A stretch of DNA of 64,000 nt from Nonomuraea helvata. GTDB lineage: Bacteria > Actinomycetota > Actinomycetes > Streptosporangiales > Streptosporangiaceae. Made by a program: the position numbers and the translations under genes. Location of the stretch: assembly GCF_039535785.1 (NCBI RefSeq), contig NZ_BAAAXV010000012.1, positions 1 through 64,000 of the forward strand. Reading direction: 5' to 3'. Of the stretch, positions 1-64,000 are shown piece by piece. Position 1 is the stretch's first letter, and the number at the start of each line of letters is the position of its first letter. The notes below the pieces were generated by a model. The model saw only the letters and a list, made by a program, of their open reading frames with translations, did not search any database and was not told the origin of the DNA.

Positions 1-20
1 CCTGTCCAGTCCGCGCGAAC

Positions 21-82
21 CTTGCGACGTCCGGACCTACCTTGCGAACGATCGTGCAACGTCCGGACTGACCCTGCGACAG
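21..82. repeat. Short direct repeats, possible transposon-end debris
   Basis: TGCGACGTCCGGAC (23-36) and TGCAACGTCCGGAC (55-68) are direct repeats with one mismatch, 32 bp apart. TTGCGAAC (42-49) and TGCGACAG (75-82) repeat part of the same word. Multiple short terminal repeats are typical of IS21-type ends, and an istA start remnant lies at 867, so this may be an old element end. That link is inference. Confidence 0.35.
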
Positions 83-132
83 GAGAGACCGCCCGCATGG
101 GTCGATGACCAGTAGCGAAGTACGGTGAGGGC

Positions 133-594
133 ATGGACTTCTACGTGAAGCGCGATGGCGGGATCGGCTATGCCGGCTCCCAGCCCGAACACGACCGGGA
201 GTTGGGGATCTGGTTGAGCTTCGACTTGGGCCGCAATTACTACGGGTGCCTCAACGCCCTGATGTCCATAGCAGACGTCGAATCACTCGAGAAGAACGCC
301 GAGCACTTCGAAGGAGAGGGCTACGATGTGGAGTTCGCTCCCGACAAGGTGACCGTCTCCAATCGGTTCTTGGAAGAACGTTTCACCTCCTATGTGTTCG
401 CGGAGGCGAAGGCGGCGATCGAATCCTTCTGGCGTTTCATCATCACGGTTCCCGACAGCGCGCAGGCGATCCGGGTGTACCGCCCCGACCTCCCTGAGCA
501 TCTCGCCGATCTTGTGCTCTGGGAGGAGCAGTGGCGGCGACCGCACCCGTACCGTGGAAGGATCGAGGGCATTCCGACAAAGGGCCCGGCCTGA
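133..594 (+). CDS. Hypothetical protein, paralogue of 6335-6811
   Basis: A 153-residue soluble protein with no family I can name. No signal peptide or membrane segment is visible. The C-terminal third, with VLWEEQWRRPHPYRGRIEGIP, matches VLWEETFGQRHPYRGMIEGIP in the protein at 6335-6811, and both have a YRPxL motif about 20 residues earlier. The N-terminal halves are strongly diverged. The invariant tail suggests a shared structural or partner-binding surface. It stands alone: no co-directional neighbour within 1 kb, and degraded DNA downstream. Function unknown. Small single-domain proteins of this type are sometimes immunity proteins, but nothing here proves it. Confidence 0.7.
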   Translation: MDFYVKRDGGIGYAGSQPEHDRELGIWLSFDLGRNYYGCLNALMSIADVESLEKNAEHFEGEGYDVEFAPDKVTVSNRFLEERFTSYVFAEAKAAIESFWRFIITVPDSAQAIRVYRPDLPEHLADLVLWEEQWRRPHPYRGRIEGIPTKGPA

Positions 595-1135
595 CGAGTC
601 TTCAGGCCCGCGACGCAAACCGATCAAGATCTTCCCCGAAACACGGACTGCACCATTGACGGCGCACCCACACAGCAAGATCACAGCACTCTGGAACGCC
701 AGCGCAACGCACGCCGGGAGTTTCGGAGACATCGGCATGTCCCGCCCTGGCTCTTACCCGTAACATCAGGATCATCTGGACATTCCCGCCGTGTTAGCGA
801 ATTCCAGAGCCACCTGAGGGTTCGCAATGCGAGTATCGAAGCGTTACTCCGTGTGAGGAGACGCTGGTGACACACCCTCAGTCCAGGGTGGAGGTATTCG
901 CGGCGATTCGCCGGGATCCTCGTGCAGGGCTGTCGGGTCGGCAGATCGCGATCAAGTACCGAGTCCGGGGTTGAGGAACCTGCGGACAGCCGTTGGCGGT
1001 ACCCGCGAGTAACTTAACTGGACGCTTCGGCAGGGCCCTCGGCCGGGATGAGCGGGGGCTCCGGCTGGCCGGGCAGCGCGGTTCGGATGGCGCACGGCTC
1101 ACTCCATCTGCTTCACGGTCTGGGCGGGGGAGCGG
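595..1135. other. Gene-poor stretch with one transposase remnant
   Basis: No complete gene is visible on either strand. Open frames here lack a start with a ribosome site and overlap one another antiparallel. The only recognisable coding sequence is the istA-like N-terminal remnant at 867-974. Confidence 0.5.
867..974 (+). pseudogene. IS21-type transposase (istA) N-terminal remnant
   Basis: A GTG start opens 35 codons ending in TGA. The peptide includes SRVEVFAAIRRDPRAGLSGR followed by QIAIKYRVRG. This is the start of IS21-family IstA proteins, where SRVELFAAIRRD and a helix-turn-helix with KYRV are normal. The rest of the transposase and any istB are absent, so this is a dead 5' stub. GTGAGGAGACGCTG precedes the start and is a plausible ribosome site. 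Confidence 0.6.
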
Positions 1136-1585
1136 TCAGGAGTCCCCCGTCAGCGAGATAATCGCCGCCCACTCCTCGGTGAGCAGCAACCGCTCGGCCC
1201 ACACCGCCGCGTACCAGCCATTGGGTCGGAACTCCACCGGGTGGACGGAGCGGGTCGGGCCGAGCGTCTCGGCGATCAGCTCCACCGCGTACTGAGCCAG
1301 GAACTCCGCCTCCGCACGTCCGGCGGCCTCGCCGATGTCGGACACGCCGTACCAGGAGCGGATCTGCGCCAGGAGCACCTGCGGGTCCTCGGGCGCCGCG
1401 ACGGACTCGGCCGTCCCCGCCGGTCCGTGCGCTCGGTAGAGGTCCCGGACCAACTCGAACACCTCCCTGTCGCGCGGCACCGGCCCGTACAGCGCCAGCG
1501 ATACCACGTGACGGGTGGGCATCATCGCCTCCAGGGCGTCGCTGACCCGTTCGATCTCGGCGGCCAAGTCCTGGGGGCGGGTCAT
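1136..1585 (-). CDS. Hypothetical protein
   Basis: A 149-residue acidic protein starting at MTRPQDLAAEIERV. This start is preferred to one 40 codons upstream because those codons read as arginine-rich noise and overlap the divergent gene at 1647. The sequence has amphipathic helices and aromatic clusters (SWYGV, NGWYAAVWAE) but no motif I recognise. It is divergent from 1647-2204 with about 60 bp between the starts. Role unknown; probably cytoplasmic. Confidence 0.6.
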   Translation of the reverse strand: MTRPQDLAAEIERVSDALEAMMPTRHVVSLALYGPVPRDREVFELVRDLYRAHGPAGTAESVAAPEDPQVLLAQIRSWYGVSDIGEAAGRAEAEFLAQYAVELIAETLGPTRSVHPVEFRPNGWYAAVWAERLLLTEEWAAIISLTGDS

Positions 1586-1646
1586 GATCCCAGTGTGGAC
1601 CCTTACGCTGGGCGCTGTTCGCCGGACCGGATGGAGTTGAGCGCCG

Positions 1647-2204
1647 ATGACATCGGTCGACAAGCACGTGGATCCACACCTGCGGGCCAAGCGCCTCATC
1701 GGCATGGCCGAACGCCTCGACGCTCACCAAGTGTCCCGCCTGACCGTGCTGCCGGACTCGCTGCCCGCCGCACCGGAGGCAGCGCTGGCCCTTCCCCGCC
1801 TCCACCTACACCTGCGGACCCGGCCCTGGCCGACTTGGCGCGAGGCGGACCTACCGACCCGCGTTCGCATCGCCTGGCTGAGCGCCGAGATCGCCGTCCA
1901 CCCCGACACCCTGCGCGGCGAACCCGTCGGCGAACTGCTCTACCAGGCCGTCCGCGTGATCGAGACCGCTGACGTGGACGAGCCGGAGAGGCTCGCCCGA
2001 GAGCTGATCGACAAGGGCGATGCGGTGTTGCGGGCCGAGGCAGAGCGGATCGCGCGCGATGCCCTGCACGCGGGCTTGCTCGCCCCATCCGAGCCCGGAC
2101 GCTCCTGGCGGAGCTCTGATCACATTCACCCAGCGTCACCAGAGCCATGCCCTAGATGCACGGGGACGTGGCTCTCGTTTTCACTAACACTCCAGGGCAG
2201 TTGA
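1647..2204 (+). CDS. Hypothetical protein
   Basis: A 185-residue protein, mostly helical, with repeated Leu/Ala/Arg-rich stretches (RAKRLIGMAERLDAHQVSRL, then PERLARELIDKGDAVLRAEA). The last ~30 residues (PEPCPRCTGTW) contain a CxxC pair that could be a zinc knuckle or simply read-through of a recent frame change. No family recognised. It shares a short intergenic region with the divergent gene at 1136-1585 and may be co-regulated with it. Confidence 0.55.
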   Translation: MTSVDKHVDPHLRAKRLIGMAERLDAHQVSRLTVLPDSLPAAPEAALALPRLHLHLRTRPWPTWREADLPTRVRIAWLSAEIAVHPDTLRGEPVGELLYQAVRVIETADVDEPERLARELIDKGDAVLRAEAERIARDALHAGLLAPSEPGRSWRSSDHIHPASPEPCPRCTGTWLSFSLTLQGS

Positions 2205-2234
2205 TCAGCAAGTGGCTCTCAAACCGACCGACAT

Positions 2235-2423
2235 ATGGCTCCCGGTTCCACCTGCATAGCCACCCAAGACGACGTGGACGACAGCGTGCTGTGCCAGCTG
2301 CCTGCAGGGCACTTCGGGGCCCACAGCTGGCAGATGCCGAGCAGCATCGCGGGCCGTGTCCCTTCGGCGGCCAACCAGCAAAAGCTGATCGACATGGCAA
2401 ACGACCCTCACCTGACTGACTGA
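2235..2423 (+). CDS. Small protein with a C-x4-GH-x-G-x-H motif
   Basis: A 62-residue ORF starting MAPGSTCIATQDDVDDSV. It contains CQLPAGHFGAHSW, a Cys followed by GHxGxH. The same motif occurs twice in the oppositely oriented neighbour at 2533-3144 (CELEPGHPGPH and CLLFDGHPGNH). Cys and two His in this spacing could bind a metal. The shared motif is why I favour this frame over an 87-codon overlapping frame. Function unknown. Both genes sit in the accessory left arm, so a mobile origin is plausible. Confidence 0.5.
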   Translation: MAPGSTCIATQDDVDDSVLCQLPAGHFGAHSWQMPSSIAGRVPSAANQQKLIDMANDPHLTD

Positions 2424-2532
2424 CCTGCAGGCGGGACCACGGGCGTTCCGTGGTCCCGTGCCCTGCTGCGGCCTCACCGGACCGAAATCCGAGAAGGCAC
2501 CGAACACGCGGGCGACCGATAAGGCCTGCCTT

Positions 2533-3144
2533 CTACTCGCCGGGCACGCCGTCCATCCCGCGCTCCGGTGAAGGGCCCCCGCCGTCGTCAGGAACGGCGC
2601 CCCGGTCGTAGGAGTGATTGCCGGGATGCCCGTCGAACAACAGACACGGCTCGGGATCATCGGCAAGAATGACCGAGGACGGGCAGAGCGCGAGGTCGAC
2701 CAGCTCCCGCGCGCCGTCGGCCCAGCGGATCCAGGTGTCGTGCTCGCCATACGACTGGGCCAGCGACATGTGCGGGCCCGGGTGGCCGGGCTCCAGCTCG
2801 CACGAGTAGGTGGCTTTGCGGGCGTTCACCGCGATCCTGCCAGCCGTCAGGCGGGCCCACTCGGCGTCGGTGAGCATGTTGGAGTGCGGGCACTCGTCGT
2901 CGTCGCACGCGCGTCGCAGGCCGACGGTCAAGGCGCTGGCCAGCGATGTCGCGGTGAAGGCGCGTGTGATCGCGTCGCTGACGCGCTCGGCGTCATCGGC
3001 GCTCAGGCCGACCACGCCGACTGCGCTGAGCTGGTCGGCCAGCACGTCGATGTGGGTGGCGAAGTGGTGGCAGGCGCCGATCAGCGCGGCCACCGGGTCG
3101 ACACCGCCGCGGGGCGGGTCGGCTGCCTCGTTCTGGCGTGTCAC
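2533..3144 (-). CDS. Hypothetical protein with two GHxGxH motifs
   Basis: A 203-residue protein if it starts at the GTG before TRQNEAADPPRGG. An upstream ATG (3246) would add 34 low-complexity residues. Residues ~20-110 look like a helical segment. The C-terminal half holds two CxxxxGHxGxH motifs about 45 residues apart (CELEPGHPGPH, CLLFDGHPGNH). These resemble the motif in the 62-residue protein at 2235-2423. Cys/His clusters suggest metal binding, but this is inference. No enzyme family recognised. Confidence 0.6.
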   Translation of the reverse strand: MTRQNEAADPPRGGVDPVAALIGACHHFATHIDVLADQLSAVGVVGLSADDAERVSDAITRAFTATSLASALTVGLRRACDDDECPHSNMLTDAEWARLTAGRIAVNARKATYSCELEPGHPGPHMSLAQSYGEHDTWIRWADGARELVDLALCPSSVILADDPEPCLLFDGHPGNHSYDRGAVPDDGGGPSPERGMDGVPGE

Positions 3145-3383
3145 GACCGTGACGCTACGCCGTGCCTCAGGCACCCGCCCGGGCTTTGCGCCGACTGCCG
3201 GGGTCGCACAACGGCCGTGGCCCAGGCGGTGTGGTCGGCTGGCCACGTGGTGGCTGGAGCACCTCCCTATCTGCGATAAAACATCGGCCCACTGTCCGTT
3301 CGCATGTCACCGACAGAATCAGTTCCGGAGGAACACAGCGGGCTTACCCTGAAAGCCTGGCTCCCCAGCCGAAGGAGATCCTC

Positions 3384-3605
3384 GTGGTCGACGGCACCCT
3401 TTCCGGAACCGAGTTTGTCGTGATGGAGTTCAACCACAGCAACGGCCGCCTGTCCGTTCACGGCACCTACACCTACAGCGTCCATAACCTGGACGATGCT
3501 CTTGCGGACGCCCAGGGTGCCGCCACGGCGGCCTCCGCCAAGAAGAGTCCCGTCACGTACGTGGTGGCGCGGGTCCAGCAAGAAGCGGTGTTCCCGGCGT
3601 CATAA
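3384..3605 (+). CDS. Small hypothetical protein
   Basis: A 73-residue protein. The GTG at 3384 is chosen because AAGGAG (3372-3377) sits six bases upstream. A longer frame from 3162 has poor coding character before this point. It starts VVDGTLSGTEFVVMEFNHSN and has alternating beta-like hydrophobics in its middle (VHGTYTYSVHNLDDAL). No family or function recognised. Confidence 0.55.
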   Translation: MVDGTLSGTEFVVMEFNHSNGRLSVHGTYTYSVHNLDDALADAQGAATAASAKKSPVTYVVARVQQEAVFPAS

Positions 3606-3634
3606 CGGAAAGCGGGCGGCCACGTCGGACCGAT

Positions 3635-3922
3635 CTAAGACCCGGCCGCCCCATCCTGAGAACTCACATTCTGCAGAACCGGATGCTGGGTGCCGCGCGG
3701 CGGCTTCTTCGGCTTGTGGGTCGCATCAGGCAGGTCGAGCCTGAGCGCTTGGAGGCCAGCCATCCGCGCTCGAGTGGACATGCCGATGTCGCCGGTCAGA
3801 AGAGTGACCGGCCGACCGGCGAGCGCCTGGAACGCCACCGCCCGGGCGATGATCTCATCATCAGCACGGGGCAGACGGACGTGGCCGGGCGGGTCTGGCC
3901 ACAGGTCGATCGTAATCGCACC
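3635..3922 (-). pseudogene. PIN-domain protein, C-terminal remnant
   Basis: The reverse strand reads DLWPDPPGHVRLPRADDEII then ARAVAFQALAGRPVTLLTGD and MSTRARMAGLQALRLDLP. This matches the second half of PIN-type RNase domains, where DDEIxxRAL is followed by VTLLTxDxGxxxRAR. The N-terminal half with the first catalytic Asp is missing. Upstream, the frame runs directly into an unrelated endonuclease remnant at 3931, so a deletion fused two dead genes. It cannot encode a working nuclease. Confidence 0.55.
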
Positions 3923-3930
3923 ACGGTGCG

Positions 3931-4091
3931 GGCGACGGCTTCGCCTACAGCGTGAGCAGGCCGTACCAGCGCATCGACTACGTCATGACCTCTCGCGACA
4001 TCAAACGACCTCGGTGGCCGTCATCGGCACCGAGGCCTCCGATCACTTCCCCATCGTGGTCGACCTCGAACTCCCCCACCCCTCGCTCTGA
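3931..4091 (+). pseudogene. Endonuclease/exonuclease/phosphatase family, C-terminal remnant
   Basis: One frame gives GDGFAYSVSRPYQRIDYVMT then SRDIK; after a frame change near 4005 another gives TSVAVIGTEASDHFPIVVDL and ends LPHPSL. RRIDYV and SDHxPIV are the two C-terminal signature blocks of the DNase I-like fold, including the catalytic Asp-His pair. The frame is broken between them and the N-terminal ~200 residues are gone. It abuts the reverse-strand PIN remnant. Confidence 0.6.
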
Positions 4092-4139
4092 CCTCCGGCG
4101 CCCGCCGTCTCCCGCGACGGCGGGCGCGAGAGGTCCGGA

Positions 4140-4586
4140 TCAGATGACGCCGCTCTGCCCGACGCAGCTCGTGACACCGTTCCTACCGGCCAGCTTCACG
4201 AAGACCCGATGCGCCATCGGCCGGGTCACCGAGATCGCCCTGCTGCCGGAGTTGCCCGTGATCACGGTCGCCAGGAACTCGGCGTCCGGAAGGCCGCCGC
4301 GATCCTGGACGAGGCTGACCTTGACCGTGGTGGGGCCTCCGGAGGCCGTCCAGCGGACACGGCTGAAGTGGTGCCCAAACGACGTGTTGATGTAGGTGAC
4401 GGTCACCTTCAGCCTGTAGGACCCCTTCGAACAGGTTGCGACGAGGGCCTTGGCTGCCGACGTGGTCACCGACACCGCCGGCGCGGACGCCGAGGCGGAC
4501 GCGGTCACCGACGCCGACGCGGGCGCGCCCATCATGGCCACGGCCCCCATGGCCCCGACGACGACCGCGGTACGCATGATCTTCAT
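4140..4586 (-). CDS. Secreted hypothetical protein
   Basis: 148 residues starting MKIMRTAVVVGAMGAVAMMG, with GGAGGGACC just upstream as ribosome site. Residues 1-27 form a signal peptide (basic start, hydrophobic core, ASA cleavage-like site). The mature part begins with an Ala/Ser/Val-rich linker. It then has a beta-rich domain with two Cys (VATCSKGSYRL near the start, TSCVGQSGVI at the end) that probably pair. No enzyme motif; likely a small exported beta-sandwich protein. It lies divergent from 4843. Confidence 0.65.
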   Translation of the reverse strand: MKIMRTAVVVGAMGAVAMMGAPASASVTASASASAPAVSVTTSAAKALVATCSKGSYRLKVTVTYINTSFGHHFSRVRWTASGGPTTVKVSLVQDRGGLPDAEFLATVITGNSGSRAISVTRPMAHRVFVKLAGRNGVTSCVGQSGVI

Positions 4587-4842
4587 GTGGTCCCTCCGTT
4601 GATTCCCGTCGAGGTGAGACCATACGGAGACGCGGTATGGCGGAGGTATGTCCCAATCAGACCACTCGGAGCGCGCTAGTGGGACGCTAGTCAGACGCAG
4701 GTTTCGACGACCAGGCAGCCGACGACCAAAGTCCGCACGGCTGCGGCCGAACTGTGTCCAAGGGATCTGTCGCCTGACTCGAACCCTTGATCCATGCTCC
4801 TTCTCGGCGGGCACCAGAACCCGCCCCGACAGAAGGAGCATC

Positions 4843-4986
4843 ATGAAGAAGCTGCTCAAGACCGCCGCCATCGGCGCCATCGCGATCGCATCGAGTTTCG
4901 CCTTGGCACAGCCGGCAATGGCCAACTCGCTGTCGTGGAACGTCAGCGACGGAGTTCGAGGAGCTCAGAGAGTCCGAGCGGCTTGA
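4843..4986 (+). CDS. Signal-peptide ORF fused to out-of-frame sequence (likely truncated secreted peptide)
   Basis: 47 codons after a good ribosome site (AGAAGGAG, 4831-4838). MKKLLKTAAIGAIAIASSFA with LAQPAMANS is a clear Sec signal peptide with an AMA-N cleavage site. Only about 10 mature residues (SLSWNVSDG) follow before the frame enters the gene fragment at 4952 and stops. Either a very short exported peptide or, more likely, a secreted gene cut by a deletion that joined it to the next remnant. Confidence 0.45.
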   Translation: MKKLLKTAAIGAIAIASSFALAQPAMANSLSWNVSDGVRGAQRVRAA

Positions 4987-5267
4987 ACAGGATCTGAAGG
5001 ACCCCGGGGTGAACACCGACATCAGCTTTGTCCCGCGCGGCCAGACGTGCGACCCGGAGCGGGAAAAGCGGATTCACCTCAAAACACGTGAACTCCTCAA
5101 TCCCAGCAGGAATGGGTTCAACCTCGACCCGCGCCTCCTCGGTCCTGGGCGGACCCTGCTGGTGGACGTCATCCATGATGGGCGGTCCGGGCTGGGCGTT
5201 CTCGGGCGGGCTGATCGAGGGCCCGGTCAAGCCGTGCGTGCTGATCCCGCTGCCGCCCGGCAGCTAA
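4952..5267 (+). pseudogene. C-terminal remnant of a hypothetical protein, frameshifted
   Basis: One frame reads EFEELRESERLEQDLKDPGV then NTDISFVPRGQTCDPEREKR and LLNPSRNGFNLDPRLL. After a frame change near 5175-5185 a second frame gives GGPGWAFSGGLIEGPVKPCV and ends LIPLPPGS. Together they look like one protein missing its start, joined to the signal-peptide ORF at 4843 and broken once inside. The family is not identified. Confidence 0.45.
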
Positions 5268-5493
5268 CGCTTCGGGTCCAGCACCGGTGGCAGGATTCTC
5301 TGGCAGGACTGGTCCTGAGGGCTGTACTCCTGCCGTCAAGAGATCATGTCCTGCCGAGTAGCTCCGGAGATTCCCGGCCATTTACTGCCGGAACTTACAA
5401 CCGAGAGGCCCGCAAGCCCATAACGCGCAGCGCCGGGGCAAGCCGGCGGCAACGGCGGGACGGACCAACCAGCTCATCCGAGGCATAGACGTG

Positions 5494-5625
5494 TCAGCTC
5501 GCGCACAGGCAGAACGGATGCCCTTCCGGGTCGAGGAAGACCCGGAAGGACCTGCCGGGCTGGTGCGCGTGCTTGGACGCGCCGAGCTCGAGCACCTCGC
5601 CCGCCCCGGGAAGGCCTATATACCG
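5494..5625 (-). pseudogene. VOC/glyoxalase domain, C-terminal remnant
   Basis: The reverse strand reads GEVLELGASKHAHQPGRSFR then VFLDPEGHPFCLCAS before TGA. VxxDPxGHPFCL is the C-terminal strand signature of VOC-family proteins; the complete VOC gene at 14269-14619 ends IDPEGHPFCVMEG. Everything N-terminal to this is absent, so only about 40 residues survive. Confidence 0.6.
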
Positions 5626-5658
5626 GCGATATACCAGACGTCGCTAGCTTCATGGCTC

Positions 5659-6090
5659 ATGAAGTTGACTTCCAAGCGCATCGCCGCGATTGCCGTCGGC
5701 GTGGTCGCGGCCGCCACGACCATCACCCTCAATGCGGCACCTGCCGCAGCCCTCACCGTCACGGGCTGCAAGTCCACGCAGACCTTCTCCACGAGCATCA
5801 CCGGCGCCTCCGCCGAGGGGTATGTCAAGAGGGGATGCACCGTCAAGGGCAGTGGATGGCAGCGCATCGACCAGGACTACATCTGGTTCAGGACGAGGGA
5901 CACCAAGTGCGACAAGTACGGCCCCAAGATCTGGATCGGCGGCTGGGTGCAGAAGAACGACAACGGTTGCGGCCACTCGAAGACCGGCTATAACTGGACT
6001 GCTTCCACCGGCACCGTCTACAAGTACATGTTGCGCACCTGTAACAGCACCAAGTGCCTGAACAGCTCCGGCTACATCACGATCAAGTAG
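5659..6090 (+). CDS. Secreted Cys-rich hypothetical protein
   Basis: 143 residues from MKLTSKRIAAIAVGVVAAAT. Residues 1-30 are a signal peptide ending near APAAALT. Six Cys follow (TGCKS, RGCTV, TKCDK, NGCGH, RTCNS, TKCLN), an even number compatible with three disulfides. The mature domain is rich in Thr, Gly and aromatics. No catalytic motif or family recognised. An upstream in-frame extension to 5491 is rejected because it crosses the VOC remnant. Ribosome site weak. Confidence 0.6.
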   Translation: MKLTSKRIAAIAVGVVAAATTITLNAAPAAALTVTGCKSTQTFSTSITGASAEGYVKRGCTVKGSGWQRIDQDYIWFRTRDTKCDKYGPKIWIGGWVQKNDNGCGHSKTGYNWTASTGTVYKYMLRTCNSTKCLNSSGYITIK

Positions 6091-6124
6091 GCAGTAGTGG
6101 AAGAGGCTCTACGCCGCCGCCCTG

Positions 6125-6259
6125 CTATGACTTCGGCCCGGGCCAGACGGCGAGAGCCGGCTCCGCGACCGATCTGAGCTCGGTGACGTCGGCCCCGTCC
6201 CTGGCCCACTCGGACATGCCGCGCAGCACAGCCGCGAAGGAGGCGGCCAACGTTGCACG
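6125..6259 (-). pseudogene. Possible TetR-family C-terminal remnant
   Basis: The reverse strand reads RATLAASFAAVLRGMSEWAR then DGADVTELRSVAEPALAVWP and GPKS before a stop. The pattern A-x-x-R-G-M-S-x-x-A-R-D-G-A followed by AL-x-x-WP is common at the end of TetR/AcrR regulators. No helix-turn-helix portion is present. Assignment is tentative because only 44 residues remain. Confidence 0.35.
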
Positions 6260-6334
6260 AACGTCCCGAATCCCGTCTCGCGGATTGGGGCGTGTCCTGT
6301 GATCTTTGGTGGTGGTTTGGTGTAGATCATTGGT

Positions 6335-6811
6335 ATGGATGAGGAACGTCTGAAGTGCCTCGATCTGACCGATGGGGGCTTTCTGGCAATCCCGGATGAG
6401 TACGACGCCACGCTAGGGACATTCCTGCACTTCGGCATCGACACAGATCCTTACAAGTGCCTGGTGGTTCTGTATCACACGGCTCAGATATGGCAGCGTC
6501 GATCGCGCCGAGAGGTCATCGTGGGCGACGAAGTGACGGTGGCGCTGACTCCAGAGCACGCGGCCATGGAAGATCATTTCGATCCGTTGCGAAGCAGGAG
6601 CATTCCGTTCGCGGAGTTCAGATCCGCGGTGGAGGAGCTGTGGGTGGTCCTCTATCGCGCTTACTGCGATGACCGTCGATGGCCGATTCGGAGCTATCGG
6701 CCCGGCTTGGCACCTGCGCAAGGGGATGTCGTGCTGTGGGAGGAAACCTTCGGCCAGAGGCATCCCTACCGCGGGATGATCGAGGGAATTCCCGCTCGCG
6801 GCCTGGACTAG
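6335..6811 (+). CDS. Hypothetical protein, paralogue of 133-594
   Basis: 158 residues starting MDEERLKCLDLTDGGFLAIP. The C-terminal block VLWEETFGQRHPYRGMIEGI aligns with the protein at 133-594, along with the upstream YRPGL. The N-terminal ~100 residues are diverged, consistent with an old duplication and domain-level selection on the tail. Both paralogues are monocistronic and flank the remnant-rich segment. Directly downstream is a convergent truncated IS5-type element. Function unknown. Confidence 0.7.
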   Translation: MDEERLKCLDLTDGGFLAIPDEYDATLGTFLHFGIDTDPYKCLVVLYHTAQIWQRRSRREVIVGDEVTVALTPEHAAMEDHFDPLRSRSIPFAEFRSAVEELWVVLYRAYCDDRRWPIRSYRPGLAPAQGDVVLWEETFGQRHPYRGMIEGIPARGLD

Positions 6812-6825
6812 CACGCGCCCCGTGA

Positions 6826-7583
6826 TCATGTGACCGGGTCGCGGAGCCAGATGTGGATAGAGGCAACGTCGATGGTTCCCTGGTAGATGCGCTCCCGCTT
6901 GTCGTACCGAGTGGCCACGGCGCGATGCTGGCGGAGCTTGTTGACGCAGCGCTCCACGGTGTTGCGCTCCTTGTAGCGATCACGGTCGAAGACTGGTGGC
7001 CGTCCGCCCTTGGAACCGAGTTTTTGCCGGTTGGCCTGCTGGTCCTTCCTGATCGGGATGACCGCCTTGATGCCGCGCCGCCGCAGGTAGCGGCGGTTGG
7101 CGCGGGACGAGTAGGCCTTATCGGCCATCGCTCGCGCCGGGCGCGTACGCGGCCGCCCGAGCCCTCGGCGCTGGATGCGGATGGATTCCATCAGCGGGAT
7201 GAACTGCGGGCAGTCGGCGTGCTGGCCCGGCGAGGTGAGCCGGGCGATCGGACGGCAGCGCCGATCGGCGACCAGGTGAATTTTGGTGGATAAGCCGCCT
7301 CGCGACCGGCCGAGCGCCTCCCGGCCCGACGTCACCCGTTTGTGATCTTCCGCGGCCCCTTTACAGGGATATCGACGGCCAGCGCATGCTGCGCCCCGGC
7401 TGCGTGCTGGTGCGCCCGCACCACGGTGGAGTCCGCGCTGACCGTCCAGTCCTCGCCCTCGGCCTCGTCGCATCCCGCGCGCAACCCATCCAGGATCCGT
7501 TCCCACGTGCCATCCAGTGACCAGCGGCGATGCCGGTTGTAAGCCGTCTTCCACTTGCCGTAGCAGGGCGGTAGATCTCTCCA
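6826..7583 (-). mobile_element. IS5-type element, 5'-truncated, two-frame transposase
   Basis: The first frame ends at 7332 and reads WRDLPPCYGKWKTAYNRHRR then WSLDGTWERILDGL and SADSTVVRAHQHAAGAQ. The second frame ends at 6826 and reads GGLSTKIHLVADRRC, ADKAYSSRANRRYLRR, KERNTVERCVNKLR and ends HIWLRDPVT. These are the IS5/IS427-type DDE transposase blocks, with DST, DKAYSS and ERNTVER giving the catalytic residues. The frames overlap by 30 codons at most and are related by -1. The ~50 N-terminal residues before WRDLP are missing and an in-frame stop lies just upstream, so this copy is 5'-truncated and probably dead. Terminal inverted repeats were not identified. Confidence 0.75.
7356..7362 (-). 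promoter_or_regulatory. AAAGGGG slippery heptamer in the IS5 transposase
   Basis: On the coding strand the first frame reads GTA AAG GGG, so the heptamer A-AAG-GGG fits the X-XXY-YYZ rule for -1 slippage. A -1 shift here moves exactly from the first transposase frame into the second, which carries the later DDE residues. Two-frame IS5-group elements are known to use frameshifting. Confidence 0.5.
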
Positions 7584-7592
7584 CGAGTACCT

Positions 7593-8132
7593 TCACCGGG
7601 CTGTGCGCCGCTTGCCCTCTGTCCATGGCGCACACCACTGGACAGTAGTCCTCGGCGGCGAGCAGGCCGGGGGCGACGGCGGCCTCGTGATGGGATGGCC
7701 CGGGTCGGTGTAGTCGTGAGCGTGACAGCGTGCCGCCACCAGCGCGCTCGCGTCGGGCACCTGGCGGGCCACCCGGCGGATCGCGGCGATCAGCTGGGTG
7801 ATGGTGTCCTGGGTGGCGACCGCATCCAGCAGCACCGCCGAGTACAGCCGTAGGTGTCGGGTTCGCCTTGGCAGGCATAGTGGATTTGCAGCGTCATGTT
7901 CTTGGTCCGCGATCTCCGCCCATGCATCGAGCGCAGAGACCACGAGGTTCCCTTGTTGTTCGGTGAGGCTGATCGTGACCTCGTGCCCGGGCGGTGGCCA
8001 GGTCTCGAGCCCGGCCGCGTCGCGGGGCCAGTCAGGAAGCGCGTCCCATCCAGTGCGGCGGATGCTCCTGCCCAGCTCGGCCACCTCGGCTGGGTCGCCG
8101 TCGGTGGCCTGGGTGTCGATCTCGTTGTCCAT
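7593..8132 (-). CDS. Hypothetical protein, C-terminus probably altered by the IS junction
   Basis: 179 residues starting MDNEIDTQATDGDPAEVAEL. The body reads like a helical four-helix-type domain (EVTISLTEQQGNLVVSALDA; DTITQLIAAIRRVARQVPDA). The last ~30 residues (PPSPPACSPPRTTVQWCAPW) are low complexity and end 10 bp before recognisable transposase sequence. The native end was therefore probably lost when the IS5-type element landed or was deleted. No family recognised. Confidence 0.5.
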   Translation of the reverse strand: MDNEIDTQATDGDPAEVAELGRSIRRTGWDALPDWPRDAAGLETWPPPGHEVTISLTEQQGNLVVSALDAWAEIADQEHDAANPLCLPRRTRHLRLYSAVLLDAVATQDTITQLIAAIRRVARQVPDASALVAARCHAHDYTDPGHPITRPPSPPACSPPRTTVQWCAPWTEGKRRTAR

Positions 8133-8237
8133 GGTGCCGTCGATCATGGCTTGGACGCCTCTTCCGGCCATCCATTGGCCACGCTCGCGGAGGAGTTCGT
8201 TCGGCAGGCACTGTCACAGGTCGTGAGGACGAGGCGG

Positions 8238-8867
8238 TCACGCCAGGACGAGTGCGATGAAGATGAGACAGGCAACGATGTTCACGAGCCAGCCATGCGT
8301 GTCGACCCACTCCCGCACCCGTGGCATGGCGAGCTTCGCCCGTCGGTGAAAGGCGAGGACGGCGAGCAGAGGCACGGCGGCGATCAGGACCGTGGCTGCG
8401 ACGAAGGGCGCCGTCGCCGCGAGGGTCTCGTGGGCCTGCGCCAGCCTGGCGCCCACGGTGGCCATCACCATGATGTCGGAGGGCATGAGCAGGATCACCA
8501 GCAGCCCGGTCGTGAAGGCCTTGCGGGGTCCGGCTGACATGAGCGCGGCCAGCCATGACGGCGGCTCGGCGGTCGCCCGGGTGACGTAGTTCCTGATCGC
8601 GAGCAGGGCCAGCAGAGTGACGAATCCGATCTGGAGGATCGTGCCCAGCGATCCGGGCTCGGAGGGCCGGCCGAGTTCCACCTTTCCGGCCAGCAACGCG
8701 AAGACGGCCCAAGCGATCGCCACGCCGGCCGTGGCGGCGACGGCCACGCCGGTGAGGAAGGCCAGCGACACCCGCACAGGCCGCTCGCTCGTCGCCAGGA
8801 CGATGGCGGACATGATCTGAGGTCCCATCATCATCGTGATGGCGAGCGGCAGTATCGTGAGGTCCAT
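8238..8867 (-). CDS. GAP-family (SfLAP-like) membrane protein
   Basis: 209 residues if it starts at MDLTILPLAITMMMGPQIMS. Six hydrophobic segments are visible, with short basic loops and the PLAxxMMxGPQ start typical of the GAP/sulfolipid-addressing-like membrane family found in mycobacteria and other actinobacteria. A charged cytoplasmic loop (RNYVTRATAEPPSWLAALMS) separates the two halves. Members are linked to export or addressing of lipids, but the substrate here cannot be told. It is divergent from the LacI gene at 8952. Confidence 0.7.
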   Translation of the reverse strand: MDLTILPLAITMMMGPQIMSAIVLATSERPVRVSLAFLTGVAVAATAGVAIAWAVFALLAGKVELGRPSEPGSLGTILQIGFVTLLALLAIRNYVTRATAEPPSWLAALMSAGPRKAFTTGLLVILLMPSDIMVMATVGARLAQAHETLAATAPFVAATVLIAAVPLLAVLAFHRRAKLAMPRVREWVDTHGWLVNIVACLIFIALVLA

Positions 8868-8951
8868 GCCGGGGAGATACCCCCTGGGACGTGGTGCCGG
8901 ACCCGTGGCCGAAGGCGTTATGATCAAACAACACGCCTGCGACGAGGAACG

Positions 8952-9950
8952 ATGTCGAGCATCAAAGAGGTCGCCCGGCTGGCCGGGGTCTCCGTGGGCA
9001 CCGTGAGCAACGTGCTCAACCGGCCCGAGATGGTGGCCGCCGACACCCGGCTGCGGGTGCGGGCGGCGATCGCCCGGCTCGGCTACGTCCGCAACGGCTC
9101 GGCCCGCCAGCTACGGGCCGGGCGCAGCCGCACGATCGGCGTGGTCGCGCTCGACCTCGCCAACCCGTTCTTCATCGATGTGCTGCGCGGCGTCGAGACG
9201 GCCGCGCAGCACGAGGGCCTCACCGTGATGGTCTTCAACAGCAACAAGGACGCCGATCGCGAGGCCGGGCTGCTGGAGACGTTCGAGGAGCAGCGCCCGC
9301 TGGGCGTCCTGATCACCCCGGTCAACGACCCCGGCGAGGAGGAGCGGCTGGGCCGGCTCGTCTCCCGTGGCATCCCGGTGGTGCGTTTCGACAGCTCCGC
9401 GCCGCACCACAACGGCTGTGCCGTCGCCGTGGACGACCTGCTCGGCGGCCGGCTGGCCGGGCGGCACCTGCTGGAGCGGGGGCACCGCCACATCGCCTTC
9501 GCCGGCGGGCCGTTCACCGTACGCCAGGTGCGGCAGCGGCACGACGGCCTGTCCGCCGTGCTCGGCCGGGCCGGGAAGCTGACCGTCATCCCCTTGCCCG
9601 ACCTCACCGTCGCCACCGGCCGCGCGGCCGGCGAGGAGATCGCCACCCTGCCGGCCGCCGACCGGCCCACGGCGGTCTTCTGCGCCAACGACCTGGTCGC
9701 CATCGGAGTGCTGCAGGAGATGACCCAGCGCGGCCTGCGGGTCCCGGCCGATCTGGCCATCCTGGGCTACGACGACATCGACTTCGCCGCCGCGGCCGCC
9801 GTTCCGCTCTCCTCCATCCGGCAGCCGCGCGAGGAGCTCGGCCACACCGCCGCGCTGATGCTGCTGGAGGAGGCCAACGAGCCGGAAGACCACGAGCACC
9901 GCCAGGTGATCTACCAGCCCGACCTGATCGCGCGAGCCTCCACCGGCTAG
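8952..9950 (+). CDS. LacI-family transcriptional regulator
   Basis: 332 residues. The N-terminus MSSIKEVARLAGVSVGTVSN then VLNRPEMVAADTRLRV is a standard LacI helix-turn-helix and hinge. It continues with RLGYVRNGSARQLRAGRSRT and a periplasmic-binding-like sensor domain (IGVVALDLANPFFIDVLRGV; GRLAGRHLLERGHRHIAFAG; AILGYDDIDFAAAAAVPLSS). Full length. The ligand is unknown; probably a sugar. Divergence from the GAP membrane gene suggests that gene or itself as target. Its stop overlaps the convergent PemK gene by 4 bp. Confidence 0.93.
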   Translation: MSSIKEVARLAGVSVGTVSNVLNRPEMVAADTRLRVRAAIARLGYVRNGSARQLRAGRSRTIGVVALDLANPFFIDVLRGVETAAQHEGLTVMVFNSNKDADREAGLLETFEEQRPLGVLITPVNDPGEEERLGRLVSRGIPVVRFDSSAPHHNGCAVAVDDLLGGRLAGRHLLERGHRHIAFAGGPFTVRQVRQRHDGLSAVLGRAGKLTVIPLPDLTVATGRAAGEEIATLPAADRPTAVFCANDLVAIGVLQEMTQRGLRVPADLAILGYDDIDFAAAAAVPLSSIRQPREELGHTAALMLLEEANEPEDHEHRQVIYQPDLIARASTG

Positions 9951-10378
9951 CGGCCGGCCTCCCAGCCGTGGGTCTTCATGAGCCAGGCCGCCACCCGGGC
10001 GAACCGCTCGCCGTCGAGCACCGCGCCCTCCCGCCGGATGTCGTCCTCGTCCAGCACGAAGACCCGGTCCATCCGTACGTACGACACCCGGTCGTCCCGG
10101 CCCCAGGCGCCGAGCTCCAGCCAGTCGGGCCCTTCGTCGCCCTTGCTGGACAGCATCAGGCCCAGCAGCCTGCGCCCCGTCCTGCCCACGATCAGCAGCG
10201 GCCGGTCCTTGCCGCGTGCCGGGTCCTCCTCGTACGGCACCCAGGCCCAGACGATCTCGCCGGGGTCGGCCAGACCGTCGAGGTCGGGGGAGTACGCCAG
10301 AGTGGCGGGGCCGCTGAGGGAGTGGATCTCGCGTACCGCACCCCGGGCGGGCCGGGGGTCCTCACCTAGATCGCGCAT
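9947..10378 (-). CDS. PemK/MazF-family protein
   Basis: 143 residues. The core GEIVWAWVPYEEDPARGKDR then PLLIVGRTGRRLLGLMLSSK matches the actinobacterial branch of the PemK/MazF (SH3-like) family, with the P-Y-E-E-D and KDRPxLIVGR motifs. Classical MazF proteins are mRNA-cleaving toxins. This branch is often solitary, and no antitoxin-like small ORF is adjacent here, so toxicity is uncertain. It is transcribed opposite to the LacI gene and overlaps its stop. Confidence 0.75.
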   Translation of the reverse strand: MRDLGEDPRPARGAVREIHSLSGPATLAYSPDLDGLADPGEIVWAWVPYEEDPARGKDRPLLIVGRTGRRLLGLMLSSKGDEGPDWLELGAWGRDDRVSYVRMDRVFVLDEDDIRREGAVLDGERFARVAAWLMKTHGWEAGR

Positions 10379-10424
10379 TGGGGGAGCCTACCGCGCCAGG
10401 TCTCGCACCGAGGCGCTGGTGGAG

Positions 10425-11501
10425 TCAGAGAACCTCGAAGAACGCCCTGATGTCGGAGGCCAGCGCTTCGGGGGCCTGCAGGGCGGCGTAGTGGCCGCCG
10501 GTCGGGAACTCCGACCAGTGGACCACGTTGTGCGCCCGCTCGGCGTACCGCCTGACCGTGCTGTCCCCCGGGAACACGGCCACGCCCGTCGGGGTCTTCC
10601 CCGGCGCGTCCGGCACCTCCCAGTCGCCGCCGCTCTCCCGGTAGATGCGGGCAGCTGACCCGGCCGTGCCGGTGAGCCAGAAAAGGGTGACATCGGTGAG
10701 GATGTCGTCGGCGGGCACCCCGCCCACGTCCCGCCCCCATGAGGCGAACGCGTCGAGCGTCCAGCCCAGCAGCCCGGCGGGGGAGTCCGCCAGCGCGTAC
10801 GCGAGCGTCTGCGGCCTGGTGCCCTGGATGGCCGCGTACCCGGAGAACTCCCGCCGCCACCGCTCGACGCCGCGCGCCCGCTCCACCTCCGCCTCCGTCA
10901 GCCCCGACATGTCGTCGGTGACGAACGCGGTGAGGGCGTTCACGTGCACGCCCACCACCCGTTCTGGAGCCAGCCGGGCGACGGCGGGCGAGACCAGGGC
11001 GCCGAAGTCGCCGCCGTGCGCGCCGTACCGGGAGTAGCCGAGCCGCGACATCAGCTCCACCCAGGCGGCGGCGACGCGCCGCACGCCCCAGCCCGGCTCC
11101 GTGGTCGGGCCCGAGAACGCGAACCCGGGGATGGACGGGATCACCAGATGGAAGTCGCGGCTGAGCGGCCCGGCGACGCGCGAGAAGTCCGCGAACGTGC
11201 TGGGCCATCCGTGCGTCAGCAGCAGCGGCAGCGCGTCCGCCCGGGCCGAGCGCACGTGCGCGAAGTGCACCCGCTGGCCGTCGATCACGGTGGTGTACTG
11301 CGGGAACGCGTTGAGCCGGGCCTCGTGCGCGCGCCACGAGTAGCCGTCGAGCCAGTGGCCGGCCAGCTCGCGCACCGCCTCGGGCGGCACGCCGTACGAC
11401 CAGCCGACCCCGTCCAGGGCATCCGGCCAGCGGGTGCGCTCCAGCCGCTCGCGCAGGTCGTCGAGCCGGTCCTGGGATATGTCGATGACGAATTCGTCCA
11501 T
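10425..11501 (-). CDS. Epoxide hydrolase (alpha/beta hydrolase)
   Basis: 358 residues from MDEFVIDISQDRLDDLRERL. Residues ~1-110 are the epoxide-hydrolase N-terminal domain (RTRWPDALDGVGWSYGVP). HGWP (97-100) gives the oxyanion hole, and HGGDFGA (162-168) holds the nucleophile Asp165. A cap domain and a C-terminal GGHYAALQAPEALA with the likely catalytic His follow. The reaction is hydrolysis of an epoxide to a diol; physiological substrate unknown. Divergent by 42 bp from a WYL regulator at 11544, which is the probable regulator. Confidence 0.9.
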   Translation of the reverse strand: MDEFVIDISQDRLDDLRERLERTRWPDALDGVGWSYGVPPEAVRELAGHWLDGYSWRAHEARLNAFPQYTTVIDGQRVHFAHVRSARADALPLLLTHGWPSTFADFSRVAGPLSRDFHLVIPSIPGFAFSGPTTEPGWGVRRVAAAWVELMSRLGYSRYGAHGGDFGALVSPAVARLAPERVVGVHVNALTAFVTDDMSGLTEAEVERARGVERWRREFSGYAAIQGTRPQTLAYALADSPAGLLGWTLDAFASWGRDVGGVPADDILTDVTLFWLTGTAGSAARIYRESGGDWEVPDAPGKTPTGVAVFPGDSTVRRYAERAHNVVHWSEFPTGGHYAALQAPEALASDIRAFFEVL

Positions 11502-11522
11502 GTCCCCGACGCTAGACGCCAA

Positions 11523-11543
11523 TGCGGCCAGAATCGGGCCACA
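11523..11543. promoter_or_regulatory. Dyad TG-n-GGCC-n7-GGCC-n-CA, candidate WYL operator
   Basis: TGCGGCC (11523-11529) and GGCCACA (11537-11543) form an interrupted dyad with a 7-bp spacer. It fills most of the 42-bp gap between the epoxide hydrolase and WYL starts. A bound regulator would cover both start regions. No footprint is known, so this is inference. Confidence 0.35.
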
Positions 11544-12497
11544 ATGGTGACCGTGTTGAACACGTCGGCGAGACTGCTGCGCCTGCTGTCGCTTCTCCAG
11601 GCCAGGCGCGACTGGTCCAGCGCCGATCTGGCGGAGCGGCTCGGCGTCGCCCCGAGGACGGTGCGCCGCGACGTCGACCGGCTGCGCAGCCTCGGCTACC
11701 CGGTCGTTTCGACGCCCGGCGTCGCCGGCGGCTACCGGCTGGGCGCGGGCGCCGAGCTGCCGCCGCTGCTGCTCGACGACGAGGAGGCCGTCGCGGTCGC
11801 GGTCGGCCTGCGCACCGCCGCGAACGGCACCGTGACCGGCATCGAGGAGGCCTCCCTGCGCGCGCTGGCCAAGCTCGAGCAGGTCCTGCCCGCCCGCCTG
11901 CGCGACCGCGTCAACACGCTGCAGCGCCACACCGTACGGATCAACCGCGAGGGACCCACCGTCGACGCCGACGTGCTCACCCGCGTCGCCGCCGCCTGCC
12001 GCGACCGCGAGCAGCTCCGCTTCGACTACACCGGCCACCAGGGCGACAGCGCGCTCAGGAGGGTGGAGCCGCACAGCCTCGTCACCAAGGGCAACCGCTG
12101 GTACCTGGTCGGCTGGGACGCCGATCGCCGCGACTGGCGCACGTACCGTGCCGACCGGATGCGCCTGCGGACCCCGAACGGCCCGCGCTTCACCCCGCGC
12201 GAGCCGCCCGAGCCCGACGTGGCCGCCTGGGTGCAGCACCGGCTGGCGCACCAGATGTGGCCCTTCGAGGCCCGCTTCCTCGTGCACGCCCCCGCCGAGC
12301 GGCTCGCGGACAGGACGTCGGGCACGGTCGAGCCGGTGGACGACCGGACGTGCCTGCTCACCCTGCGCGGGGACGACCTGCGGCTGATGGCCGTGGCGGT
12401 CGCGTTCCTGGACGTGGAGGTCGAGGTGCTGGAGCCGGTGGAGCTGAAGGAACAGCTGCGCGCTCTCGGTGAACGGCTGCTCTCCTCTAGAATCTGA
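11544..12497 (+). CDS. YafY-type HTH/WYL-domain transcriptional regulator
   Basis: 317 residues starting MVTVLNTSARLLRLLSLLQA. A DeoR-like winged helix is at 10-65 (WSSADLAERLGVAPRTVRRD then VDRLRSLGYPVVST). The WYL domain is at ~135-215 (QLRFDYTGHQGD; HSLVTKGNRWYLVGWDADRR; RTYRADRM), and a WCX-like C-terminal extension follows. WYL domains sense small ligands or nucleic acids. Divergent from the epoxide hydrolase; followed after 4 bp by a thioesterase gene, so these two are probably one transcript. Confidence 0.9.
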   Translation: MVTVLNTSARLLRLLSLLQARRDWSSADLAERLGVAPRTVRRDVDRLRSLGYPVVSTPGVAGGYRLGAGAELPPLLLDDEEAVAVAVGLRTAANGTVTGIEEASLRALAKLEQVLPARLRDRVNTLQRHTVRINREGPTVDADVLTRVAAACRDREQLRFDYTGHQGDSALRRVEPHSLVTKGNRWYLVGWDADRRDWRTYRADRMRLRTPNGPRFTPREPPEPDVAAWVQHRLAHQMWPFEARFLVHAPAERLADRTSGTVEPVDDRTCLLTLRGDDLRLMAVAVAFLDVEVEVLEPVELKEQLRALGERLLSSRI

Positions 12498-12501
12498 TTC
12501 T

Positions 12502-13284
12502 GTGTCAGCGTTCTTCACGCAGAAGCAGGGCGAGCTGGTGCCCGCGCCGCACGCCCGCGGCCCCTGGTCCTCCGACATGCTCCACGGCCGCCTGCTCGGC
12601 GGGCTGGCCGCGCGGGCCATCGAGACGCGGTACGCCCAGCCGGGGCTGCACTTCGCCCGGCTGACGGTCGATCTGTTCCGCAGCAGCCCGATGATGCCGG
12701 TCACGGTGGAGACCTCGATGATCAGGTCCGGACGCCGGATCCTGGTGGCCGACGCGATCATCTCCACCGAGCAGGGGGTGATCGGGCGGGCCGGCGCGGT
12801 GCTGCTGCGGCAGGGCGAGCAGCCGGGCGGCGAGCAGACGTTCGTCACGCCCGCGTGGGATTCGCCCCCGCCCGACGCGCCGCCGCCGGTGGACGGGCGC
12901 GTCGCGTGGTCCCCGCCGTTCGACCTGTGGCGGGTGACGGAGTGGGGCGAGCCGGGTCCCGGGCGGGTGTGGGTGCGGGAGACGCATCCGCTGGTGGACG
13001 AGGAGCCTCTGACCCCGTTCGTCCGTGCGGCGCTGGCCGCCGACTTCGCCAGCCCGCTGAGCAACGCGGGGGTGGAGGGGCTGCAGTTCATCAACGCCGA
13101 CTACACCCTCACGCTCGCCCGGCTCCCGGCCGATGAGCTGATCGGGGTCGAGACCACCGGCCACCTGAGCGCCGACGGCGTGGCGACCGGGCAGGTCACC
13201 ATGCACGACACGACCGGACCGTTCGGGTTCTGCGTGGTCACGGCGCTGGCCAACCCGGTCGCCATCGGCGGCCGCCGGTCCTGA
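12502..13284 (+). CDS. Acyl-CoA thioesterase-like (double hotdog) protein
   Basis: 260 residues from a GTG, VSAFFTQKQGELVPAPHARG. The size and layout fit the TesB-like thioesterase family: a first hotdog with WSSDMLHGRLLGGLAARAIE, a proline-rich linker, and a second hotdog with SPLSNAGVEGLQFINADYTL. It probably hydrolyses an acyl-CoA. The start lies 4 bp after the WYL gene stop, suggesting translational coupling. Substrate not predictable. Confidence 0.75.
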   Translation: MSAFFTQKQGELVPAPHARGPWSSDMLHGRLLGGLAARAIETRYAQPGLHFARLTVDLFRSSPMMPVTVETSMIRSGRRILVADAIISTEQGVIGRAGAVLLRQGEQPGGEQTFVTPAWDSPPPDAPPPVDGRVAWSPPFDLWRVTEWGEPGPGRVWVRETHPLVDEEPLTPFVRAALAADFASPLSNAGVEGLQFINADYTLTLARLPADELIGVETTGHLSADGVATGQVTMHDTTGPFGFCVVTALANPVAIGGRRS

Positions 13285-13319
13285 CGGGATTGTCGTACCC
13301 GTGGCGTAGCGTTCGGCGG

Positions 13320-14264
13320 GTGCGTTCAGCTGTTCGTCTCGCCGCCGGTGACGGGTTCCGTCTCGACGCGGTGACCTGCGTCGACGACCATCGCGGGTGG
13401 TCGGCGCCCGAGGTCGGCTCCCGGCACGGCCTGGTGCTGGTGCGTCGCGGCATGTTCCGGCGCATGGCGGACGGCCGGGCCGCCGTGCTCGACCCGACGA
13501 TGGCATACCTCTCGGTGCCCGGCGAGGAGGAGCACTTCGCCCATCCGGCCGGCGGCGACGTGTGCACCTCGGTGTCCCTGTCGCCTCGGCTGTGGCACAA
13601 GCTCGCCGGTGAGGGCCCGCTCCCGGCCCGTCCCACCCTCTACGTGGACGCCCGCCTGGACCTCGCCCACCGGCGCTTTCTCGTGGCGGCGCGCGGCGGC
13701 GACCCGGCCTTCGAGCTGGCCGAGTCCCTGCTCTCCCTCATCGGCGCCGCCCTCGGGCAGCTGACGCCCGCCCCCTCCGGCGGGGGAGCGTCGAGAGCGG
13801 CCACCGCTGCTGCCACCGGTACGGGCAGCACCGAGGTGAGCGCCCGTACCGGCAGATTCTCCGGAGGACGTGTCATCAAGGGGAGATCCGGCCGGGGGAG
13901 CGGGGGATCGCCGGGTGCCGTCGTCAGGACCAGCGCGGCGATCGCCGACGCCGCTCGCGAGGCCATCGGGGCCGATCACCCCGCGGCCGGCGGGCTGCTG
14001 TCGCTGGCCGAGCTCCTGGCCGTCTCGCCGTACCAGCTCAGCCGGGCGTTCACCCGGGAGCTCGGCGTCTCCCTGACCCACTACCGCAACCGCGTGCGCG
14101 TGGGGCGGGCGCTCGACCGGCTGGAGGACGGGGAGACGAGCCTGGCCGGCCTGGCCGCCGATCTGGGCTTCGCCGACCAGGCCCACCTGACCCGTACGAT
14201 CCGCCGCCACGCCGGCCAGACCCCTACGGCCCTGCGCCGCCTGCTCGCCGCCCGAGATTCCTGA
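13320..14264 (+). CDS. AraC-family transcriptional regulator
   Basis: 314 residues from the GTG at 13320; a TTG ten codons earlier is an alternative. The N-terminal cupin-like sensor (residues ~1-145) has HRGWSAPEVGSRHGLVLVRR. A disordered Gly/Ser/Arg-rich linker of about 60 residues follows (PAPSGGGASRAATAAATGTG), unusually long for AraC proteins. The C-terminal AraC domain has LLAVSPYQLSRAFTRELGVS and GLAADLGFADQAHLTRTIRR. Target unknown. It is convergent with, and 4 bp from, the VOC gene. Confidence 0.88.
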   Translation: MRSAVRLAAGDGFRLDAVTCVDDHRGWSAPEVGSRHGLVLVRRGMFRRMADGRAAVLDPTMAYLSVPGEEEHFAHPAGGDVCTSVSLSPRLWHKLAGEGPLPARPTLYVDARLDLAHRRFLVAARGGDPAFELAESLLSLIGAALGQLTPAPSGGGASRAATAAATGTGSTEVSARTGRFSGGRVIKGRSGRGSGGSPGAVVRTSAAIADAAREAIGADHPAAGGLLSLAELLAVSPYQLSRAFTRELGVSLTHYRNRVRVGRALDRLEDGETSLAGLAADLGFADQAHLTRTIRRHAGQTPTALRRLLAARDS

Positions 14265-14268
14265 TGTC

Positions 14269-14619
14269 TCAGCCTTCCATGACGCAGAAGGGGTGACCTT
14301 CGGGATCGATGAGCACGGTCCAGTCGGCGCCGCCCGGCTGGACGTCGGGCACGGTGGCGCCGAGCCCGGCAAGCTCCTTCTTGGCGGCCTCGACGTCGGG
14401 GACCTTGAACTCGAGGTGCACGTGCTTCCCGCCGTTCGGCCAGCCGGGCCCCTGATAGCCGTCGACCCGCTGGAACGAGATCGACACCGGGCCGCCTTCG
14501 AGCCCGACGAAGTCGTCATCGCCCGAGCCGACCTGCAGCCCGGTGGCCTTGGCGTAGAAGGCCGCCAGCGCGGCGGGGTCGGCGCAGTCGATGACGATGG
14601 AGGTAAGAGTCGCTGTCAT
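14269..14619 (-). CDS. VOC-family (glyoxalase/bleomycin-resistance-like) protein
   Basis: 116 residues starting MTATLTSIVIDCADPAALAA. It has the two beta-alpha-beta-beta-beta modules of a VOC protein: FYAKATGLQVGSGDDDFVGL, then GGKHVHLEFKVPDVEAAKKE, and the final LIDPEGHPFCVMEG. His in KHVHLEF and Glu in the second module are at usual metal-ligand places. These small actinobacterial VOC proteins usually lack an assigned substrate. A dead relative is at 5494-5625. Confidence 0.82.
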   Translation of the reverse strand: MTATLTSIVIDCADPAALAAFYAKATGLQVGSGDDDFVGLEGGPVSISFQRVDGYQGPGWPNGGKHVHLEFKVPDVEAAKKELAGLGATVPDVQPGGADWTVLIDPEGHPFCVMEG

Positions 14620-14706
14620 GCACCCAGCCTGGCGGCGACGGGACGGCCCGGTCTTGAACATCCTTGCACCGCCACCGGGGATGCCTGAGCGCCGAGGGCT
14701 GCGGCC

Positions 14707-15651
14707 TCACGCCCGGAACGTGCGCCGGTAGGCGTCCGGCGGCACGCCGACCGTGCGGTGGAAATGGCGGCGCAGTGTCGTCGCCGTGCCCATGCCCGCG
14801 GCCGAGGCGATGGCGTCGACGCTGTCGTCCGTGGTCTCCAGCAGCTCCTGCGCGCGGCGGATCCGCTGCGTCAGCAGCCACTGCAGCGGGGTGGTGCCGG
14901 TTGCCGAGCGGAAGTGGCGGGCCAGGTGGCGCGAGCTCATGTTCGCCTGGCGGGCCAGGTCCTCCACGGTGAGCGGCTGGTCCAGCCGCCGCATCACCCA
15001 GGTGAGCAGCTCGGCCAGGGGATGGTCGTCCTGGGCCGGCACCGGTGTGGAGACGAACTGGGCCTGGCCGCCCGCCCGGTGGGGCGGCACGACCAGGCGG
15101 CGGGCGACCACGTTGGCGATCGCCGAGCCGTGGTCGCGGCGGACCAGGTGCAGGCACAGGTCCATCGCCGCGGCCTTGCCCGCGGACGTGAGCACGCTGC
15201 CGTTGTCCACGTAGAGCACGTCCGGGTCGACCTCCACCCGGGGATAGCGCGCGGCCAGCGCCTCGGTGTGGGCCCAGTGCGTGGTCGCGCGCAGCCCGTC
15301 CAGCAGGCCGGCGGCGGCGAGCACGAACACGCCCGTGCACAGGGAGACCACCCGCGCGCCCGACTCGTGGGCCGCGCGTACCGCCTGGACCAGATCGGCC
15401 GGCGGGTCCTCGTCGACGTCCGCCAGGGCGGGGACGATCACGGTGCCGGCGTGCGCCAGCCAGTCGAGCCCGCAGTCCGGTTCCAGCAGGAACCGGCCGA
15501 CCCGGACGGCGTGCGTGCCGCACACCCGGACGTCGTACCAGGGGCTCGGCACGGCGTCCGGGGCGGAGCCGAAGACCTCGTAGGCCAGGGCCAGCTCGAA
15601 GTGGAGCATTCCGTCGGTGGCGGCGACCGCGAGGGAGCGCGGGACAGACAT
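14707..15651 (-). CDS. GlxA-type regulator (DJ-1/PfpI plus AraC HTH)
   Basis: 314 residues from MSVPRSLAVAATDGMLHFEL. Residues ~5-175 form a DJ-1/PfpI-like domain, with the nucleophile-elbow-like SLCTGVFVLAAAGLLDGLRA. Residues ~210-310 form an AraC DNA-binding domain (EDLARQANMSSRHLARHFRS; TPLQWLLTQRIRRAQELLE). Full length. Divergent from the saccharopine dehydrogenase-like gene at 15726, so that gene is the likely target. Confidence 0.9.
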   Translation of the reverse strand: MSVPRSLAVAATDGMLHFELALAYEVFGSAPDAVPSPWYDVRVCGTHAVRVGRFLLEPDCGLDWLAHAGTVIVPALADVDEDPPADLVQAVRAAHESGARVVSLCTGVFVLAAAGLLDGLRATTHWAHTEALAARYPRVEVDPDVLYVDNGSVLTSAGKAAAMDLCLHLVRRDHGSAIANVVARRLVVPPHRAGGQAQFVSTPVPAQDDHPLAELLTWVMRRLDQPLTVEDLARQANMSSRHLARHFRSATGTTPLQWLLTQRIRRAQELLETTDDSVDAIASAAGMGTATTLRRHFHRTVGVPPDAYRRTFRA

Positions 15652-15725
15652 CATGTCGGAAATTGTACGGGTCATGTCGTTCCAGACACTGGGCATCGAT
15701 GCGCCAACCGGCCAGGATTTCCGCA

Positions 15726-16811
15726 GTGAATCACTTCGAGCACGTGGGAGCGGGCATGGGAGCGGGCATGGGATCGGGTCGGGACGTGGCGGTGTACGGC
15801 GCTTACGGGCACACCGGGCGGTTCGTGGTGGCGGAGTTGCGCGAGCGCGGATACGTCCCGTTGCTCGTCGGTCGTGACCGGGGCAAGCTGCTGGCGCTGG
15901 TGGAGGCGTACCCCGGGCTTGAGGGGCGGCAGGCGTCGGTCGACGACCCGGCCTCGCTGGACCGCGCGCTGAACGGCGCGGCCGCTGTGATCAACTGTGC
16001 CGGCCCTTTCGCCTCGACCGCCGCCCCGCTGGTCGAGGCGGCGCTGCGCGCCGGCATCCCGTACGTGGACGTGGCAGCCGAGATCGAGGCGAACGTCGAC
16101 ACGTTCGCGCACTTCGCGGAGCGCGCCCGCGCCGCGGGCACCGTGGTGGTCCCGGCGATGGCCTTCTACGGCGGCCTCGGCGACCTGCTGGTCACCACCG
16201 CGATGGGCGACTGGACCGCGGCGGACGAGGCGCACATCGCCTATGGCCTGAGCAGTTGGCACCCCACCGGCGGAACGCGCGCTTCGGGCGTCGTCTCGGG
16301 GCAGCGGCGGAACGGCCGCCGGGTCCGCTTCACCGGCGGGCGGCTGGAGTACCACGATGACGCTCTGCCGACCCTGGAGTGGCCCTTCCCGGCACCGCTC
16401 GGCCCCCAGAGCGTCATCGGTGAGTTCACCATGGCCGACGTCGTCACCGTTCCCAGCCACCTGGCCGTCGCGGAGGTGCGTACGTACATGACGGCCAGGG
16501 CGGCCGCGGACCTGTCCGCTCCTGACACCTCGGCGCCGGCCGCCGTCGACGAGCGCGGCCGCTCCGCGCAGACCTTCGTCGTCGACGTCCTCGTCCGCTC
16601 CGGCGGCTCGGAGCGCCGCGTGAGCGCCGCCGGTCAGGACATCTATGCCATCAGCGCGCCGCTCGCGGTGGAGGCCGTGGACCGCATCCTCACCGGCCGG
16701 ACCAGGACCACCGGCGTCGCCTCCGCGGGCGCGATCTTCGACGCCCCGGACTTCCTCCGCGCCCTGTCCCCGCACCTGTCGCTGCACGTCCCGCTCGACA
16801 CACGCGGCTGA
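15726..16811 (+). CDS. Saccharopine dehydrogenase-like NAD(P)-binding protein
   Basis: 361 residues with a GTG start at 15726; ATG at 15756 is an alternative. VAVYGAYGHTGRFVVAELRE is a Rossmann GxxGxxG-like motif. LVGRDRGKLLALVEAY and INCAGPFASTAAPLVEAALR follow, as in short saccharopine-dehydrogenase-like and trans-acting enoyl reductase proteins of actinobacteria. The 30 bp after the GTG encode a repetitive MGAGMGSG stretch. Probably a cytoplasmic oxidoreductase; substrate unknown. Likely controlled by the divergent GlxA-type gene. Confidence 0.78.
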   Translation: MNHFEHVGAGMGAGMGSGRDVAVYGAYGHTGRFVVAELRERGYVPLLVGRDRGKLLALVEAYPGLEGRQASVDDPASLDRALNGAAAVINCAGPFASTAAPLVEAALRAGIPYVDVAAEIEANVDTFAHFAERARAAGTVVVPAMAFYGGLGDLLVTTAMGDWTAADEAHIAYGLSSWHPTGGTRASGVVSGQRRNGRRVRFTGGRLEYHDDALPTLEWPFPAPLGPQSVIGEFTMADVVTVPSHLAVAEVRTYMTARAAADLSAPDTSAPAAVDERGRSAQTFVVDVLVRSGGSERRVSAAGQDIYAISAPLAVEAVDRILTGRTRTTGVASAGAIFDAPDFLRALSPHLSLHVPLDTRG

Positions 16812-17003
16812 CGCGGGGCCTCGCATGCGGGGCCGCTCCCGAGGGCTGTGTGTCCGCCGGCCTCCCGGAGCCGCCCCGCTCGTGTGGTCCAGGCCCCACC
16901 GGGCACGAACGGGCGGGGACCGCTGAGGCATAGCGGGTACCGGCCTGTCGAGGCAGGCCGAAGGTCTCTGGGAGGGGGCCGGTCAGGCGGGAAGGCTGAG
17001 GGT

Positions 17004-19283
17004 GTGAAGCGTCTCTGGCCGATGGTCTTCCTGGGGTTCACGGTGGCCGCCCTGTCCGTTGGGGGCGTCCTGAGCCTGGTCGGGCTGCCCGGTTGGGGCG
17101 ATGTGGTGCTCGCGGCGGGGACGATCGTGGCCGTCGGGCCGGCCGCCTGGTGGGTGGTCTCGGCGTTGCGCGCGGGCCGTCTGGGGGTGGACGCGATCGC
17201 GGTGCTCGCCCTGGTGGGGACGCTGGCCGTACAGGAGTATCTGGCGGGTGCGCTGATCGCGGTGATGCTGGCCGGCGGGCGGGCGCTGGAGGAGTACGCG
17301 ATGCGCCGGGCGCGGCGTGATCTGACCGCGCTGTACGAGCGGGCACCGCGCCGGGCGCACCGGTATGAACGCGATGGCCCGCGTCGAGTGGACGTCTGCG
17401 AAGTGTCGCGAGGAGACCTGCTGCTGGTCCCGGCCGGTGACATGGTGCCGGTCGACGGCGTGGTCGTCAGGTGCGCAGCGCTGCTGGACGAGTCCGCCCT
17501 CACAGGTGAGGCGCTGCCGGTGGAGTATCCGGTGGGGGAGAGCGTGCGCAGCGGCGTCGTGAACGCGGGCCCGGCCTTCGACCTGCGGGCCACCAGCACG
17601 GCCGAGGAGAGCACCTACGCCGGCGTGGTCAGGCTGGCCCGGGAGACCGAGGCGGACAGCGCTCCGGTGGTGCGTCTGGCCGACCGGTTCGCCGCCTGGT
17701 TCCTGCCCGCGACGCTGGCGCTGGCCGGGTTGGCGTGGGCGCTGTCGGGCGAGGCGGTACGGGCGGTCGCGGTGCTGGTGGTGGCGACCCCGTGCCCGCT
17801 GCTGCTGGCCGCGCCCGCCGCGATCGCCTCCGGGCTGTCGCGTACGGCACGCCGAGGTGTAGTCGTCAAGGGCGGAGGCGCGCTGGAGACGCTGGGCCGC
17901 GCCCGCACGCTCGTCCTGGACAAGACGGGGACGCTCACCCAGGGACGCCCCGAGGTCGTCGACATCGTCGCCGCGGACGGTTTCTGCGTACGTGAGGTGC
18001 TGGGCCTGGCCGCCGCGGTCGATCGGATGTCCTCCCATGTCCTGGCCGCCGCCATCGCCCGGGCCGCGGACGAGCGCGGTGGGGAGCCGTTCACTGCCGA
18101 ACGGGTGCACGAGGAGGCCGGATCAGGCACGACGGGAACCGTCGACGGGCGGCTGGTGCACGTGGGAAAGGCACCGAAAGGGCTGAACTCGGCCTGGATG
18201 GCCGCACAGCGGGCCAGGGCGGCGCTCGACAGCGCGATGACCGTCTGGGTGAGCGTGGACGGAGACGTCGCCGGAGTGATCCTCCTTCGCGACGCGGTGC
18301 GCGCGGACGCTCCTCGTACGTTGCGCAGGCTCCGCTCCGCGGGCATCGAACGCGTGGTGATGCTCACCGGCGACCGGGCCGAGGTCGCCGAGAGCGTGGC
18401 CACCGTGCTCGGCGTCGATCACGTGCTCGCTGAGCGGACACCCGGGCAGAAGGTGGCGGCAGTGCGCGAGGAGGCCGCACGCGCACCGACCGTGATGGTC
18501 GGCGACGGCATCAACGACGCACCGGCCCTGGCCGCCGCCCAGGTCGGGGTGGCCATGGGCGCGCACGGGTCGGCGGCCTCCACTCAGGCGGCCGACGTGG
18601 TGCTGACCACCGACCGGCTCGACCGGCTGGCCGATGCCATGGACGTGGCCCGCCGTGCCCGGCGCATCGCGGTGCAGAGCGCGGGGGTCGGCATGGGACT
18701 GTCGCTGGTCGCGATGTTCGTGGCGGCTCTGGGCGGCCTTCCGCCGGCCGCCGGCGCGCTTCTGCAGGAGGGCATCGATGTCGCGGTGATCCTCAACGCG
18801 CTGCGCGCCCTGCGCCCGGCGAGAGGAACCCGCCTGCACGTGGACGCCCCCACCGATGCCCTGCTGCACCGCTTCGATCGCGAGCATGCCGCGCTGCGTC
18901 CCGCGCTGGACCTGCTCCGCGAGGCCGCCGACGCACTCGATCGGCCCGCGTCGACCACGCTGCCCCTGCTGCGGCACGTCCACGACGTGCTGACCGGTGA
19001 GATCCTGCCGCACGAGCAGGCCGAGGAGCAGCGCCTGTACCCGGCGCTGAGCAGGCTGCTCGGCGACCCCGAGGCGACCGTGACCATGAGCAGGGCACAC
19101 GCCGAGATCACCAGGCTCGCGGCCAGATTGGCTCGGCACGTCGAACTCGCTGGAGGGGACGGGCCCAAGCCGGAACAGATCGACGATCTCCGGGCGTGCC
19201 TGTATGGGCTGCACGCCGTCCTGACCCTGCACTTCGCGCAAGAAGAGGAGGCCTACTTCTCGCTGGCCGGCCGAGCCGAGTGA
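17004..19283 (+). CDS. P1B-type metal ATPase with C-terminal hemerythrin domain
   Basis: 759 residues from the GTG before KRLWPMVFLGFTV. There is no N-terminal metal-binding (HMA) domain. Membrane helices, an actuator domain (ESALTGEALPVE) and a membrane TPCP motif near residue 263 (VATPCPLLLAAP) lead to the phosphorylated Asp306 in DKTGTLT. MLTGDRAEVAES and VGDGINDAPALAAAQVGVAM complete the HAD core. Residues ~620-755 are a hemerythrin-like four-helix domain, with REHAALR, PHEQAEEQRLYP, RAHAEITRL and HFAQEEEAYF giving the H...HxxxE...H...HxxxE ligands. Metal export is the family role; TPCP instead of CPC leaves the ion unclear. The fused diiron-type domain suggests oxygen or iron sensing. 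Confidence 0.88.
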   Translation: MKRLWPMVFLGFTVAALSVGGVLSLVGLPGWGDVVLAAGTIVAVGPAAWWVVSALRAGRLGVDAIAVLALVGTLAVQEYLAGALIAVMLAGGRALEEYAMRRARRDLTALYERAPRRAHRYERDGPRRVDVCEVSRGDLLLVPAGDMVPVDGVVVRCAALLDESALTGEALPVEYPVGESVRSGVVNAGPAFDLRATSTAEESTYAGVVRLARETEADSAPVVRLADRFAAWFLPATLALAGLAWALSGEAVRAVAVLVVATPCPLLLAAPAAIASGLSRTARRGVVVKGGGALETLGRARTLVLDKTGTLTQGRPEVVDIVAADGFCVREVLGLAAAVDRMSSHVLAAAIARAADERGGEPFTAERVHEEAGSGTTGTVDGRLVHVGKAPKGLNSAWMAAQRARAALDSAMTVWVSVDGDVAGVILLRDAVRADAPRTLRRLRSAGIERVVMLTGDRAEVAESVATVLGVDHVLAERTPGQKVAAVREEAARAPTVMVGDGINDAPALAAAQVGVAMGAHGSAASTQAADVVLTTDRLDRLADAMDVARRARRIAVQSAGVGMGLSLVAMFVAALGGLPPAAGALLQEGIDVAVILNALRALRPARGTRLHVDAPTDALLHRFDREHAALRPALDLLREAADALDRPASTTLPLLRHVHDVLTGEILPHEQAEEQRLYPALSRLLGDPEATVTMSRAHAEITRLAARLARHVELAGGDGPKPEQIDDLRACLYGLHAVLTLHFAQEEEAYFSLAGRAE

Positions 19284-19374
19284 AGAATGCGTTGACGGGT
19301 TCATCGCCGAGACCGGGCTGATCGCTACTCCGCCGTGACGCCGCCGTTCCATGGCCCCGGAGTGACGCGGTGCG

Positions 19375-19515
19375 CGCGGGAAGCAGCTGCGCGAGCTGGT
19401 CGTGTCCCGCCTGGCGTGCTGGCACTCCGACCTACGCGAGCTGATCGTCCGGACACCTGCGGACACCATCGAGCAGTTCGCCTTCGCCGCCGCGGCGCGG
19501 GTGAAACGCCCCTGA
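19375..19515 (+). pseudogene. FAD-dependent monooxygenase-like C-terminal or internal remnant
   Basis: 46 codons read RGKQLRELVVSRLACWHSDL then RELIVRTPADTIEQFAFAAA and ARVKRP before TGA. The pattern L-x-x-WHxxLRELIxxTPxDTIxxFxF is typical of a late block in aromatic-ring FAD monooxygenase-like proteins. No start, no FAD-binding part. A small dead fragment between the ATPase and the convergent reductase operon. Confidence 0.4.
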
Positions 19516-19664
19516 GCCGCGCTGTCTTCTCAGACTGAGATGGGGGTGATTGCGGGGGCCTCGGCGCTTGTCACGGGCGAAATGCGCCGGTGCGTAGCCG
19601 GCCGATCCCGGCGTGGGTGACCTCGCGCATGCGGATGAGCAGGGGCCGAGTTCGTTCGCCGCGC

Positions 19665-20318
19665 TTACACGCTCGACTGACACGCCGGCCCGCACGCGAA
19701 GGCGGTGAGGCCCTCGTATTCGCCTTGGCGTGCTTGGCCGGTCACCTCGTATTCCAGGAGCAGCAGGCCGTTTGGCGTGGCTTCGTGGCGGAGCAGGTGG
19801 AGGCCGGACGGGGCGCCCGCGCCGGTCAGCAGCCGCCGGCCGGTCCGGAGGACGGCGGGGGCGACCGCGAGGCGGATCATGTCGATCAGGCCCGCCGACA
19901 GCAGGGAGTCGCCGAGGCGGGCGCTGCCGTGGATCTGGAGTTCCCGGCCTGGCTGTGCCTTGAGTTCGGTGACCGCATGGACCGGGTCGCCCTTGAGGAC
20001 GGTCGTGGGGTGCCAGGTTCCTTCGGTGAGGGTGTTCGTCGCGACGTATTTCGGCAGGGTGTTCATGCGCTCGGTGAACGGGTCGGCCGGGTCGGTGATC
20101 TTCGGCCAGTCGCGTGCGAACGCCTCGTAGGTCCGCCGTCCGAGCAGCAGGCCGTCGGCGAGGTCGAGCCATTCGGAGGCGCGCTGGACGAAAGTCCGGT
20201 CCATGTGGGGGACGAGCCAGCCGCCACGGGTGAATCCGTCGCTGGTGTCCTCTCCCGGCGAGCCGGGGCCCTGACTGACCCCGTCGAGCGTGACGAACTC
20301 GGTGAGAGTGATCTTCAT
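19665..20318 (-). CDS. RibD/DHFR-like dihydrofolate reductase family protein
   Basis: 217 residues from MKITLTEFVTLDGVSQGPGS. The YxSLDGV-like start, DGLLLGRRTYEAFARDWP and LQIHGSARLGDSLLSAGLID are the signature of the small YyaP/YwjB-type DHFR-like family. Its start overlaps the stop of the SRPBCC gene (ATGA), so it is the third gene of an ArsR-SRPBCC-reductase operon. Probably an NADPH-dependent reductase; substrate not known. The last ~15 residues are Cys-containing and off-pattern. Confidence 0.85.
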   Translation of the reverse strand: MKITLTEFVTLDGVSQGPGSPGEDTSDGFTRGGWLVPHMDRTFVQRASEWLDLADGLLLGRRTYEAFARDWPKITDPADPFTERMNTLPKYVATNTLTEGTWHPTTVLKGDPVHAVTELKAQPGRELQIHGSARLGDSLLSAGLIDMIRLAVAPAVLRTGRRLLTGAGAPSGLHLLRHEATPNGLLLLEYEVTGQARQGEYEGLTAFACGPACQSSV

Positions 20319-20785
20319 TGCCTGCCTTCGGTGCGTGCGGCCAGCTGGGCGGTGACCGTCCCCCAGCCGTCGGCGAAGCCGAGCTTCTCGTGATGAGCGC
20401 GGGCCTCCGGGTCGCCGTGCCGGACGACAATCCGGTAGTCCGTGCCGTCCGGGTGATCGTTCAACGTGATCGTGGCGGTCATCGCGACCGGGGCGGGGCT
20501 CGCGGGACGCCACGTGCTGTCGATCGCGTTGGTGAACACGATCCGCTCAAGCTCGTCCACGGCGAGAAAGCACGCGTCCAGGTGCGGGACGAACTCGGCC
20601 CCGTCGTCGCTCAGCCGGGTCACGAACGCCCCGCCGGGCCGCAGGTCCAGGCGGTCCACCCGGCAGCGGGACGGAGCCGGGACCCACCACTGCTCAAGCC
20701 GGGACGGGTCCGTCCAGGCTCTCCATACGGTCGCGCGCGGGGCGTGGATGATCCGCTCCAGAGCAAGGTCGAGATCGGGATTCAC
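20315..20785 (-). CDS. SRPBCC/AHSA1-family protein
   Basis: 156 residues from a GTG overlapping the upstream ArsR stop by 4 bp. LALERIIHAPRATVWRAWTD then PSRLEQWWVPAP is the AHSA1/START-like opening, and DYRIVVRHGDPEARAHHEKL then GFADGWGTVTAQLAA is the closing helix. The fold is a ligand-binding helix-grip cavity. In this operon type the ArsR regulator, AHSA1 protein and DHFR-like protein are usually co-transcribed. Function unknown; perhaps a stress or xenobiotic response. Confidence 0.88.
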   Translation of the reverse strand: MNPDLDLALERIIHAPRATVWRAWTDPSRLEQWWVPAPSRCRVDRLDLRPGGAFVTRLSDDGAEFVPHLDACFLAVDELERIVFTNAIDSTWRPASPAPVAMTATITLNDHPDGTDYRIVVRHGDPEARAHHEKLGFADGWGTVTAQLAARTEGRQ

Positions 20786-21120
20786 TGCCTGTTCTCCTCT
20801 GGGTCGGTGACGAACTGTTCGAGGCGGTCGGTGCGCTCGTTCCAGATGCGGCGCTGCTCGGCGAGCCAATCGTCGACCAAGGCGAGCCGCTCGCGATTGA
20901 GCACGCAGGTGCGCACCCGGCCGGACTTGACCGTGCGGATGAGCCCGTTCGATTCGAGCGTCCGCACATGCTTCATGAACGAGGGGAGGGTCATCGGGAA
21001 CTCGCGGGCGAGGTCGCCGACGCTCGTGGGCCCGTGGCCGAGGCGCCGGACGACGGCGCGCCGGGTCGGGTCGGCGAGGGCGACGAAGACCCCGTCGAGC
21101 TGCGCCGGATACTGTGCCAT
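20782..21120 (-). CDS. ArsR-family transcriptional regulator
   Basis: 112 residues. QLDGVFVALADPTRRAVVRR, then LGHGPTSVGDLAREFPMTLP and SFMKHVRTLESNGLIRTVKS, form a winged helix of the ArsR/SmtB fold in the subgroup partnered with AHSA1 proteins. No Cys metal-site motif is seen (a single Cys), so it probably senses something other than arsenic or metal. First gene of the operon; a dyad just upstream (21148-21163) is the likely autoregulatory operator. Confidence 0.9.
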   Translation of the reverse strand: MAQYPAQLDGVFVALADPTRRAVVRRLGHGPTSVGDLAREFPMTLPSFMKHVRTLESNGLIRTVKSGRVRTCVLNRERLALVDDWLAEQRRIWNERTDRLEQFVTDPEENRQ

Positions 21121-21123
21121 GCG

Positions 21124-21167
21124 GCTAAGTATGGTGGCCCCGAACGGTTAGCGCAAAGGCTAAGTAT
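21124..21167. promoter_or_regulatory. ArsR operator candidate: TTAGC-n6-GCTAA plus repeat GCTAAGTAT
   Basis: TTAGC (21148-21152) and GCTAA (21159-21163) form a perfect dyad with a 6-bp spacer. GCTAAGTAT occurs at 21124-21132 and again at 21159-21167, so one arm is repeated 35 bp closer to the gene. The cluster lies immediately upstream of the ArsR start at 21120, where an autorepressor would bind. Confidence 0.5.
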
Positions 21168-21382
21168 TGAGCCCGCGCGGGCGATCACAAACCGTCACCG
21201 ACAGTTACTCATTCCCTCATCATTGCAGCCTGGCTGCACCTCAGATACGGCGAGTCTGCGCTCACCAGCGCTGCTTGCAGCCTAGGCTCCAAGCGCGGCC
21301 CGGACTCGGGTGGCAGATCACCCGGCCTTGGTCGCACGGGCCGCCCCGCCGCTCCACAGGACGGTCACTGCGGGAGAGATGA

Positions 21383-22261
21383 ATGGAGTGGTTGGTCTCC
21401 CTGCTCGGAGCCGCGCTCATCATGGCCGCCCTACGAGACCTGTTCCACACGCTCTGGCACCCGACCCGCCATGGAGGCCTGAGCCGGCTCGTCATGGCGG
21501 CGTTGTGGAAACTGGCCCGGCATCTCCGAGCGCGCAGGCGGGTGGTGGGGCTCGTCGGTCCCCTCGCCATGGTGACGGTGGTCGGCATGTGGGCCGTCAC
21601 CATCATCCTGGGCTGGGCCATCGTCTACTGGCCCCACATGCCGGAGGCGTTCGTCTTCGCACCCGGTTCCGGACTGTCGCAGGAGCCGGAACTGCTCGAC
21701 TCCCTCTACCTGTCGCTCGTCATGGTCGCCACCCTCGGGCTCGGGGACATCGTGCCTGCCGCAGGCTGGCTCCGCCTGGTCTCGCCCCTGGAAGCTCTCA
21801 TGGGCTTCGTCCTCCTGACGGCCACCGTCTCCTGGGTGCTGGAGATCTATCCGACGCTGACCCGCCGACGGGTGCTCGCGATCCGGCTGGCGCTGCTGCA
21901 CCGCTCGGACCCGTCGGTGCGGCAGCTCGACTGCGCTGCAGGTGCGTCATTGCTGGAAAGCCTGGCCACCGAGGTGGCACATGTCCGCATCGACTTCACC
22001 CAGTACGCCGAGGCCTACTACTTCCATGACGGTGATGACCACTCGTCCCTGGCGGCCACGATCGGCTATGCCGCTCACCTCGCCCAGCTCGGGCAGGCAG
22101 CCCGACGGGCAGAGGTGCGCCTGACGGCCACCCTGCTCGCTGGGGCGTTGGAGGACCTCGCCACCATCCTTGACCAGCGTTTCCTCCACACGGCTGGAAC
22201 CCCCGCGGAGGTGTTCGCCGCGTACGCGGCCGACCACGGTCGCGCCCGCACCGAGGCCTGA
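21383..22261 (+). CDS. Two-TM potassium channel-like protein
   Basis: 292 residues. One N-terminal hydrophobic helix (WLVSLLGAALIMAALRDLFH) is followed by two transmembrane helices flanking a pore loop, VATLGLGDIVPA, which matches the selectivity-filter pattern TxGxGD. The C-terminal ~150 residues are soluble and helical, without an obvious RCK domain (no GxGxxG). Family knowledge: potassium-selective ion channel in the plasma membrane. Monocistronic; the 260-bp upstream region holds no gene. Confidence 0.8.
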   Translation: MEWLVSLLGAALIMAALRDLFHTLWHPTRHGGLSRLVMAALWKLARHLRARRRVVGLVGPLAMVTVVGMWAVTIILGWAIVYWPHMPEAFVFAPGSGLSQEPELLDSLYLSLVMVATLGLGDIVPAAGWLRLVSPLEALMGFVLLTATVSWVLEIYPTLTRRRVLAIRLALLHRSDPSVRQLDCAAGASLLESLATEVAHVRIDFTQYAEAYYFHDGDDHSSLAATIGYAAHLAQLGQAARRAEVRLTATLLAGALEDLATILDQRFLHTAGTPAEVFAAYAADHGRARTEA

Positions 22262-22515
22262 GCGCCCTGCCTGTCCATCCGGCTTGCCTTCGGGGCCCCG
22301 CGAGGTGGCCATCAAGGGGGCGAACGTTGCTTTTCAGAGGCTCCGGCTTGAGCTCGTGCTCCCCTTGGCACTCGCATGTGAGCGAAGGCATGGGAGAGTC
22401 ATCGTGCCTGGTCGGGGGCCGGGTGCGTGCGCGCTACATGTGGAGGCGGGGCCGGGCGCCGTCGTGAAGTGCGCCGACGGTGCCCAGCTCCCCAGGTTTT
22501 GCGAGGCCGGTCCGG
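22262..22515. other. Convergent intergenic region
   Basis: About 250 bp between the channel gene and convergent 6-phosphogluconate dehydrogenase. I see no ORF with coding character and no strong terminator hairpin. Confidence 0.4.
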
Positions 22516-23940
22516 TTACGCCTGGCGTTCCGTGCGGTCGCCGGACCAGTCCGTGTGGAAGGCGCCCTCCTTGTCCACCCGGTGGTACGTGTGCGCTCCG
22601 AAGAAGTCGCGCAGCCCCTGCACCAGCGCCGCCGGGAGGCGGTCGCGGCGCAGGCCGTCGTAGTAGGCCAGGGCCGAGGAGAAGCCGGGCGTGGGCACGC
22701 CGATCTGGACCGCGGTCGTCACCACGCGCCGCCACGACTCCTGCGCCACGTCCAGGGCGGCCGCGAACGTCGGGTCCGCCAGCAGCGTCGGCAGGGCCGG
22801 GTTGGCGTCGTACGCGGCCCGGATCCGGTCCAGGAACTTGGCGCGGATGATGCAGCCGCCGCGCCAGATCGTGGCCATCGCTCCCAGGTCCAGGTCCCAG
22901 CCGTACTCGCGGGAGGCGGCGGACATCTGGTCGAAGCCCTGGGCGTACGCGACGATCTTGGAGGCGTACAGGGCCTGCCGCACGTCCTCCACCAGCTCAT
23001 GCCCGCCGACGCCGGAAAGGCTGGGCCCCTGCAGGGACGCGGCGGCGGCGCGCTGCTCAGGGTGGCCGGACAGGGCGCGGGCGAAGACGGCCTCGGCGAT
23101 GCCCGTCACCGGCACGCCCAGATCGAGCGCGCTCTGCACGGTCCAGCGGCCGGTGCCCTTCTGCTCGGCCTGGTCCACCACGACGTCCACGAACGGCTTG
23201 CCGGTCTCGGCGTCCACCTGGTCGAGCACCTCGGCGGTGATCTCGATCAGGTACGAGTCGAGGTCACCCCGGTTCCACTCGCGGAACACCTCGGCCAGCT
23301 CGGCCGGCGTCGCGCCCAGGGCCTGGCGCAGCAGGTCGTACGACTCGGCGATGAGCTGCATGTCCGAATATTCGATGCCGTTGTGGACCATTTTCACGAA
23401 ATGTCCGGCACCGTCAGGGCCGACGTGCACCGAGCACGGCACCCCGTCCACCTTGGCCGCGATGTCCTGGAGGATCGGCCCGAGCGCCTCCCACGACTCC
23501 TTGGAGCCGCCGGGCATGATGCTGGGCCCGTTCAGCGCGCCTTCCTCGCCGCCCGAGATGCCGGTGCCGACGAAGTGCAGGCCGCGCTCGCGCAGCGCCG
23601 CCTCGCGCCGCCGGGTGTCCTCGAAGTGCGCGTTGCCGCCGTCGACGATCATGTCGCCCGGCTCCATCAGGTCGGCGAGCTGGTCGATCACCGCGTCGGT
23701 GCCGGCCCCCGCCTTCACCATGATGATCGCGCGCCGCGGCCGCTTCAGCGACGCCACGAACGCGGCCATCTCCTCGGACGGCACGAACGTGCCCTCGCCG
23801 CCGAACTCCTTGACCAACTGCTGGGTGCGGCCGTATGTCCGGTTGTGCACGGCCACGGCGTATCCGTGCCTGGCCAGATTCCGGGCCAGGTTGCGTCCCA
23901 TGGTGGCCAGGCCGGTGACGCCGATGTCTGCCATGTCCAT
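22516..23940 (-). CDS. gnd: 6-phosphogluconate dehydrogenase, decarboxylating
   Basis: 474 residues, the normal length for the long form. MADIGVTGLATMGRNLARNL is the NADP-binding GxxxMGxN motif. KAGAGTDAVIDQL, GTGISGGEEGALNGPSIMPG, HVGPDGAGHFVKMVHNGIEY and DVVVDQAEQKGTGRWT are the substrate and catalytic blocks, including the K-x-x-H-N-G active site. Oxidises and decarboxylates 6-phosphogluconate to ribulose 5-phosphate, making NADPH in the pentose phosphate pathway. Start MDMAD or MAD two codons on. HAD gene downstream on the same strand lies upstream in transcription. Confidence 0.97.
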   Translation of the reverse strand: MDMADIGVTGLATMGRNLARNLARHGYAVAVHNRTYGRTQQLVKEFGGEGTFVPSEEMAAFVASLKRPRRAIIMVKAGAGTDAVIDQLADLMEPGDMIVDGGNAHFEDTRRREAALRERGLHFVGTGISGGEEGALNGPSIMPGGSKESWEALGPILQDIAAKVDGVPCSVHVGPDGAGHFVKMVHNGIEYSDMQLIAESYDLLRQALGATPAELAEVFREWNRGDLDSYLIEITAEVLDQVDAETGKPFVDVVVDQAEQKGTGRWTVQSALDLGVPVTGIAEAVFARALSGHPEQRAAAASLQGPSLSGVGGHELVEDVRQALYASKIVAYAQGFDQMSAASREYGWDLDLGAMATIWRGGCIIRAKFLDRIRAAYDANPALPTLLADPTFAAALDVAQESWRRVVTTAVQIGVPTPGFSSALAYYDGLRRDRLPAALVQGLRDFFGAHTYHRVDKEGAFHTDWSGDRTERQA

Positions 23941-24003
23941 CTCAAGCTCCTTTGTGGGGGATACGCATGGGCAAGCCCGGTGGTTCCGCGGGATATTCCA
24001 GGA

Positions 24004-24696
24004 TCAGTCGCTCTGCCGTACACCCAGTTCGTCCAGCCTGTCCAGCATGTCAGCCGGATCGGCGTAGACCCTGAACGCCCCCGCACGTTCGAGCTCGTCC
24101 CTGCCGTACCCACCGGACTGCAGCCCGATGCCCAGCGCGCCGGCCCGGCGGGCGGCGAGCAGGTCCCAGACGCTGTCGCCCACCACCATGGCATGCGCGG
24201 GATCCACGCGCACCAGCGCCGCCCCGGCCAGGAACAGGTCGGGGTCCGGCTTCGCCCTGCGCACCATGTCGCGGGTGATCATGGGGGTGTCCTCCGGCAG
24301 TCCCAGCATGCCCAGGGCCAGCCGCGCCGTGCGGGCGTACCCGCTGGTGGCGATGGCCCACGGCACGCCGCGCGAGGTCAGCTCCGACAGCAGCTCGGCC
24401 GCGCCCGGCAGCGGCCGCACGGAGTGGACCTGCTGCTCGTAGGCCTCCATGTGCGTGGTCTGCAACGTGTCGATCTGCTCCCGCGTCAGCTTCAGCCCGG
24501 TCTCGCGCAGCAGCGCGCTGACGAACAGGCCGCCGCTCATGCCGATGCGCCGGTGGATGCGCCACACCGACAGATCGATCCCCATGCTCGACAGTGCCTG
24601 CCGCCACGCGATCACGTGCTGGTAGACGCTGTCGATCAGGGTGCCGTCCAGGTCGAAGAGGAACGCGGGGGTCGGGGCCTCAGGGAACTCGCTCAT
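24004..24696 (-). CDS. HAD-family hydrolase (phosphoglycolate phosphatase-like)
   Basis: 230 residues from MSEFPEAPTPAFLFDLDGTL. DLDGTLIDS is HAD motif I with the nucleophile Asp; WAIATSGYARTARLALGMLG is motif II; KPDPDLFLAGAALV and VVGDSVWDLLAARRAGALGI are motifs III and IV. An alpha-helical C1 cap lies between. Likely a sugar-phosphate phosphatase. It is 63 bp upstream of gnd on the same strand, which may mean co-transcription. Divergent from the broken gene at 24721. Confidence 0.9.
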   Translation of the reverse strand: MSEFPEAPTPAFLFDLDGTLIDSVYQHVIAWRQALSSMGIDLSVWRIHRRIGMSGGLFVSALLRETGLKLTREQIDTLQTTHMEAYEQQVHSVRPLPGAAELLSELTSRGVPWAIATSGYARTARLALGMLGLPEDTPMITRDMVRRAKPDPDLFLAGAALVRVDPAHAMVVGDSVWDLLAARRAGALGIGLQSGGYGRDELERAGAFRVYADPADMLDRLDELGVRQSD

Positions 24697-24720
24697 GGGT
24701 CCATGACACCATGGGCGACT

Positions 24721-25394
24721 ATGCGGATCATCATCGCGGGTGGGCACGGGAAAATCGCGCTCAAGCTGGCCGGACGCCTCAAATCAGGCGCGGTCGGCAT
24801 CGTCCGCAATCCCGCCCATGTCGCCGACGTCGAGGCCACCGGCGCCGAGGCCGTCGTGTGCGACCTGGAGCGGGCGACCCTCGACGAGGTGGCGGCGATC
24901 GTGGCGGGCGCCGACGCCGTGATCTTCGCGGCCGGTGCCGGGCCGGGCAGCGGGGCGGCGCGCAAGGACACCGTGGACCGCGCCGCGTCCGCGCTGATGG
25001 CCGACGCGGCGGAACGTGCGGGAGTGCGGAGGTTCATCCAGATCTCGTCCATGGGCGCGGGCAAGCCGCCCAGGGGTGGCGACGAGGTGTGGGCCGCGTA
25101 CATCAGGGCCAAGACCGAGGCTGAGGAGGACCTGCGCGCCGTCTCTGCACGGAGAGCAACCGTGGTGACGAAGTCCCCGCGAGAATACGCGACCAGCGGC
25201 GGCCCGGACGGCTGACCGACGAGCCCGGCACGGGGCTGGTCCGGCTGGCACCCGAGGTCCCGCCGGGCGCGGTGCCGCGTGACGACGTGGCCGCCGTCAT
25301 CATGGCCCTGCTCGAAGCGCCGGGTACGGCCCGCCGGACCCTGGAACTCGTTTCTGGCGAAACTCCCATCATCGACCTTGTTGCGACAGAGTGA
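24721..25394 (+). pseudogene. NAD(P)-binding epimerase-like gene, frame broken
   Basis: MRIIIAGGHGKIALKLAGRL opens a short-chain NAD(P)-binding protein of the YwnB/SDR5 type, with VGIVRNPAHVADVEATGAEA and RRFIQISSMGAGKP. After AEEDLRA (about 25143) the frame reads unrelated sequence and stops at 25215. From about 25196 another frame resumes the family: RPGRLTDEPGTGLVRLAPEV, then [20 protein letters not shown] and a stop at 25394. About 55 bp of extra or scrambled DNA separates the halves, about 30 bp more than expected. The stop overlaps the next gene start, so the ancestral operon with the aldo/keto reductase is still visible. Confidence 0.7.
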
Positions 25395-25859
25395 TACGTG
25401 TGACTGAATATCGCGTACTTGGACGTACCGGACTCAAGGTAAGCCCGCTCTGCCTGGGGGCGATGATGTTCGGCGGATGGGGCGAGTCCGACCCCGGCCA
25501 GTCCGCCAAGATCATCGATCGTGCGCTCGACGCCGGCATCAACTTCATCGACACCGCCGACGTCTACTCCCAGGGCGTGTCGGAGGAGTTCGTCGGCCAG
25601 GCGCTGGCCAAGTCGGGCAAGCGCGACGACGTGGTGCTGGCCACCAAGGTGCACGGCGCCATGGGGGAGGGCCCCAACCAGCGGGGCAACTCCCGCCGCT
25701 GGATCATCCAGGAGGTCGAGAACAGCCTGCGCCGCCTCGGCACCGACTGGATCGACCTCTACCAGATCCACCGGCCCGACCCGGACACCGACATCGAGGA
25801 GACCCTCGGCGCGCTCACCGACCTCGTACGCCAGGGCAAGGTCCGCCGATCGGCTGTCA

Positions 25860-26129
25860 AGGAGAGCCTGGCCTGGTAGCGTGTTCGCGTTGGGTACCGC
25901 CGGACGGGCGGGAACGGCGCCTCTCGAGGTTCGAAAGCCTGTGGAGAGCTGGTAAGACCACTCCGGTGGCTCAGCTCGGTGAAGCAGGAAGCCGCAGAGG
26001 TGCTGCATCTGTGCAGCACGGGCTGAATCGTCGGCATTCATGCCGAAGAGCACGTCAACGCAAGGGGCAGGACGCCGCCGACGCGTCGGGCAGCACGGCC
26101 AGCTGCCCGACCGGCACTGGCATGCGTAG
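25860..26129 (+). mobile_element. Fragment of an IS200/IS605-type element: tnpB tail and right end
   Basis: A frame ending at TGA 26024-26026 reads GGNGASRGSKACGELVRPLR then WLSSVKQEAAEVLHLCSTG. The ACGxxVRP and SVKQE words resemble the C-terminal tails of actinobacterial TnpB proteins. Three perfect hairpins follow or overlap this tail (26000-26019, 26031-26046, 26085-26111), as expected of the structured right end of such elements. The body of tnpB is absent. The host gene resumes at 26130. Family assignment is inference from short similarity plus structure. Confidence 0.45.
26000..26111 (+). ncRNA. Hairpin cluster, possible right-end (omegaRNA-like) relic
   Basis: Three inverted repeats: GTGCTGCA-TCTG-TGCAGCAC (26000-26019), TCGGCAT-TC-ATGCCGA (26031-26046), and GTCGGGCAGC-ACGGCCA-GCTGCCCGAC (26085-26111). 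All stems are perfect, 8, 7 and 10 bp. In TnpB elements the guide-scaffold RNA is encoded by the 3' end of tnpB and the right end, so this is where it would lie. Expression is not shown by sequence. Confidence 0.35.
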
Positions 26130-26512
26130 GAGATCAACCAGCGCAAACCGGAAGCGGTGGAGCAGCTCGCCGTGCTGGCCGAGGAGGCCGGCGTCACGCT
26201 GGTCGAGCTGGCGATCGCGTTCACGATCAGGCATCCGGGGGTGACCTCCGCCATCATCGGGCCGCGCACCATGGAGCACCTGGAGGGCCAGCTGACGGCC
26301 GCGGAGGTGCGCCTGTCGGACGACGTGCTCGACCGCATCGACGAGATCGTCCCGCCCGGCGTCACGATCAACCCCGCCGACCGAGGGTGGCAGCCGCCGC
26401 AGCTCGCCGACGCGAACCTCCGCAGGCGTCCCTGACCTGATGCTTTGCCGATTCTGGGGGTGTGGCTTCCGGCATCGGCGGTAGGGGTCCCCTGAAGTGA
26501 GGGGGGACTTCG

Positions 26513-29011
<2,499 letters not shown>

Positions 29012-29066
29012 CGTCCACGACACCATCCGAAGGACCCGGCGAGGCTGCGGCGCCGCACGGAGGCCG

Positions 29067-29089
29067 CCCCTCCTCCTGGGGAGGAGGGG
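29067..29089. terminator. Bidirectional intrinsic terminator-like hairpin
   Basis: CCCCTCCTCC (29067-29076) and GGAGGAGGGG (29080-29089) form a perfect 10-bp stem with a TGG loop. It sits between the Clp ATPase stop (29011) and the convergent CPBP protease stop (29116), where a shared terminator is expected. No T-tract is present, common in high-GC actinobacteria. Confidence 0.65.
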
Positions 29090-29115
29090 GCCTGGATCCG
29101 GAGGCCCGGCTCCTG

Positions 29116-29904
29116 TCAGGCCGCCACCCCTTTGCTTGCCTGCGGGTCGGGTGAGATCAGCCCGTGGCCTCCGAGGTGGCCTCTGAGCAGTGCGGCTCCT
29201 GCCAGCGTGAGCGTGATGGCCATCAGGATGAGCAGGACGCCGAGGTGGGCCGGTTGGACGGGCAGCACGCGCAGGCCCAGGTGGAAGCCCAGGTGCACGC
29301 CGACCGCCATCCAGAGCCCGCCGCCGCGTACCCGCGCCGCCGTGCATGAGAAGCCGAGCGCCGTGGCCATGACCACGTAGAGCAGCCTTTCCGTGACGGT
29401 GTTCCCTCCGCCTCCGGAGATGATGTGCATGGCGCCGAATCCGACAGAGAGGATGATCATGACCGTTCGTGGCGACAGCCGTCCCGACAAGGTGTCGAAG
29501 AGGTGGCCGCGCCAGAGCAGTTCCTCCGGGAAGGCCTGGCCGAGCAGGATGACGACGGCGACCAGCGGCACCCCGGCATAAAGGGAAGGGTCGGCCGACA
29601 CCCAGGTGGACTCTCCCACGGCGAGGGAGAGCCCCTTGGCGGCGAGCACGGGCACGGCGCCCGCGAGCACGCCCAGCAGGACGCGTGAGGGGTTGCGCCA
29701 GCCCAGCGCCGCCCACGGCCGCCCGTAGAGGAAGCGGCGGATGAGGTAGACCAGTAGGAGCGCGGTGAGCGTGACGCTGAGCGTGCCGAGAGGTTCTCGC
29801 AGCGGGTTCGCCCGGTCGAGGAGCAGTGACGCGGGGAGGGAGCCGCCGATGGCCTGAACGAGCATGACGACCATGGCGAGGAGGACGGACCAGAAGGTTT
29901 TCAC
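29116..29904 (-). CDS. CPBP-family intramembrane metalloprotease
   Basis: 262 residues with about seven membrane helices. The CPBP (Abi) signature is clear: FPEELLWRGHLFD gives the E-E-x-x-x-R motif, GFGAMHI gives F-x-x-x-H, and AVGVHLGFHLGL gives the later His. Family members are glutamate/zinc intramembrane proteases, some acting in bacteriocin self-immunity or signalling. Divergent from a two-component system at 30028 with a perfect dyad between, so it may be the target of that system. Confidence 0.85.
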   Translation of the reverse strand: MKTFWSVLLAMVVMLVQAIGGSLPASLLLDRANPLREPLGTLSVTLTALLLVYLIRRFLYGRPWAALGWRNPSRVLLGVLAGAVPVLAAKGLSLAVGESTWVSADPSLYAGVPLVAVVILLGQAFPEELLWRGHLFDTLSGRLSPRTVMIILSVGFGAMHIISGGGGNTVTERLLYVVMATALGFSCTAARVRGGGLWMAVGVHLGFHLGLRVLPVQPAHLGVLLILMAITLTLAGAALLRGHLGGHGLISPDPQASKGVAA

Positions 29905-29958
29905 GCCGGGAACGCTATGAACGCGCGGGTACGGCGCGCATCGGGCCGGAGATAGAGA

Positions 29959-29982
29959 TCACCATGACCAACGTCATGGTGA
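29959..29982. promoter_or_regulatory. Perfect 24-bp dyad TCACCATGAC-CAAC-GTCATGGTGA
   Basis: Ten-bp arms with no mismatch and a 4-bp spacer, in the 123-bp gap between the divergent CPBP protease and histidine kinase starts. NarL-type regulators bind dyads of this size, and a NarL-type response regulator is encoded here, so autoregulation and control of the protease are likely. Confidence 0.55.
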
Positions 29983-30027
29983 CTTGGGTGGGATCACAGG
30001 TGCTCGGCGGGATCGTAGGTTTGTCGC

Positions 30028-31119
30028 ATGGCGCGGTTACGTGATCCCGATCGTCCGGTTCTCCTCACCGTGGTGTTCTGGCTGGTGCTCGGCGCCACGG
30101 TCGTGGCCAACCTGGCGATGCCCGGCGATGCGCGGGACCGGATCCTGTTCTTCTCTGACGTCGTGCTGCTGTGCGGGCTGTGGCTGGTGATGCCGTGGCG
30201 GCCCGGCCGTGGTCGTGGCCTGGTGGCGCCCGTTTTCCTGGCGGGCACGTTCGTGCTGGGGCTCACCGGGGCGATCGGCACGCACATGCCCCTGCTGCTC
30301 ATCGGCGTGGCCAACCTCGCCTTCGTGTACGGCATGCGGGTCGCCACCGCCATCCTTGCCGCGTTCGGTGTGATCATGATCGTTGTTGTGCCCCTGTTCT
30401 ATGGCAGGTCGATCGTCCAGGTGCTGGCCGAGACGACAGTGGTCGCGGTGCTGGCCACCTTCTCCATGGGCATGGCCTCGGCGGTGCTGCGGGCCCGGCG
30501 ACTCGCCGAGCGGGTGCGGGAGCTGACCGTCGCCGAGGAGCGCGCCAGGATGGCGGCGGAGATGCACGACTCGATCGGCCACCACCTGACCGTGATCAAG
30601 GTGGGGCTGGAGAACGCCGAGCGCTTCCGCGACCGCCTGCCCGCAGCCGCATGGGAGGAAGTGCGCCAGGCCAAGGAGCTCACCGTAGCGGCGCTGGGCG
30701 ACGCCCGCCGGTGGGTGCGCGCGCTGCGCCCGCTCGCCCTCAACGGTCACCTGGGCAGTGCCGCGCTTCAGCAGCTGGCAGACTCCTTCGCCGGCACCGG
30801 CTTCAGGGTCACCTTCGAGGTGACAGGGACCGAACGCCGGCTGGAGCCCGACGCCGAGCTGGTGCTCTACCGTGTGTTGCAGGAAGGGCTCACCAACGCC
30901 CTCCGGCACGCCGAAGCCGACTCCGTACGCGGCACGCTGATGTTCGAGAAGGGGAGGGTGGTGCTCGTGGTCGCCGACGATGGCAAGGGCTACGGCCGTG
31001 ACCATGGCCACGGGTTCGGGTTGAGCTCGCTGGCCGAGCGGGTCAAAGCGCTGGGCGGTACTCTCACCAGCGGCAACGCGGAAAAGGGCTTCGAGCTGCG
31101 CGCAGAGCTGCCGTCGTGA
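30028..31119 (+). CDS. Sensor histidine kinase (HisKA_3 type)
   Basis: 363 residues. Five or six N-terminal membrane helices (residues ~10-150) form a sensor without a large extracellular domain. EERARMAAEMHDSIGHHLTV is the dimerisation/phosphoacceptor motif with the conserved His. The HATPase_c domain has YRVLQEGLTNALRHAEADSV and DDGKGYGRDHGHGFGLSSLA. NarX/DesK-like architecture. It overlaps the response regulator at 31116 by 4 bp. Signal unknown; membrane or envelope stress is possible given the adjacent CPBP protease. Confidence 0.93.
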   Translation: MARLRDPDRPVLLTVVFWLVLGATVVANLAMPGDARDRILFFSDVVLLCGLWLVMPWRPGRGRGLVAPVFLAGTFVLGLTGAIGTHMPLLLIGVANLAFVYGMRVATAILAAFGVIMIVVVPLFYGRSIVQVLAETTVVAVLATFSMGMASAVLRARRLAERVRELTVAEERARMAAEMHDSIGHHLTVIKVGLENAERFRDRLPAAAWEEVRQAKELTVAALGDARRWVRALRPLALNGHLGSAALQQLADSFAGTGFRVTFEVTGTERRLEPDAELVLYRVLQEGLTNALRHAEADSVRGTLMFEKGRVVLVVADDGKGYGRDHGHGFGLSSLAERVKALGGTLTSGNAEKGFELRAELPS

Positions 31120-31751
31120 GGGCGGTCCGGGTGCTGCTGGTCGACGATCAGGAACTGATGCGGCAGGGGCTGCGCAAGCTGCTGGCGATCGAAGAGAGCA
31201 TCGAGATCGTGGGCGAGGCCGCGGACGGAGTGGCCGCGCTGGCGGCGGTGGGTGAGATCCGCCCCGACGTGGCCCTTGTGGACGCCCGGATGCCGCGGAT
31301 GGACGGCGTGGCGCTGATCCACCGCCTGACCGTCGAGCATCCCTCGGTGGCGGCGATCGTGCTCAGCACCTTCGACGAGGACGAGTACATCTTCGGAGCG
31401 CTGCGCGGCGGTGCCGTCGGCTACCTGCTCAAAGACTGCTCCCCCGACGAACTGGTCGCGGCGATCCTCCGGGCGAGCCGCGGCGAGATCGTGCTGAGCA
31501 GCCCAGCCGCCGCTCGGCTGGTCGCCAACCTACGACGGGAACCGGTGCACGGCGCATTCCCCGGTCAGGAACTGCTATCGGCCCGGGAGCTCGAAGTAGC
31601 CCGGCTGGTGGCAGCCGGCGCCACCAACCGGGAGATCGCCACCCAGCTGTTCATCACCGAGGGGACGGTGAAGAACCACGTCTCAAGCGCGCTGCGCAAA
31701 CTGGGTCTGCGCGACCGCACCCAGCTCGCCCTGCACCTGAAGGGCCTGTAG
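31116..31751 (+). CDS. NarL/FixJ-type response regulator
   Basis: 211 residues from a GTG overlapping the kinase stop. The receiver domain has VLLVDDQELMRQGLRKLLAI, the phospho-Asp in ALVDARMPRMDG and the Lys in YLLKDC. The C-terminal LuxR HTH has LSARELEVARLVAAGATNRE then IATQLFITEGTVKNHVSSAL. Cognate of the preceding kinase. The 24-bp dyad at 29959-29982 is the best candidate binding site. Confidence 0.94.
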   Translation: MRAVRVLLVDDQELMRQGLRKLLAIEESIEIVGEAADGVAALAAVGEIRPDVALVDARMPRMDGVALIHRLTVEHPSVAAIVLSTFDEDEYIFGALRGGAVGYLLKDCSPDELVAAILRASRGEIVLSSPAAARLVANLRREPVHGAFPGQELLSARELEVARLVAAGATNREIATQLFITEGTVKNHVSSALRKLGLRDRTQLALHLKGL

Positions 31752-31948
31752 CCAGTTGCCTTGAGCAGTTTGACGTGAGGCGGTCAGCTTCTGAAGCGGT
31801 GCCGGAGCTGTTCGCGGCGGTCATAAGAATAACGGCGAGTGAGCCGTTACGGACCCCCTAATTATCGGGATTGGTGGAGAGATCCGCGCGGGCCAATATG
31901 TGGTTTGCGTCATTCGACTTCCACCATTCCATTCAAAGGGGAAATGGC

Positions 31949-32437
31949 ATGAAACTGGCGACTCGTACATTCAGCACAGTGCTGACGCTGCTCCTCGCCG
32001 GTACCGGCACCGCGTCCGCGCAGCCCGCGAAGCCCGCTGCCACGGCGGCGCAGTCCGTCCGGCACTTCTACAACGTGCGTTTCCAGCGGTGCCTGGACGC
32101 GGACACCAATACCGGCGGGAACGGCGGCAAGGTCCAATTGTGGGACTGCGGCCCCTGGAACCAGCAGGACTGGGAAGTCCGTGCGGACGGCTCCCTCTAC
32201 AACATGCGTTTCCAGCGCTGCCTGGACGCGGACACCAATACCGGCGGGAACGGCGGCAAGGTCCAACTCTGGGACTGCGGCCCGTGGAACCAGCAGCAGT
32301 GGGTTCTCCGCGACGACGGCTCCGTGTACAACGTGCGTTTCCAGCGATGCCTGGACGCCGACACGAACACGGGCGGCAACGGCGGGATCGTTCAGCTGTG
32401 GGACTGCGGCCCGTGGAACCAGCAGTGGTGGCGGTGA
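31949..32437 (+). CDS. Secreted ricin-type beta-trefoil lectin, three tandem repeats
   Basis: 162 residues; ribosome site AAAGGGGAAA. MKLATRTFSTVLTLLLAGTG with TASA is a signal peptide. The mature protein is almost only three 43-residue repeats (DNA at 32069-32197, 32198-32326, 32327-32437), each with YNxRFQRCLDADTNTGGNGG, QLWDC and a Q-x-W near its end. QxW repeats and three-fold symmetry define the ricin B beta-trefoil, which binds carbohydrate. The repeats are nearly identical at DNA level, so duplication is recent or gene conversion active. No enzymatic domain is attached. Confidence 0.85.
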   Translation: MKLATRTFSTVLTLLLAGTGTASAQPAKPAATAAQSVRHFYNVRFQRCLDADTNTGGNGGKVQLWDCGPWNQQDWEVRADGSLYNMRFQRCLDADTNTGGNGGKVQLWDCGPWNQQQWVLRDDGSVYNVRFQRCLDADTNTGGNGGIVQLWDCGPWNQQWWR

Positions 32438-32537
32438 TCAGGCGGGCAGCAGCGCAGTCTGGTCAGCGGCTTCCCGGCGAGTCCACGGCGGTAGCGTAGA
32501 GGTCCAGCTCGATCACACCATCTGGGCACTGCAGGCT

Positions 32538-33288
32538 TCACCCGTCAGGCCCGGCACCGATCATCTGGGTTCTCCCGTGCCGGGCCAGCAGTGGAAGGGC
32601 GGCGAGTTGGATGAGGGCGGCGGCGGCGAGGATGCCGGTGGTGACCTCCTCCCGCCAGCCGGGGAGGTGCTCAGAGAAACCTGACTGCTCGTTGCTGTAC
32701 ATCTGCAGGTTGCCCAATTCCACGAGGAGCAGCGTCAACAGGTAGACGACCGTGAAGACGCCGACGATCAGCAGGGAGCGCGGGCGAAGGCCGTGCCTGC
32801 GCAGGAGGATCCCCGTGCAGGGCCAGACCGGCGGCCGGCACGACGGCGAAGGCCAGGAGGAACGCCAACGGGAGCAGGAGGAGCCACGCGCTCCAGGGGG
32901 AAAGCGGAAGGACCGCGTCCCGGCGCGCGATGCCGCGCACGGCGAGGAGTTGAGCGATCGCGGCGGCGGCGAGGACCGAGCCGAGCAGCGGCAGGTACCA
33001 CGGCGGCGACAGCGCGCCCATGTCGAAGGGCATCGTGGCGTATCCGCCCGACGGGGCGGGAAACTGCTCGTCGTAGCCGGTGACCGGGTTCAGGACGTAG
33101 ACGACCGGCATCGCGGCCATGTAGGCGGCGCTCAGGAAGCCCGTCCCGAGCATGAGGCCCGCCGGCCGGCGGCTCAATCCGAACTCGACGAGGCCGAACA
33201 GTAGGGCGGCGGCGATGAAGCAGGTCCCGAGCAGGGCGATGCGCCCCTGGGCGAAGGGGATGAAGGCGGCGATCGCCTGGGGCGCCAC
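32538..33288 (-). pseudogene. Multi-pass membrane protein with a frameshift
   Basis: One frame (from a GTG at 33288) gives membrane helices, including IALLGTCFIAAALLFGLVEF and WSAWLLLLPLAFLLAFAVVP. At the CCCC run 32811-32814 it switches to noise, while the next frame continues with ILLRRHGLRPRSLLIVGVFT then VVYLLTLLLVELGNLQMYSN and ends at 32538. Removing one base from the run restores one ~250-residue protein with 5-6 helices. Either a real one-base insertion or a sequencing error in a G run. Family not recognised. The exact start is uncertain. Confidence 0.6.
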
Positions 33289-33387
33289 GTCCTCTTGAGC
33301 CGCTTCCTCGACGCACCCGGGAACACGACGACCAGGTGCTGCTCCTCCCCTGCATCGTCGGCCCGCACGTAGACACGGAGCGACGCA

Positions 33388-34143
33388 TCACGCACCGCCC
33401 GGGCCGGGGCGCGGCTCCTGGTCGTAGATTCCGACCGACCAGAGGCCCCGCTGGGGGCCGGTCTCGGCCGCCAGGCGCTCCGGCATCGCGGTGATCGCCT
33501 CGCGATCCCACGGTCCGTCGCACTTCCCCGCCCGCCGGTCGGCGAGGGCGCACTTGTCAGCCAGCCCGGCCGAGCCGATCGGTGCGTCGGCGGGGAAGAC
33601 CCAGACCTCGAGATCCTGCGGTGCCCGCAGCCAGTCCGGTGTCACGCCCTCCTCCCTGAACTGGACTTCGAGACCCTGGCCCAGCCGTGCACACGGGGTG
33701 AGATCGTGCCACGTGCCCTTCACGTCCCGGATCAGCACCCACGACTTCGGGTTGGCGCACCGGATCGCGATCCCCGTGTGGACGCTGGTCGGCCGGAATG
33801 TGACCCGTACCCTTTCCCCCACCGACTGATAAGACTGACCGGAGATCAACGACACCGGCCCGTACATGCTCTCCACGGTCTGCGGCAGTTCGACCCCTTT
33901 CAGGAAGTGCGCCGTGACGCCCGTGGCCGGCTCGCCGTGGTTCCCGCCGGGCCACGGTGCTCCGGCCAGAGAGACGACCGCCGCGGCAGCCGCCGCCACA
34001 GCCGCACCCGCCGCCACCCGCCGGCGCAGGCGCGTCCTGGTTCCCCGTCGCCTGATCTCGCGCACCAGGGGAGCCGGCCCGTCCTCGCGGACGCTGTTCT
34101 CGGCGAACACCGCACGCAGGTCGTCCTCGGTGTACTGGGTCAT
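33388..34143 (-). CDS. Membrane-anchored protein encoded with the SigE-type sigma factor
   Basis: 251 residues from MTQYTEDDLRAVFAENSVRE. A short cytoplasmic N-terminus (1-50) with basic RRRGTRTRLRRRV is followed by one transmembrane helix (AAGAAVAAAAAAVVSLAG) and a ~170-residue extracytoplasmic domain with paired Cys (IRCANPK, TPCARLG, DKCALAD, GKCDGPW). It overlaps the sigma factor gene by 4 bp. Such neighbours often act as anti-sigma factors or sensors, but no ZAS zinc motif is present, so the role is inference. Confidence 0.75.
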   Translation of the reverse strand: MTQYTEDDLRAVFAENSVREDGPAPLVREIRRRGTRTRLRRRVAAGAAVAAAAAAVVSLAGAPWPGGNHGEPATGVTAHFLKGVELPQTVESMYGPVSLISGQSYQSVGERVRVTFRPTSVHTGIAIRCANPKSWVLIRDVKGTWHDLTPCARLGQGLEVQFREEGVTPDWLRAPQDLEVWVFPADAPIGSAGLADKCALADRRAGKCDGPWDREAITAMPERLAAETGPQRGLWSVGIYDQEPRPGPGGA

Positions 34144-34637
34144 CGGAGCGCCTCCAGCTTCAGGTCGTCCAGCGCAGGATCCACGCGAAGCCGCGCCAGC
34201 GCCCTGCTCAGCTGTTTCTTCACACTGCCGGCCGAGCATCCGAGCACGTCGGCCACCTGCTCCGGGGTCAGATCGTCGAAGTAGCGCAGGACGAGCGCCG
34301 CGCGTTGCCGGGCCGGCAGGCCGCCGACCGCCGCCCAGAGGGCCGAGCGCCGGGCGACGTCCGTCTCGAAGTCCGGCTCGGCCGGGCCTTCAGGCAGCGC
34401 CTCGGTCGGCACCTCGCCCCGCCAGCGCCGCCGCCACCAGGAGGCGTGCGTGTTGACGAGGATCCGGTACACGTACGGATCGGGGTCGGCCTCGATCCTG
34501 CGCCACGCCGTCCATGCTTTGACCAGCGCCGTCTGCACCAGGTCCTCGGCCGCCTGCCAGTCCCGGGTCAGCAGGTACGCCGTACGGCACAACCGCTCGT
34601 GTCGTTGCCCGACATATTCGGCGAACCCATCCGCCAT
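34140..34637 (-). CDS. SigE-family ECF RNA polymerase sigma factor
   Basis: 165 residues from MADGFAEYVGQRHERLCRTA. Region 2 has YLLTRDWQAAEDLVQTALVK then AWTAWRRIEADPDPYVYRIL; region 4 has LPARQRAALVLRYFDDLTPE then QVADVLGCSAGSVKKQLSRA. The spacing and the WWRRRWRGE linker fit the actinobacterial SigE (SigM-like) ECF group. It directs transcription of an extracytoplasmic-stress regulon, probably including itself. The next gene (membrane protein) overlaps its stop by 4 bp. Confidence 0.93.
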   Translation of the reverse strand: MADGFAEYVGQRHERLCRTAYLLTRDWQAAEDLVQTALVKAWTAWRRIEADPDPYVYRILVNTHASWWRRRWRGEVPTEALPEGPAEPDFETDVARRSALWAAVGGLPARQRAALVLRYFDDLTPEQVADVLGCSAGSVKKQLSRALARLRVDPALDDLKLEALR

Positions 34638-34718
34638 CGTGTCCTCCAGATCCGTACCCCGTCACGGTGTACTACCGGTTGGCGGAGTGATCCGGGTGAC
34701 AGGGCCGCGCCGGCGTGG

Positions 34719-36387
<1,669 letters not shown>

Positions 36388-36395
<8 letters not shown>

Positions 36396-36681
36396 CGAGG
36401 GCCTCTTCCGTGTCCAGATCGCTGTCCAGGTCGCGCGCGAGCAGCGCCACCAGCGAGTCCAGCGCCTCCTCCGCCCCCGGCCCGTCCGCCTCCAGCGTCA
36501 CCTCCGTGCCGTGCACGGCCCCCAGCGACAGCACCCCGAGCATGCTCTTCGCGGGCACCGTCTTCTCCCCGAGCCGCACCGTCACCGGCACCCCGAGCCG
36601 CGCCGCCGCCTGCACGAACAGCTTGGCCGGCCGGGCGTGCAGGCCGCTGGCAGAGGCCACGACCACCGTTCGCTGTGCCAT
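36388..36681 (-). CDS. ptsH: HPr phosphocarrier protein
   Basis: 97 residues from MAQRTVVVASASGLHARPAK. GLHARPA carries the active His (residue 15), and KSMLGVLSLG holds the Ser of the regulatory site. A charged tail (DLDSDLDTEEALDA) extends past the usual end. It accepts phosphate from Enzyme I and passes it to the IIA protein of the same operon. Overlaps Enzyme I by 8 bp (ATGCCTGA). A start 7 codons upstream is possible. Confidence 0.95.
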
Positions 36682-36691
36682 CCCGCACCTC

Positions 36692-37696
36692 CTAGGGTTC
36701 AATTGTGACCTTGATGGCCGCGCCCCGGCTGACGAGGTCGATCCCGTCGAGCACCTGGGGCAGCGGCAGCCGGTGGGTGATGAGGTCGGAGACCACCACG
36801 TCGCCGGAGGCCACCAGCCGTAGCGCCTCCGCGTTGTGGGCGGGGCTGGAGCCGTTCGCGCCGACGATGGTCAGCTCGCGGTAGTGGACGAGGTTGGAGT
36901 CCAGCGTGACGAGCGGATCGTCCTTGGGCAGGCCGCCGAAGAAGCTGATCCGGGCCTGCCTGGCCGCCATCCGCACCGCCTGCTCCTGCGCCGCGCCCGA
37001 GGCCGCCGCCGTGATCACCACGTCGGCGCCGCGCCCGCCGGTCAGCTTGAGCACCTGCTCGACGGGGTCGGCGTCGATCGCCGCGTCGGGGCGTACCAGC
37101 TCGGAGGCCATCGCCAGTCGCTGCGCGTTGACGTCCACCAGGAAGACGCGGGCGGCGCCGCGCGCCCGCGCCAGGCGTACGTGCAGGCAGCCGATCGGCC
37201 CTGCGCCCATCACCACCACGTCGTCGCCCGCGCCCACGCGTGCCAGCGACTGGCCGTTCAGCACGCAGGCGAGGGGCTCGGCCACCGACGCCTCCGCGAA
37301 GCCGACGCCGGGCGGGATGGCGTTGACGCCGTTCACTGCCAGCACCTTGGCGGGGATCACCATGTACTCGGCGAAGCCGCCGTCGTAGTGGTAGCCCATC
37401 GACTCCTGGTTGGGGCAGACCGTCAGGCGGCCCCGCCGGCACTCGGGGCACGTGCCGCACGGGATCGCGGCGATCACCTGCACCCGCTCGCCCGTGTCCA
37501 CGACCTCGCCGGCGATCTCGTGGCCCATCACGCGGGGCGGCCTGATGTGGTGGTGCCCGAACTTGAGGATCTTGGCGTCGGTGCCGCACGTCGAGCAGTT
37601 CCGTACGCGGATCTTCAGCTCGCCCGGCCCGGCGACGGGCTCGGGCGCGTCCTCGATCCTGATGTCGCCGGGAGCGTGGAATCTGGCGACCTTCAT
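36692..37696 (-). CDS. Zinc-dependent polyol/alcohol dehydrogenase
   Basis: 334 residues of the medium-chain dehydrogenase type. CSTCGTDAKILKFGHHHIRP and MGHEIAGEVVDTGER give the catalytic zinc site; CGTCPECRRGRLTVC holds the four structural-zinc Cys. VVVMGAGPIGCLHVRLARAR is the nucleotide-binding motif. It is closest in layout to sorbitol/threonine/galactitol-1-phosphate dehydrogenases. Its ATG overlaps the IIA stop (ATGA), so it is in the PTS operon and should oxidise the imported polyol phosphate or its product. Specific substrate is inference. Confidence 0.85.
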   Translation of the reverse strand: MKVARFHAPGDIRIEDAPEPVAGPGELKIRVRNCSTCGTDAKILKFGHHHIRPPRVMGHEIAGEVVDTGERVQVIAAIPCGTCPECRRGRLTVCPNQESMGYHYDGGFAEYMVIPAKVLAVNGVNAIPPGVGFAEASVAEPLACVLNGQSLARVGAGDDVVVMGAGPIGCLHVRLARARGAARVFLVDVNAQRLAMASELVRPDAAIDADPVEQVLKLTGGRGADVVITAAASGAAQEQAVRMAARQARISFFGGLPKDDPLVTLDSNLVHYRELTIVGANGSSPAHNAEALRLVASGDVVVSDLITHRLPLPQVLDGIDLVSRGAAIKVTIEP

Positions 37697-38121
37697 GCTG
37701 CGAGCTCCTTCATCACCTGGGAGACCTCCGTGGCCTCGCGCAGCGCCCTGGCGCGGTCGGGGTCGAGCAGGATCTCGGCCAGCGCCGCCAGCAGCGGCAC
37801 GTGCCCGTCGTCCTTGGCCGCGATGCCGACGCAGAGCGTGACCCGCTCGCCGTCCCAGTCGACGCCGCCGGGGAAGCGCACCACGCAGATGGCGTCCCGC
37901 TTGATGTCCTCCTTGGAGGCGTTCGTCCCGTGCGGGATGGCCACGCCCTCGCCGACGTACGTGGAGATCGTCCGCTCCCGCTCGAGCATCGCCTCGACGT
38001 ACGGCTCCGCGACCGCCCTCACCTCGACCAGCGCCCGCCCGCACCGGCGGATGGCCGCGGCGCGGTCGGGGGCGCTCTCGTGCAGCAGCACGGCCCGCGG
38101 GTCGAGCAGGCCGTCACGCAT
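37693..38121 (-). CDS. PTS IIA component, mannitol/fructose type
   Basis: 142 residues from MRDGLLDPRAVLLHESAPDR. YVEAMLERERTISTYVGEGV then AIPHGTNASKEDI is the classic PTS IIA-2 block, with the phosphorylated His in IPHGT. VRFPGGVDWDGERVTLCVGI is typical of mannitol IIA (MtlF). It passes phosphate from HPr to IIB. Start overlaps the IIB stop by 8 bp; its stop overlaps the dehydrogenase start. Confidence 0.94.
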   Translation of the reverse strand: MRDGLLDPRAVLLHESAPDRAAAIRRCGRALVEVRAVAEPYVEAMLERERTISTYVGEGVAIPHGTNASKEDIKRDAICVVRFPGGVDWDGERVTLCVGIAAKDDGHVPLLAALAEILLDPDRARALREATEVSQVMKELAA

Positions 38122-38422
38122 CGACCGTGCCGCCGTTCTTGATGGTGTTGATCAGCTTGGTCACGGCGGGATCGCCGAGGAAGATCTGGAACGGCACCAG
38201 CACCTTCCCGGGGGCGGCGGCCCTGGCGCGGTCGGCGAGCCCGGCGTGGCACAGGACCACGTCGGCGTCGTCGGGGATGGAGTTCACCGGCGTGTGCTCG
38301 ACGGTGACGCCGGTCGACTTGAGCTGCTTGCGCAGCGTGGAGGCGAGCATCACGCTGCTGCCCATGCCCGCGTCGCAGGCCACGATGATCTTGCGGATGT
38401 CCTTGCTGTCGATGCCGGCCAT
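38114..38422 (-). CDS. PTS IIB component, mannitol type
   Basis: 102 residues from MAGIDSKDIRKIIVACDAGM. The phosphorylated Cys is in ACDAGMGSSVMLASTLRKQL, followed by VVLCHAGLADRARAAAP and INTIKNGGTVDA. This matches the B domain that in E. coli MtlA is fused to IIC; here it is a free protein. Located 3 bp after the IIC stop and overlapping the IIA start. Confidence 0.93.
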   Translation of the reverse strand: MAGIDSKDIRKIIVACDAGMGSSVMLASTLRKQLKSTGVTVEHTPVNSIPDDADVVLCHAGLADRARAAAPGKVLVPFQIFLGDPAVTKLINTIKNGGTVDA

Positions 38423-38425
38423 GGG

Positions 38426-39559
38426 TCAGGCCTCCCTGTTGGCGGAGTTGGTGGCGGGTTCGGTGCCGGGTTCGGTGACGGCTTCCTGCGAGCCCTCGGG
38501 CTCGTCCTTCTTCTCGCCCCTGCCGAAGCCGAGCAGGACCGCGGCGACGGCGAACGACACGCCCGCGGCCACGAGGATCCCCAGGCTGGAGCCGAGCCAG
38601 CCGCCCTTGGGAGTGACCGCGATGTAGGCGAAGATGCTGCCGGGCGACGGCGTGGCGACCAGGCCGGCCCCGGTGACCATGAACGTGAACACCCCGGCCG
38701 CGCCGCCCGCGATGACGGCCAGGATCAGGCGGGGCTTCATGAGCACGTACGGGAAGTAGATCTCGTGGATCCCGCCGAAGAAGTGGATGATCATCGCGGC
38801 GGGCACGCTCGGGCGCAGCTGGCGCGGGCCGAACAGCAGGTACGCCAGCAGCAGGCCGAGGCCGGGCCCCGGGTTCGACTCCAGCATGAACAGGATCGAC
38901 TTGCCCGTCTCCGCCGCCTGGGCGACGCCGAGCGGGCCGAGCACGCCGTGGTTGATGGCGTTGTTCAGGAACAGCACCTTGGCGGGCTCGATCAGCACGG
39001 AGGCGACCGGGAGCAGGTTGTGGCCGATCAGCCAGCTGACCGCGTGGCCGGCGGCGGTGGTGACCGTCTGGACGATCGGGCCGATGCCGAGCATCCCGAC
39101 CACGGCCATGGCGCCGCCCACGATGCCCGCGGAGAAGTTGTCCACGAGCATCTCGAACCCGGCCTTGGTCCGTTCCTCCGTGAACTTGTCCACATATTTC
39201 AGGATCAGGGCGGTGAGTGGGCCGATGATCATGGCGCCGAGGAACATCGGGGCCTCCGTGCCCACCACGACGCCCATCACCGCCACCGCGCCCACGACCG
39301 CGCCGCGCTGCCCGTGCACCATCCGGCCGCCGGTGTAGGCGATGAGGATGGGGAGCAGGGTCGAGATGATCGGGCTGACCATCTTCGCGAGCGTCTCGTT
39401 GGGCAGCCAGCCGGTCGGGATGAAGAGCGCGGTGATCAGGCCCCAGGCGATGAACGCGCCGATGTTCGGCATGATCATGCCGGCCAGGTGGCCGCCGATG
39501 CGCTGGATGGTGGCCTTGACACCGGTTCCGGTGACCGGGGGAGTGTAACTGTCGGCCAT
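38426..39559 (-). CDS. mtlA: PTS mannitol-type permease IIC
   Basis: 377 residues. MIMPNIGAFIAWGLITALFI then PTGWLPNETLAKMVSPI closely follows E. coli MtlA. GFEMLVDNFSAGIVGG, EPAKVLFLNNAINHGVLGPL and GGIHEIYFPYVLMKPRLILA are the substrate-site motifs. The C-terminus (from about residue 350) is a charged tail instead of the fused IIB domain. It imports and phosphorylates mannitol or a similar hexitol across the plasma membrane. Ribosome site GAAGGAG. Expression likely controlled by the DeoR gene of the operon. Confidence 0.94.
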   Translation of the reverse strand: MADSYTPPVTGTGVKATIQRIGGHLAGMIMPNIGAFIAWGLITALFIPTGWLPNETLAKMVSPIISTLLPILIAYTGGRMVHGQRGAVVGAVAVMGVVVGTEAPMFLGAMIIGPLTALILKYVDKFTEERTKAGFEMLVDNFSAGIVGGAMAVVGMLGIGPIVQTVTTAAGHAVSWLIGHNLLPVASVLIEPAKVLFLNNAINHGVLGPLGVAQAAETGKSILFMLESNPGPGLGLLLAYLLFGPRQLRPSVPAAMIIHFFGGIHEIYFPYVLMKPRLILAVIAGGAAGVFTFMVTGAGLVATPSPGSIFAYIAVTPKGGWLGSSLGILVAAGVSFAVAAVLLGFGRGEKKDEPEGSQEAVTEPGTEPATNSANREA

Positions 39560-39592
39560 GGGACTTGCTCCTTCGGGGGGATGAGCAGTTGA

Positions 39593-40573
39593 TCAGCCGC
39601 TGTGCTGGGTCAGAGGGGTTCCTGCGGAGGTGAGGAGGCGGGACGGGTCCGGCGGGCCGACGGTGACGGCCGCGGGGTCGATGACGGCGGCGTCGATGTC
39701 GGCAGGGCCCGGCATGCGGCTGCCGGGCAGGCGGACCGCCGCGGCGCCCCAGGCCAGCGCCCGCGCCAGCGCGCCGGGGCCGTGCCCGCCGCCGGCGAGA
39801 AAACCGGCCAGCATGGCGTCGCCGGCGCCGACGGAGCTGCGCGGCTCGGTGACGGGGGCCTCGCCGTACCAGATGCCCTGGTCCTCGACGAGCACGGCGC
39901 CGTCGGCGCCGAGGCTGGCCAGCACGGTACGCGCGCCCGCGGCCCGCAGCTTGCCGGCGGCCTCCACCACGTCGCCGAGGCGGCGGATGGGCATGCCGGT
40001 GACGCCGGAGAGCTCCTCGAGGTTCGGCTTGACCAGCGCGGGCGCGGCGCCGAGCGCGCTGGCGAGCGCCGCGCCGCTGGTGTCGACCGCCACGTGGATA
40101 CCCGCCCCCGCGAACCTGCGGCACAGCCGGGCGTAGACGTCGGCCGGGACCTCCGGGGGCAGGCTGCCCGAGGCGACCACCCAGTCGGCCTCATGGGCGG
40201 CGGCGAGCACGGCGTCGGCGACCGTGTCCAGCTCGCCGGCCGACAGCGCCGTGCCCGGCTCGTTGATCTTGGTGATGGTGCCGTCCGGCTCGGCCAGCGT
40301 GACGTTCGACCTGGTCGGGCCGGCCACCGGGACGGTGACCATGTCGAGCCCCTCCGCCGCGAGGAGCCGTACGAGCTGCCTGCCCTCGTCGCCGCCGAAC
40401 GGCACCACCGCCCGGCTCGCCACGGCGTTGGCCAGCAGCGCGCGTGAGACGTTCACGCCCTTGCCACCGGGGTCCAGGCGGGCGGCCGCGGCGCGGATGA
40501 CCGTGCCGCGGTCGAGCGCGGCGATCTCGATGGTCCGGTCGAGGCTCGGGTTGAGCGTCAGGGTGAGGATCAT
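39593..40573 (-). CDS. 1-phosphofructokinase (PfkB family)
   Basis: 326 residues from MILTLTLNPSLDRTIEIAAL. DPGGKGVNVSRALLANAVAS is PfkB signature 1, and SSVGAGDAMLAGFLAGGGHG is signature 2 with the catalytic Asp. The N-terminal ILTLTLNPSLD marks the FruK/LacC/tagatose-6-phosphate kinase branch. It converts fructose 1-phosphate, or a related ketose phosphate made by the operon's dehydrogenase, to the bisphosphate. Its ATG overlaps the DeoR stop (ATGA). Confidence 0.92.
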   Translation of the reverse strand: MILTLTLNPSLDRTIEIAALDRGTVIRAAAARLDPGGKGVNVSRALLANAVASRAVVPFGGDEGRQLVRLLAAEGLDMVTVPVAGPTRSNVTLAEPDGTITKINEPGTALSAGELDTVADAVLAAAHEADWVVASGSLPPEVPADVYARLCRRFAGAGIHVAVDTSGAALASALGAAPALVKPNLEELSGVTGMPIRRLGDVVEAAGKLRAAGARTVLASLGADGAVLVEDQGIWYGEAPVTEPRSSVGAGDAMLAGFLAGGGHGPGALARALAWGAAAVRLPGSRMPGPADIDAAVIDPAAVTVGPPDPSRLLTSAGTPLTQHSG

Positions 40574-41331
40574 GCCCTGATCACCTCCGGGCCCGCCGCC
40601 GCGAGGTCGGCGGCCAGGGCGACGTCCAGCCCGGTGTCGGAGATCACCACGTCGATCTCGCCCAGTTCGGCGAACCTCGCCAGGTACGTGTTCGTGAACT
40701 TCGTGTGGTCGGCCAGCAGCACGCTGCGCTGCGCGGCCTTGACCATGGCCCGCTTGATCGCCGCCTCCGCCGGGTCGGGCGTGGTCAGCCCCCTGGTCAG
40801 CGAGCAGCCGTTGGTCGCCATGAAGGCCACGTCCACGTTGAGACCGGCCAGCGGGCGCAGCGCCCAGTCGTCGACCGTGGCGAGCGTCTTGCCGCGCACC
40901 CGGCCGCCCAGCATGATCACGTGCAGGTTGGCGCGGGCGGCCAGCGCGGTGGCCAGCGGCGGCGAGTTCACCACGACGGTGAGCTCGCGGTCGGCGGGCA
41001 GCACCTTGACCAGGCGGCCCGTGGTGGTGCCCGCGTCGATGATCACGGAGCCGTCCTCGGGCAGCTCGGACAGCGCGGCCTTGGCGATGCGCTCCTTCTC
41101 GGCGGTCAGGACCTCGTCGCGGGCGGCCAGCGCGGGCTCGAACCCGAGGCGCTCCACGGGGATCGCGCCCCCGTGCACCCGGCGCAGCACGCCCGCCCGC
41201 TCCAGCGACGTGAGGTCGCGGCGGATCGTCTCGGTGGTCACGTCGAGCTCGGCGGCCAGCGTCACCACGTCGACGCGGCCCGCGGCCCGCGCCCTGCGCA
41301 GGATCTCCTGCTGCCGCTCCTCGGCGTACAT
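40570..41331 (-). CDS. DeoR/GlpR-family transcriptional repressor
   Basis: 253 residues from MYAEERQQEILRRARAAGRV. HTH: DVVTLAAELDVTTETIRRDL then TSLERAGVLRRVHGGAIPVE, the standard DeoR opening. The DeoRC sensor has IIDAGTTTGRLVKVLPADRE, MLGGRVRGKTLATVDDWALR and VLLADHTKFTNTYLARFAEL. DeoR proteins sense phosphorylated sugars; the ligand here is probably fructose 1-phosphate or the imported polyol phosphate. First gene of the eight-gene PTS operon, with a dyad candidate at 41353-41381 upstream. Confidence 0.93.
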   Translation of the reverse strand: MYAEERQQEILRRARAAGRVDVVTLAAELDVTTETIRRDLTSLERAGVLRRVHGGAIPVERLGFEPALAARDEVLTAEKERIAKAALSELPEDGSVIIDAGTTTGRLVKVLPADRELTVVVNSPPLATALAARANLHVIMLGGRVRGKTLATVDDWALRPLAGLNVDVAFMATNGCSLTRGLTTPDPAEAAIKRAMVKAAQRSVLLADHTKFTNTYLARFAELGEIDVVISDTGLDVALAADLAAAGPEVIRA

Positions 41332-41352
41332 GATGTTGGTTCACCGCCGTTT

Positions 41353-41381
41353 CGGGTTGGTTTCTTCTGTATTTGAACCCG
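41353..41381. promoter_or_regulatory. Dyad CGGGTT-n17-AACCCG upstream of the PTS operon
   Basis: CGGGTT (41353-41358) and AACCCG (41376-41381) are perfect inverted arms, each flanked by TT. They lie between the DeoR start (41331) and the divergent secreted hydrolase (41420), in an A/T-richer patch that is the only obvious promoter space. A DeoR operator here is plausible but unproven. Confidence 0.35.
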
Positions 41382-41419
41382 TTTTCGTTGGACGGTCAAG
41401 GGCTGGTAGGTATAGGCGA

Positions 41420-42274
41420 ATGCGAAGCAAGCCCCTGGCCGCCGCGGCGGCAGCCGTACCCCTCGTCGTCGGGCTCGCCGCGCCCGCGTATGCCGCTCCG
41501 AAGGTCCCCCCGGGCACCACGGCGTCGTGGCTGGTGTTCGACCGGCAGGTCGGGAAGTTCGTGGCCACCCGGAACGCGCACAGGAAGTTCCGCTCCGCCT
41601 CGGTCGTCAAGATCCTCATCGCGATCGACTACCTGGAGCGGCGCAAGAGCGTGCCCGCCGCTGACGCCAGGCTCCTGAAGGTCATGCTGCGCTCCAGCGA
41701 CGACGACGCGGCCTCGACGTTCTGGGACCGCGACGGCAAGGGGCAGATCGTCGTGCGCATGGCGCGCAAGCTCGGCCTGTCCGACACCGCGCCGCCGCCC
41801 GCCTCGCAGCCCGGGTTCTGGGGTTACACCTCGCTGAGCGCGTACGACATCGTGCGGACCTACCGCTACCTGCTCGACCGGGCCGACAGCCGGGTCAGGG
41901 ACACGATCCTCGGCCACCTGCGGCAGTCCACGCCGTGCGGGACCGACGGCTTCGACCAGACGTTCGGCATCCCCGACGCGGTGCCGCGGCCGTGGGCGGT
42001 CAAGCAGGGCTGGTCGGGCTTCGGCACGACCCCGCCCACGCGCTGCTCCGACGCCAGGGCCGTCGGGGCGCCCATCTCGTGGATCTCCCGGCGGGCCGTC
42101 GGCTCGGGGGTGCCCGACTACGGCCGCCCGGTGCTGCATACGACGGGGCTGGTGGGCAAGAACGACCGGTACGTCATGGCGGTGCTGACGGCGCACCCGG
42201 CGGGCGGCGCGTGGAGCGCCTCCGTCAAGCGCATCACCACGCTGACGAGCGAGCTGTACCGCGGTCTGTCCTAG
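41420..42274 (+). CDS. Secreted serine beta-lactamase-like hydrolase
   Basis: 284 residues from MRSKPLAAAAAAVPLVVGLA, a signal peptide ending APAYA. FRSASVVKILIAIDYLE contains S-V-V-K, the S-x-x-K nucleophile motif of beta-lactamase/DD-peptidase folds. SSDDDAASTFWD sits where the S-x-N motif is expected, and RPWAVKQGWSGF gives the K-x-G motif. A lone exported protein of this type may hydrolyse beta-lactams or a peptidoglycan link; activity is not certain. Divergent from the PTS operon. Confidence 0.7.
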   Translation: MRSKPLAAAAAAVPLVVGLAAPAYAAPKVPPGTTASWLVFDRQVGKFVATRNAHRKFRSASVVKILIAIDYLERRKSVPAADARLLKVMLRSSDDDAASTFWDRDGKGQIVVRMARKLGLSDTAPPPASQPGFWGYTSLSAYDIVRTYRYLLDRADSRVRDTILGHLRQSTPCGTDGFDQTFGIPDAVPRPWAVKQGWSGFGTTPPTRCSDARAVGAPISWISRRAVGSGVPDYGRPVLHTTGLVGKNDRYVMAVLTAHPAGGAWSASVKRITTLTSELYRGLS

Positions 42275-42296
42275 ACGCCCGCAGCGAAGGAGACCT

Positions 42297-43022
42297 ATGG
42301 GCGACAGCGTGTCGTTGGCCCAGCTTGTCCATCGCCTGGAAGCGGTGGTGGATGACCTACGGGGCATCCCGGTCGACGTCGAGCGGGTGGATGACGATGC
42401 GCTCGTCCGGGAGCAGATCGCGCAGGTCGTCCCCGCGGCCGGCGAACTGCGCGCCATGCAGCCTCTGAGCGCGACGGAGAAGGGCTCCGAGGAGCAGAGG
42501 AGCAGGCGCAGGGTGCTCGATGCCCTGGAGCGTGGCATGACGATGCGCACGATCGTCCACGCGAGCGTGCTGGACGACCCTCGCAAGGCGGCCCGGATCA
42601 GGCAGTTGCACGCCTCCGGTGACCTGCACCGGGTCGTCGACGAGCCGATGCAACAGGTGATCATCTTCGATCGCGCTGTGGCGTTCCTGCGGATGACCCC
42701 CTTCACCTACGCGCCGGGCACGTTGGTGATCAGGCAGCAGAGTCTCCTCGCCACTCTCATCGACCTGTTCGAGCGGACCTGGGCGACGGCCAGGGAGCTC
42801 GACGAGCCGACGCACCGACTGAGTGCCCGCGAACGCGAGGTGCTCGCCCTGATCGCGGAGGGGCGCTCCAACGGCGCCGTCGCGCGCGCCCTGTCGATCA
42901 CGGAGGCGGCTGTCGGCAAGCACGTCGCCAGCCTGTTCGCCAAGCTCGAGCTGCCCGAAACCGCTGACGACAACCGGCGGGTGCTGGCGGTGCTCGCCTA
43001 CCTGCGCGGCACGGTGAGGTAG
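42297..43022 (+). CDS. LuxR-family transcriptional regulator
   Basis: 241 residues. The C-terminal LuxR/NarL HTH has LSAREREVLALIAEGRSNGA then VARALSITEAAVGKHVASLF. The N-terminal ~170 residues resemble the TrmB/phospholipase-D-like sensor seen in actinobacterial LuxR proteins (MTMRTIVHASVLDDPRKAAR; PMQQVIIFDRAVAFLRMTPF). No receiver Asp site, so it is not a standard response regulator. Signal unknown. It follows the secreted hydrolase by 22 bp and may be co-transcribed. Confidence 0.85.
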   Translation: MGDSVSLAQLVHRLEAVVDDLRGIPVDVERVDDDALVREQIAQVVPAAGELRAMQPLSATEKGSEEQRSRRRVLDALERGMTMRTIVHASVLDDPRKAARIRQLHASGDLHRVVDEPMQQVIIFDRAVAFLRMTPFTYAPGTLVIRQQSLLATLIDLFERTWATARELDEPTHRLSAREREVLALIAEGRSNGAVARALSITEAAVGKHVASLFAKLELPETADDNRRVLAVLAYLRGTVR

Positions 43023-43091
43023 GGCCAAGCCCACCGCGATCTCGCCCTAGCCCCCGCGCACGCGGAATCCCGGGCGAAGTTCAATGACGTC

Positions 43092-43628
43092 GTGCAAAGA
43101 ATGACTGGATTACTGATCGGCGCGATCTTCGGCGCGGTTTTCGTCGTCGTCAACGCGCAGAGCCCGCTGAACGCCGTGACCGTCAACCTTCTGCGGGCAG
43201 CCGCCTGCCTGGCGGCCGCGAGCGTCATCGCCATGTGGTTCGCCACCGCCCGGAGAGAGCGGCCCGCCGCGGGATCGCAGCGGAACATGTTCGGCCGCGG
43301 ATACCTGGTCGTCGTCGCCGCCGAGGCGATCCTGCTCTTCGGCGGGCTTCGGGTGCTGGCCGCCTTGGGAGGTCCCGAACAGGCCAACGTGGCGTGGGTG
43401 GCCTTGGTGGTTGGCGTGCATTTCATCGCGTTGGCGCCGATCTGGAAGGACCGGGGGATCGCCGTGCCCGGGGTGGTTCTCACCCTGCTGGGCACCGGTG
43501 GCCTGGTTCTGGCCTTGACGGCCGCCGTCGCCTGGGTACCGTTCGTCAGCGGCGTGCTGTCCGGGGTGGTGCTGCTGATCGGCGCGGTCTCCTTCGGCTG
43601 GCGCACTGTGACGACCCGGACGGTCTAG
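43092..43628 (+). CDS. Small multi-pass membrane protein
   Basis: 178 residues (GTG 43092, or ATG 43101). Five hydrophobic segments, starting MTGLLIGAIFGAVFVVVNAQ and including VVVAAEAILLFGGLRVLAAL and VALVVGVHFIALAPIWKDRG. No enzymatic motif. Similar small actinobacterial membrane proteins are annotated only as hypothetical. Its end meets a phosphotransferase remnant. Confidence 0.7.
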   Translation: MQRMTGLLIGAIFGAVFVVVNAQSPLNAVTVNLLRAAACLAAASVIAMWFATARRERPAAGSQRNMFGRGYLVVVAAEAILLFGGLRVLAALGGPEQANVAWVALVVGVHFIALAPIWKDRGIAVPGVVLTLLGTGGLVLALTAAVAWVPFVSGVLSGVVLLIGAVSFGWRTVTTRTV

Positions 43629-43990
43629 CACTCATCGCCGACGGCAGGCGCGCGTTCGTCAAGGCGGCCAGTTCGCTCGTGTCGCCTGGCACGGCGCGGT
43701 TCCACCGCCGGGAGATCGAGGTCTCCCGGCTGCTCCCCGGTGAGGTGCCGGTGCCCCGGTTGCTCGACGCCGCAGCCGCTGAGCGAGGAGCATCCGCTGA
43801 CCCGCGACCTCGGCCCGGAACCGGTCAACGCCTTCCTCGCCGTGCACGCCGGCTTCCTGCTGCGGCTGGCGGCCGATGCCGGGCCGGGCGCCGACCGCCA
43901 TCTGGTCGGCATGGCCACCGTGCTGGGCAAGCATCGCTGCACTGGCTGCGGCAGCGGCTGCGGGCACGACTGCCTAAGAAGGCGTCCGGC
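43629..43990 (+). pseudogene. Aminoglycoside-phosphotransferase-like remnant, deleted and frameshifted
   Basis: The first frame reads LIADGRRAFVKAASSLVSPG then TARFHRREIEVSRLLPGEVP and VPRLLDA, the N-lobe Lys and helix of APH-family kinases. After an internal deletion a second frame reads LTRDLGPEPVNAFLAVHAGF then LLRLAADAGPGADRHLVGMA, the C-terminal helices. A third gives ASLHWLRQRLRARL. The catalytic loop (HxDxxxxN) is gone. The convergent MmcQ gene overlaps its end. Confidence 0.6.
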
Positions 43991-44336
43991 CGGCTTGCAG
44001 AGCCTCCTGCTCCACGCGCACCTTCTTCGGCACGCACATCCGCCAGGCCTCCAGCACCAGCTCCCGCATCTCGGCCACGTCGAGGGCGGCCACGCGCGCC
44101 ACCACCCAGTTGAAGCGCATGTCGGACTCCCTCGGCATGAGGAACCTGTCCGGCTCGGCCGCCACCAGCGCCGCGCGCTCCTCCTTCGGAAACCCGAAGC
44201 CCATCAGCGTCTCGTCCCGCGAGAACGCCACGTAGACGATCTTGCCGACCCGGAATTTCACCCGGTCCCGGATGAGGTGCTCCGAGGAGCGTGGGAGCGT
44301 GCGCGCGAACTGCCGTACATCGTCGACTGTGAACAC
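43974..44336 (-). CDS. MmcQ/YjbR-family protein
   Basis: 120 residues from a GTG before FTVDDVRQFARTLPRSSEHL. KFRVGKIVYVAFSRDETLMG then FGFPKEERAALVAAEPDRFL and RFNWVVARVAALDVAEMREL fit the MmcQ/YjbR double-wing DNA-binding-like fold. Members are small cytoplasmic proteins of unclear role. The C-terminus extends over the phosphotransferase remnant. Confidence 0.85.
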   Translation of the reverse strand: MFTVDDVRQFARTLPRSSEHLIRDRVKFRVGKIVYVAFSRDETLMGFGFPKEERAALVAAEPDRFLMPRESDMRFNWVVARVAALDVAEMRELVLEAWRMCVPKKVRVEQEALQAGRTPS

Positions 44337-44346
44337 GCGGCAAACG

Positions 44347-44763
44347 TTACTGGTTGCCCTCCGCGGCCGAAATGTCGGCGAGCGCCGAGTTGGGGTCGCG
44401 TTCGAGGGCGAGGTCGCCGAGGCTGACGATGCCGACCGCGCGGCCGTCCTCGACCACCGGCAGGCGCCGCACGGCGTGCGAGCGCATGAGCTGGACCGCC
44501 TGGTCGATGCTGGTGTCCGGGCCGACGGCCTCGACGTAGGGGCTGCAGGCCTCGCGTACCGGAGTCCCGGGGGCCTTGTCCGCCGCGACGACGCGCACGG
44601 TGATGTCGCGGTCGGTGATGATGCCCTGCATCCGCCCGTTGTCGTTGACGATGACGGCGCCCGCGTCGTTGTCGCGCATGAGCGCCGCCGCGACGGACAC
44701 CGGCTGGTCGGCCTCAACCGTCGCGGGGTGGGACGTCATTACATCGGCCACGGTCTTCGCCAT
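44347..44763 (-). CDS. CBS-domain pair protein
   Basis: 138 residues from MAKTVADVMTSHPATVEADQ. Two CBS motifs: AAALMRDNDAGAVIVNDNGR then MQGIITDRDITVRVVA, and AVQLMRSHAVRRLPVVEDGR then AVGIVSLGDLALERD. A Bateman pair binds adenine nucleotides and often acts as a stress or energy sensor, as in stand-alone actinobacterial hypoxic-response proteins. 10 bp upstream (in transcription downstream) of the MmcQ gene; co-transcription possible. Confidence 0.92.
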   Translation of the reverse strand: MAKTVADVMTSHPATVEADQPVSVAAALMRDNDAGAVIVNDNGRMQGIITDRDITVRVVAADKAPGTPVREACSPYVEAVGPDTSIDQAVQLMRSHAVRRLPVVEDGRAVGIVSLGDLALERDPNSALADISAAEGNQ

Positions 44764-44850
44764 GGGAATCCTCCTGCTAGAGCGGTCCAGCCGACCCTCT
44801 ACCCGGGCGGATAGGCGATTCACGGGACTTTGTCGTGTCTCTGCGTTCGG

Positions 44851-46374
44851 CTAGAGCGTCTTGGCCGCCAGGCGGATCTCGTCGAGCAGGATGGCCAGGT
44901 CACGCTCGGTCGTGTCGGGGTGCAGGAAACACGCCCGCAGCGCATGACGGCCGCCCAGCCGGGTGCCGGTGATGAACGCGTTACCGCGTGCCTGCACCGC
45001 ACCCGGGATCGCCCGGTTGACCGCGTCCGACCCCGGGCGGTAGCGGAAGGCGGTGATCGAGGTGGTGACGGGGGCGACGAGCTCGAAGTCGTCCGCCTCC
45101 TCGACCATGGCGGCGAGCGTGCGGGCCAGCCCCGCCGTGTGGTTCACCAGCCGCGTGACGCCGGACCGGCCCAGGTGCGACAGTGTCGCCCAGGTCTTGA
45201 GCGCGCGGAACGGGCGGGTCTGCTCGGGACCGTACTCGGAGAACCACCCCAGATCGCCCGCGTTGTCGTCGATCAGGTACGACGGCACCAGGCTGAACGC
45301 GGCCCGCGCCGCCCTCGGGTCGCGCAGCAGCGCGCAGCCGCAGCCCACCGGGACGCCGAGCCACTTGTGCGGGTCCAGGGCCAGCGAGTCGGCCCGATCC
45401 AGGCCCGCGTAGTGCGGCGCCGCGCCGTCGGCCAGCACGCCGAGCCCGCCGTACGCGCCGTCCACGTGGAACCAGAGCCCGTGCTCGGCCGCCACGTCGG
45501 CGATCTCGTCCAGCGGGTCCACCGCGCCGGAGTTGACGGTGCCCGCGCTGCCCGCCACGCAGAACGGCCGCAGGCCCCGCCCGACGTCCTCCTTGATCAT
45601 GGTACGGAGCGCGCCCACGTCCATCCGGTACGCGCCGTCCACCGGGACCGTCCGGACCTGCCGCGATCCCAGGCCGAGCAGCTGGGCCGCCTTGTGCAGG
45701 CAGCTGTGGCCCTCCTCGGTGACGTACATGACCATGGGCGGCCGTCCGGACAGCCCCTCCTCGCGGACGTCCCAGCCGTCGGCGAGCGCCGCCCGCTGGC
45801 GGGCTGAGGCCAGGCAGATCACGGTGGCCATGGACGCGCCGCTGGTCAGCAGCCCACCGCCGGGCGGATGCGGGAACCCGACCAGCTCGGCCAGCCACCG
45901 CACCACCGCCCGCTCCAGGTGCGGGCCCGCGTGGTCGCCTCCGGCGCAGCTCGGGTTCAGGGCGGCGGCCAGCGGCTCGACGAGGACGCCGGCGGGGTTG
46001 GGCGGGGAGTTCACCCAGCCGAAGAAGCGGGGGTGGCCGTTGCCCATCGGGTACGGCAGCACGTGGGTGCGGGCGTCCTCGAGCAGCTCGTCGAGCGCCC
46101 GGCCGCGCTCGGGCAGCTTCTGGCCGCTCAGCCAGGCCCGCTCGGCGTCCGGCACGGGCTGCCACACGGGCCGCTCACCGAGGCTCGCGAGGTGCTCGGC
46201 CGCGATCGCCGCCGCCGCGGCCCCGGCCCTACGCAGCCCGCCGTCCACCGCATCGGCCGCGCGCATGCTCTGCGCGCTCGTGTCGCCGGGGCGTTCGTCG
46301 CGTGCGGTCGCGTCGGCGAGGTGCTCTTGATGTGCGCTCGCGTCGGCTGCGAGGTGCGGGGCGCGGTCAGGCAT
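44851..46374 (-). CDS. PLP-dependent group II amino-acid decarboxylase
   Basis: 507 residues from MPDRAPHLAADASAHQEHLA, overlapping the upstream regulator by 8 bp. HPRFFGWVNSPPNPAGVLVE, GLLTSGASMATVICLASARQ, WFHVDGAYGGLGVLADGAAP and DSLALDPHKWLGVPVGCGCA (PLP-binding Lys in HKW) place it in the aromatic-L-amino-acid/glutamate decarboxylase family. It decarboxylates an amino acid to an amine; which one is not decided by motif. The preceding cupin-HTH gene is its probable regulator. Confidence 0.9.
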   Translation of the reverse strand: MPDRAPHLAADASAHQEHLADATARDERPGDTSAQSMRAADAVDGGLRRAGAAAAAIAAEHLASLGERPVWQPVPDAERAWLSGQKLPERGRALDELLEDARTHVLPYPMGNGHPRFFGWVNSPPNPAGVLVEPLAAALNPSCAGGDHAGPHLERAVVRWLAELVGFPHPPGGGLLTSGASMATVICLASARQRAALADGWDVREEGLSGRPPMVMYVTEEGHSCLHKAAQLLGLGSRQVRTVPVDGAYRMDVGALRTMIKEDVGRGLRPFCVAGSAGTVNSGAVDPLDEIADVAAEHGLWFHVDGAYGGLGVLADGAAPHYAGLDRADSLALDPHKWLGVPVGCGCALLRDPRAARAAFSLVPSYLIDDNAGDLGWFSEYGPEQTRPFRALKTWATLSHLGRSGVTRLVNHTAGLARTLAAMVEEADDFELVAPVTTSITAFRYRPGSDAVNRAIPGAVQARGNAFITGTRLGGRHALRACFLHPDTTERDLAILLDEIRLAAKTL

Positions 46375-46987
46375 CGGGCGATTCCTTCCAAGGGTTGTGC
46401 TCCCCGGCGCCGCCCAGCTCCATCGCCAGGTAATACACACAGTCGACGGCGCCGTCGTTGGCGAAGGCGTGGCGGCAGTCGCCCGGGTAGTACGCCGAGT
46501 CACCGGCCCCCAGCTCGTACGGCCTGCCGTTGATCGTCAGCCGCAGCCTGCCGCGCTCGACCGCGAGATACTCCCGCGACCCCGGCGCGTGCGGCGCGAA
46601 CTCGCCCGCGTCCACGCCGGGCCCGATGGTCGTCCGCATGAACTCGAACTCCACGTCCGGCAGCACCGGCGACAGCACCCGCCGCTCCCAGCCCGACGGG
46701 TCGCGCAGCACCCGCTGCTCCTCGAGGCGCAGCACCCGCATGGCCGCGTGCGCGGGCTCGTCGAGCAGCCGGGCGATCGACGTGCCGAGGGCCGTGGCCA
46801 GCCGGTCGAGCACCAGCACCGTCGGTGTCTTGGCGCCCCGTTCGACCTCCGAGACCATGCTCCGGCTGATGCCGCTCAGCGCGGACAGCCGCTCGACGGT
46901 CAGCCCGCGCGCCCGCCGCCCCGAGCGGATCCGCTGCCCGAGCTCGGCCATCGACAGGCCGCTCGACAGGACCCCTTCGCCTTCCAT
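46367..46987 (-). CDS. XRE-family HTH regulator with cupin domain
   Basis: 206 residues from MEGEGVLSSGLSMAELGQRI. The HTH has LTVERLSALSGISRSMVSEV then ERGAKTPTVLVLDRLATALG. A C-terminal cupin_2 domain has EFAPHAPGSREYLAVERGRL and AYYPGDCRHAFANDGAVDCV. Cupin-XRE proteins usually sense the substrate or product of the adjacent metabolic gene. It overlaps the decarboxylase by 8 bp (ATGCCTGA), so it likely regulates it. The ATG is 8 bp from the peptide deformylase stop. Confidence 0.9.
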   Translation of the reverse strand: MEGEGVLSSGLSMAELGQRIRSGRRARGLTVERLSALSGISRSMVSEVERGAKTPTVLVLDRLATALGTSIARLLDEPAHAAMRVLRLEEQRVLRDPSGWERRVLSPVLPDVEFEFMRTTIGPGVDAGEFAPHAPGSREYLAVERGRLRLTINGRPYELGAGDSAYYPGDCRHAFANDGAVDCVYYLAMELGGAGEHNPWKESPDA

Positions 46988-46994
46988 GTGTCCA

Positions 46995-47576
46995 CTATAG
47001 CGGTGGTTTGTCCGCAATAGCGGAATGGGCCTCCTTGTACGCGGCCAGCACCTGCTTGCGGCGCTTGGCGGGAAGGCGGTCGATGTACAGGTGACCGTCG
47101 AGGTGGTCGGTCTCGTGCTGCAGGCAGCGGGCCAGCAGCCCCGTGCCCTCGACGGTGACGGGCTCCCCGTCGGCGTCGAACCCGTGGACGGTGGCGCGGT
47201 CGGCCCGGGGGAGCGGCGCGTACTGGCCCGGGACCGACAGGCAGCCCTCGTCGTCCGCGTCGAGGTGACGTTCGCCGACTCCCGGCAGCTCCAGGGTGGG
47301 GTTGACGACGACGCCCTTGTGGTGCTGTCCGTCGGCGTCGGGGCAGTCGTAGATGAACACGCGCAGCGGCACGCCGATCTGGTTGGCGGCCAGGCCCACG
47401 CCCTCCGCCGCGTACATGCTCGCGAACATGTCGTCCACCAGCGCCTTGAGCTCACCGTCGAACCGGGTGACCGGCTCGCACGGGTGATGCAGCACCGGGT
47501 CGCCCACGTGCACGATCGGCCGGACCTCTCCCACGACCAACGCCTCTCTCGAATCGTCAACAGCGCGTCCCGACAT
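46995..47576 (-). CDS. def: Peptide deformylase
   Basis: 193 residues from [20 protein letters not shown]. All three signatures are present: [10 protein letters not shown] (60-69), EGCLSVPG with Cys112, and QHETDHLDG with His154 and His158 of the metal site. It removes the formyl group from nascent proteins. Length and C-terminus are normal. This is probably one of several deformylases in the genome. It heads a run with the XRE regulator and decarboxylase, though functional linkage is not obvious. Confidence 0.95.
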
Positions 47577-47639
47577 GGTAGTGCTCACCTGCGCAGACTG
47601 CTCCGGCGCGCGGGGATGATCGCGGCTCTTCCCGTACGG

Positions 47640-47651
47640 GTAACATGCCAC
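47640..47651. promoter_or_regulatory. GntR operator, GTAACATGCCAC
   Basis: This 12-mer lies one base before the GntR start codon. It is the exact reverse complement of GTGGCATGTTAC at 49850-49861 in the divergent hglS/dehydrogenase promoter, and close to the palindrome GTAGCATGCTAC at 49873-49884. Sharing one word across the regulator and its neighbours marks an autoregulated operator. Confidence 0.65.
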
Positions 47652-47652
47652 C

Positions 47653-48399
47653 ATGCCGCCCACCCGCGAACACGCCGAGCTGAAGCTGCAGCCGTTGCCG
47701 CAGGCGGGGCGGTCGCTGGCCGAGCAGGTGATCTCGGAGGTGCGCCGGGCGGTGCACACGGGCGCGATGGTCCCCGGCCGCCTCTACTCCGTCTATCAGG
47801 TGGCCGAGCAGCTCAACGTCTCCAGGAGCCCGGTGCGCGAGGCGATGCTGCGGCTCGCGGAGGCGGGGCTGGTGCAGGTCGAGCGCAACCGGGGGTTCCG
47901 CGTCGTGCTGCCGCACCCGCGCGAGATCGTCGAGATCTTCGGGGTACGGCTCGCGCTGGAGCTGCCCGCCGTCCGGCGGGCGGCCGGTGGTGGGGCCGCC
48001 GGGCTCGGCGCGTCCCTGCGGGCCACGATGGAGGAGATGGCGGCCGCGGTGGGCGCGGGCGACGAGTCCCTCTTCTTCCACCTGGACCAGACGCTGCACG
48101 ACCACATCCTGGCCGCGGCGGGCAACGGCAGGGCCCGCGCGATCGTCGGCGGGTTGCGCGACACCATGCGCATCCTCGGCACGTCCACCGACGACCGGTC
48201 CCGCACGCTGCGGCAGGTGCACGAGGAGCACGAGCCCGTGGTGGCGGCCGTCGCGGCGGGCGACGCGGACGGCGCGGTGCGCGCGATGCGGGCCCACCTG
48301 ACCAACACCGGTCTCATCCTGGCCGGGCAGGCGGCCAGGGCCCAGGGGGAGCCGGTCGACGTGGACGCACTGTGGGCGGCCATCGTCGACGAGGCGTGA
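47653..48399 (+). CDS. GntR-family regulator (FCD type) of the 47.6-55.6 kb cluster
   Basis: 248 residues from [20 protein letters not shown]. The winged helix has [20 protein letters not shown] then [21 protein letters not shown] helical FCD sensor domain has [20 protein letters not shown] and [20 protein letters not shown], with the usual His metal ligands. FCD regulators sense organic acids. Operator copies lie directly before its own start and between hglS and the D-2-hydroxyglutarate dehydrogenase gene, so it probably represses lysine/2-oxoadipate catabolism; 2-oxoadipate or 2-hydroxyglutarate is a plausible inducer. Confidence 0.9.
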
Positions 48400-48406
48400 T
48401 CAGAGG

Positions 48407-49816
48407 TCAGGAGGCGCCGGGCAGGGCGATCTCGCCGTCCAGGCCGAGCTCCGCGCGCACGCGTGCCAGCGACGCCGCCCGGACCGAGGCGTACAGCTCG
48501 TAGGGGTCGTGCAGCGGTCTTCCGAGCACCGCGGCCAGGGCGTCGGGCCCGAAGTCGGCGCCGGTCCTGGTCGCGTCCTTGGTGCCGTCGGAGGTCAGGT
48601 TGGACTGGAAGATCCCGGCGGCCGAGCGCGGCAGGAAGTCCTCGTACACGATGGGCCGGGCGCTCACCCAGCCCTCGGAGAGGAGGGTGGTGAGGTCGGC
48701 CGGGGGCACGGCGCCGGGGCGGGCGTCGCGGACGTGGAAGGTGAAGTAGGCGAGGTCGCCCGTGACGAGCTCGGCCTCGCTGCGCGGCACGCGGCCTTCC
48801 CAGAGCTTGGCCGCGAGCTCGTTGCGTTCTTCCGCGGTGACGGAACGGCCGTGGAGCATCGCGTCGAGTTCGGCGGACAGGTCGTCGTAGAGCGCGCGCC
48901 CGGCCGGTGTCACCGCTATGCCCCGCGCCTCCACCTCCCCGAACCGCACTCGCAGGTCGTCCCGTACGACGCTGCCGTCCTCCTCCCGGAACAGCCGCGG
49001 CTCGGCCAGCGCGCGGAAGGAGGTCTGGCGCAGCAGCAGGTCGGGGCCGTCCCAGCGGGGCGGGCCCTGAATCGCGTCGATCATGGTGATGCCGCGCTCG
49101 CTCATGCGGGCGTAGAGGGCGTCGATGTCGAGCACGCGCGGGGTGAGGTGGTTGATGTGCGTGCTCGACACGCCGCCGATGTCGGCGGCCACCGCTGACA
49201 CCCGCTCCAGTTCGGCGTACCAGCCGCGCGAGACGGGCTCCGCGGACAGCTCGAACGCCCGCGTGGCGAGGGTGAGGAACTCCTCGGCCGCCGCGTCGTC
49301 CAGGCCGCCCTCGGCCTCGGCGCGGTCGGCCAGGTCGAGCAGGCGCGGCGGGAACAGCCGGCGGGCCCCGAGGAACTCGCCGAGCCGGCGTTCCAGGTCC
49401 TCGTCGAAGAAGCGCCGGTCGCCCGTCACGAGCATGGACGTGAACACCCGGAAGGGATTGGCGGCCAGCTCGGCCTCGTCCACGGGACGGAACGCCGTGG
49501 AGACGACCGGCACGGAGCTGCCGGCCGCCTCGCGCAGGTCGTAGTAGCCGACGGGGTACATGCCCATCGAGCCGAAGATCCGCGCGACCTGCGCCAGCTC
49601 GGCCGGGGTGCCCACGCGGATCGCGCCGTGCCGCTCCGCGGTGACGCGGCCGATGGAGCCGAGCCGCTCGGCGTCGGCTCCCATCCGCTCCATCACCTCG
49701 CCGTTCACTTCCTGGGCGACGTCGACGAGCGTGTTGTACGCCGGGACCTCCGTGCCGTACATCGTGGACAGGCGCCGGGCGAAGGCCGCCCGGAGCGCGG
49801 TGGAGCCGACCATCAT
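48407..49816 (-). CDS. hglS: HglS-like 2-oxoadipate dioxygenase/decarboxylase (DUF1338, VOC)
   Basis: 469 residues, the normal length for the YdcJ/DUF1338 family. Conserved blocks include VTAERHGAIRVGTPAEL with a metal-type His near residue 63, GVSSTHINHLTPRVLDID with the second His pair, and GPDLLLRQTSFRALAE. Family knowledge: HglS of Pseudomonas converts 2-oxoadipate to D-2-hydroxyglutarate in D-lysine catabolism, using Fe(II) and O2. The divergent gene encodes a YdiJ-like D-2-hydroxyglutarate dehydrogenase, the next step. That context supports the assignment strongly. ATG at 49816 or 49813. Confidence 0.88.
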   Translation of the reverse strand: MMVGSTALRAAFARRLSTMYGTEVPAYNTLVDVAQEVNGEVMERMGADAERLGSIGRVTAERHGAIRVGTPAELAQVARIFGSMGMYPVGYYDLREAAGSSVPVVSTAFRPVDEAELAANPFRVFTSMLVTGDRRFFDEDLERRLGEFLGARRLFPPRLLDLADRAEAEGGLDDAAAEEFLTLATRAFELSAEPVSRGWYAELERVSAVAADIGGVSSTHINHLTPRVLDIDALYARMSERGITMIDAIQGPPRWDGPDLLLRQTSFRALAEPRLFREEDGSVVRDDLRVRFGEVEARGIAVTPAGRALYDDLSAELDAMLHGRSVTAEERNELAAKLWEGRVPRSEAELVTGDLAYFTFHVRDARPGAVPPADLTTLLSEGWVSARPIVYEDFLPRSAAGIFQSNLTSDGTKDATRTGADFGPDALAAVLGRPLHDPYELYASVRAASLARVRAELGLDGEIALPGAS

Positions 49817-49849
49817 GCCTCTTCTCTCCCTTGCCGCTGGTACGGGTGA

Positions 49850-49884
49850 GTGGCATGTTACAGGGGTCGCATGTAGCATGCTAC
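49850..49884. promoter_or_regulatory. Tandem GntR operators in the divergent hglS/dehydrogenase promoter
   Basis: GTGGCATGTTAC (49850-49861) and the perfect palindrome GTAGCATGCTAC (49873-49884) differ at two positions and their centres are 23 bp apart, about two helical turns. The second runs into the start of the D-2-hydroxyglutarate dehydrogenase gene. The first is exactly mirrored before the GntR gene at 47640. Confidence 0.65.
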
Positions 49885-49886
49885 TC

Positions 49887-52745
49887 ATGGATCGGGCCGC
49901 CGCTCTCGCGAACGACCTCCGCCGGCGCGGAGTCACCGACGTGCTCACCGACTCCACCACACGAGCGATCTACTCCTCCGATGCCTCGCTCTACCGGGTG
50001 CCGCCCCTGCTGGTCGCGCGGCCGAGGTCGGCCGAGGATGTGGCCGCCGCGATCGAGCTGTGCGCACAGCACGAGATCCCCCTGACCGCGCGCGGCGCCG
50101 GCACGTCCGTCGCCGGGAACGCCATCGGTCCCGGGCTCGTGCTGGACTTCAGCCGTCATATGAACCGGGTGCTGCACGTCGACGCCGAGACGCGCACGGC
50201 GGTGGTCCAGCCGGGCGTCGTCCAGGCGGCGCTGCAGCGGGCGGCGGCGCCGTACGGGCTCAGGTTCGGCCCCGACCCGTCCACCCACACGCGCTGCACG
50301 ATCGGCGGCATGATCGGGAACAACGCGTGCGGCTCCAGGACGCTCGGCTACGGCCGCACCAGCGACAACATCGCCGGGCTCAAGGCGGTGGCCGGCGACG
50401 GCACGGCCCTGGACCTCCCCGCGCAAGGGGGCCCGGCCGCGCTGCGCGACCTCGTGATGGCCAACCTGGCCACGATCAGGACCGAGTTCGGCGGGTTCGG
50501 GCGGCAGATGTCGGGGTACGCGCTGGAGCACCTGCTGCCGGAGCGCGGCTTCGACGTCGCCGGCCTGCTGACCGGCGGCGAGGGCACGCTCGCCGTGCTG
50601 ACCGAGGCCACGGTGAAGCTGGTGACCGACCCGGCGCACCGGGCCCTCGTGGTGCTCGGCTATCCCGACATCGCCGCCGCCGGGGACGCCGCCCCCGCCC
50701 TGTTGGAGCACCGGCCCACGGCCTGCGAGGGCATCGACGCGCGCATCGTGGACGTGGTGCGCCGGCGGCGGGGACCGCAGGCGGTGCCGCCGCTGCCGCG
50801 CGGGGCGGCCTGGCTGTTCGTCGAGGTGGCGGGGGACGACGCGGCCGAGGTGGGGGAGCGGGCCGCGCGGCTGGCGTCCGGCGGCGAGGACGCGCTCGTC
50901 GTCACCGACCCGGCGCGGGCCACGGCGCTCTGGCGCATCAGGGAGGACGGCGCGGGACTGTCCGGGCGCAGCCCCGCCGGGCTGCCCGCGCACGCGGGGT
51001 GGGAGGACTCCGCGGTGCCGCCTGCGATGCTGGGGCGCTACCTGCGCGACTTCGAGGCGCTGATGGCCGAGCACGGCCTGACCGGCCTGCCGTACGGGCA
51101 CTTCGGCGACGGCTGCCTGCACATCCGGCTCGACGTACCGCTGGACCGTCCAGGCGGGACGCTGGACCGGTCGGGCGGGGCTCTCGACCGGCCAGGCGGG
51201 GCGCTGGACCGGCCAGGCGGGGCGCTGGACCGGCCGGGTGGGCCGAAGGTGTTCCGGGATTTCCTGGTCGCCGCGGCCACGCTGGTCGCCGGCTACGGCG
51301 GCTCGCTGTCGGGCGAGCACGGCGACGGCCGCGCCCGGAGCGAGCTGCTGCCCCTCATGTACTCCGAGGCCGCGATCGACCTCTTCGCGCGGGTCAAGGC
51401 GATCTTCGACCCGGGCGACGTGCTCAACCCCGGCGTGCTCGTCCGCCCCCGTCCCGTGGACGCCGACCTGCGGATCCCGGCCGCCCGTCCGGTGCGCGAC
51501 CGGCTCGCCCTGGCCTACCGCCACGACGGCGGCGACTTCAGTCAGGCGGTGCACCGCTGCACCGGCGTGGGAAAGTGCCGCGCCGACAACACCGCGACCG
51601 GCGGCGTGATGTGCCCCTCCTACCTGGCCACCAGGGAGGAGAAGGACTCCACCCGGGGCCGCGCCCGTGCGCTGCAGGAGATGGTCAACGGCTCCGCCGT
51701 CGCGGGCGGCTGGCGCTCGCACGAGGTCCACGAGGCCCTCGACCTCTGCCTGTCCTGCAAGGGCTGCGCCTCGGACTGCCCGACCGGGATCGACATGGCC
51801 GCGTACAAGTCCGAAGTGCTCCACCAGAGCTACCGCGGGCGGCTCCGCCCGGTCACGCACTACTCCCTGGGCCGCCTGCCGCTCTGGGCGAGGCTGGCGA
51901 GCCGGCTGCCGCGCGCGGCGAACGCCCTGCTGCGGGTGCCGGGGCTGCCGGCGATCGCGGGAGTGGACCGGCGGCGCACGCTGCCCGCGTTCGCGCCGGA
52001 GACCTTCCGGGCGTGGTTCAGGCGGAGGCGCCCGGCGGAAGGCAGGCCGGTGCTGCTGTTCGTCGACACCTTCACCGACCATTTCGCGCCGGAGGCCGGC
52101 CGCGCCACGGTGAAAGTGCTGGAGGCCGCGGGCTACCGGCCGCGGATCAGCGAGCGCCGCCAGTGCTGCGCGCTCACCTGGATCTCCACCGGCCAGCTCG
52201 ACACGGCCAGGAAGATCCTCGGCCGTACGGTCGCCGAGCTGGGCGAGGCCGCGGCGGAGGGCGTGCCCATCGTGGGCATGGAGCCGTCCTGCACGGCGGT
52301 CCTGCGCTCGGACGCGCTGGAACTCCTCGGCGAGGAGACGGCCGCACCGGTGGCGGGGATGACCCGGACGCTCGCCGAGCTGCTGCTGGAGACGCCGGAC
52401 TGGCGGCCGCCCCCGCTGCACGGCCTGGAGGCCGTGGCCCAGCCGCACTGCCATCACCACGCCGTCATGGGCTGGGACCACGACGCCCGGCTGCTGCGCG
52501 AGGCGGGCGCGGACGTGCGGCGGCTGGGCGGCTGCTGCGGCCTCGCGGGCAACTTCGGCGTGGAGAAGGGACATTACGAGGTGTCCGTGGCGGTGGCCGG
52601 GCAGCAGCTCCTGCCCGCGCTCCGGCAGGCAGGGACGGAGACGGCGGTCCTGGCCGACGGCTTCTCCTGCCGTACGCAGATCGCCGATCTGACGTCCCGG
52701 CAGGGCGTCCACCTGGCCCAGCTGCTCGCCGATCGACTGCCATGA
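49887..52745 (+). CDS. D-2-hydroxyglutarate dehydrogenase-like FAD/Fe-S oxidoreductase (YdiJ type)
   Basis: 953 residues (ATG 49887; another in-frame ATG at 49878). The N-terminal FAD domain has TARGAGTSVAGNAIGPGLVL and GPDPSTHTRCTIGGMIGNNA; the C-terminal GlcD-like cap has SGEHGDGRARSELLPL. An Fe-S domain has CLSCKGCASDCPTGID, and two CCG cysteine motifs appear in RQCCALTW and GGCCGLAGNFG. This is the GlcD-GlcF fusion of E. coli YdiJ, which oxidises D-2-hydroxyglutarate to 2-oxoglutarate. Residues 419-453 are five LDRPGGA repeats, absent from the usual family. Operators for GntR precede it. Confidence 0.88.
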   Translation: MDRAAALANDLRRRGVTDVLTDSTTRAIYSSDASLYRVPPLLVARPRSAEDVAAAIELCAQHEIPLTARGAGTSVAGNAIGPGLVLDFSRHMNRVLHVDAETRTAVVQPGVVQAALQRAAAPYGLRFGPDPSTHTRCTIGGMIGNNACGSRTLGYGRTSDNIAGLKAVAGDGTALDLPAQGGPAALRDLVMANLATIRTEFGGFGRQMSGYALEHLLPERGFDVAGLLTGGEGTLAVLTEATVKLVTDPAHRALVVLGYPDIAAAGDAAPALLEHRPTACEGIDARIVDVVRRRRGPQAVPPLPRGAAWLFVEVAGDDAAEVGERAARLASGGEDALVVTDPARATALWRIREDGAGLSGRSPAGLPAHAGWEDSAVPPAMLGRYLRDFEALMAEHGLTGLPYGHFGDGCLHIRLDVPLDRPGGTLDRSGGALDRPGGALDRPGGALDRPGGPKVFRDFLVAAATLVAGYGGSLSGEHGDGRARSELLPLMYSEAAIDLFARVKAIFDPGDVLNPGVLVRPRPVDADLRIPAARPVRDRLALAYRHDGGDFSQAVHRCTGVGKCRADNTATGGVMCPSYLATREEKDSTRGRARALQEMVNGSAVAGGWRSHEVHEALDLCLSCKGCASDCPTGIDMAAYKSEVLHQSYRGRLRPVTHYSLGRLPLWARLASRLPRAANALLRVPGLPAIAGVDRRRTLPAFAPETFRAWFRRRRPAEGRPVLLFVDTFTDHFAPEAGRATVKVLEAAGYRPRISERRQCCALTWISTGQLDTARKILGRTVAELGEAAAEGVPIVGMEPSCTAVLRSDALELLGEETAAPVAGMTRTLAELLLETPDWRPPPLHGLEAVAQPHCHHHAVMGWDHDARLLREAGADVRRLGGCCGLAGNFGVEKGHYEVSVAVAGQQLLPALRQAGTETAVLADGFSCRTQIADLTSRQGVHLAQLLADRLP
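51141..51245 (+). repeat. Five in-frame 21-bp repeats inside the dehydrogenase gene
   Basis: Units start at 51141, 51162, 51183, 51204 and 51225. Consensus CTGGACCGGCCAGGCGGGGC-G encodes LDRPGGA. Units 3 and 4 differ at one base. The insertion keeps the frame and lies between the FAD-cap motif GDGCLHIRLDVP and KVFRDFLVAA. Copy number could vary by slippage. Confidence 0.9.
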
Positions 52746-52868
52746 GGTCTGCTCATGCCCGATCCGCCACGCCCGCGAACTGCCGACAAATGGTGTTGCT
52801 TGGCCGCTTCCTCCGGCTCTGTCCGATCCGCGATGCTGGAGGTGGTCACTGGTGAAAGGAACCGATCA

Positions 52869-54023
52869 ATGGGACGTGAGCTCCCCTCGCATGCCTCGGC
52901 GGTCATCATCGGCGGCGGCGCCATGGGCGTCAGCTCGGCGTACGCGCTGGCCGCCGCCGGGGTCAGCGACGTGGTCCTGATCGACAAGGGGCCGCTGGGC
53001 TCCGGCTCGACCTCCAAGGCGGCCGGCGGCGTGCGCGCGCAGTTCTCCGACCGGGTCAACATCGAGCTCGCCGTACGCAGCCTCGAGACGTTCGAGACCT
53101 TCGCCGAGCGTTTCGGCCAGGAGATCGACCTGCACAAGCCCGGCTACCTGTTCCTGCTCGACTCGCCCGAGTCGGTCGCCGAGTTCGAGAAGAACGTCGC
53201 GGTCCAGAACGACCTCGGCGTGCCCAGCCGGATGATCTCGGTCCGGGAGGCCATGGAGCTGTCCCCGCTGATCGACGCCGATGGGCTGCTGGCCGCCGCC
53301 TACTGCCCCACCGACGGCCACTGCACGCCCGAGTCCGTGGTCCTCGGCTACGCGGGCGCGGCCCGGCGGCTCGGCGCGCGGCTGCTGCCGGGCTGCGCCG
53401 CGACCGGCATCGAGACGGCGGACGGCCGCATCGTCGCCGTCCTGACCGAGGGCGGCCGCATCGAGACCGACACCGTGATCTGCGCGGCCGGCGCCTGGTC
53501 GCAGCCGATCGGCGCGTGGGCGGGCGTCGACCTGCCGGTGACCCCGCTGCGCAGGCAGATCCTGGTCACCGAGCCCGTCCCGGATCTGCCGCCGACCGCG
53601 TTCACCATCGACTTCGGCACCACGTTCTACTTCCACCGCGAGGGCCCGGGGCTGCTGCTCGGCATGTCCGACCCCGACGAGACACCGGGGTTCAAGCTCG
53701 ACCGGTCCGACGCGTGGCTGCCGCGGCTGGGCGAGGCCATGGCCCGCCGCGCCCCGGCGCTGATGGAGACCGGCATCGCCACCGGATGGGCCGGCCTGTA
53801 CGAGGTGACGCCCGACCACAACGCGCTCATCGGGACCGCCCCGGACGTCGACCGGTTCATCTACGCCACCGGCTTCTCCGGCCACGGCTTCCTGATGAGC
53901 CCGGCCGTCGGCGAGGTGGTCCGCGACCTCTACCTGGGCCGGACGCCGTTCGTGGACGTCTCCGGCTTCGACGCCCGCCGCTTCGCCCTGGCCGGTGCCA
54001 GGCCTGAACTCAATATCGTCTGA
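52869..54023 (+). CDS. FAD-dependent amine oxidase (DAO/sarcosine oxidase type)
   Basis: 384 residues from MGRELPSHASAVIIGGGAMG; ribosome site GAAAGGAA. IIGGGAMGVSSAYALA is the FAD-binding Rossmann motif, STSKAAGGVRAQFSDRVNIE follows the DadA/SoxB pattern, and GWAGLYEVTPDHNALIGTAP then FIYATGFSGHGFLMSPAVGE is the C-terminal FAD motif. Family members oxidise secondary or D-amino acids; AmaA-type L-pipecolate oxidases belong here. Beside a semialdehyde dehydrogenase and HglS, oxidation of pipecolate is the best guess. It lies 120 bp after the dehydrogenase. Confidence 0.85.
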   Translation: MGRELPSHASAVIIGGGAMGVSSAYALAAAGVSDVVLIDKGPLGSGSTSKAAGGVRAQFSDRVNIELAVRSLETFETFAERFGQEIDLHKPGYLFLLDSPESVAEFEKNVAVQNDLGVPSRMISVREAMELSPLIDADGLLAAAYCPTDGHCTPESVVLGYAGAARRLGARLLPGCAATGIETADGRIVAVLTEGGRIETDTVICAAGAWSQPIGAWAGVDLPVTPLRRQILVTEPVPDLPPTAFTIDFGTTFYFHREGPGLLLGMSDPDETPGFKLDRSDAWLPRLGEAMARRAPALMETGIATGWAGLYEVTPDHNALIGTAPDVDRFIYATGFSGHGFLMSPAVGEVVRDLYLGRTPFVDVSGFDARRFALAGARPELNIV

Positions 54024-54038
54024 TAAGGGGAGAACTTG

Positions 54039-55565
54039 ATGGTGCACACGCTGCCCGGCGCCGACGAGCTGGCCGCGATGGCGCGGGAGACCGCCAAACG
54101 CTGCGGTGTGGAGGTGCCGGACGGCGCCGTCGCGACCACCTCGCCCATCAACGGCGCGCGCCTGGCCACGGTGGACTGGGTGGACGCCGGCGCCGTCGAC
54201 GACGCGGTCGCGCGCGCCAGGCAGGCGTTCCTGACCTGGCGGGCGGTGCCCGCGCCGGCGCGGGGCGCGCTGGTGAAGCGGCTGGGCGAGCTACTGTCGG
54301 AGCACAAGGCGGACCTCGCCACGCTGATCAGCCTGGAGGTCGGCAAGATCACCTCAGAGGCGCTCGGCGAGGTCCAGGAGATGATCGACATCTGCGACTT
54401 CGCGGTGGGCCTGTCCCGCCAGCTGTACGGGCGCACGATCAGCTCCGAGCGGCCCGGCCATCGGCTCATGGAGACCTGGCATCCGCTGGGCGTCGTCGGC
54501 GTGATCAGCGCGTTCAACTTCCCGGCGGCGGTCTGGTCGTGGAACACGGCGATCGCCCTGGTGTGCGGCGACCCGGTCGTCTGGAAGCCGTCGGAGCTGG
54601 CGCCGCTGACCGCCCTGGCCTGCGCGGCCCTGCTGGAGCGGGCCGCCGCCGAGCAGGGCGCGCCGGCGTACCTGAGCCAGGTCCTCGTCGGCGGCCCCGA
54701 CGTGGGCGAGGCGCTCGTGGACCACCCCGGGGTCGCCCTGGTCAGCGCCACCGGCTCCACCCGCATGGGCCGCGCGGTGGGTCCGCGCGTGGCCGCCAGG
54801 TTCGGGCGGTCGCTGCTGGAGCTCGGCGGCAACAACGCGGCCGTGGTCTGCCCGTCGGCGGACCTGGACCTGGCCGTGCGCGGCATCGTGTTCTCCGCCG
54901 CCGGGACGGCGGGCCAGCGGTGCACCACCATGCGCCGGGTGATCGCGCACACCGACGTCGCGGACACGCTCGTCGAGCGCCTCGCCGACGCCTACGGCAG
55001 GCTGCCGATCGGGAACCCGATGGCGCCGGGCACCCTGGTCGGGCCGCTCATCAACGGGCGGGCGCACGCGGCCGTGCGCGCCGCGCTGGAGGCCGCCGTG
55101 GAGCAGGGCGGCACGGTGGTGGCCGGCGGCGGCCGCCGCTTCGCCGACCAGGCGCCCGACGCCTTCTACGCCGAGCCGGCGCTGGTGCGGATGGGCGAGC
55201 AGACGCCGATCGTGACCGAGGAGACGTTTGGGGCCATCGTGTACGTAATGCCCTACGAAACCCTGGATCACGCCATCGCGCTCAACAACGCGGTGCCGCA
55301 GGGCCTGTCGTCCAGCATCTTCACCCGCGACCAGGCCGAGGCCGAGCTGTTCATGTCGCCGGAGGGCTCCGACTGCGGCATCGTCAACGTCAACATCGGC
55401 ACCTCAGGAGCCGAGATCGGCGGCGCGTTCGGCGGCGAGAAGGAGACCGGCGGCGGCCGCGAGTCGGGCTCGGACGCCTGGCGCGCCTACATGCGCCGGG
55501 CCACGAACACCATCAACTACTCCGGCGAGCTGCCGCTCGCCCAGGGAGTCGAGTTCAGCGTCTGA
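54039..55565 (+). CDS. Aldehyde dehydrogenase, likely 2-aminoadipate semialdehyde type
   Basis: 508 residues from [20 protein letters not shown]; ribosome site [68 protein letters not shown] (Glu) and [20 protein letters not shown] (catalytic Cys) are ALDH landmarks. The [15 protein letters not shown] signature and [20 protein letters not shown] are those of the ALDH7/AmaB group, which oxidises 2-aminoadipate 6-semialdehyde to 2-aminoadipate. Follows the FAD oxidase by 15 bp, giving the expected oxidase-dehydrogenase pair. Confidence 0.9.
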
Positions 55566-55809
55566 CCGCCGCCACGCTCTCGCGCTCGAGGAAGCGCGTC
55601 GGCACCACGGTGCGCCGCCCCTGGGCGGCGCCCGACCCGCCGATCTGGGCGAACAGGCGGTCGGCCGCGGCCCGGCCCATGTCGTACGCCGACTGCACGA
55701 CGACCGAGATCCGCGGGCGCACCAGCGTGGTCCACTCCAGGTCGTCGAACCCGAGCAGCGACACCTGATCGGGGATCGGGATGTCGCGTTCGGACAGGAA
55801 CGAACGTGC
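55555..55809 (-). pseudogene. LacI-family regulator, C-terminal remnant
   Basis: Reads [20 protein letters not shown] then [20 protein letters not shown] and [14 protein letters not shown] to the stop at 55555. This is the end of the LacI sensor domain (VSLxGFDD). The HTH and most of the sensor are missing; at about 55801-55812 it joins tnpB sequence. Its stop overlaps the convergent aldehyde dehydrogenase by 11 bp. Probably a former second regulator near the cluster, cut by the element. Confidence 0.75.
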
Positions 55810-56828
55810 AACGGCATCGTGGCGGCCAGCCTCCCGCAGGCCGAACAGAGCTTGGAGGACGGGAAGAACCGGCCGACCTTGGCGAAGGTGCGGCCGTACA
55901 GTTTCGCCTTGTACTCCAGCATGCGCACGAACGCCGACCAGCCCGCGTCATGCACGCTCTTGGCCAGCCTCGTGCGCGCCAGCCCCTTGATCGCCAGGTC
56001 CTCCACATACACCGCTTGATTCTCACGGATGATCTTGATGGAGGTCTGGTGATGGAACTCACGGCGCGCATCAGCGACCTTCGCATGCTGGCGGGCCACC
56101 TTCACCCGGGCCTTGGCCCGATTCGATGATCCTTTCTCCTTACGCGACAGCGCTTTCTGCAACTTCTTGAGTTTCTTCTCCGCCCGGCGCAGGAACCGCG
56201 GCGAGTCGATCTTCCGGCCGTCGGCCAGAACAGCGAAATGGCCGAGCCCCAGATCGATCCCCGTCTCGGCGAGCGTGGCGGGCAGCGCCTGCTCGCGCAC
56301 GTCGATGACGAAGCTGGCGACATAGCGGCCGGCCGCGTCCTTGATGACGGTGACCGAGGACGGCTGGGCGGGCAGCCGGCGTGACCATCGCACCTTCACG
56401 TCACCGATCTTCGGCAGGCGCAGCTTGCCGCAAGTGGTGACGGCGAAGCGGGCGTTCTTGGTGAACCGGATCGCCTGCCGATGGTCCTTGCGGGACCGGA
56501 ACTGGGGCGGGGCCATCTTCGGCCCTTTGCGCTCGCCTTTGACCGAGGTGAAGAAGTTGCGGAATGAGGTGGTGCAGTCGGCGAGTGCCTGCTGGAGGAC
56601 GACCGCCGACACCTCGCCCAGCCAGGCCCGTCCAGGTGTCTGCTTGGCCTGCGTGATGACTCGGCGGGACAACTCGGCATCGGTGATGAACGGCAGACCC
56701 TGCTCGTGGGTGTGGTTGCGCAGCGCGAGCGCGTCATTGAACACCACCCGCGCACACCCGAACGCCTTGGCCAACGCGATGCGCTGCCCCGGCGTCGGGT
56801 CGATGCGGAAGGAATACCGCAACTGCAC
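55801..56828 (-). pseudogene. tnpB: IS200/IS605-type tnpB, 3'-truncated
   Basis: About 342 codons from [60 protein letters not shown] (first RuvC Asp), [20 protein letters not shown] (RuvC Glu) and [12 protein letters not shown] (first zinc Cys pair) are intact. It ends at MPLHVRSC, before the second Cys pair and the last RuvC Asp, where LacI sequence begins. About 60 C-terminal residues and the right end are lost, so it should be inactive as an RNA-guided nuclease. No tnpA is present. Confidence 0.85.
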
Positions 56829-57327
56829 GAGATCTATCGTAGGTTGGTTTACGGCCGAGCACAGCGAAACAGGACTGGCAGTCCCTGCGTTTCCGTCTTG
56901 CTCGCTCGCTTGGCTTTCATGAAGGCCGGACCGTCTGCACCGACTCCGCAACCGCCCCGGCCGCGTTCGACGGCGAGGTTAATCGCGTCCGCCTGTCGGC
57001 CACCTCCCCATCCACAGCGGCCACGCGTCGTCGGTTTGAGCGCCTTCTCCACGAAAGCGGTTACCTGGGGTTCGATCTGAGGGATGACCACCTGGTCGAG
57101 ATCGGTCCGGAAAGTCTCGGGAATGCTCCGCAAGGGGCGGACGGGCACGCGGACCTGGCTCATTCCGCTCTCCAACGTGAGATCGATCTCATCAGGGTCG
57201 ACGATGCCGCTCGCCCGGCGCGCACGTCAAGGGGTTGCATGTATCTCAAATATCAAGACAATTCTTCTTGAATTGTGAGACGAGCGCTAGGGTGGTAGAC
57301 ATCGGAGCGGAACGAAGGAGTTTGGCG
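56829..57327. other. Gene-poor stretch upstream of tnpB
   Basis: A reverse-strand frame (56849-57175) reads MSQVRVPVRPLRSIPETFRT then DLDQVVIPQIEPQVTAFVEK before dissolving into low-quality sequence. The first ~45 residues have moderate coding character and may be a remnant, but I recognise no family. No tnpA and no LacI N-terminus is visible here. The promoter of the methyltransferase at 57328 must lie at the right end. Confidence 0.4.
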
Positions 57328-58122
57328 ATGAACGCCGTCTACACGCATGGCCACCACGAGTCAGTGCTGCGCTCGCACCGCTGGCGCACCGCCGAGAACT
57401 CGGCCGCGTACCTGCTGCCCCACCTCAAGCCGCACATGAAGGTGCTGGACGTGGGCAGCGGCCCCGGCACGATCACCGCCGACCTGGCGGGGCTGGTCGG
57501 GCACCTGACGGCGTCCGAGGTGACCGAGGAGGCGCTCGGCCTGGCCAGGGCCGAGCTGACCGCCAGGGGAGTCGAGAACGTGGACTTCGCCGTCGCGGAC
57601 GTCCACGCGCTCGACTTCCCCGATGACACGTTCTGCGTGGTCCACGCCCACCAGGTGCTGCAGCACGTGGGCGACCCGGTGGCGGCGCTGCGGGAGATGC
57701 GCAGGGTGACCAAGCCCACCGGTTATGTGGCGGTACGCGACAGCGACTACTCGGCGTTCGCGTGGTATCCGCTGCTGCCGGAGCTGGACGAGTGGATGGC
57801 GCTGTACCAGAAGGTCGCGCGGGCGAACGGCGGCGAGCCCGACGCGGGGCGGCGGCTGCTGTCGTGGGCCAGGACCGCGGGCTTCACCGACGTGACGGCC
57901 ACCTCGTCCACCTGGTGCTTCGCGACGCCTGACGACCGGGCCTGGTGGGGCGGGATGTGGGCGGACCGGGTCCTGAGCTCGTCCATGGCCGAGCAGGCCC
58001 TGGCGAGCGGGGCCGCCACGGAGGCCGGGCTGCGGCGGATCTCGGAGGGCTGGCTGAAGTGGGCGGCGGCCGAGGACGGCTGGATCTCCGTCCTGCACGG
58101 CGAGATCCTCTGCCGCGCCTGA
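57328..58122 (+). CDS. Class I SAM-dependent methyltransferase
   Basis: 264 residues from MNAVYTHGHHESVLRSHRWR; ribosome site GAAGGAG. MKVLDVGSGPGTITADLAGL is motif I, FAVADVHALDFPDDTFCVVH is motif II, and MRRVTKPTGYVAVRDSDYSA follows motif III. Similar to UbiE-like or fungal-type Methyltransf_11 proteins acting on small molecules. The C-terminal half (WWGGMWADRVLSSSMAEQAL) is the substrate-binding part. Monocistronic. Confidence 0.88.
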   Translation: MNAVYTHGHHESVLRSHRWRTAENSAAYLLPHLKPHMKVLDVGSGPGTITADLAGLVGHLTASEVTEEALGLARAELTARGVENVDFAVADVHALDFPDDTFCVVHAHQVLQHVGDPVAALREMRRVTKPTGYVAVRDSDYSAFAWYPLLPELDEWMALYQKVARANGGEPDAGRRLLSWARTAGFTDVTATSSTWCFATPDDRAWWGGMWADRVLSSSMAEQALASGAATEAGLRRISEGWLKWAAAEDGWISVLHGEILCRA

Positions 58123-58200
58123 CGCCCCGCGCGCCGCGCCCCAGGACGGCGGACGCCCACGTGTCTCAGACGCCGAGCGGGCGGGTGTGGCGAGGGCGGG

Positions 58201-58716
58201 TCACAGGCCGAGCGTGCGGGCGCGCTGCCACTGCGGGTCGCGGTAGAGGACCATGTCGTTGCCGATCATCTCGTCGGGCGCCGACAGCATGGTGATCTCG
58301 CCCACGGCCTGCAGCTCCAGCAGCAGATCGCGGACCCGAGGCCCGACCGGCAGCCGCCCCGCGGGCAGCCCCAGCCCGGCCCGCACCGCGTCGGCGATCT
58401 CCGACAGGTGGAACGGCCCCTCGAAGCCCGCCACCACCCCGCGCACGACGGCCGACGTGATGAGCTGCTCGGCCTCGGCGTACGCGAGCTGCCAGGTGAT
58501 CTGCTCCTTGCGGCGCCCGGTGGCCGCGCACGCCGTGCAGGCCTGCGTCAGCTCGGGCACCACCTCCTCCTGGGCGGAGCCGAGGCAGACCGAGCACAGC
58601 CCGTTCTCGGCGGCGTGCAGCTCGGCCGTCATCCGCCCGGCCAGCACGGCGCCGCACTCGCAGGCGAACGCGTCACCCAGGATGCCGGACTGCGGAAAGA
58701 TCGAATGCGTCGTCAT
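58201..58716 (-). CDS. Hypothetical protein with N-terminal Cys clusters
   Basis: 171 residues from MTTHSIFPQSGILGDAFACE. Cys pairs in CECG, CSVC and CTACAATG over residues ~19-66 suggest a zinc-ribbon-like element. The C-terminal ~100 residues are helical (ITWQLAYAEAEQLITSAVVR; RVRDLLLELQAVGEITML), reminiscent of a winged-helix tail. No family recognised. It lies 21 bp downstream of another same-strand hypothetical gene (58738), so they may be one operon. Confidence 0.65.
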   Translation of the reverse strand: MTTHSIFPQSGILGDAFACECGAVLAGRMTAELHAAENGLCSVCLGSAQEEVVPELTQACTACAATGRRKEQITWQLAYAEAEQLITSAVVRGVVAGFEGPFHLSEIADAVRAGLGLPAGRLPVGPRVRDLLLELQAVGEITMLSAPDEMIGNDMVLYRDPQWQRARTLGL

Positions 58717-58737
58717 CGAGCCGACTCTACAGAACCT

Positions 58738-59676
58738 TCAGTCGCGCACGTCCGCCAGCCCGTGCAGCCGGCGCAGGGCCTTGCGCGCCGCGGCGGCGAC
58801 CCGCTCGTCGGGATGGTGGTCGATGAACACCCGCAGCACCTGCCCCGTCCACGGATGGTCCCCGAAGGCCAGGATGGCGATCGTCCCCGCCTGCTCCTCG
58901 GCGTCCATCCCCATGGCGATGGACTCGATCACCTCGCCCGTCTCGCCCCCGAACTCCAGCAGCGCCGCCGCCATGTCCACCAGCACCCACGCGATCTCGC
59001 CCGGCGCGGGCTGTCGGTCCTCGCGTCCCGTCCTGGCGGCGATCACCGCCCCGAGCCTGGGCTCCTCCAGCAGTCCCGACAGCGCCGACCGTCCCGACTC
59101 CCCGAAGTCCGACGACAGCAGCTCCACGCCGACCGCCCGGCTCAGCGGGCTCACCGTGCCGAGCACCGAGGCGATCTCGGCCGCCGCCGCGCCCGTGTCC
59201 CGCGCTGTGTCCCGTCCCTTGAGCCAGCCCGCCAGCTCCTCGCCGCGCTCGGCCTCCGGATAGGAGCGCAGGCCGTGCAGCAGCGCCGCCGCGTCGGCGT
59301 CCGCGAGCGACCCCATGACGGGGACGTCCTGTCCCGTGGTCTCCGCGACGATCAGCCGCGCCGTCCACAGGCCGAGCCAGCTCAGCGTGTACGGCTCCGC
59401 CTGCCGTACCAGGCCCAGACCGGTCAGCTCTTCGGGCACCCGGCCCGGATGCGGCTCGCGTGACAGGAACATCCTGATGAGCTCCAGCAGCAGCCCCTCG
59501 TCGGCGGCCAGCCGTTCGCGGCAGTGGTCCGCCCAGAAGGCCAGAACCTCCGCGTCGGAGCCTTCCGGCTTCAGCTCCTCGGCCAGGGGAGCGGCACGTA
59601 CGGCCGCCGCGAGCGTGGCCTCCTCCGGCAGCCGGACCGGGGGTTGCAGGGGCAGGGTGTCGTCGTAGGACCTCAC
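58738..59676 (-). CDS. Hypothetical helical (HEAT-like) protein
   Basis: 312 residues from the GTG before RSYDDTLPLQPPVRLPEEAT. The sequence is made of helical units ending WTGQVLRVFIDHHPDERVAA then AARKALRRLHGLADV, which looks like a HEAT-repeat tail. No catalytic motif. A longer frame to 59925 is not supported. Followed by 58201 after 21 bp. Function unknown. Confidence 0.65.
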   Translation of the reverse strand: MRSYDDTLPLQPPVRLPEEATLAAAVRAAPLAEELKPEGSDAEVLAFWADHCRERLAADEGLLLELIRMFLSREPHPGRVPEELTGLGLVRQAEPYTLSWLGLWTARLIVAETTGQDVPVMGSLADADAAALLHGLRSYPEAERGEELAGWLKGRDTARDTGAAAAEIASVLGTVSPLSRAVGVELLSSDFGESGRSALSGLLEEPRLGAVIAARTGREDRQPAPGEIAWVLVDMAAALLEFGGETGEVIESIAMGMDAEEQAGTIAILAFGDHPWTGQVLRVFIDHHPDERVAAAARKALRRLHGLADVRD

Positions 59677-59750
59677 GAGCCCATCCTGTCGCGATATTTC
59701 CGCTACAGTGCCATCTGACACCGAAAAGTCAGGAGAAAGGAGGCGCTGAG

Positions 59751-59843
59751 ATGTTCGGCATGGCTTCGGGCGCTTACCGCGCCGTCCACTTCTGCTTCTC
59801 GGAGGAATCGTGCTTTTCCGCACCGCGGTCGAAGAAGATCTAG
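59751..59843 (+). CDS. 30-residue leader ORF overlapping the GNAT start
   Basis: ATG at 59751 after a very strong ribosome site (AAAGGAGGCGCTGAG). It reads MFGMASGAYRAVHFCFSEES then CFSAPRSKKI and ends TAG at 59841-59843. It overlaps the GTG of the GNAT gene at 59810 in another frame; that GTG has its own GGAGG inside the leader (59800-59804). The arrangement suggests translational coupling or a regulatory uORF. Confidence 0.5.
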   Translation: MFGMASGAYRAVHFCFSEESCFSAPRSKKI

Positions 59844-60745
59844 ACCGCCTGCTCGGCTGCGTCGTCGACGAGTCCATCAGCTGGGCGCATCCTGAACGGC
59901 TGCTCTCGTTCCTGGAGAACGGCAACTACCGTTTCGACCGCATCTGGCTCGCCGTCGCCGACGACGGCGAGATCCTGGCCCGCGCCGTCTGGTGGGGTTT
60001 CCCCGACGGCGACAAGCCGCTCGCGCTCGACTGCGTCTACGTCCACCCCTCGGTGAGCGACCGCGTGAGTCTGGCTGCCGAGCTGTTGCGCCACGCCCAC
60101 GAGGCGTACGGGCTGGCACCCGAGTACCACGTGTTCGTCGGCAACGGCTGGCGCGACGACCCCAAGGCCGCGGCGGCCATCGCCTGGCGCTGGGAGGCCG
60201 CGGGCCGCGTCGGGCTCACCCACGAGCTGGAACGGCTCCGCTACGAGTGGACGGACGGGCCCGTCCCCGAGCCGTCGGACCGGCTCGTCTTCCGCGGCGA
60301 GGAGGACGACGAGGTGTTCGTGGAGGCGTTCCGCCGGGTGGCCGCCGGGACGCTCGACTTCCACACGCGGCAGGCCCTGGCCACCATGGACCCCGTGGCG
60401 CAGGCCCGCGAGGACGTCCACGACTACAAGTCCATGCCGGGCGACCGGTCGTGGTGGCGGCTGGCGTACGACAAGAGCGGGGACCTCGTCGGGGTCGCCC
60501 TGCCGTCGGCCAACAACGGCGGGCCGGTGGTCGGCTACCTCGGCGTGGTGCCCGAGCACCGCGGCCACGGGTACGTCGACGACCTGCTCGCCGAGATCAC
60601 CCGTTTCCTCGCCGAGCGAGGGGTCCAGCGGATCGCGGCCGACACCGACGCCGGCAACGTCCCGATGGCCAGGGCGTTCGAACGGGCCGGGTACCGCACC
60701 TTCGCCGTCAGGCTCGTCCTGTCGCCGGATCCCGTGAACGCGTGA
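59810..60745 (+). CDS. Tandem GNAT-family N-acetyltransferase
   Basis: 311 residues from a GTG, MLFRTAVEEDLDRLLGCVVD. Two GNAT modules: residues ~1-130 (ILARAVWWGFPDGDKPLALD then CVYVHPSVSDRVSLAAELLR) and ~150-300 with the acetyl-CoA motif VVGYLGVVPEHRGHGYVDDL. Resembles mycothiol-synthase-like double GNATs. Acceptor unknown. Translation probably coupled to the 30-residue leader ORF. Confidence 0.85.
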   Translation: MLFRTAVEEDLDRLLGCVVDESISWAHPERLLSFLENGNYRFDRIWLAVADDGEILARAVWWGFPDGDKPLALDCVYVHPSVSDRVSLAAELLRHAHEAYGLAPEYHVFVGNGWRDDPKAAAAIAWRWEAAGRVGLTHELERLRYEWTDGPVPEPSDRLVFRGEEDDEVFVEAFRRVAAGTLDFHTRQALATMDPVAQAREDVHDYKSMPGDRSWWRLAYDKSGDLVGVALPSANNGGPVVGYLGVVPEHRGHGYVDDLLAEITRFLAERGVQRIAADTDAGNVPMARAFERAGYRTFAVRLVLSPDPVNA

Positions 60746-60782
60746 TGCGCGCGGGCCGTCGCACGCGTCATCGTCGATCTCA

Positions 60783-61130
60783 TGACATGGAACATTGAGA
60801 AGCTCGACCTCGACGCGTACCTTGCCAGGATCGGCTGCGGCGGCCCGCTCGAGCCGACGTTCGAGACGCTGCGCCAGGTGCACCTGGCGCACGTGCGCTC
60901 CATCCCCTTCGAGAACCTCGACGTGCTCCTCGGCTTCGCCCTGAAGCGGCACCTGGCCAGGATCCGGCTGGGCCGCTACCACTTGCCGCGCTCGCACGCC
61001 ACGCTCACGGTCGAGGTGGACGGCCGCACGTGGCTGGCCGACCGCCGGGGAACTCCTGTCGGCCCTGCGGGACCGCCTGGGCATCCAGGTCACCGAGGCG
61101 GATGCGGAGGCCCTGCTGCCCAGGCTCTGA
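60783..61130 (+). pseudogene. Arylamine N-acetyltransferase, internally deleted
   Basis: MTWNIEKLDLDAYLARIGCG then ETLRQVHLAHVRSIPFENLD and VLLGFALK is the start of a NAT. Then PRSHATLTVEVDGRTWLAD, from the later His-containing strand region, follows directly. A frame change at about 61047 gives ELLSALRDRLGIQVTEADAE then ALLPRL, the normal C-terminus. The central segment with the catalytic Cys is gone. Two deletions and a shift; dead. Confidence 0.75.
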
Positions 61131-61139
61131 CTTTGGCGG

Positions 61140-61397
61140 GCGACCCGGCCGGCCCGGCAACGAGCTGCCGCAGCGCCAGACAGGTCAGCTCGTCCGCCCA
61201 CTGCACGTCGTCCAAGACGATCGGAGGGCCCGGGAACGGGTGAAACGCTCGATCGCCTCCTCCAGTAGCCGGCTCTTGCCGATCCCAGCGGGCCCCTCCG
61301 CGACCACACACCCCGAACCAGTCGCCAGCACCTCGCCGACGACTCCCAGCGCGTCCTTTCTGCCCACCAATGTCACATCATGGATTCTCCACCCCAC
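61140..61397 (-). pseudogene. LuxR/AAA-type ATPase regulator, N-terminal remnant
   Basis: One frame reads VTLVGRKDALGVVGEVLATG then SGCVVAEGPAGIGKSRLLEE, with Walker A GPAGIGKS. A second frame gives PPIVLDDVQWADELTCLALR then QLVAGPAGSPAKV, with Walker B VLDDVQWAD. This is the start of the large AAA/TPR LuxR regulators of actinobacteria. About 50 residues between the motifs and all the C-terminus are missing. It abuts the NAT remnant and overlaps the next gene end. Confidence 0.65.
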
Positions 61398-62128
61398 CCG
61401 CGCAGCCGCACCCGCACAACCAGATCATGCAGCGCTGCCTCGGCAGTCGCCCGTTCAGGCAGGCCTGCGAAGTCACGGGCCTCCTCCAGCGCTACCGTCA
61501 TGCGCTCCACATCCGACTCCAGCCCGGGCACGGACGGCGCCGGCCCGTGCTCGGCCTCCTGCTTGGCGGCGACCAGGTCCGGCAGGTACGCGGGCCCGTA
61601 CTCGTACAGGCGCGTCAGATCGGCCTCCAGCTCGCCGGTGCGCATGAGATGCGTCCCCGTGGCCAGCACGCGGAAGGTGTAGAGCAGCGGCTTGAGCTCC
61701 CCGCTCTTCGTGAAGAGCCGCCACTGCGTACGCGCGAACCCCAGGTAGTGGTGGGCGTGATGCCGCGTCAGGCATCCAGGGGCGAGCGCCACCAGCTCCT
61801 CGTGCACCGGCGACGACGTCACGACCAGCGGCGACAGCAACTGCTCGAGCACGTAGCCGTTGCGCCCCAGCAGCAACCGGCAGAACTTGGCCAGGTCATG
61901 CGTGACGAGGTCCACCTCCACGCCGTCGCGCGTCCACATGCGCTCCAGCGTCTCCGGCCCGTGCCGCAGCCCCGCCACCTCCTCGACCGGCAGCACGTGC
62001 ACACCCCGCAGGTCCACGTCCGAGTCCACCGAGGGGAACCCGTACAGGTGGGCCCCGCTCACCGTCGCGAACACCAGCGGGTACGGCTGCTCCCCGGCCA
62101 CCTCAGCCAGCCATCCGGGAAGGTTCAC
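61373..62128 (-). CDS. Nucleotidyltransferase-superfamily protein (second of tandem pair)
   Basis: 251 residues from the GTG before NLPGWLAEVAGEQPYPLVFA. TVSGAHLYGFPSVDSDVDLR with GVHVLP gives the S-G-x-Y-G...SDVDLRG nucleotidyltransferase core, and VEVDLVTHDLAKFCRLLLGR follows. Similar to COG3541/YcgL-type predicted nucleotidyltransferases. Overlaps the first copy (62125) by 4 bp. The substrate is unknown; such pairs may modify RNA or nucleotides. Confidence 0.78.
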   Translation of the reverse strand: MNLPGWLAEVAGEQPYPLVFATVSGAHLYGFPSVDSDVDLRGVHVLPVEEVAGLRHGPETLERMWTRDGVEVDLVTHDLAKFCRLLLGRNGYVLEQLLSPLVVTSSPVHEELVALAPGCLTRHHAHHYLGFARTQWRLFTKSGELKPLLYTFRVLATGTHLMRTGELEADLTRLYEYGPAYLPDLVAAKQEAEHGPAPSVPGLESDVERMTVALEEARDFAGLPERATAEAALHDLVVRVRLRGWGGESMM

Positions 62129-62781
62129 AGGTACTCCTTCCGCACGCCCACCAGGAAGTCCTCCACCCGCTCCCGATCCGGCCGCTCCGGCAGCACGCCG
62201 GGGGTCGCGGCCACCTCGGCGGCCAGCTCGGCCCGCCAGGCGTCCACCTCCGCCCACGGCACCTCGCCGCGCCGGATCGCCAGCAGCCGCTCCCTGTACG
62301 GCCCCACCTGAACGAGCGGCTCCCCGTGGCGCACCAGGTGCAGGCCGCTGAGCAGCAGCCGCACCATGTGCATCGCCTGCTTCCACTTGGGCACGGCCGG
62401 GTCGAGCCGGCGGAACTGCGACTCGGCGTACCCGGCGAACGACTGCCGGGCCCGCTCCGACAGGAAGGCCGGGCGCAGGTCGCGCAGCCGCCGCCCGGCC
62501 GGCGTGATCACCTCCACGATGGGGGACCACAGGCACTCCAGCACGGTGGGGTTCGCCTCGAGGGCGAGGACGCAGAAGCGCTCGACCTCCCACGAGAACT
62601 GCTCGGGCAGCGGCCCGTCCCGGTGCGTCGCCGGCTTCTCCAGCCGCCAGAACGCGGCCGTCGGCGCCACGAAGACGCCCCGCCTGTCGGTGTCGGAGGC
62701 GTCCGTCTCGAGCCCGTACGCCCGCGAGCCCATGACGACGGTAAGGATCATGTCATCGGTCACCCGGATATCTTGCGCCAT
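62125..62781 (-). CDS. Nucleotidyltransferase-superfamily protein (first of tandem pair)
   Basis: 218 residues from MAQDIRVTDDMILTVVMGSR. MGSRAYGLETDASDTDRRGV is the core (GSRxYG...SDxDxRG), and QFSWEVERFCVLALEANPTV then LECLWSP resembles the palm-proximal part. QAMHMVRLLLSGLHLVRHGE gives a C-terminal helical domain. Starts divergently from a propionyl-CoA synthetase gene. Same fold as the next gene but clearly diverged, implying two distinct roles. Confidence 0.8.
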   Translation of the reverse strand: MAQDIRVTDDMILTVVMGSRAYGLETDASDTDRRGVFVAPTAAFWRLEKPATHRDGPLPEQFSWEVERFCVLALEANPTVLECLWSPIVEVITPAGRRLRDLRPAFLSERARQSFAGYAESQFRRLDPAVPKWKQAMHMVRLLLSGLHLVRHGEPLVQVGPYRERLLAIRRGEVPWAEVDAWRAELAAEVAATPGVLPERPDRERVEDFLVGVRKEYL

Positions 62782-62808
62782 GGGGCCGGTGGCTGGTCTG
62801 ATCGAAAA

Positions 62809-64000
62809 GTGGGCGCTTATGACGAGGCTTACCGGCGGAGCATCGAGGACCCCGGCGCGTTCTGGGCGGAGGCGGCGCGCGGCATCGACTGGGACGTGCC
62901 CCCCGCCACCGTCACCGCGGACGGCCGGTGGTTCCCCGACGGGCGGCTCAACACCTGTCACAACGCGGTGGACCGGCACGTCGCGGCCGGTCGCGGCGAC
63001 CAGGCGGCGCTGATCTACGACAGTCCCGTCACCGGCACCACGGCGACCTTCAGCTACGCCGAGCTGCTCGACCAGGTGGCCAGGACCGCGGGGATGCTCA
63101 GGGATCTCGGCGTGGAAAAGGGCGACACCGTGGTCATCTATCTGCCCATGGTGCCGGAGGCCGTGGTCGCGATGCTGGCCTGCGCCCGGCTAGGGGCCGT
63201 GCACTCGGTGGTGTTCGGCGGGTTCGCGGCCAGGGAGCTGGCCGTGCGGATCGACCATGCCAGGCCCAAGGTGGTGCTCTCGGCGTCCTGCGGCATCGAA
63301 CCGTCCAGGGTGGTGGCGTACAAGCCGCTGCTGGACGCCGCGCTGGAGCAGGCCGAGCACCGGCCAGGTCACTGCGTGATCCTCCAGCGGCCGCAGTGCC
63401 CCGCCAAGCTCGAGGAGGGGCGCGATCTCGACTGGGCGCAGGCGGTAGGCGAGGCCGAGCCCGCGGCGTGCGTGAGCGTGGCCGCCACCGATCCGCTCTA
63501 CGTCCTCTACACCTCCGGCACGACCGGCATGCCCAAGGGCGTCGTGCGCGACAACGGCGGCCATGCGGTCGCGCTGCACTGGAGCATGTCCCACGTGTAC
63601 GGCGCCGCCCCCGGCGAGGTCTACTGGGCCGCCTCCGACGTGGGCTGGGTGGTCGGCCACTCCTACATCGTGTACGCGCCGCTGCTGGCGGGCTGCACGA
63701 CCGTGCTGTACGAGGGCAAACCGGTCGGCACTCCCGACCCGGGCGCGTTCTGGCGGGTGGTGGCCACGCACGGGGTCCGGACGCTGTTCACCGCGCCGAC
63801 CGCGATCCGGGCCATCAAGAAAGAGGACCCATCCGGATATTTCGCGAAAAAGCATGATCTGTCCGGGCTGCGCTACCTCTTCCTGGCCGGCGAGCGCCTC
63901 GATCCCGACACCTACCACTGGGCCACAGACCTGCTCGGCATCCCCGTCATCGACCACTGGTGGCAGACCGAGACCGGCTGGCCCATCGCCGCCGACTGCG
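62809..64000 (+). CDS. prpE: Propionyl-CoA/acetyl-CoA synthetase (PrpE-like), partial
   Basis: Starts at a GTG, GAYDEAYRRSIEDPGAFWAE, and runs off the window after about 397 codons. GIDWDVPP, WFPDGRLNTCHNAVDRHVAA, VIYLPMVPEAVVAMLACARL, GAVHSVVFGGFAARELAVRI and YTSGTTGMPKGVVRDNGGHA (AMP-binding P-loop) are those of PrpE/Acs-type ligases; WWQTETGWPIAADC closes the visible part. Activates propionate or acetate to the CoA ester in the cytoplasm. The N-terminal ExYRRSIEDPxxFW favours PrpE. 27 bp from the divergent nucleotidyltransferase. Confidence 0.85.
   Translation, partial: MGAYDEAYRRSIEDPGAFWAEAARGIDWDVPPATVTADGRWFPDGRLNTCHNAVDRHVAAGRGDQAALIYDSPVTGTTATFSYAELLDQVARTAGMLRDLGVEKGDTVVIYLPMVPEAVVAMLACARLGAVHSVVFGGFAARELAVRIDHARPKVVLSASCGIEPSRVVAYKPLLDAALEQAEHRPGHCVILQRPQCPAKLEEGRDLDWAQAVGEAEPAACVSVAATDPLYVLYTSGTTGMPKGVVRDNGGHAVALHWSMSHVYGAAPGEVYWAASDVGWVVGHSYIVYAPLLAGCTTVLYEGKPVGTPDPGAFWRVVATHGVRTLFTAPTAIRAIKKEDPSGYFAKKHDLSGLRYLFLAGERLDPDTYHWATDLLGIPVIDHWWQTETGWPIAADC

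Follow-up and report, generated by a model that had tools for sequence, protein, structure and literature searches.

Four enzymes and one regulator encoded within about 8 kb probably convert lysine-derived pipecolate to a central metabolite, in a variant of the Pseudomonas route. The cluster occupies positions 47653-55565 of the window, which is the whole 64,000-nucleotide stretch of DNA that was analysed, and is arranged as gntR(FCD)>, <hglS, D2HGDH-like>, DAO-fold amine oxidase>, pcd> (Table 1; gene starts are the likely starts read off the sequence). All five genes that a preliminary description had placed here are present within the outer limits it gave, with the GntR-FCD regulator at one end as it had proposed. 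The hglS gene is divergent from the D2HGDH-DAO-pcd row and convergent with gntR, an orientation that the preliminary description does not mention.

In the proposed pathway, the DAO-fold flavoprotein would convert L-pipecolate to 1-piperideine-6-carboxylate (P6C). This compound equilibrates with 2-aminoadipate semialdehyde, which Pcd would convert to L-2-aminoadipate. An enzyme encoded outside the cluster would remove the amino group to give 2-oxoadipate, from which HglS, using O2, would form D-2-hydroxyglutarate and CO2. The FAD/Fe-S dehydrogenase would then yield 2-oxoglutarate, its electrons probably passing to the respiratory chain. With no inducer present, GntR-FCD would occupy GTRRCATGYYAC palindromes at its own promoter and at the divergent hglS/D2HGDH promoters, and a pathway acid would release it. 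Two elements anticipated in the preliminary description, the lower route (P6C to 2-aminoadipate, and 2-oxoadipate via D-2-hydroxyglutarate to 2-oxoglutarate) and a set of dedicated GntR operators, are supported by curated models, active-site motifs, repeated co-location of HglS with Pcd, and operator conservation among relatives. The model as a whole, in which a Nonomuraea-type actinobacterium breaks down lysine-derived ring imino acids by means of a GntR-controlled module and the DAO protein acts on L-pipecolate, is considered reasonably probable.

Table 1. Genes, operator-like palindromes and remnants in and beside the cluster (window positions)
Feature	Position	Strand	Evidence or location
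gntR, FCD subfamily, 248 aa	47653..48399	+	Pfam FCD 91 bits, GntR 52 bits, both over cut-off
hglS, 2-oxoadipate dioxygenase/decarboxylase, 469 aa	48407..49816	-	NF050083, 715.3 bits (cut-off 600)
FAD/4Fe-4S/CCG protein, D-2-hydroxyglutarate dehydrogenase-like (D2HGDH-like), 952 aa	49887..52745	+	FAD_binding_4, FAD-oxidase_C, Fer4_8, CCG
DAO-fold FAD amine oxidase/dehydrogenase, 384 aa	52869..54023	+	Pfam DAO, 246 bits
pcd, L-piperidine-6-carboxylate / aminoadipate semialdehyde dehydrogenase, ALDH7 type, 508 aa	54039..55565	+	NF050084, 795.5 bits (cut-off 730)
Operator-like palindrome GTAACATGCCAC	47640..47651	+	1 bp 5′ of gntR start codon
Operator-like palindrome GTGGCATGTTAC	49850..49861	+	hglS/D2HGDH divergent promoter
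Operator-like palindrome GTAGCATGCTAC	49873..49884	+	second in hglS/D2HGDH divergent promoter
LacI-type regulator remnant, C-terminal 82 aa	55570..55803	-	tblastn, 73% identity to L017 LacI residues 288-369
IS200/IS605-type tnpB open frame	55404..56951	-	TnpB match to residues 43-397, about 55761-56825
SIS-domain FrlB-like deglycase remnant, N-terminal 57 aa	56999..57163	-	71% identity to L008 FrlB residues 1-57

Enzymes of the lower route

Pcd and HglS are identified by curated equivalog models. The best PDB match of Pcd is 6rtr, "Semialdehyde dehydrogenase Pcd" (762 bits, almost whole length), and the window pcd is the sole copy in the genome to score over the cut-off. HglS falls under the cut-off of a second model, NF049974 (396.7 bits against 550), and its alignments with the chains 6w1g (Hydroxyglutarate synthase) and 2rjb cover the full length. 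Its motifs ERHGAIRVG, HINHLTPR and RFGEVE are kept and aligned with the 6w1g chain, and we take certain of their His and Glu residues to be the metal ligands. An HHE metal triad and a substrate arginine, Arg74, are described for the P. putida enzyme (PMC7286885). At Val402 of 6w1g, one of the substrate-contact positions named for HglS (PMC7286885), the window protein aligns an Arg, a difference that counts against the proposed function; Ser403 is kept. All three motifs recur in 68 of 69 HglS matches among the loci collected, a total that includes other window pieces and some records twice; the single exception, L003, covers only part of the window. The enzyme is predicted to act on 2-oxoadipate.

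A survey of the class found HglS in 35 of 393 genomes, and Pcd lies nearby at 31 of 36 actinobacterial HglS loci (the 35 plus the window). Against the model, N. jabiensis keeps gntR, hglS, D2HGDH and dao, and Pcd is represented there by a 72-residue match only.

The assignment of the D2HGDH-like protein draws on domains and context. In one polypeptide it joins FAD, FAD-oxidase C, 4Fe-4S and CCG domains, the domain order of YdiJ. YdiJ is also its best NCBIfam model (NF049975), but with 407 bits it stays far below the cut-off of 1350 and is not filed under that name, so that only a distant likeness survives of the label "YdiJ-like" given to it earlier. Within the genus, 13 of 16 further HglS loci have a homolog, in favour of the model; in the class survey just 2 of 35 loci do, which counts against it. 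For this protein and for the DAO-fold enzyme alike, we infer the substrate.

The amine oxidase and the deamination step

The DAO-fold enzyme, assigned from domain, fold and context, is most likely an L-pipecolate oxidase that forms piperideine-6-carboxylate. Its best PDB match by both sequence and fold is the L-proline dehydrogenase 1y56_B (TM 0.90, 35% identity), and pipecolate is proline's homolog with a six-membered ring. Against the AmaA model NF050086 it reaches 41.9 bits (cut-off 600), less than it scores with the N-methyltryptophan oxidase, sarcosine oxidase and glycine oxidase models. This excludes filing it as AmaA, and it may still work like AmaA. The earlier designation as a pipecolate oxidase candidate is supported by fold and gene exchange, not by membership of the AmaA family.

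The product is suggested by that exchange. At the head of the 36 HglS loci stand lysine aminotransferase (LAT; 11), a saccharopine dehydrogenase (SDH)-like gene (8; a scan identifies the L101 protein as Sacchrp_dh, and seven more are counted by similarity to it), DAO (8) or none of these (9, including the short contigs L116, 8.6 kb, and L122, 5.3 kb), and never two together. Because the panel took its SDH and DAO2 queries from the same locus set (L101, L103), head genes of other kinds would be missed. The 27 head-gene cases are not independent, because the exchange follows lineages, with every LAT case in one genus and every SDH-like case in another. Since DAO swaps with LAT and the SDH-like gene in this position, it would be expected to make piperideine-6-carboxylate. 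Saccharopine dehydrogenase forms aminoadipate semialdehyde. This is likewise the product of LAT (PMC6746716), and a DAO in the same position therefore points to the same product. HglS coincides with a close DAO in two of 108 class genomes drawn, that of the window and G076, and in each the two genes share one cluster. On the opposing side, a close DAO is absent from 6 of the 8 genomes with HglS, and HglS from 7 of the 9 with DAO. Close DAO relatives elsewhere are found with a different ALDH and a gene of the Glu/Leu-dehydrogenase family (ELFV), with saccharopine-dehydrogenase-like genes, or with neither, and the DAO tree omits L001-L005, L145, L147, L148, L153 and L154, taken as duplicate records, as well as weak or short matches.

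The cluster contains no 2-aminoadipate aminotransferase, as the preliminary description had pointed out, but the enzyme need not be an aminotransferase, for some relatives carry an ELFV gene in the cluster. This gene is a candidate for the step from aminoadipate to oxoadipate; in Actinoallomurus spadix it lies at L017:8840-9988. The motif GKGG[TM]R, with the glutamate dehydrogenase lysine, is kept in 32 of 32 members of the group, and Ala stands in place of the Ser of aligned glutamate dehydrogenase in 31 of 32 (L072 was not matched by the motif). If the residues have the roles that we presume, Ala for Ser would fit a substrate whose carboxylate side chain has one carbon more than that of glutamate. 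The window genome has no close ELFV homolog, and none was found in the 108 class genomes at E 1e-80 in a search run without a positive control. Of the HglS loci, only 1 of 35 in the class survey, 1 of 16 in the genus and 5 of the 14 reached via DAO have an ELFV gene, and these low frequencies count against the ELFV reading. The wider proposition, that actinobacterial 2-oxoadipate modules have an exchangeable head enzyme (LAT, saccharopine-dehydrogenase-like, or DAO-fold pipecolate oxidase) and can use a dedicated ELFV L-2-aminoadipate dehydrogenase in place of the aminotransferase, is a serious possibility that we lean slightly against.

Supply of pipecolate by an ornithine cyclodeaminase-family (OCD) protein of the relatives, acting as a lysine cyclodeaminase, was considered but not adopted. 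A reductase is likelier, because among solved structures pyrroline-2-carboxylate reductase (127 bits) and alanine dehydrogenase are its best relatives; solved lysine cyclodeaminases score only 54-55 bits. In the region of the cyclodeaminase aspartate the L017 OCD reads MGSYAPDRCEID, and this aspartate would presumably fall on its Tyr. The residue concerned, Asp236 of the S. pristinaespiralis lysine cyclodeaminase, binds the substrate amine (PMC9854754). The two OCD copies of the window genome, only 30-32% identical to that of the relatives, were likewise dismissed as upstream enzymes: the first has proline-racemase-like, DHDPS-like and FAD-oxidase-like neighbours (named by eye from protein starts), a setting typical of hydroxyproline degradation, and the second adjoins LysR- and PhzF-like genes (by eye).

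Other substrates of the DAO-fold enzyme were weighed against L-pipecolate. Were it an L-2-aminoadipate oxidase or dehydrogenase yielding 2-oxoadipate, the cluster would be complete from P6C to 2-oxoglutarate without an outside enzyme, its input coming from the separate lysine 6-aminotransferase of the genome, where one over-cut-off LAT on another contig accompanies the one over-cut-off Pcd; Proteus L-amino-acid deaminases do share the DAO fold. The nearest folds, however, belong to enzymes acting on secondary amines (L-proline, sarcosine), and 32 of 81 clustered stretches (80 DAO loci and the window) have an ELFV dehydrogenase that would carry out this step, with DAO, ELFV and HglS together at L015, L016, L017, L029, L054 and L114. 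Genes in this clustering and in the DAO and OCD neighbourhoods were called by a simple GC-frame method, with some missed or clipped. Moreover, no HglS locus of the surveyed set has both LAT and DAO, and this reading appears unlikely.

Saccharopine is a secondary amine too, and its oxidation to aminoadipate semialdehyde and glutamate would lead to the same product as the preferred reading. The Streptomyces relatives of the DAO protein (64-68% identity) adjoin AlaDh_PNT_N (Lys1-like) and Sacchrp_dh proteins, but in that setting the Sacchrp_dh protein could already cover the saccharopine step, and the window cluster lacks a saccharopine-forming gene, the Lys1 and Sacchrp_dh queries being unmatched at GntR-type loci; a saccharopine oxidase is just as improbable as an aminoadipate oxidase. 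Least likely of all would be a cluster devoted mainly to another secondary-amine substrate, such as an Amadori or N-alkyl amino acid, with 2-oxoadipate handling as a side branch. In close relatives the neighbours of DAO include FrlD/FrlB-like genes together with an amino acid ABC transporter, an operon of which the window retains remnants, yet Pcd and HglS are specific equivalogs of the lysine route, and no chain named as a fructosyl amine or fructosyl peptide oxidase matches DAO better than E 5e-7. The FrlD/FrlB-like genes themselves score 196 bits against 247 and 77 against 430, and their lysine or fructoselysine meaning is uncertain.

Regulator, palindromes and flanking remnants

The GntR-FCD protein is probably a repressor of the cluster: it combines GntR and FCD domains, and palindromes lie at its own and its target promoter, conserved in full only at the latter. 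We infer both this direction of regulation and the inducer. The palindrome GTRRCATGYYAC occurs at both promoters, and three of its four sites in the 11.26-Mb genome are in the cluster. Shuffles of the window give an expectation of 0.02, none of 100 reaching three, and when one mismatch is allowed the same three sites are found in the window against 1.06 expected. A reversed control pattern also has four genomic sites, so the fourth site is at chance level and the clustering of the other three is what counts. A wider GntR regulon, which that fourth site outside the cluster (L095) might have indicated, was discarded for the same reason.

Among 16 further HglS loci of the genus, eight have a GntR ortholog, and the same eight carry the palindrome at the hglS promoter (8 of 8, against 0 of 8 other HglS loci). 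At the gntR promoters of relatives the half-site GTARCATGCC is kept in 8 of 10, with one changed base in L147 and L149, and the full palindrome in only four (L017, L146, L148, L150). Two loci run against this pairing: L016 has the palindrome and no GntR within its stretch, and L054 has a GntR relative (37%) without the palindrome. The GTAGCATGCTAC palindrome includes a -10-like hexamer, TAGCAT, 7 nt 5′ of the ATG at 49887, which we take to be the -10 element of a leaderless D2HGDH promoter; its context GTCGCATGTARCATGCYAC is common to all 12 hglS/D2HGDH promoters compared (the window and 11 relatives).

Downstream of pcd, the window is a shortened version of the relatives' arrangement: an IS605-type tnpB has on either side what is left of a LacI...FrlB operon. 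A whole LacI-type regulator adjoins pcd or dao in relatives. The tnpB sits between the two remnants, and its match meets that of LacI with about 40 bp of overlap.

Comparison with known systems

The Pseudomonas route, whose enzymes include AmaA, AmaB and DpkA, has a FAD enzyme acting on pipecolate, an upstream aldehyde dehydrogenase, and conversion of D-2-hydroxyglutarate to 2-oxoglutarate. In the D-lysine / L-pipecolate route of P. putida, HglS turns 2-oxoadipate into D-2-hydroxyglutarate (PMC7286885), a step predicted for the window cluster as well. The window cluster differs in its HglS subfamily (NF050083, not NF049974), in a DAO that is remote from AmaA, in a dehydrogenase of ALDH7/Pcd type, in a FAD/Fe-S dehydrogenase well under the YdiJ cut-off, and in GntR-FCD control through a palindrome of its own, with everything gathered within 8 kb. 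The HglS route, described for Pseudomonas and plants, would thereby gain a defined and regulated cluster in actinobacteria, with candidates named for aminoadipate deamination and for a pipecolate oxidase outside the AmaA family.

The best match of DAO by sequence and fold, Pyrococcus horikoshii L-proline dehydrogenase (1y56 chain B), is part of a multi-subunit enzyme, and no partner subunit gene was seen beside DAO in the window cluster. The closest solved relative of the window Pcd, 6rtr, is, we presume, the Streptomyces clavuligerus Pcd known from cephamycin biosynthesis, whereas the window Pcd lies among catabolic genes; the cluster may bear on lysine-derived precursors (pipecolate, aminoadipate) of actinobacterial antibiotics.

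LAT, HglS and Pcd occur together at 11 class-survey loci, all of one genus. Rv3292 is presumably a neighbouring HglS-family gene in mycobacteria. It is absent from the main text of PMC6746716, in which Pcd of the mycobacterial Lat-Pcd pair is described as oxidising aminoadipate semialdehyde to aminoadipate and mycobacteria are said to have kept only the first two reactions of lysine degradation. The present comparison suggests that Lat-Pcd degradation, described as ending at aminoadipate in mycobacteria, may reach 2-oxoglutarate in HglS-bearing actinobacteria. In the window cluster, DAO replaces the LAT of the mycobacterial pair, and D2HGDH and GntR are added.

Gene content and enzyme assignments

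The preliminary description of five genes, in a host genome of 11.26 Mb on 12 contigs, proved correct in substance; all five are present at 47653-55565. To the left, on the other strand, lie genes for a peptide deformylase, an HTH-cupin regulator and a PLP decarboxylase, which are not counted as cluster members.

Features of the cluster and its flank, in window coordinates
Feature	Coordinates	Strand	Remark
gntR	47653-48399	+	regulator
hglS	48407-49816	-	2-oxoadipate enzyme gene
D-2-hydroxyglutarate-dehydrogenase-like FAD/Fe-S gene (D2HGDH)	49887-52745	+	
DAO-fold amine oxidase gene (DAO)	52869-54023	+	
pcd	54039-55565	+	
LacI remnant	55570-55803		last 82 residues
FrlB-like remnant	56999-57163		first 57 residues

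The enzyme roles proposed earlier are supported, though with unequal firmness. Those of Pcd and HglS are firm by curated NCBIfam models: Pcd exceeds the cut-off of NF050084 (795.5 vs 730), its nearest solved structure being 6rtr, itself named Pcd, and HglS exceeds that of NF050083 (715 vs 600) and can be aligned over its full length with the solved structures 6w1g and 2rjb. Three active-site motifs are kept in the window HglS and in 68 of 69 HglS matches among the loci collected, a set that includes other window pieces and some duplicate records; the single miss is a partial window piece. Val402, a substrate contact named in PMC7286885, is replaced by Arg in the window HglS. The D2HGDH assignment is fair to good, though the protein's YdiJ model score, 407 bits, lies well under the cut-off of 1350. 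The pipecolate role of DAO is one that we infer; the protein falls below the AmaA model cut-off (42 vs 600). Among solved structures the L-proline dehydrogenase 1y56_B is closest to it, both by sequence (226 bits) and by predicted fold (TM 0.90, 35% identity; model pLDDT 88.9, built from a 21-sequence alignment), and its nearest named relatives are from Nonomuraea species.

Exchange of the head gene and the probable role of the oxidase

HglS occurs in 35 of 393 genomes drawn from the class, and all 35 of these loci outside the window were examined. Pcd is near HglS in 30 of them, the five without it including two short contigs (L122 and L138). The enzyme at the pathway entry, or head gene, is a lysine aminotransferase (LAT) in 11, a saccharopine-dehydrogenase-like (SDH-like) protein in eight (Sacchrp_dh by Pfam in L101), DAO in seven and none of these in nine; with the window added, DAO heads 8/36, and two head genes are together at none of the 36 loci. 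Independent head-gene events are few, because the LAT cases come from one genus and the SDH-like cases likewise from one; the DAO cases come from four families. Saccharopine dehydrogenase yields aminoadipate semialdehyde. The same compound is the product of LAT, according to PMC6746716, and DAO should therefore form it too. Given a fold suited to cyclic and secondary amines, L-pipecolate would be its likeliest substrate. LAT, HglS and Pcd are grouped at L100, L102, L117, L118, L121, L123, L129, L130, L131, L133 and L136, which suggests that lysine breakdown runs beyond aminoadipate in that genus.

DAO and HglS are no fixed pair: among 108 class genomes, HglS is present in eight, a close DAO (E 1e-90) in nine and both in two, where they share one cluster. 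Other settings of DAO agree with, without proving, an enzyme that forms piperideine-6-carboxylate. Loci reached by DAO similarity in Actinomadura and Lentzea have the arrangement ALDH-DAO-ELFV (ELFV, Glu/Leu-dehydrogenase family). In Lentzea (L041, L050, L057, L066, L070, L079, L081) CaiB-type CoA-transferase and acyl-CoA dehydrogenase families follow, perhaps as a glutaryl-CoA branch off 2-oxoadipate; the nearest models for the L039 and L057 members scanned are succinate-glutarate CoA-transferase and acyl-CoA dehydrogenase, both under cut-off. In Streptomyces (including L043:12206-13405 and L083:11095-12156) a DAO relative is followed by AlaDh_PNT_N (Lys1-like) and Sacchrp_dh proteins, with a GTP-cyclohydrolase-II-like gene, named by eye, nearby; this setting is perhaps one of pipecolate-to-lysine conversion. 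The DAO of two Actinoallomurus loci (L016 and L017, Thermomonosporaceae) is nested in the Streptosporangiaceae group of the DAO tree, a position that suggests transfer of the cluster between families.

The 2-aminoadipate step and a probably shortened cluster

As had been noted at the outset, a 2-aminoadipate aminotransferase is missing here: the window cluster holds no gene to turn 2-aminoadipate into 2-oxoadipate. Between D2HGDH and DAO, Sphaerisporangium fuscum (L015) and the two Actinoallomurus loci carry a LysR gene and an ELFV dehydrogenase; the order in Nocardioides (L029) is DAO-pcd-ELFV-hglS, and one stretch of Acrocarpospora (L054) carries OCD, GntR, amino acid permease, LysR, DAO, hglS, pcd, ELFV and D2HGDH. 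ELFV also accompanies HglS in L114 and L143. The family appears in 32 of 81 clustered stretches (80 DAO loci and the window), and 35 of the 99 DAO entries in the tree are tagged with it. HglS loci seldom carry it (1/35 class, 1/16 genus, 5/14 reached through DAO). GKGG[TM]R is conserved across all 32 ELFV proteins; we take its lysine to be the residue that holds the side-chain carboxylate in glutamate dehydrogenase, and 31 of the 32 have Ala at the position of Ser in the aligned glutamate dehydrogenase. The natural reading of these sequences is that the ELFV protein is a candidate L-2-aminoadipate dehydrogenase. ELFV matches in the window genome are only 33-40% identical, and therefore another enzyme must perform the step there; the genome's one LAT is on another contig. 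Part of the spacer before dao in the window (52746-52868) also occurs between LysR and dao in L006, which would fit loss here of the LysR gene that some relatives have.

A LacI-OCD-ABC-FrlD-FrlB operon faces DAO or pcd from the opposite side in L008, L013, L015 (12755-19414), L017 and L021, and L016 has the same order as far as FrlD. About 6 kb of this operon is missing from the window, where an IS200/IS605-type tnpB separates the two remnants (55404-57163), and the window genome yielded no other close match to FrlB or to the operon OCD. The cluster, with only the LacI and FrlB-like ends left, thus probably derives from a larger assembly that also covered uptake and pathway entry. The substrate of the lost operon may be an Amadori compound, for instance fructoselysine, judging from likeness to FrlD and FrlB, both of which score below their model cut-offs; in relatives the operon possibly imports such a compound and so supplies lysine or pipecolate breakdown. 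A frame resembling TnpB, named by eye, lies between D2HGDH and DAO in N. jabiensis (L011:8628-9824), where Pcd is only a 72-residue match (L011:11181). Separately, L160:3832-11199 combines FAD oxidases, a DHDPS-like gene and a pair of proline-racemase-like genes with OCD and a GntR that shares 37% identity with that of the window; its genes, mostly named by eye, look like a hydroxyproline degradation cluster.

Operator-like palindromes and comparison with known pathways

The palindrome GTRRCATGYYAC lies one base 5′ of the gntR start and in two copies within the divergent hglS/D2HGDH promoter, the inner copy two bases ahead of the D2HGDH ATG. Shuffled windows give 0.02 expected sites, and the dedicated operators proposed in the preliminary description are upheld by these three sites and by relatives in the genus. 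Over the whole genome there are four sites, as for the reversed control pattern, which is chance level over 11 Mb. HglS occurs in 16 of 54 genus genomes, the window's included; among 16 further genus HglS loci examined, the palindrome is at the hglS promoter in all eight with a GntR ortholog and absent from the whole stretches of all eight without one. None of the 35 loci from the class draw has it at the hglS promoter; a single stray copy is present in L119. L016 has the palindrome and no GntR within its stretch, and L054, without the palindrome, has a GntR with 37% identity to that of the window. All twelve promoters compared share GTCGCATGTARCATGCYAC ahead of the D2HGDH start; the gntR-promoter site is less conserved, with the full palindrome in 4/10 relatives and the half GTARCATGCC in 8/10. 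Within the palindrome sites a TANNNT hexamer lies 6-7 nt 5′ of the ATG, a position that suggests a leaderless promoter; a GntR repressor bound to the palindrome would cover it.

PMC7286885 describes how HglS acts on 2-oxoadipate, by what mechanism, and how widely it occurs in bacteria; PMC6746716 has mycobacterial Lat and Pcd stopping at aminoadipate, and the review PMC9854754 covers Streptomyces pipecolate made by lysine cyclodeaminases. NCBIfam includes a model named Myco_VOC_HglS, so actinobacterial HglS itself is already known. Neither an actinobacterial HglS-pipecolate cluster nor an ELFV aminoadipate dehydrogenase appears in the titles or abstract openings listed by searches of the open-access PMC literature, which is weak evidence of absence, as most subscription papers and all preprints fall outside it. 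The likeliest reading of the cluster is a module under GntR control that takes pipecolate to 2-oxoglutarate, apparently a new version of the HglS route.
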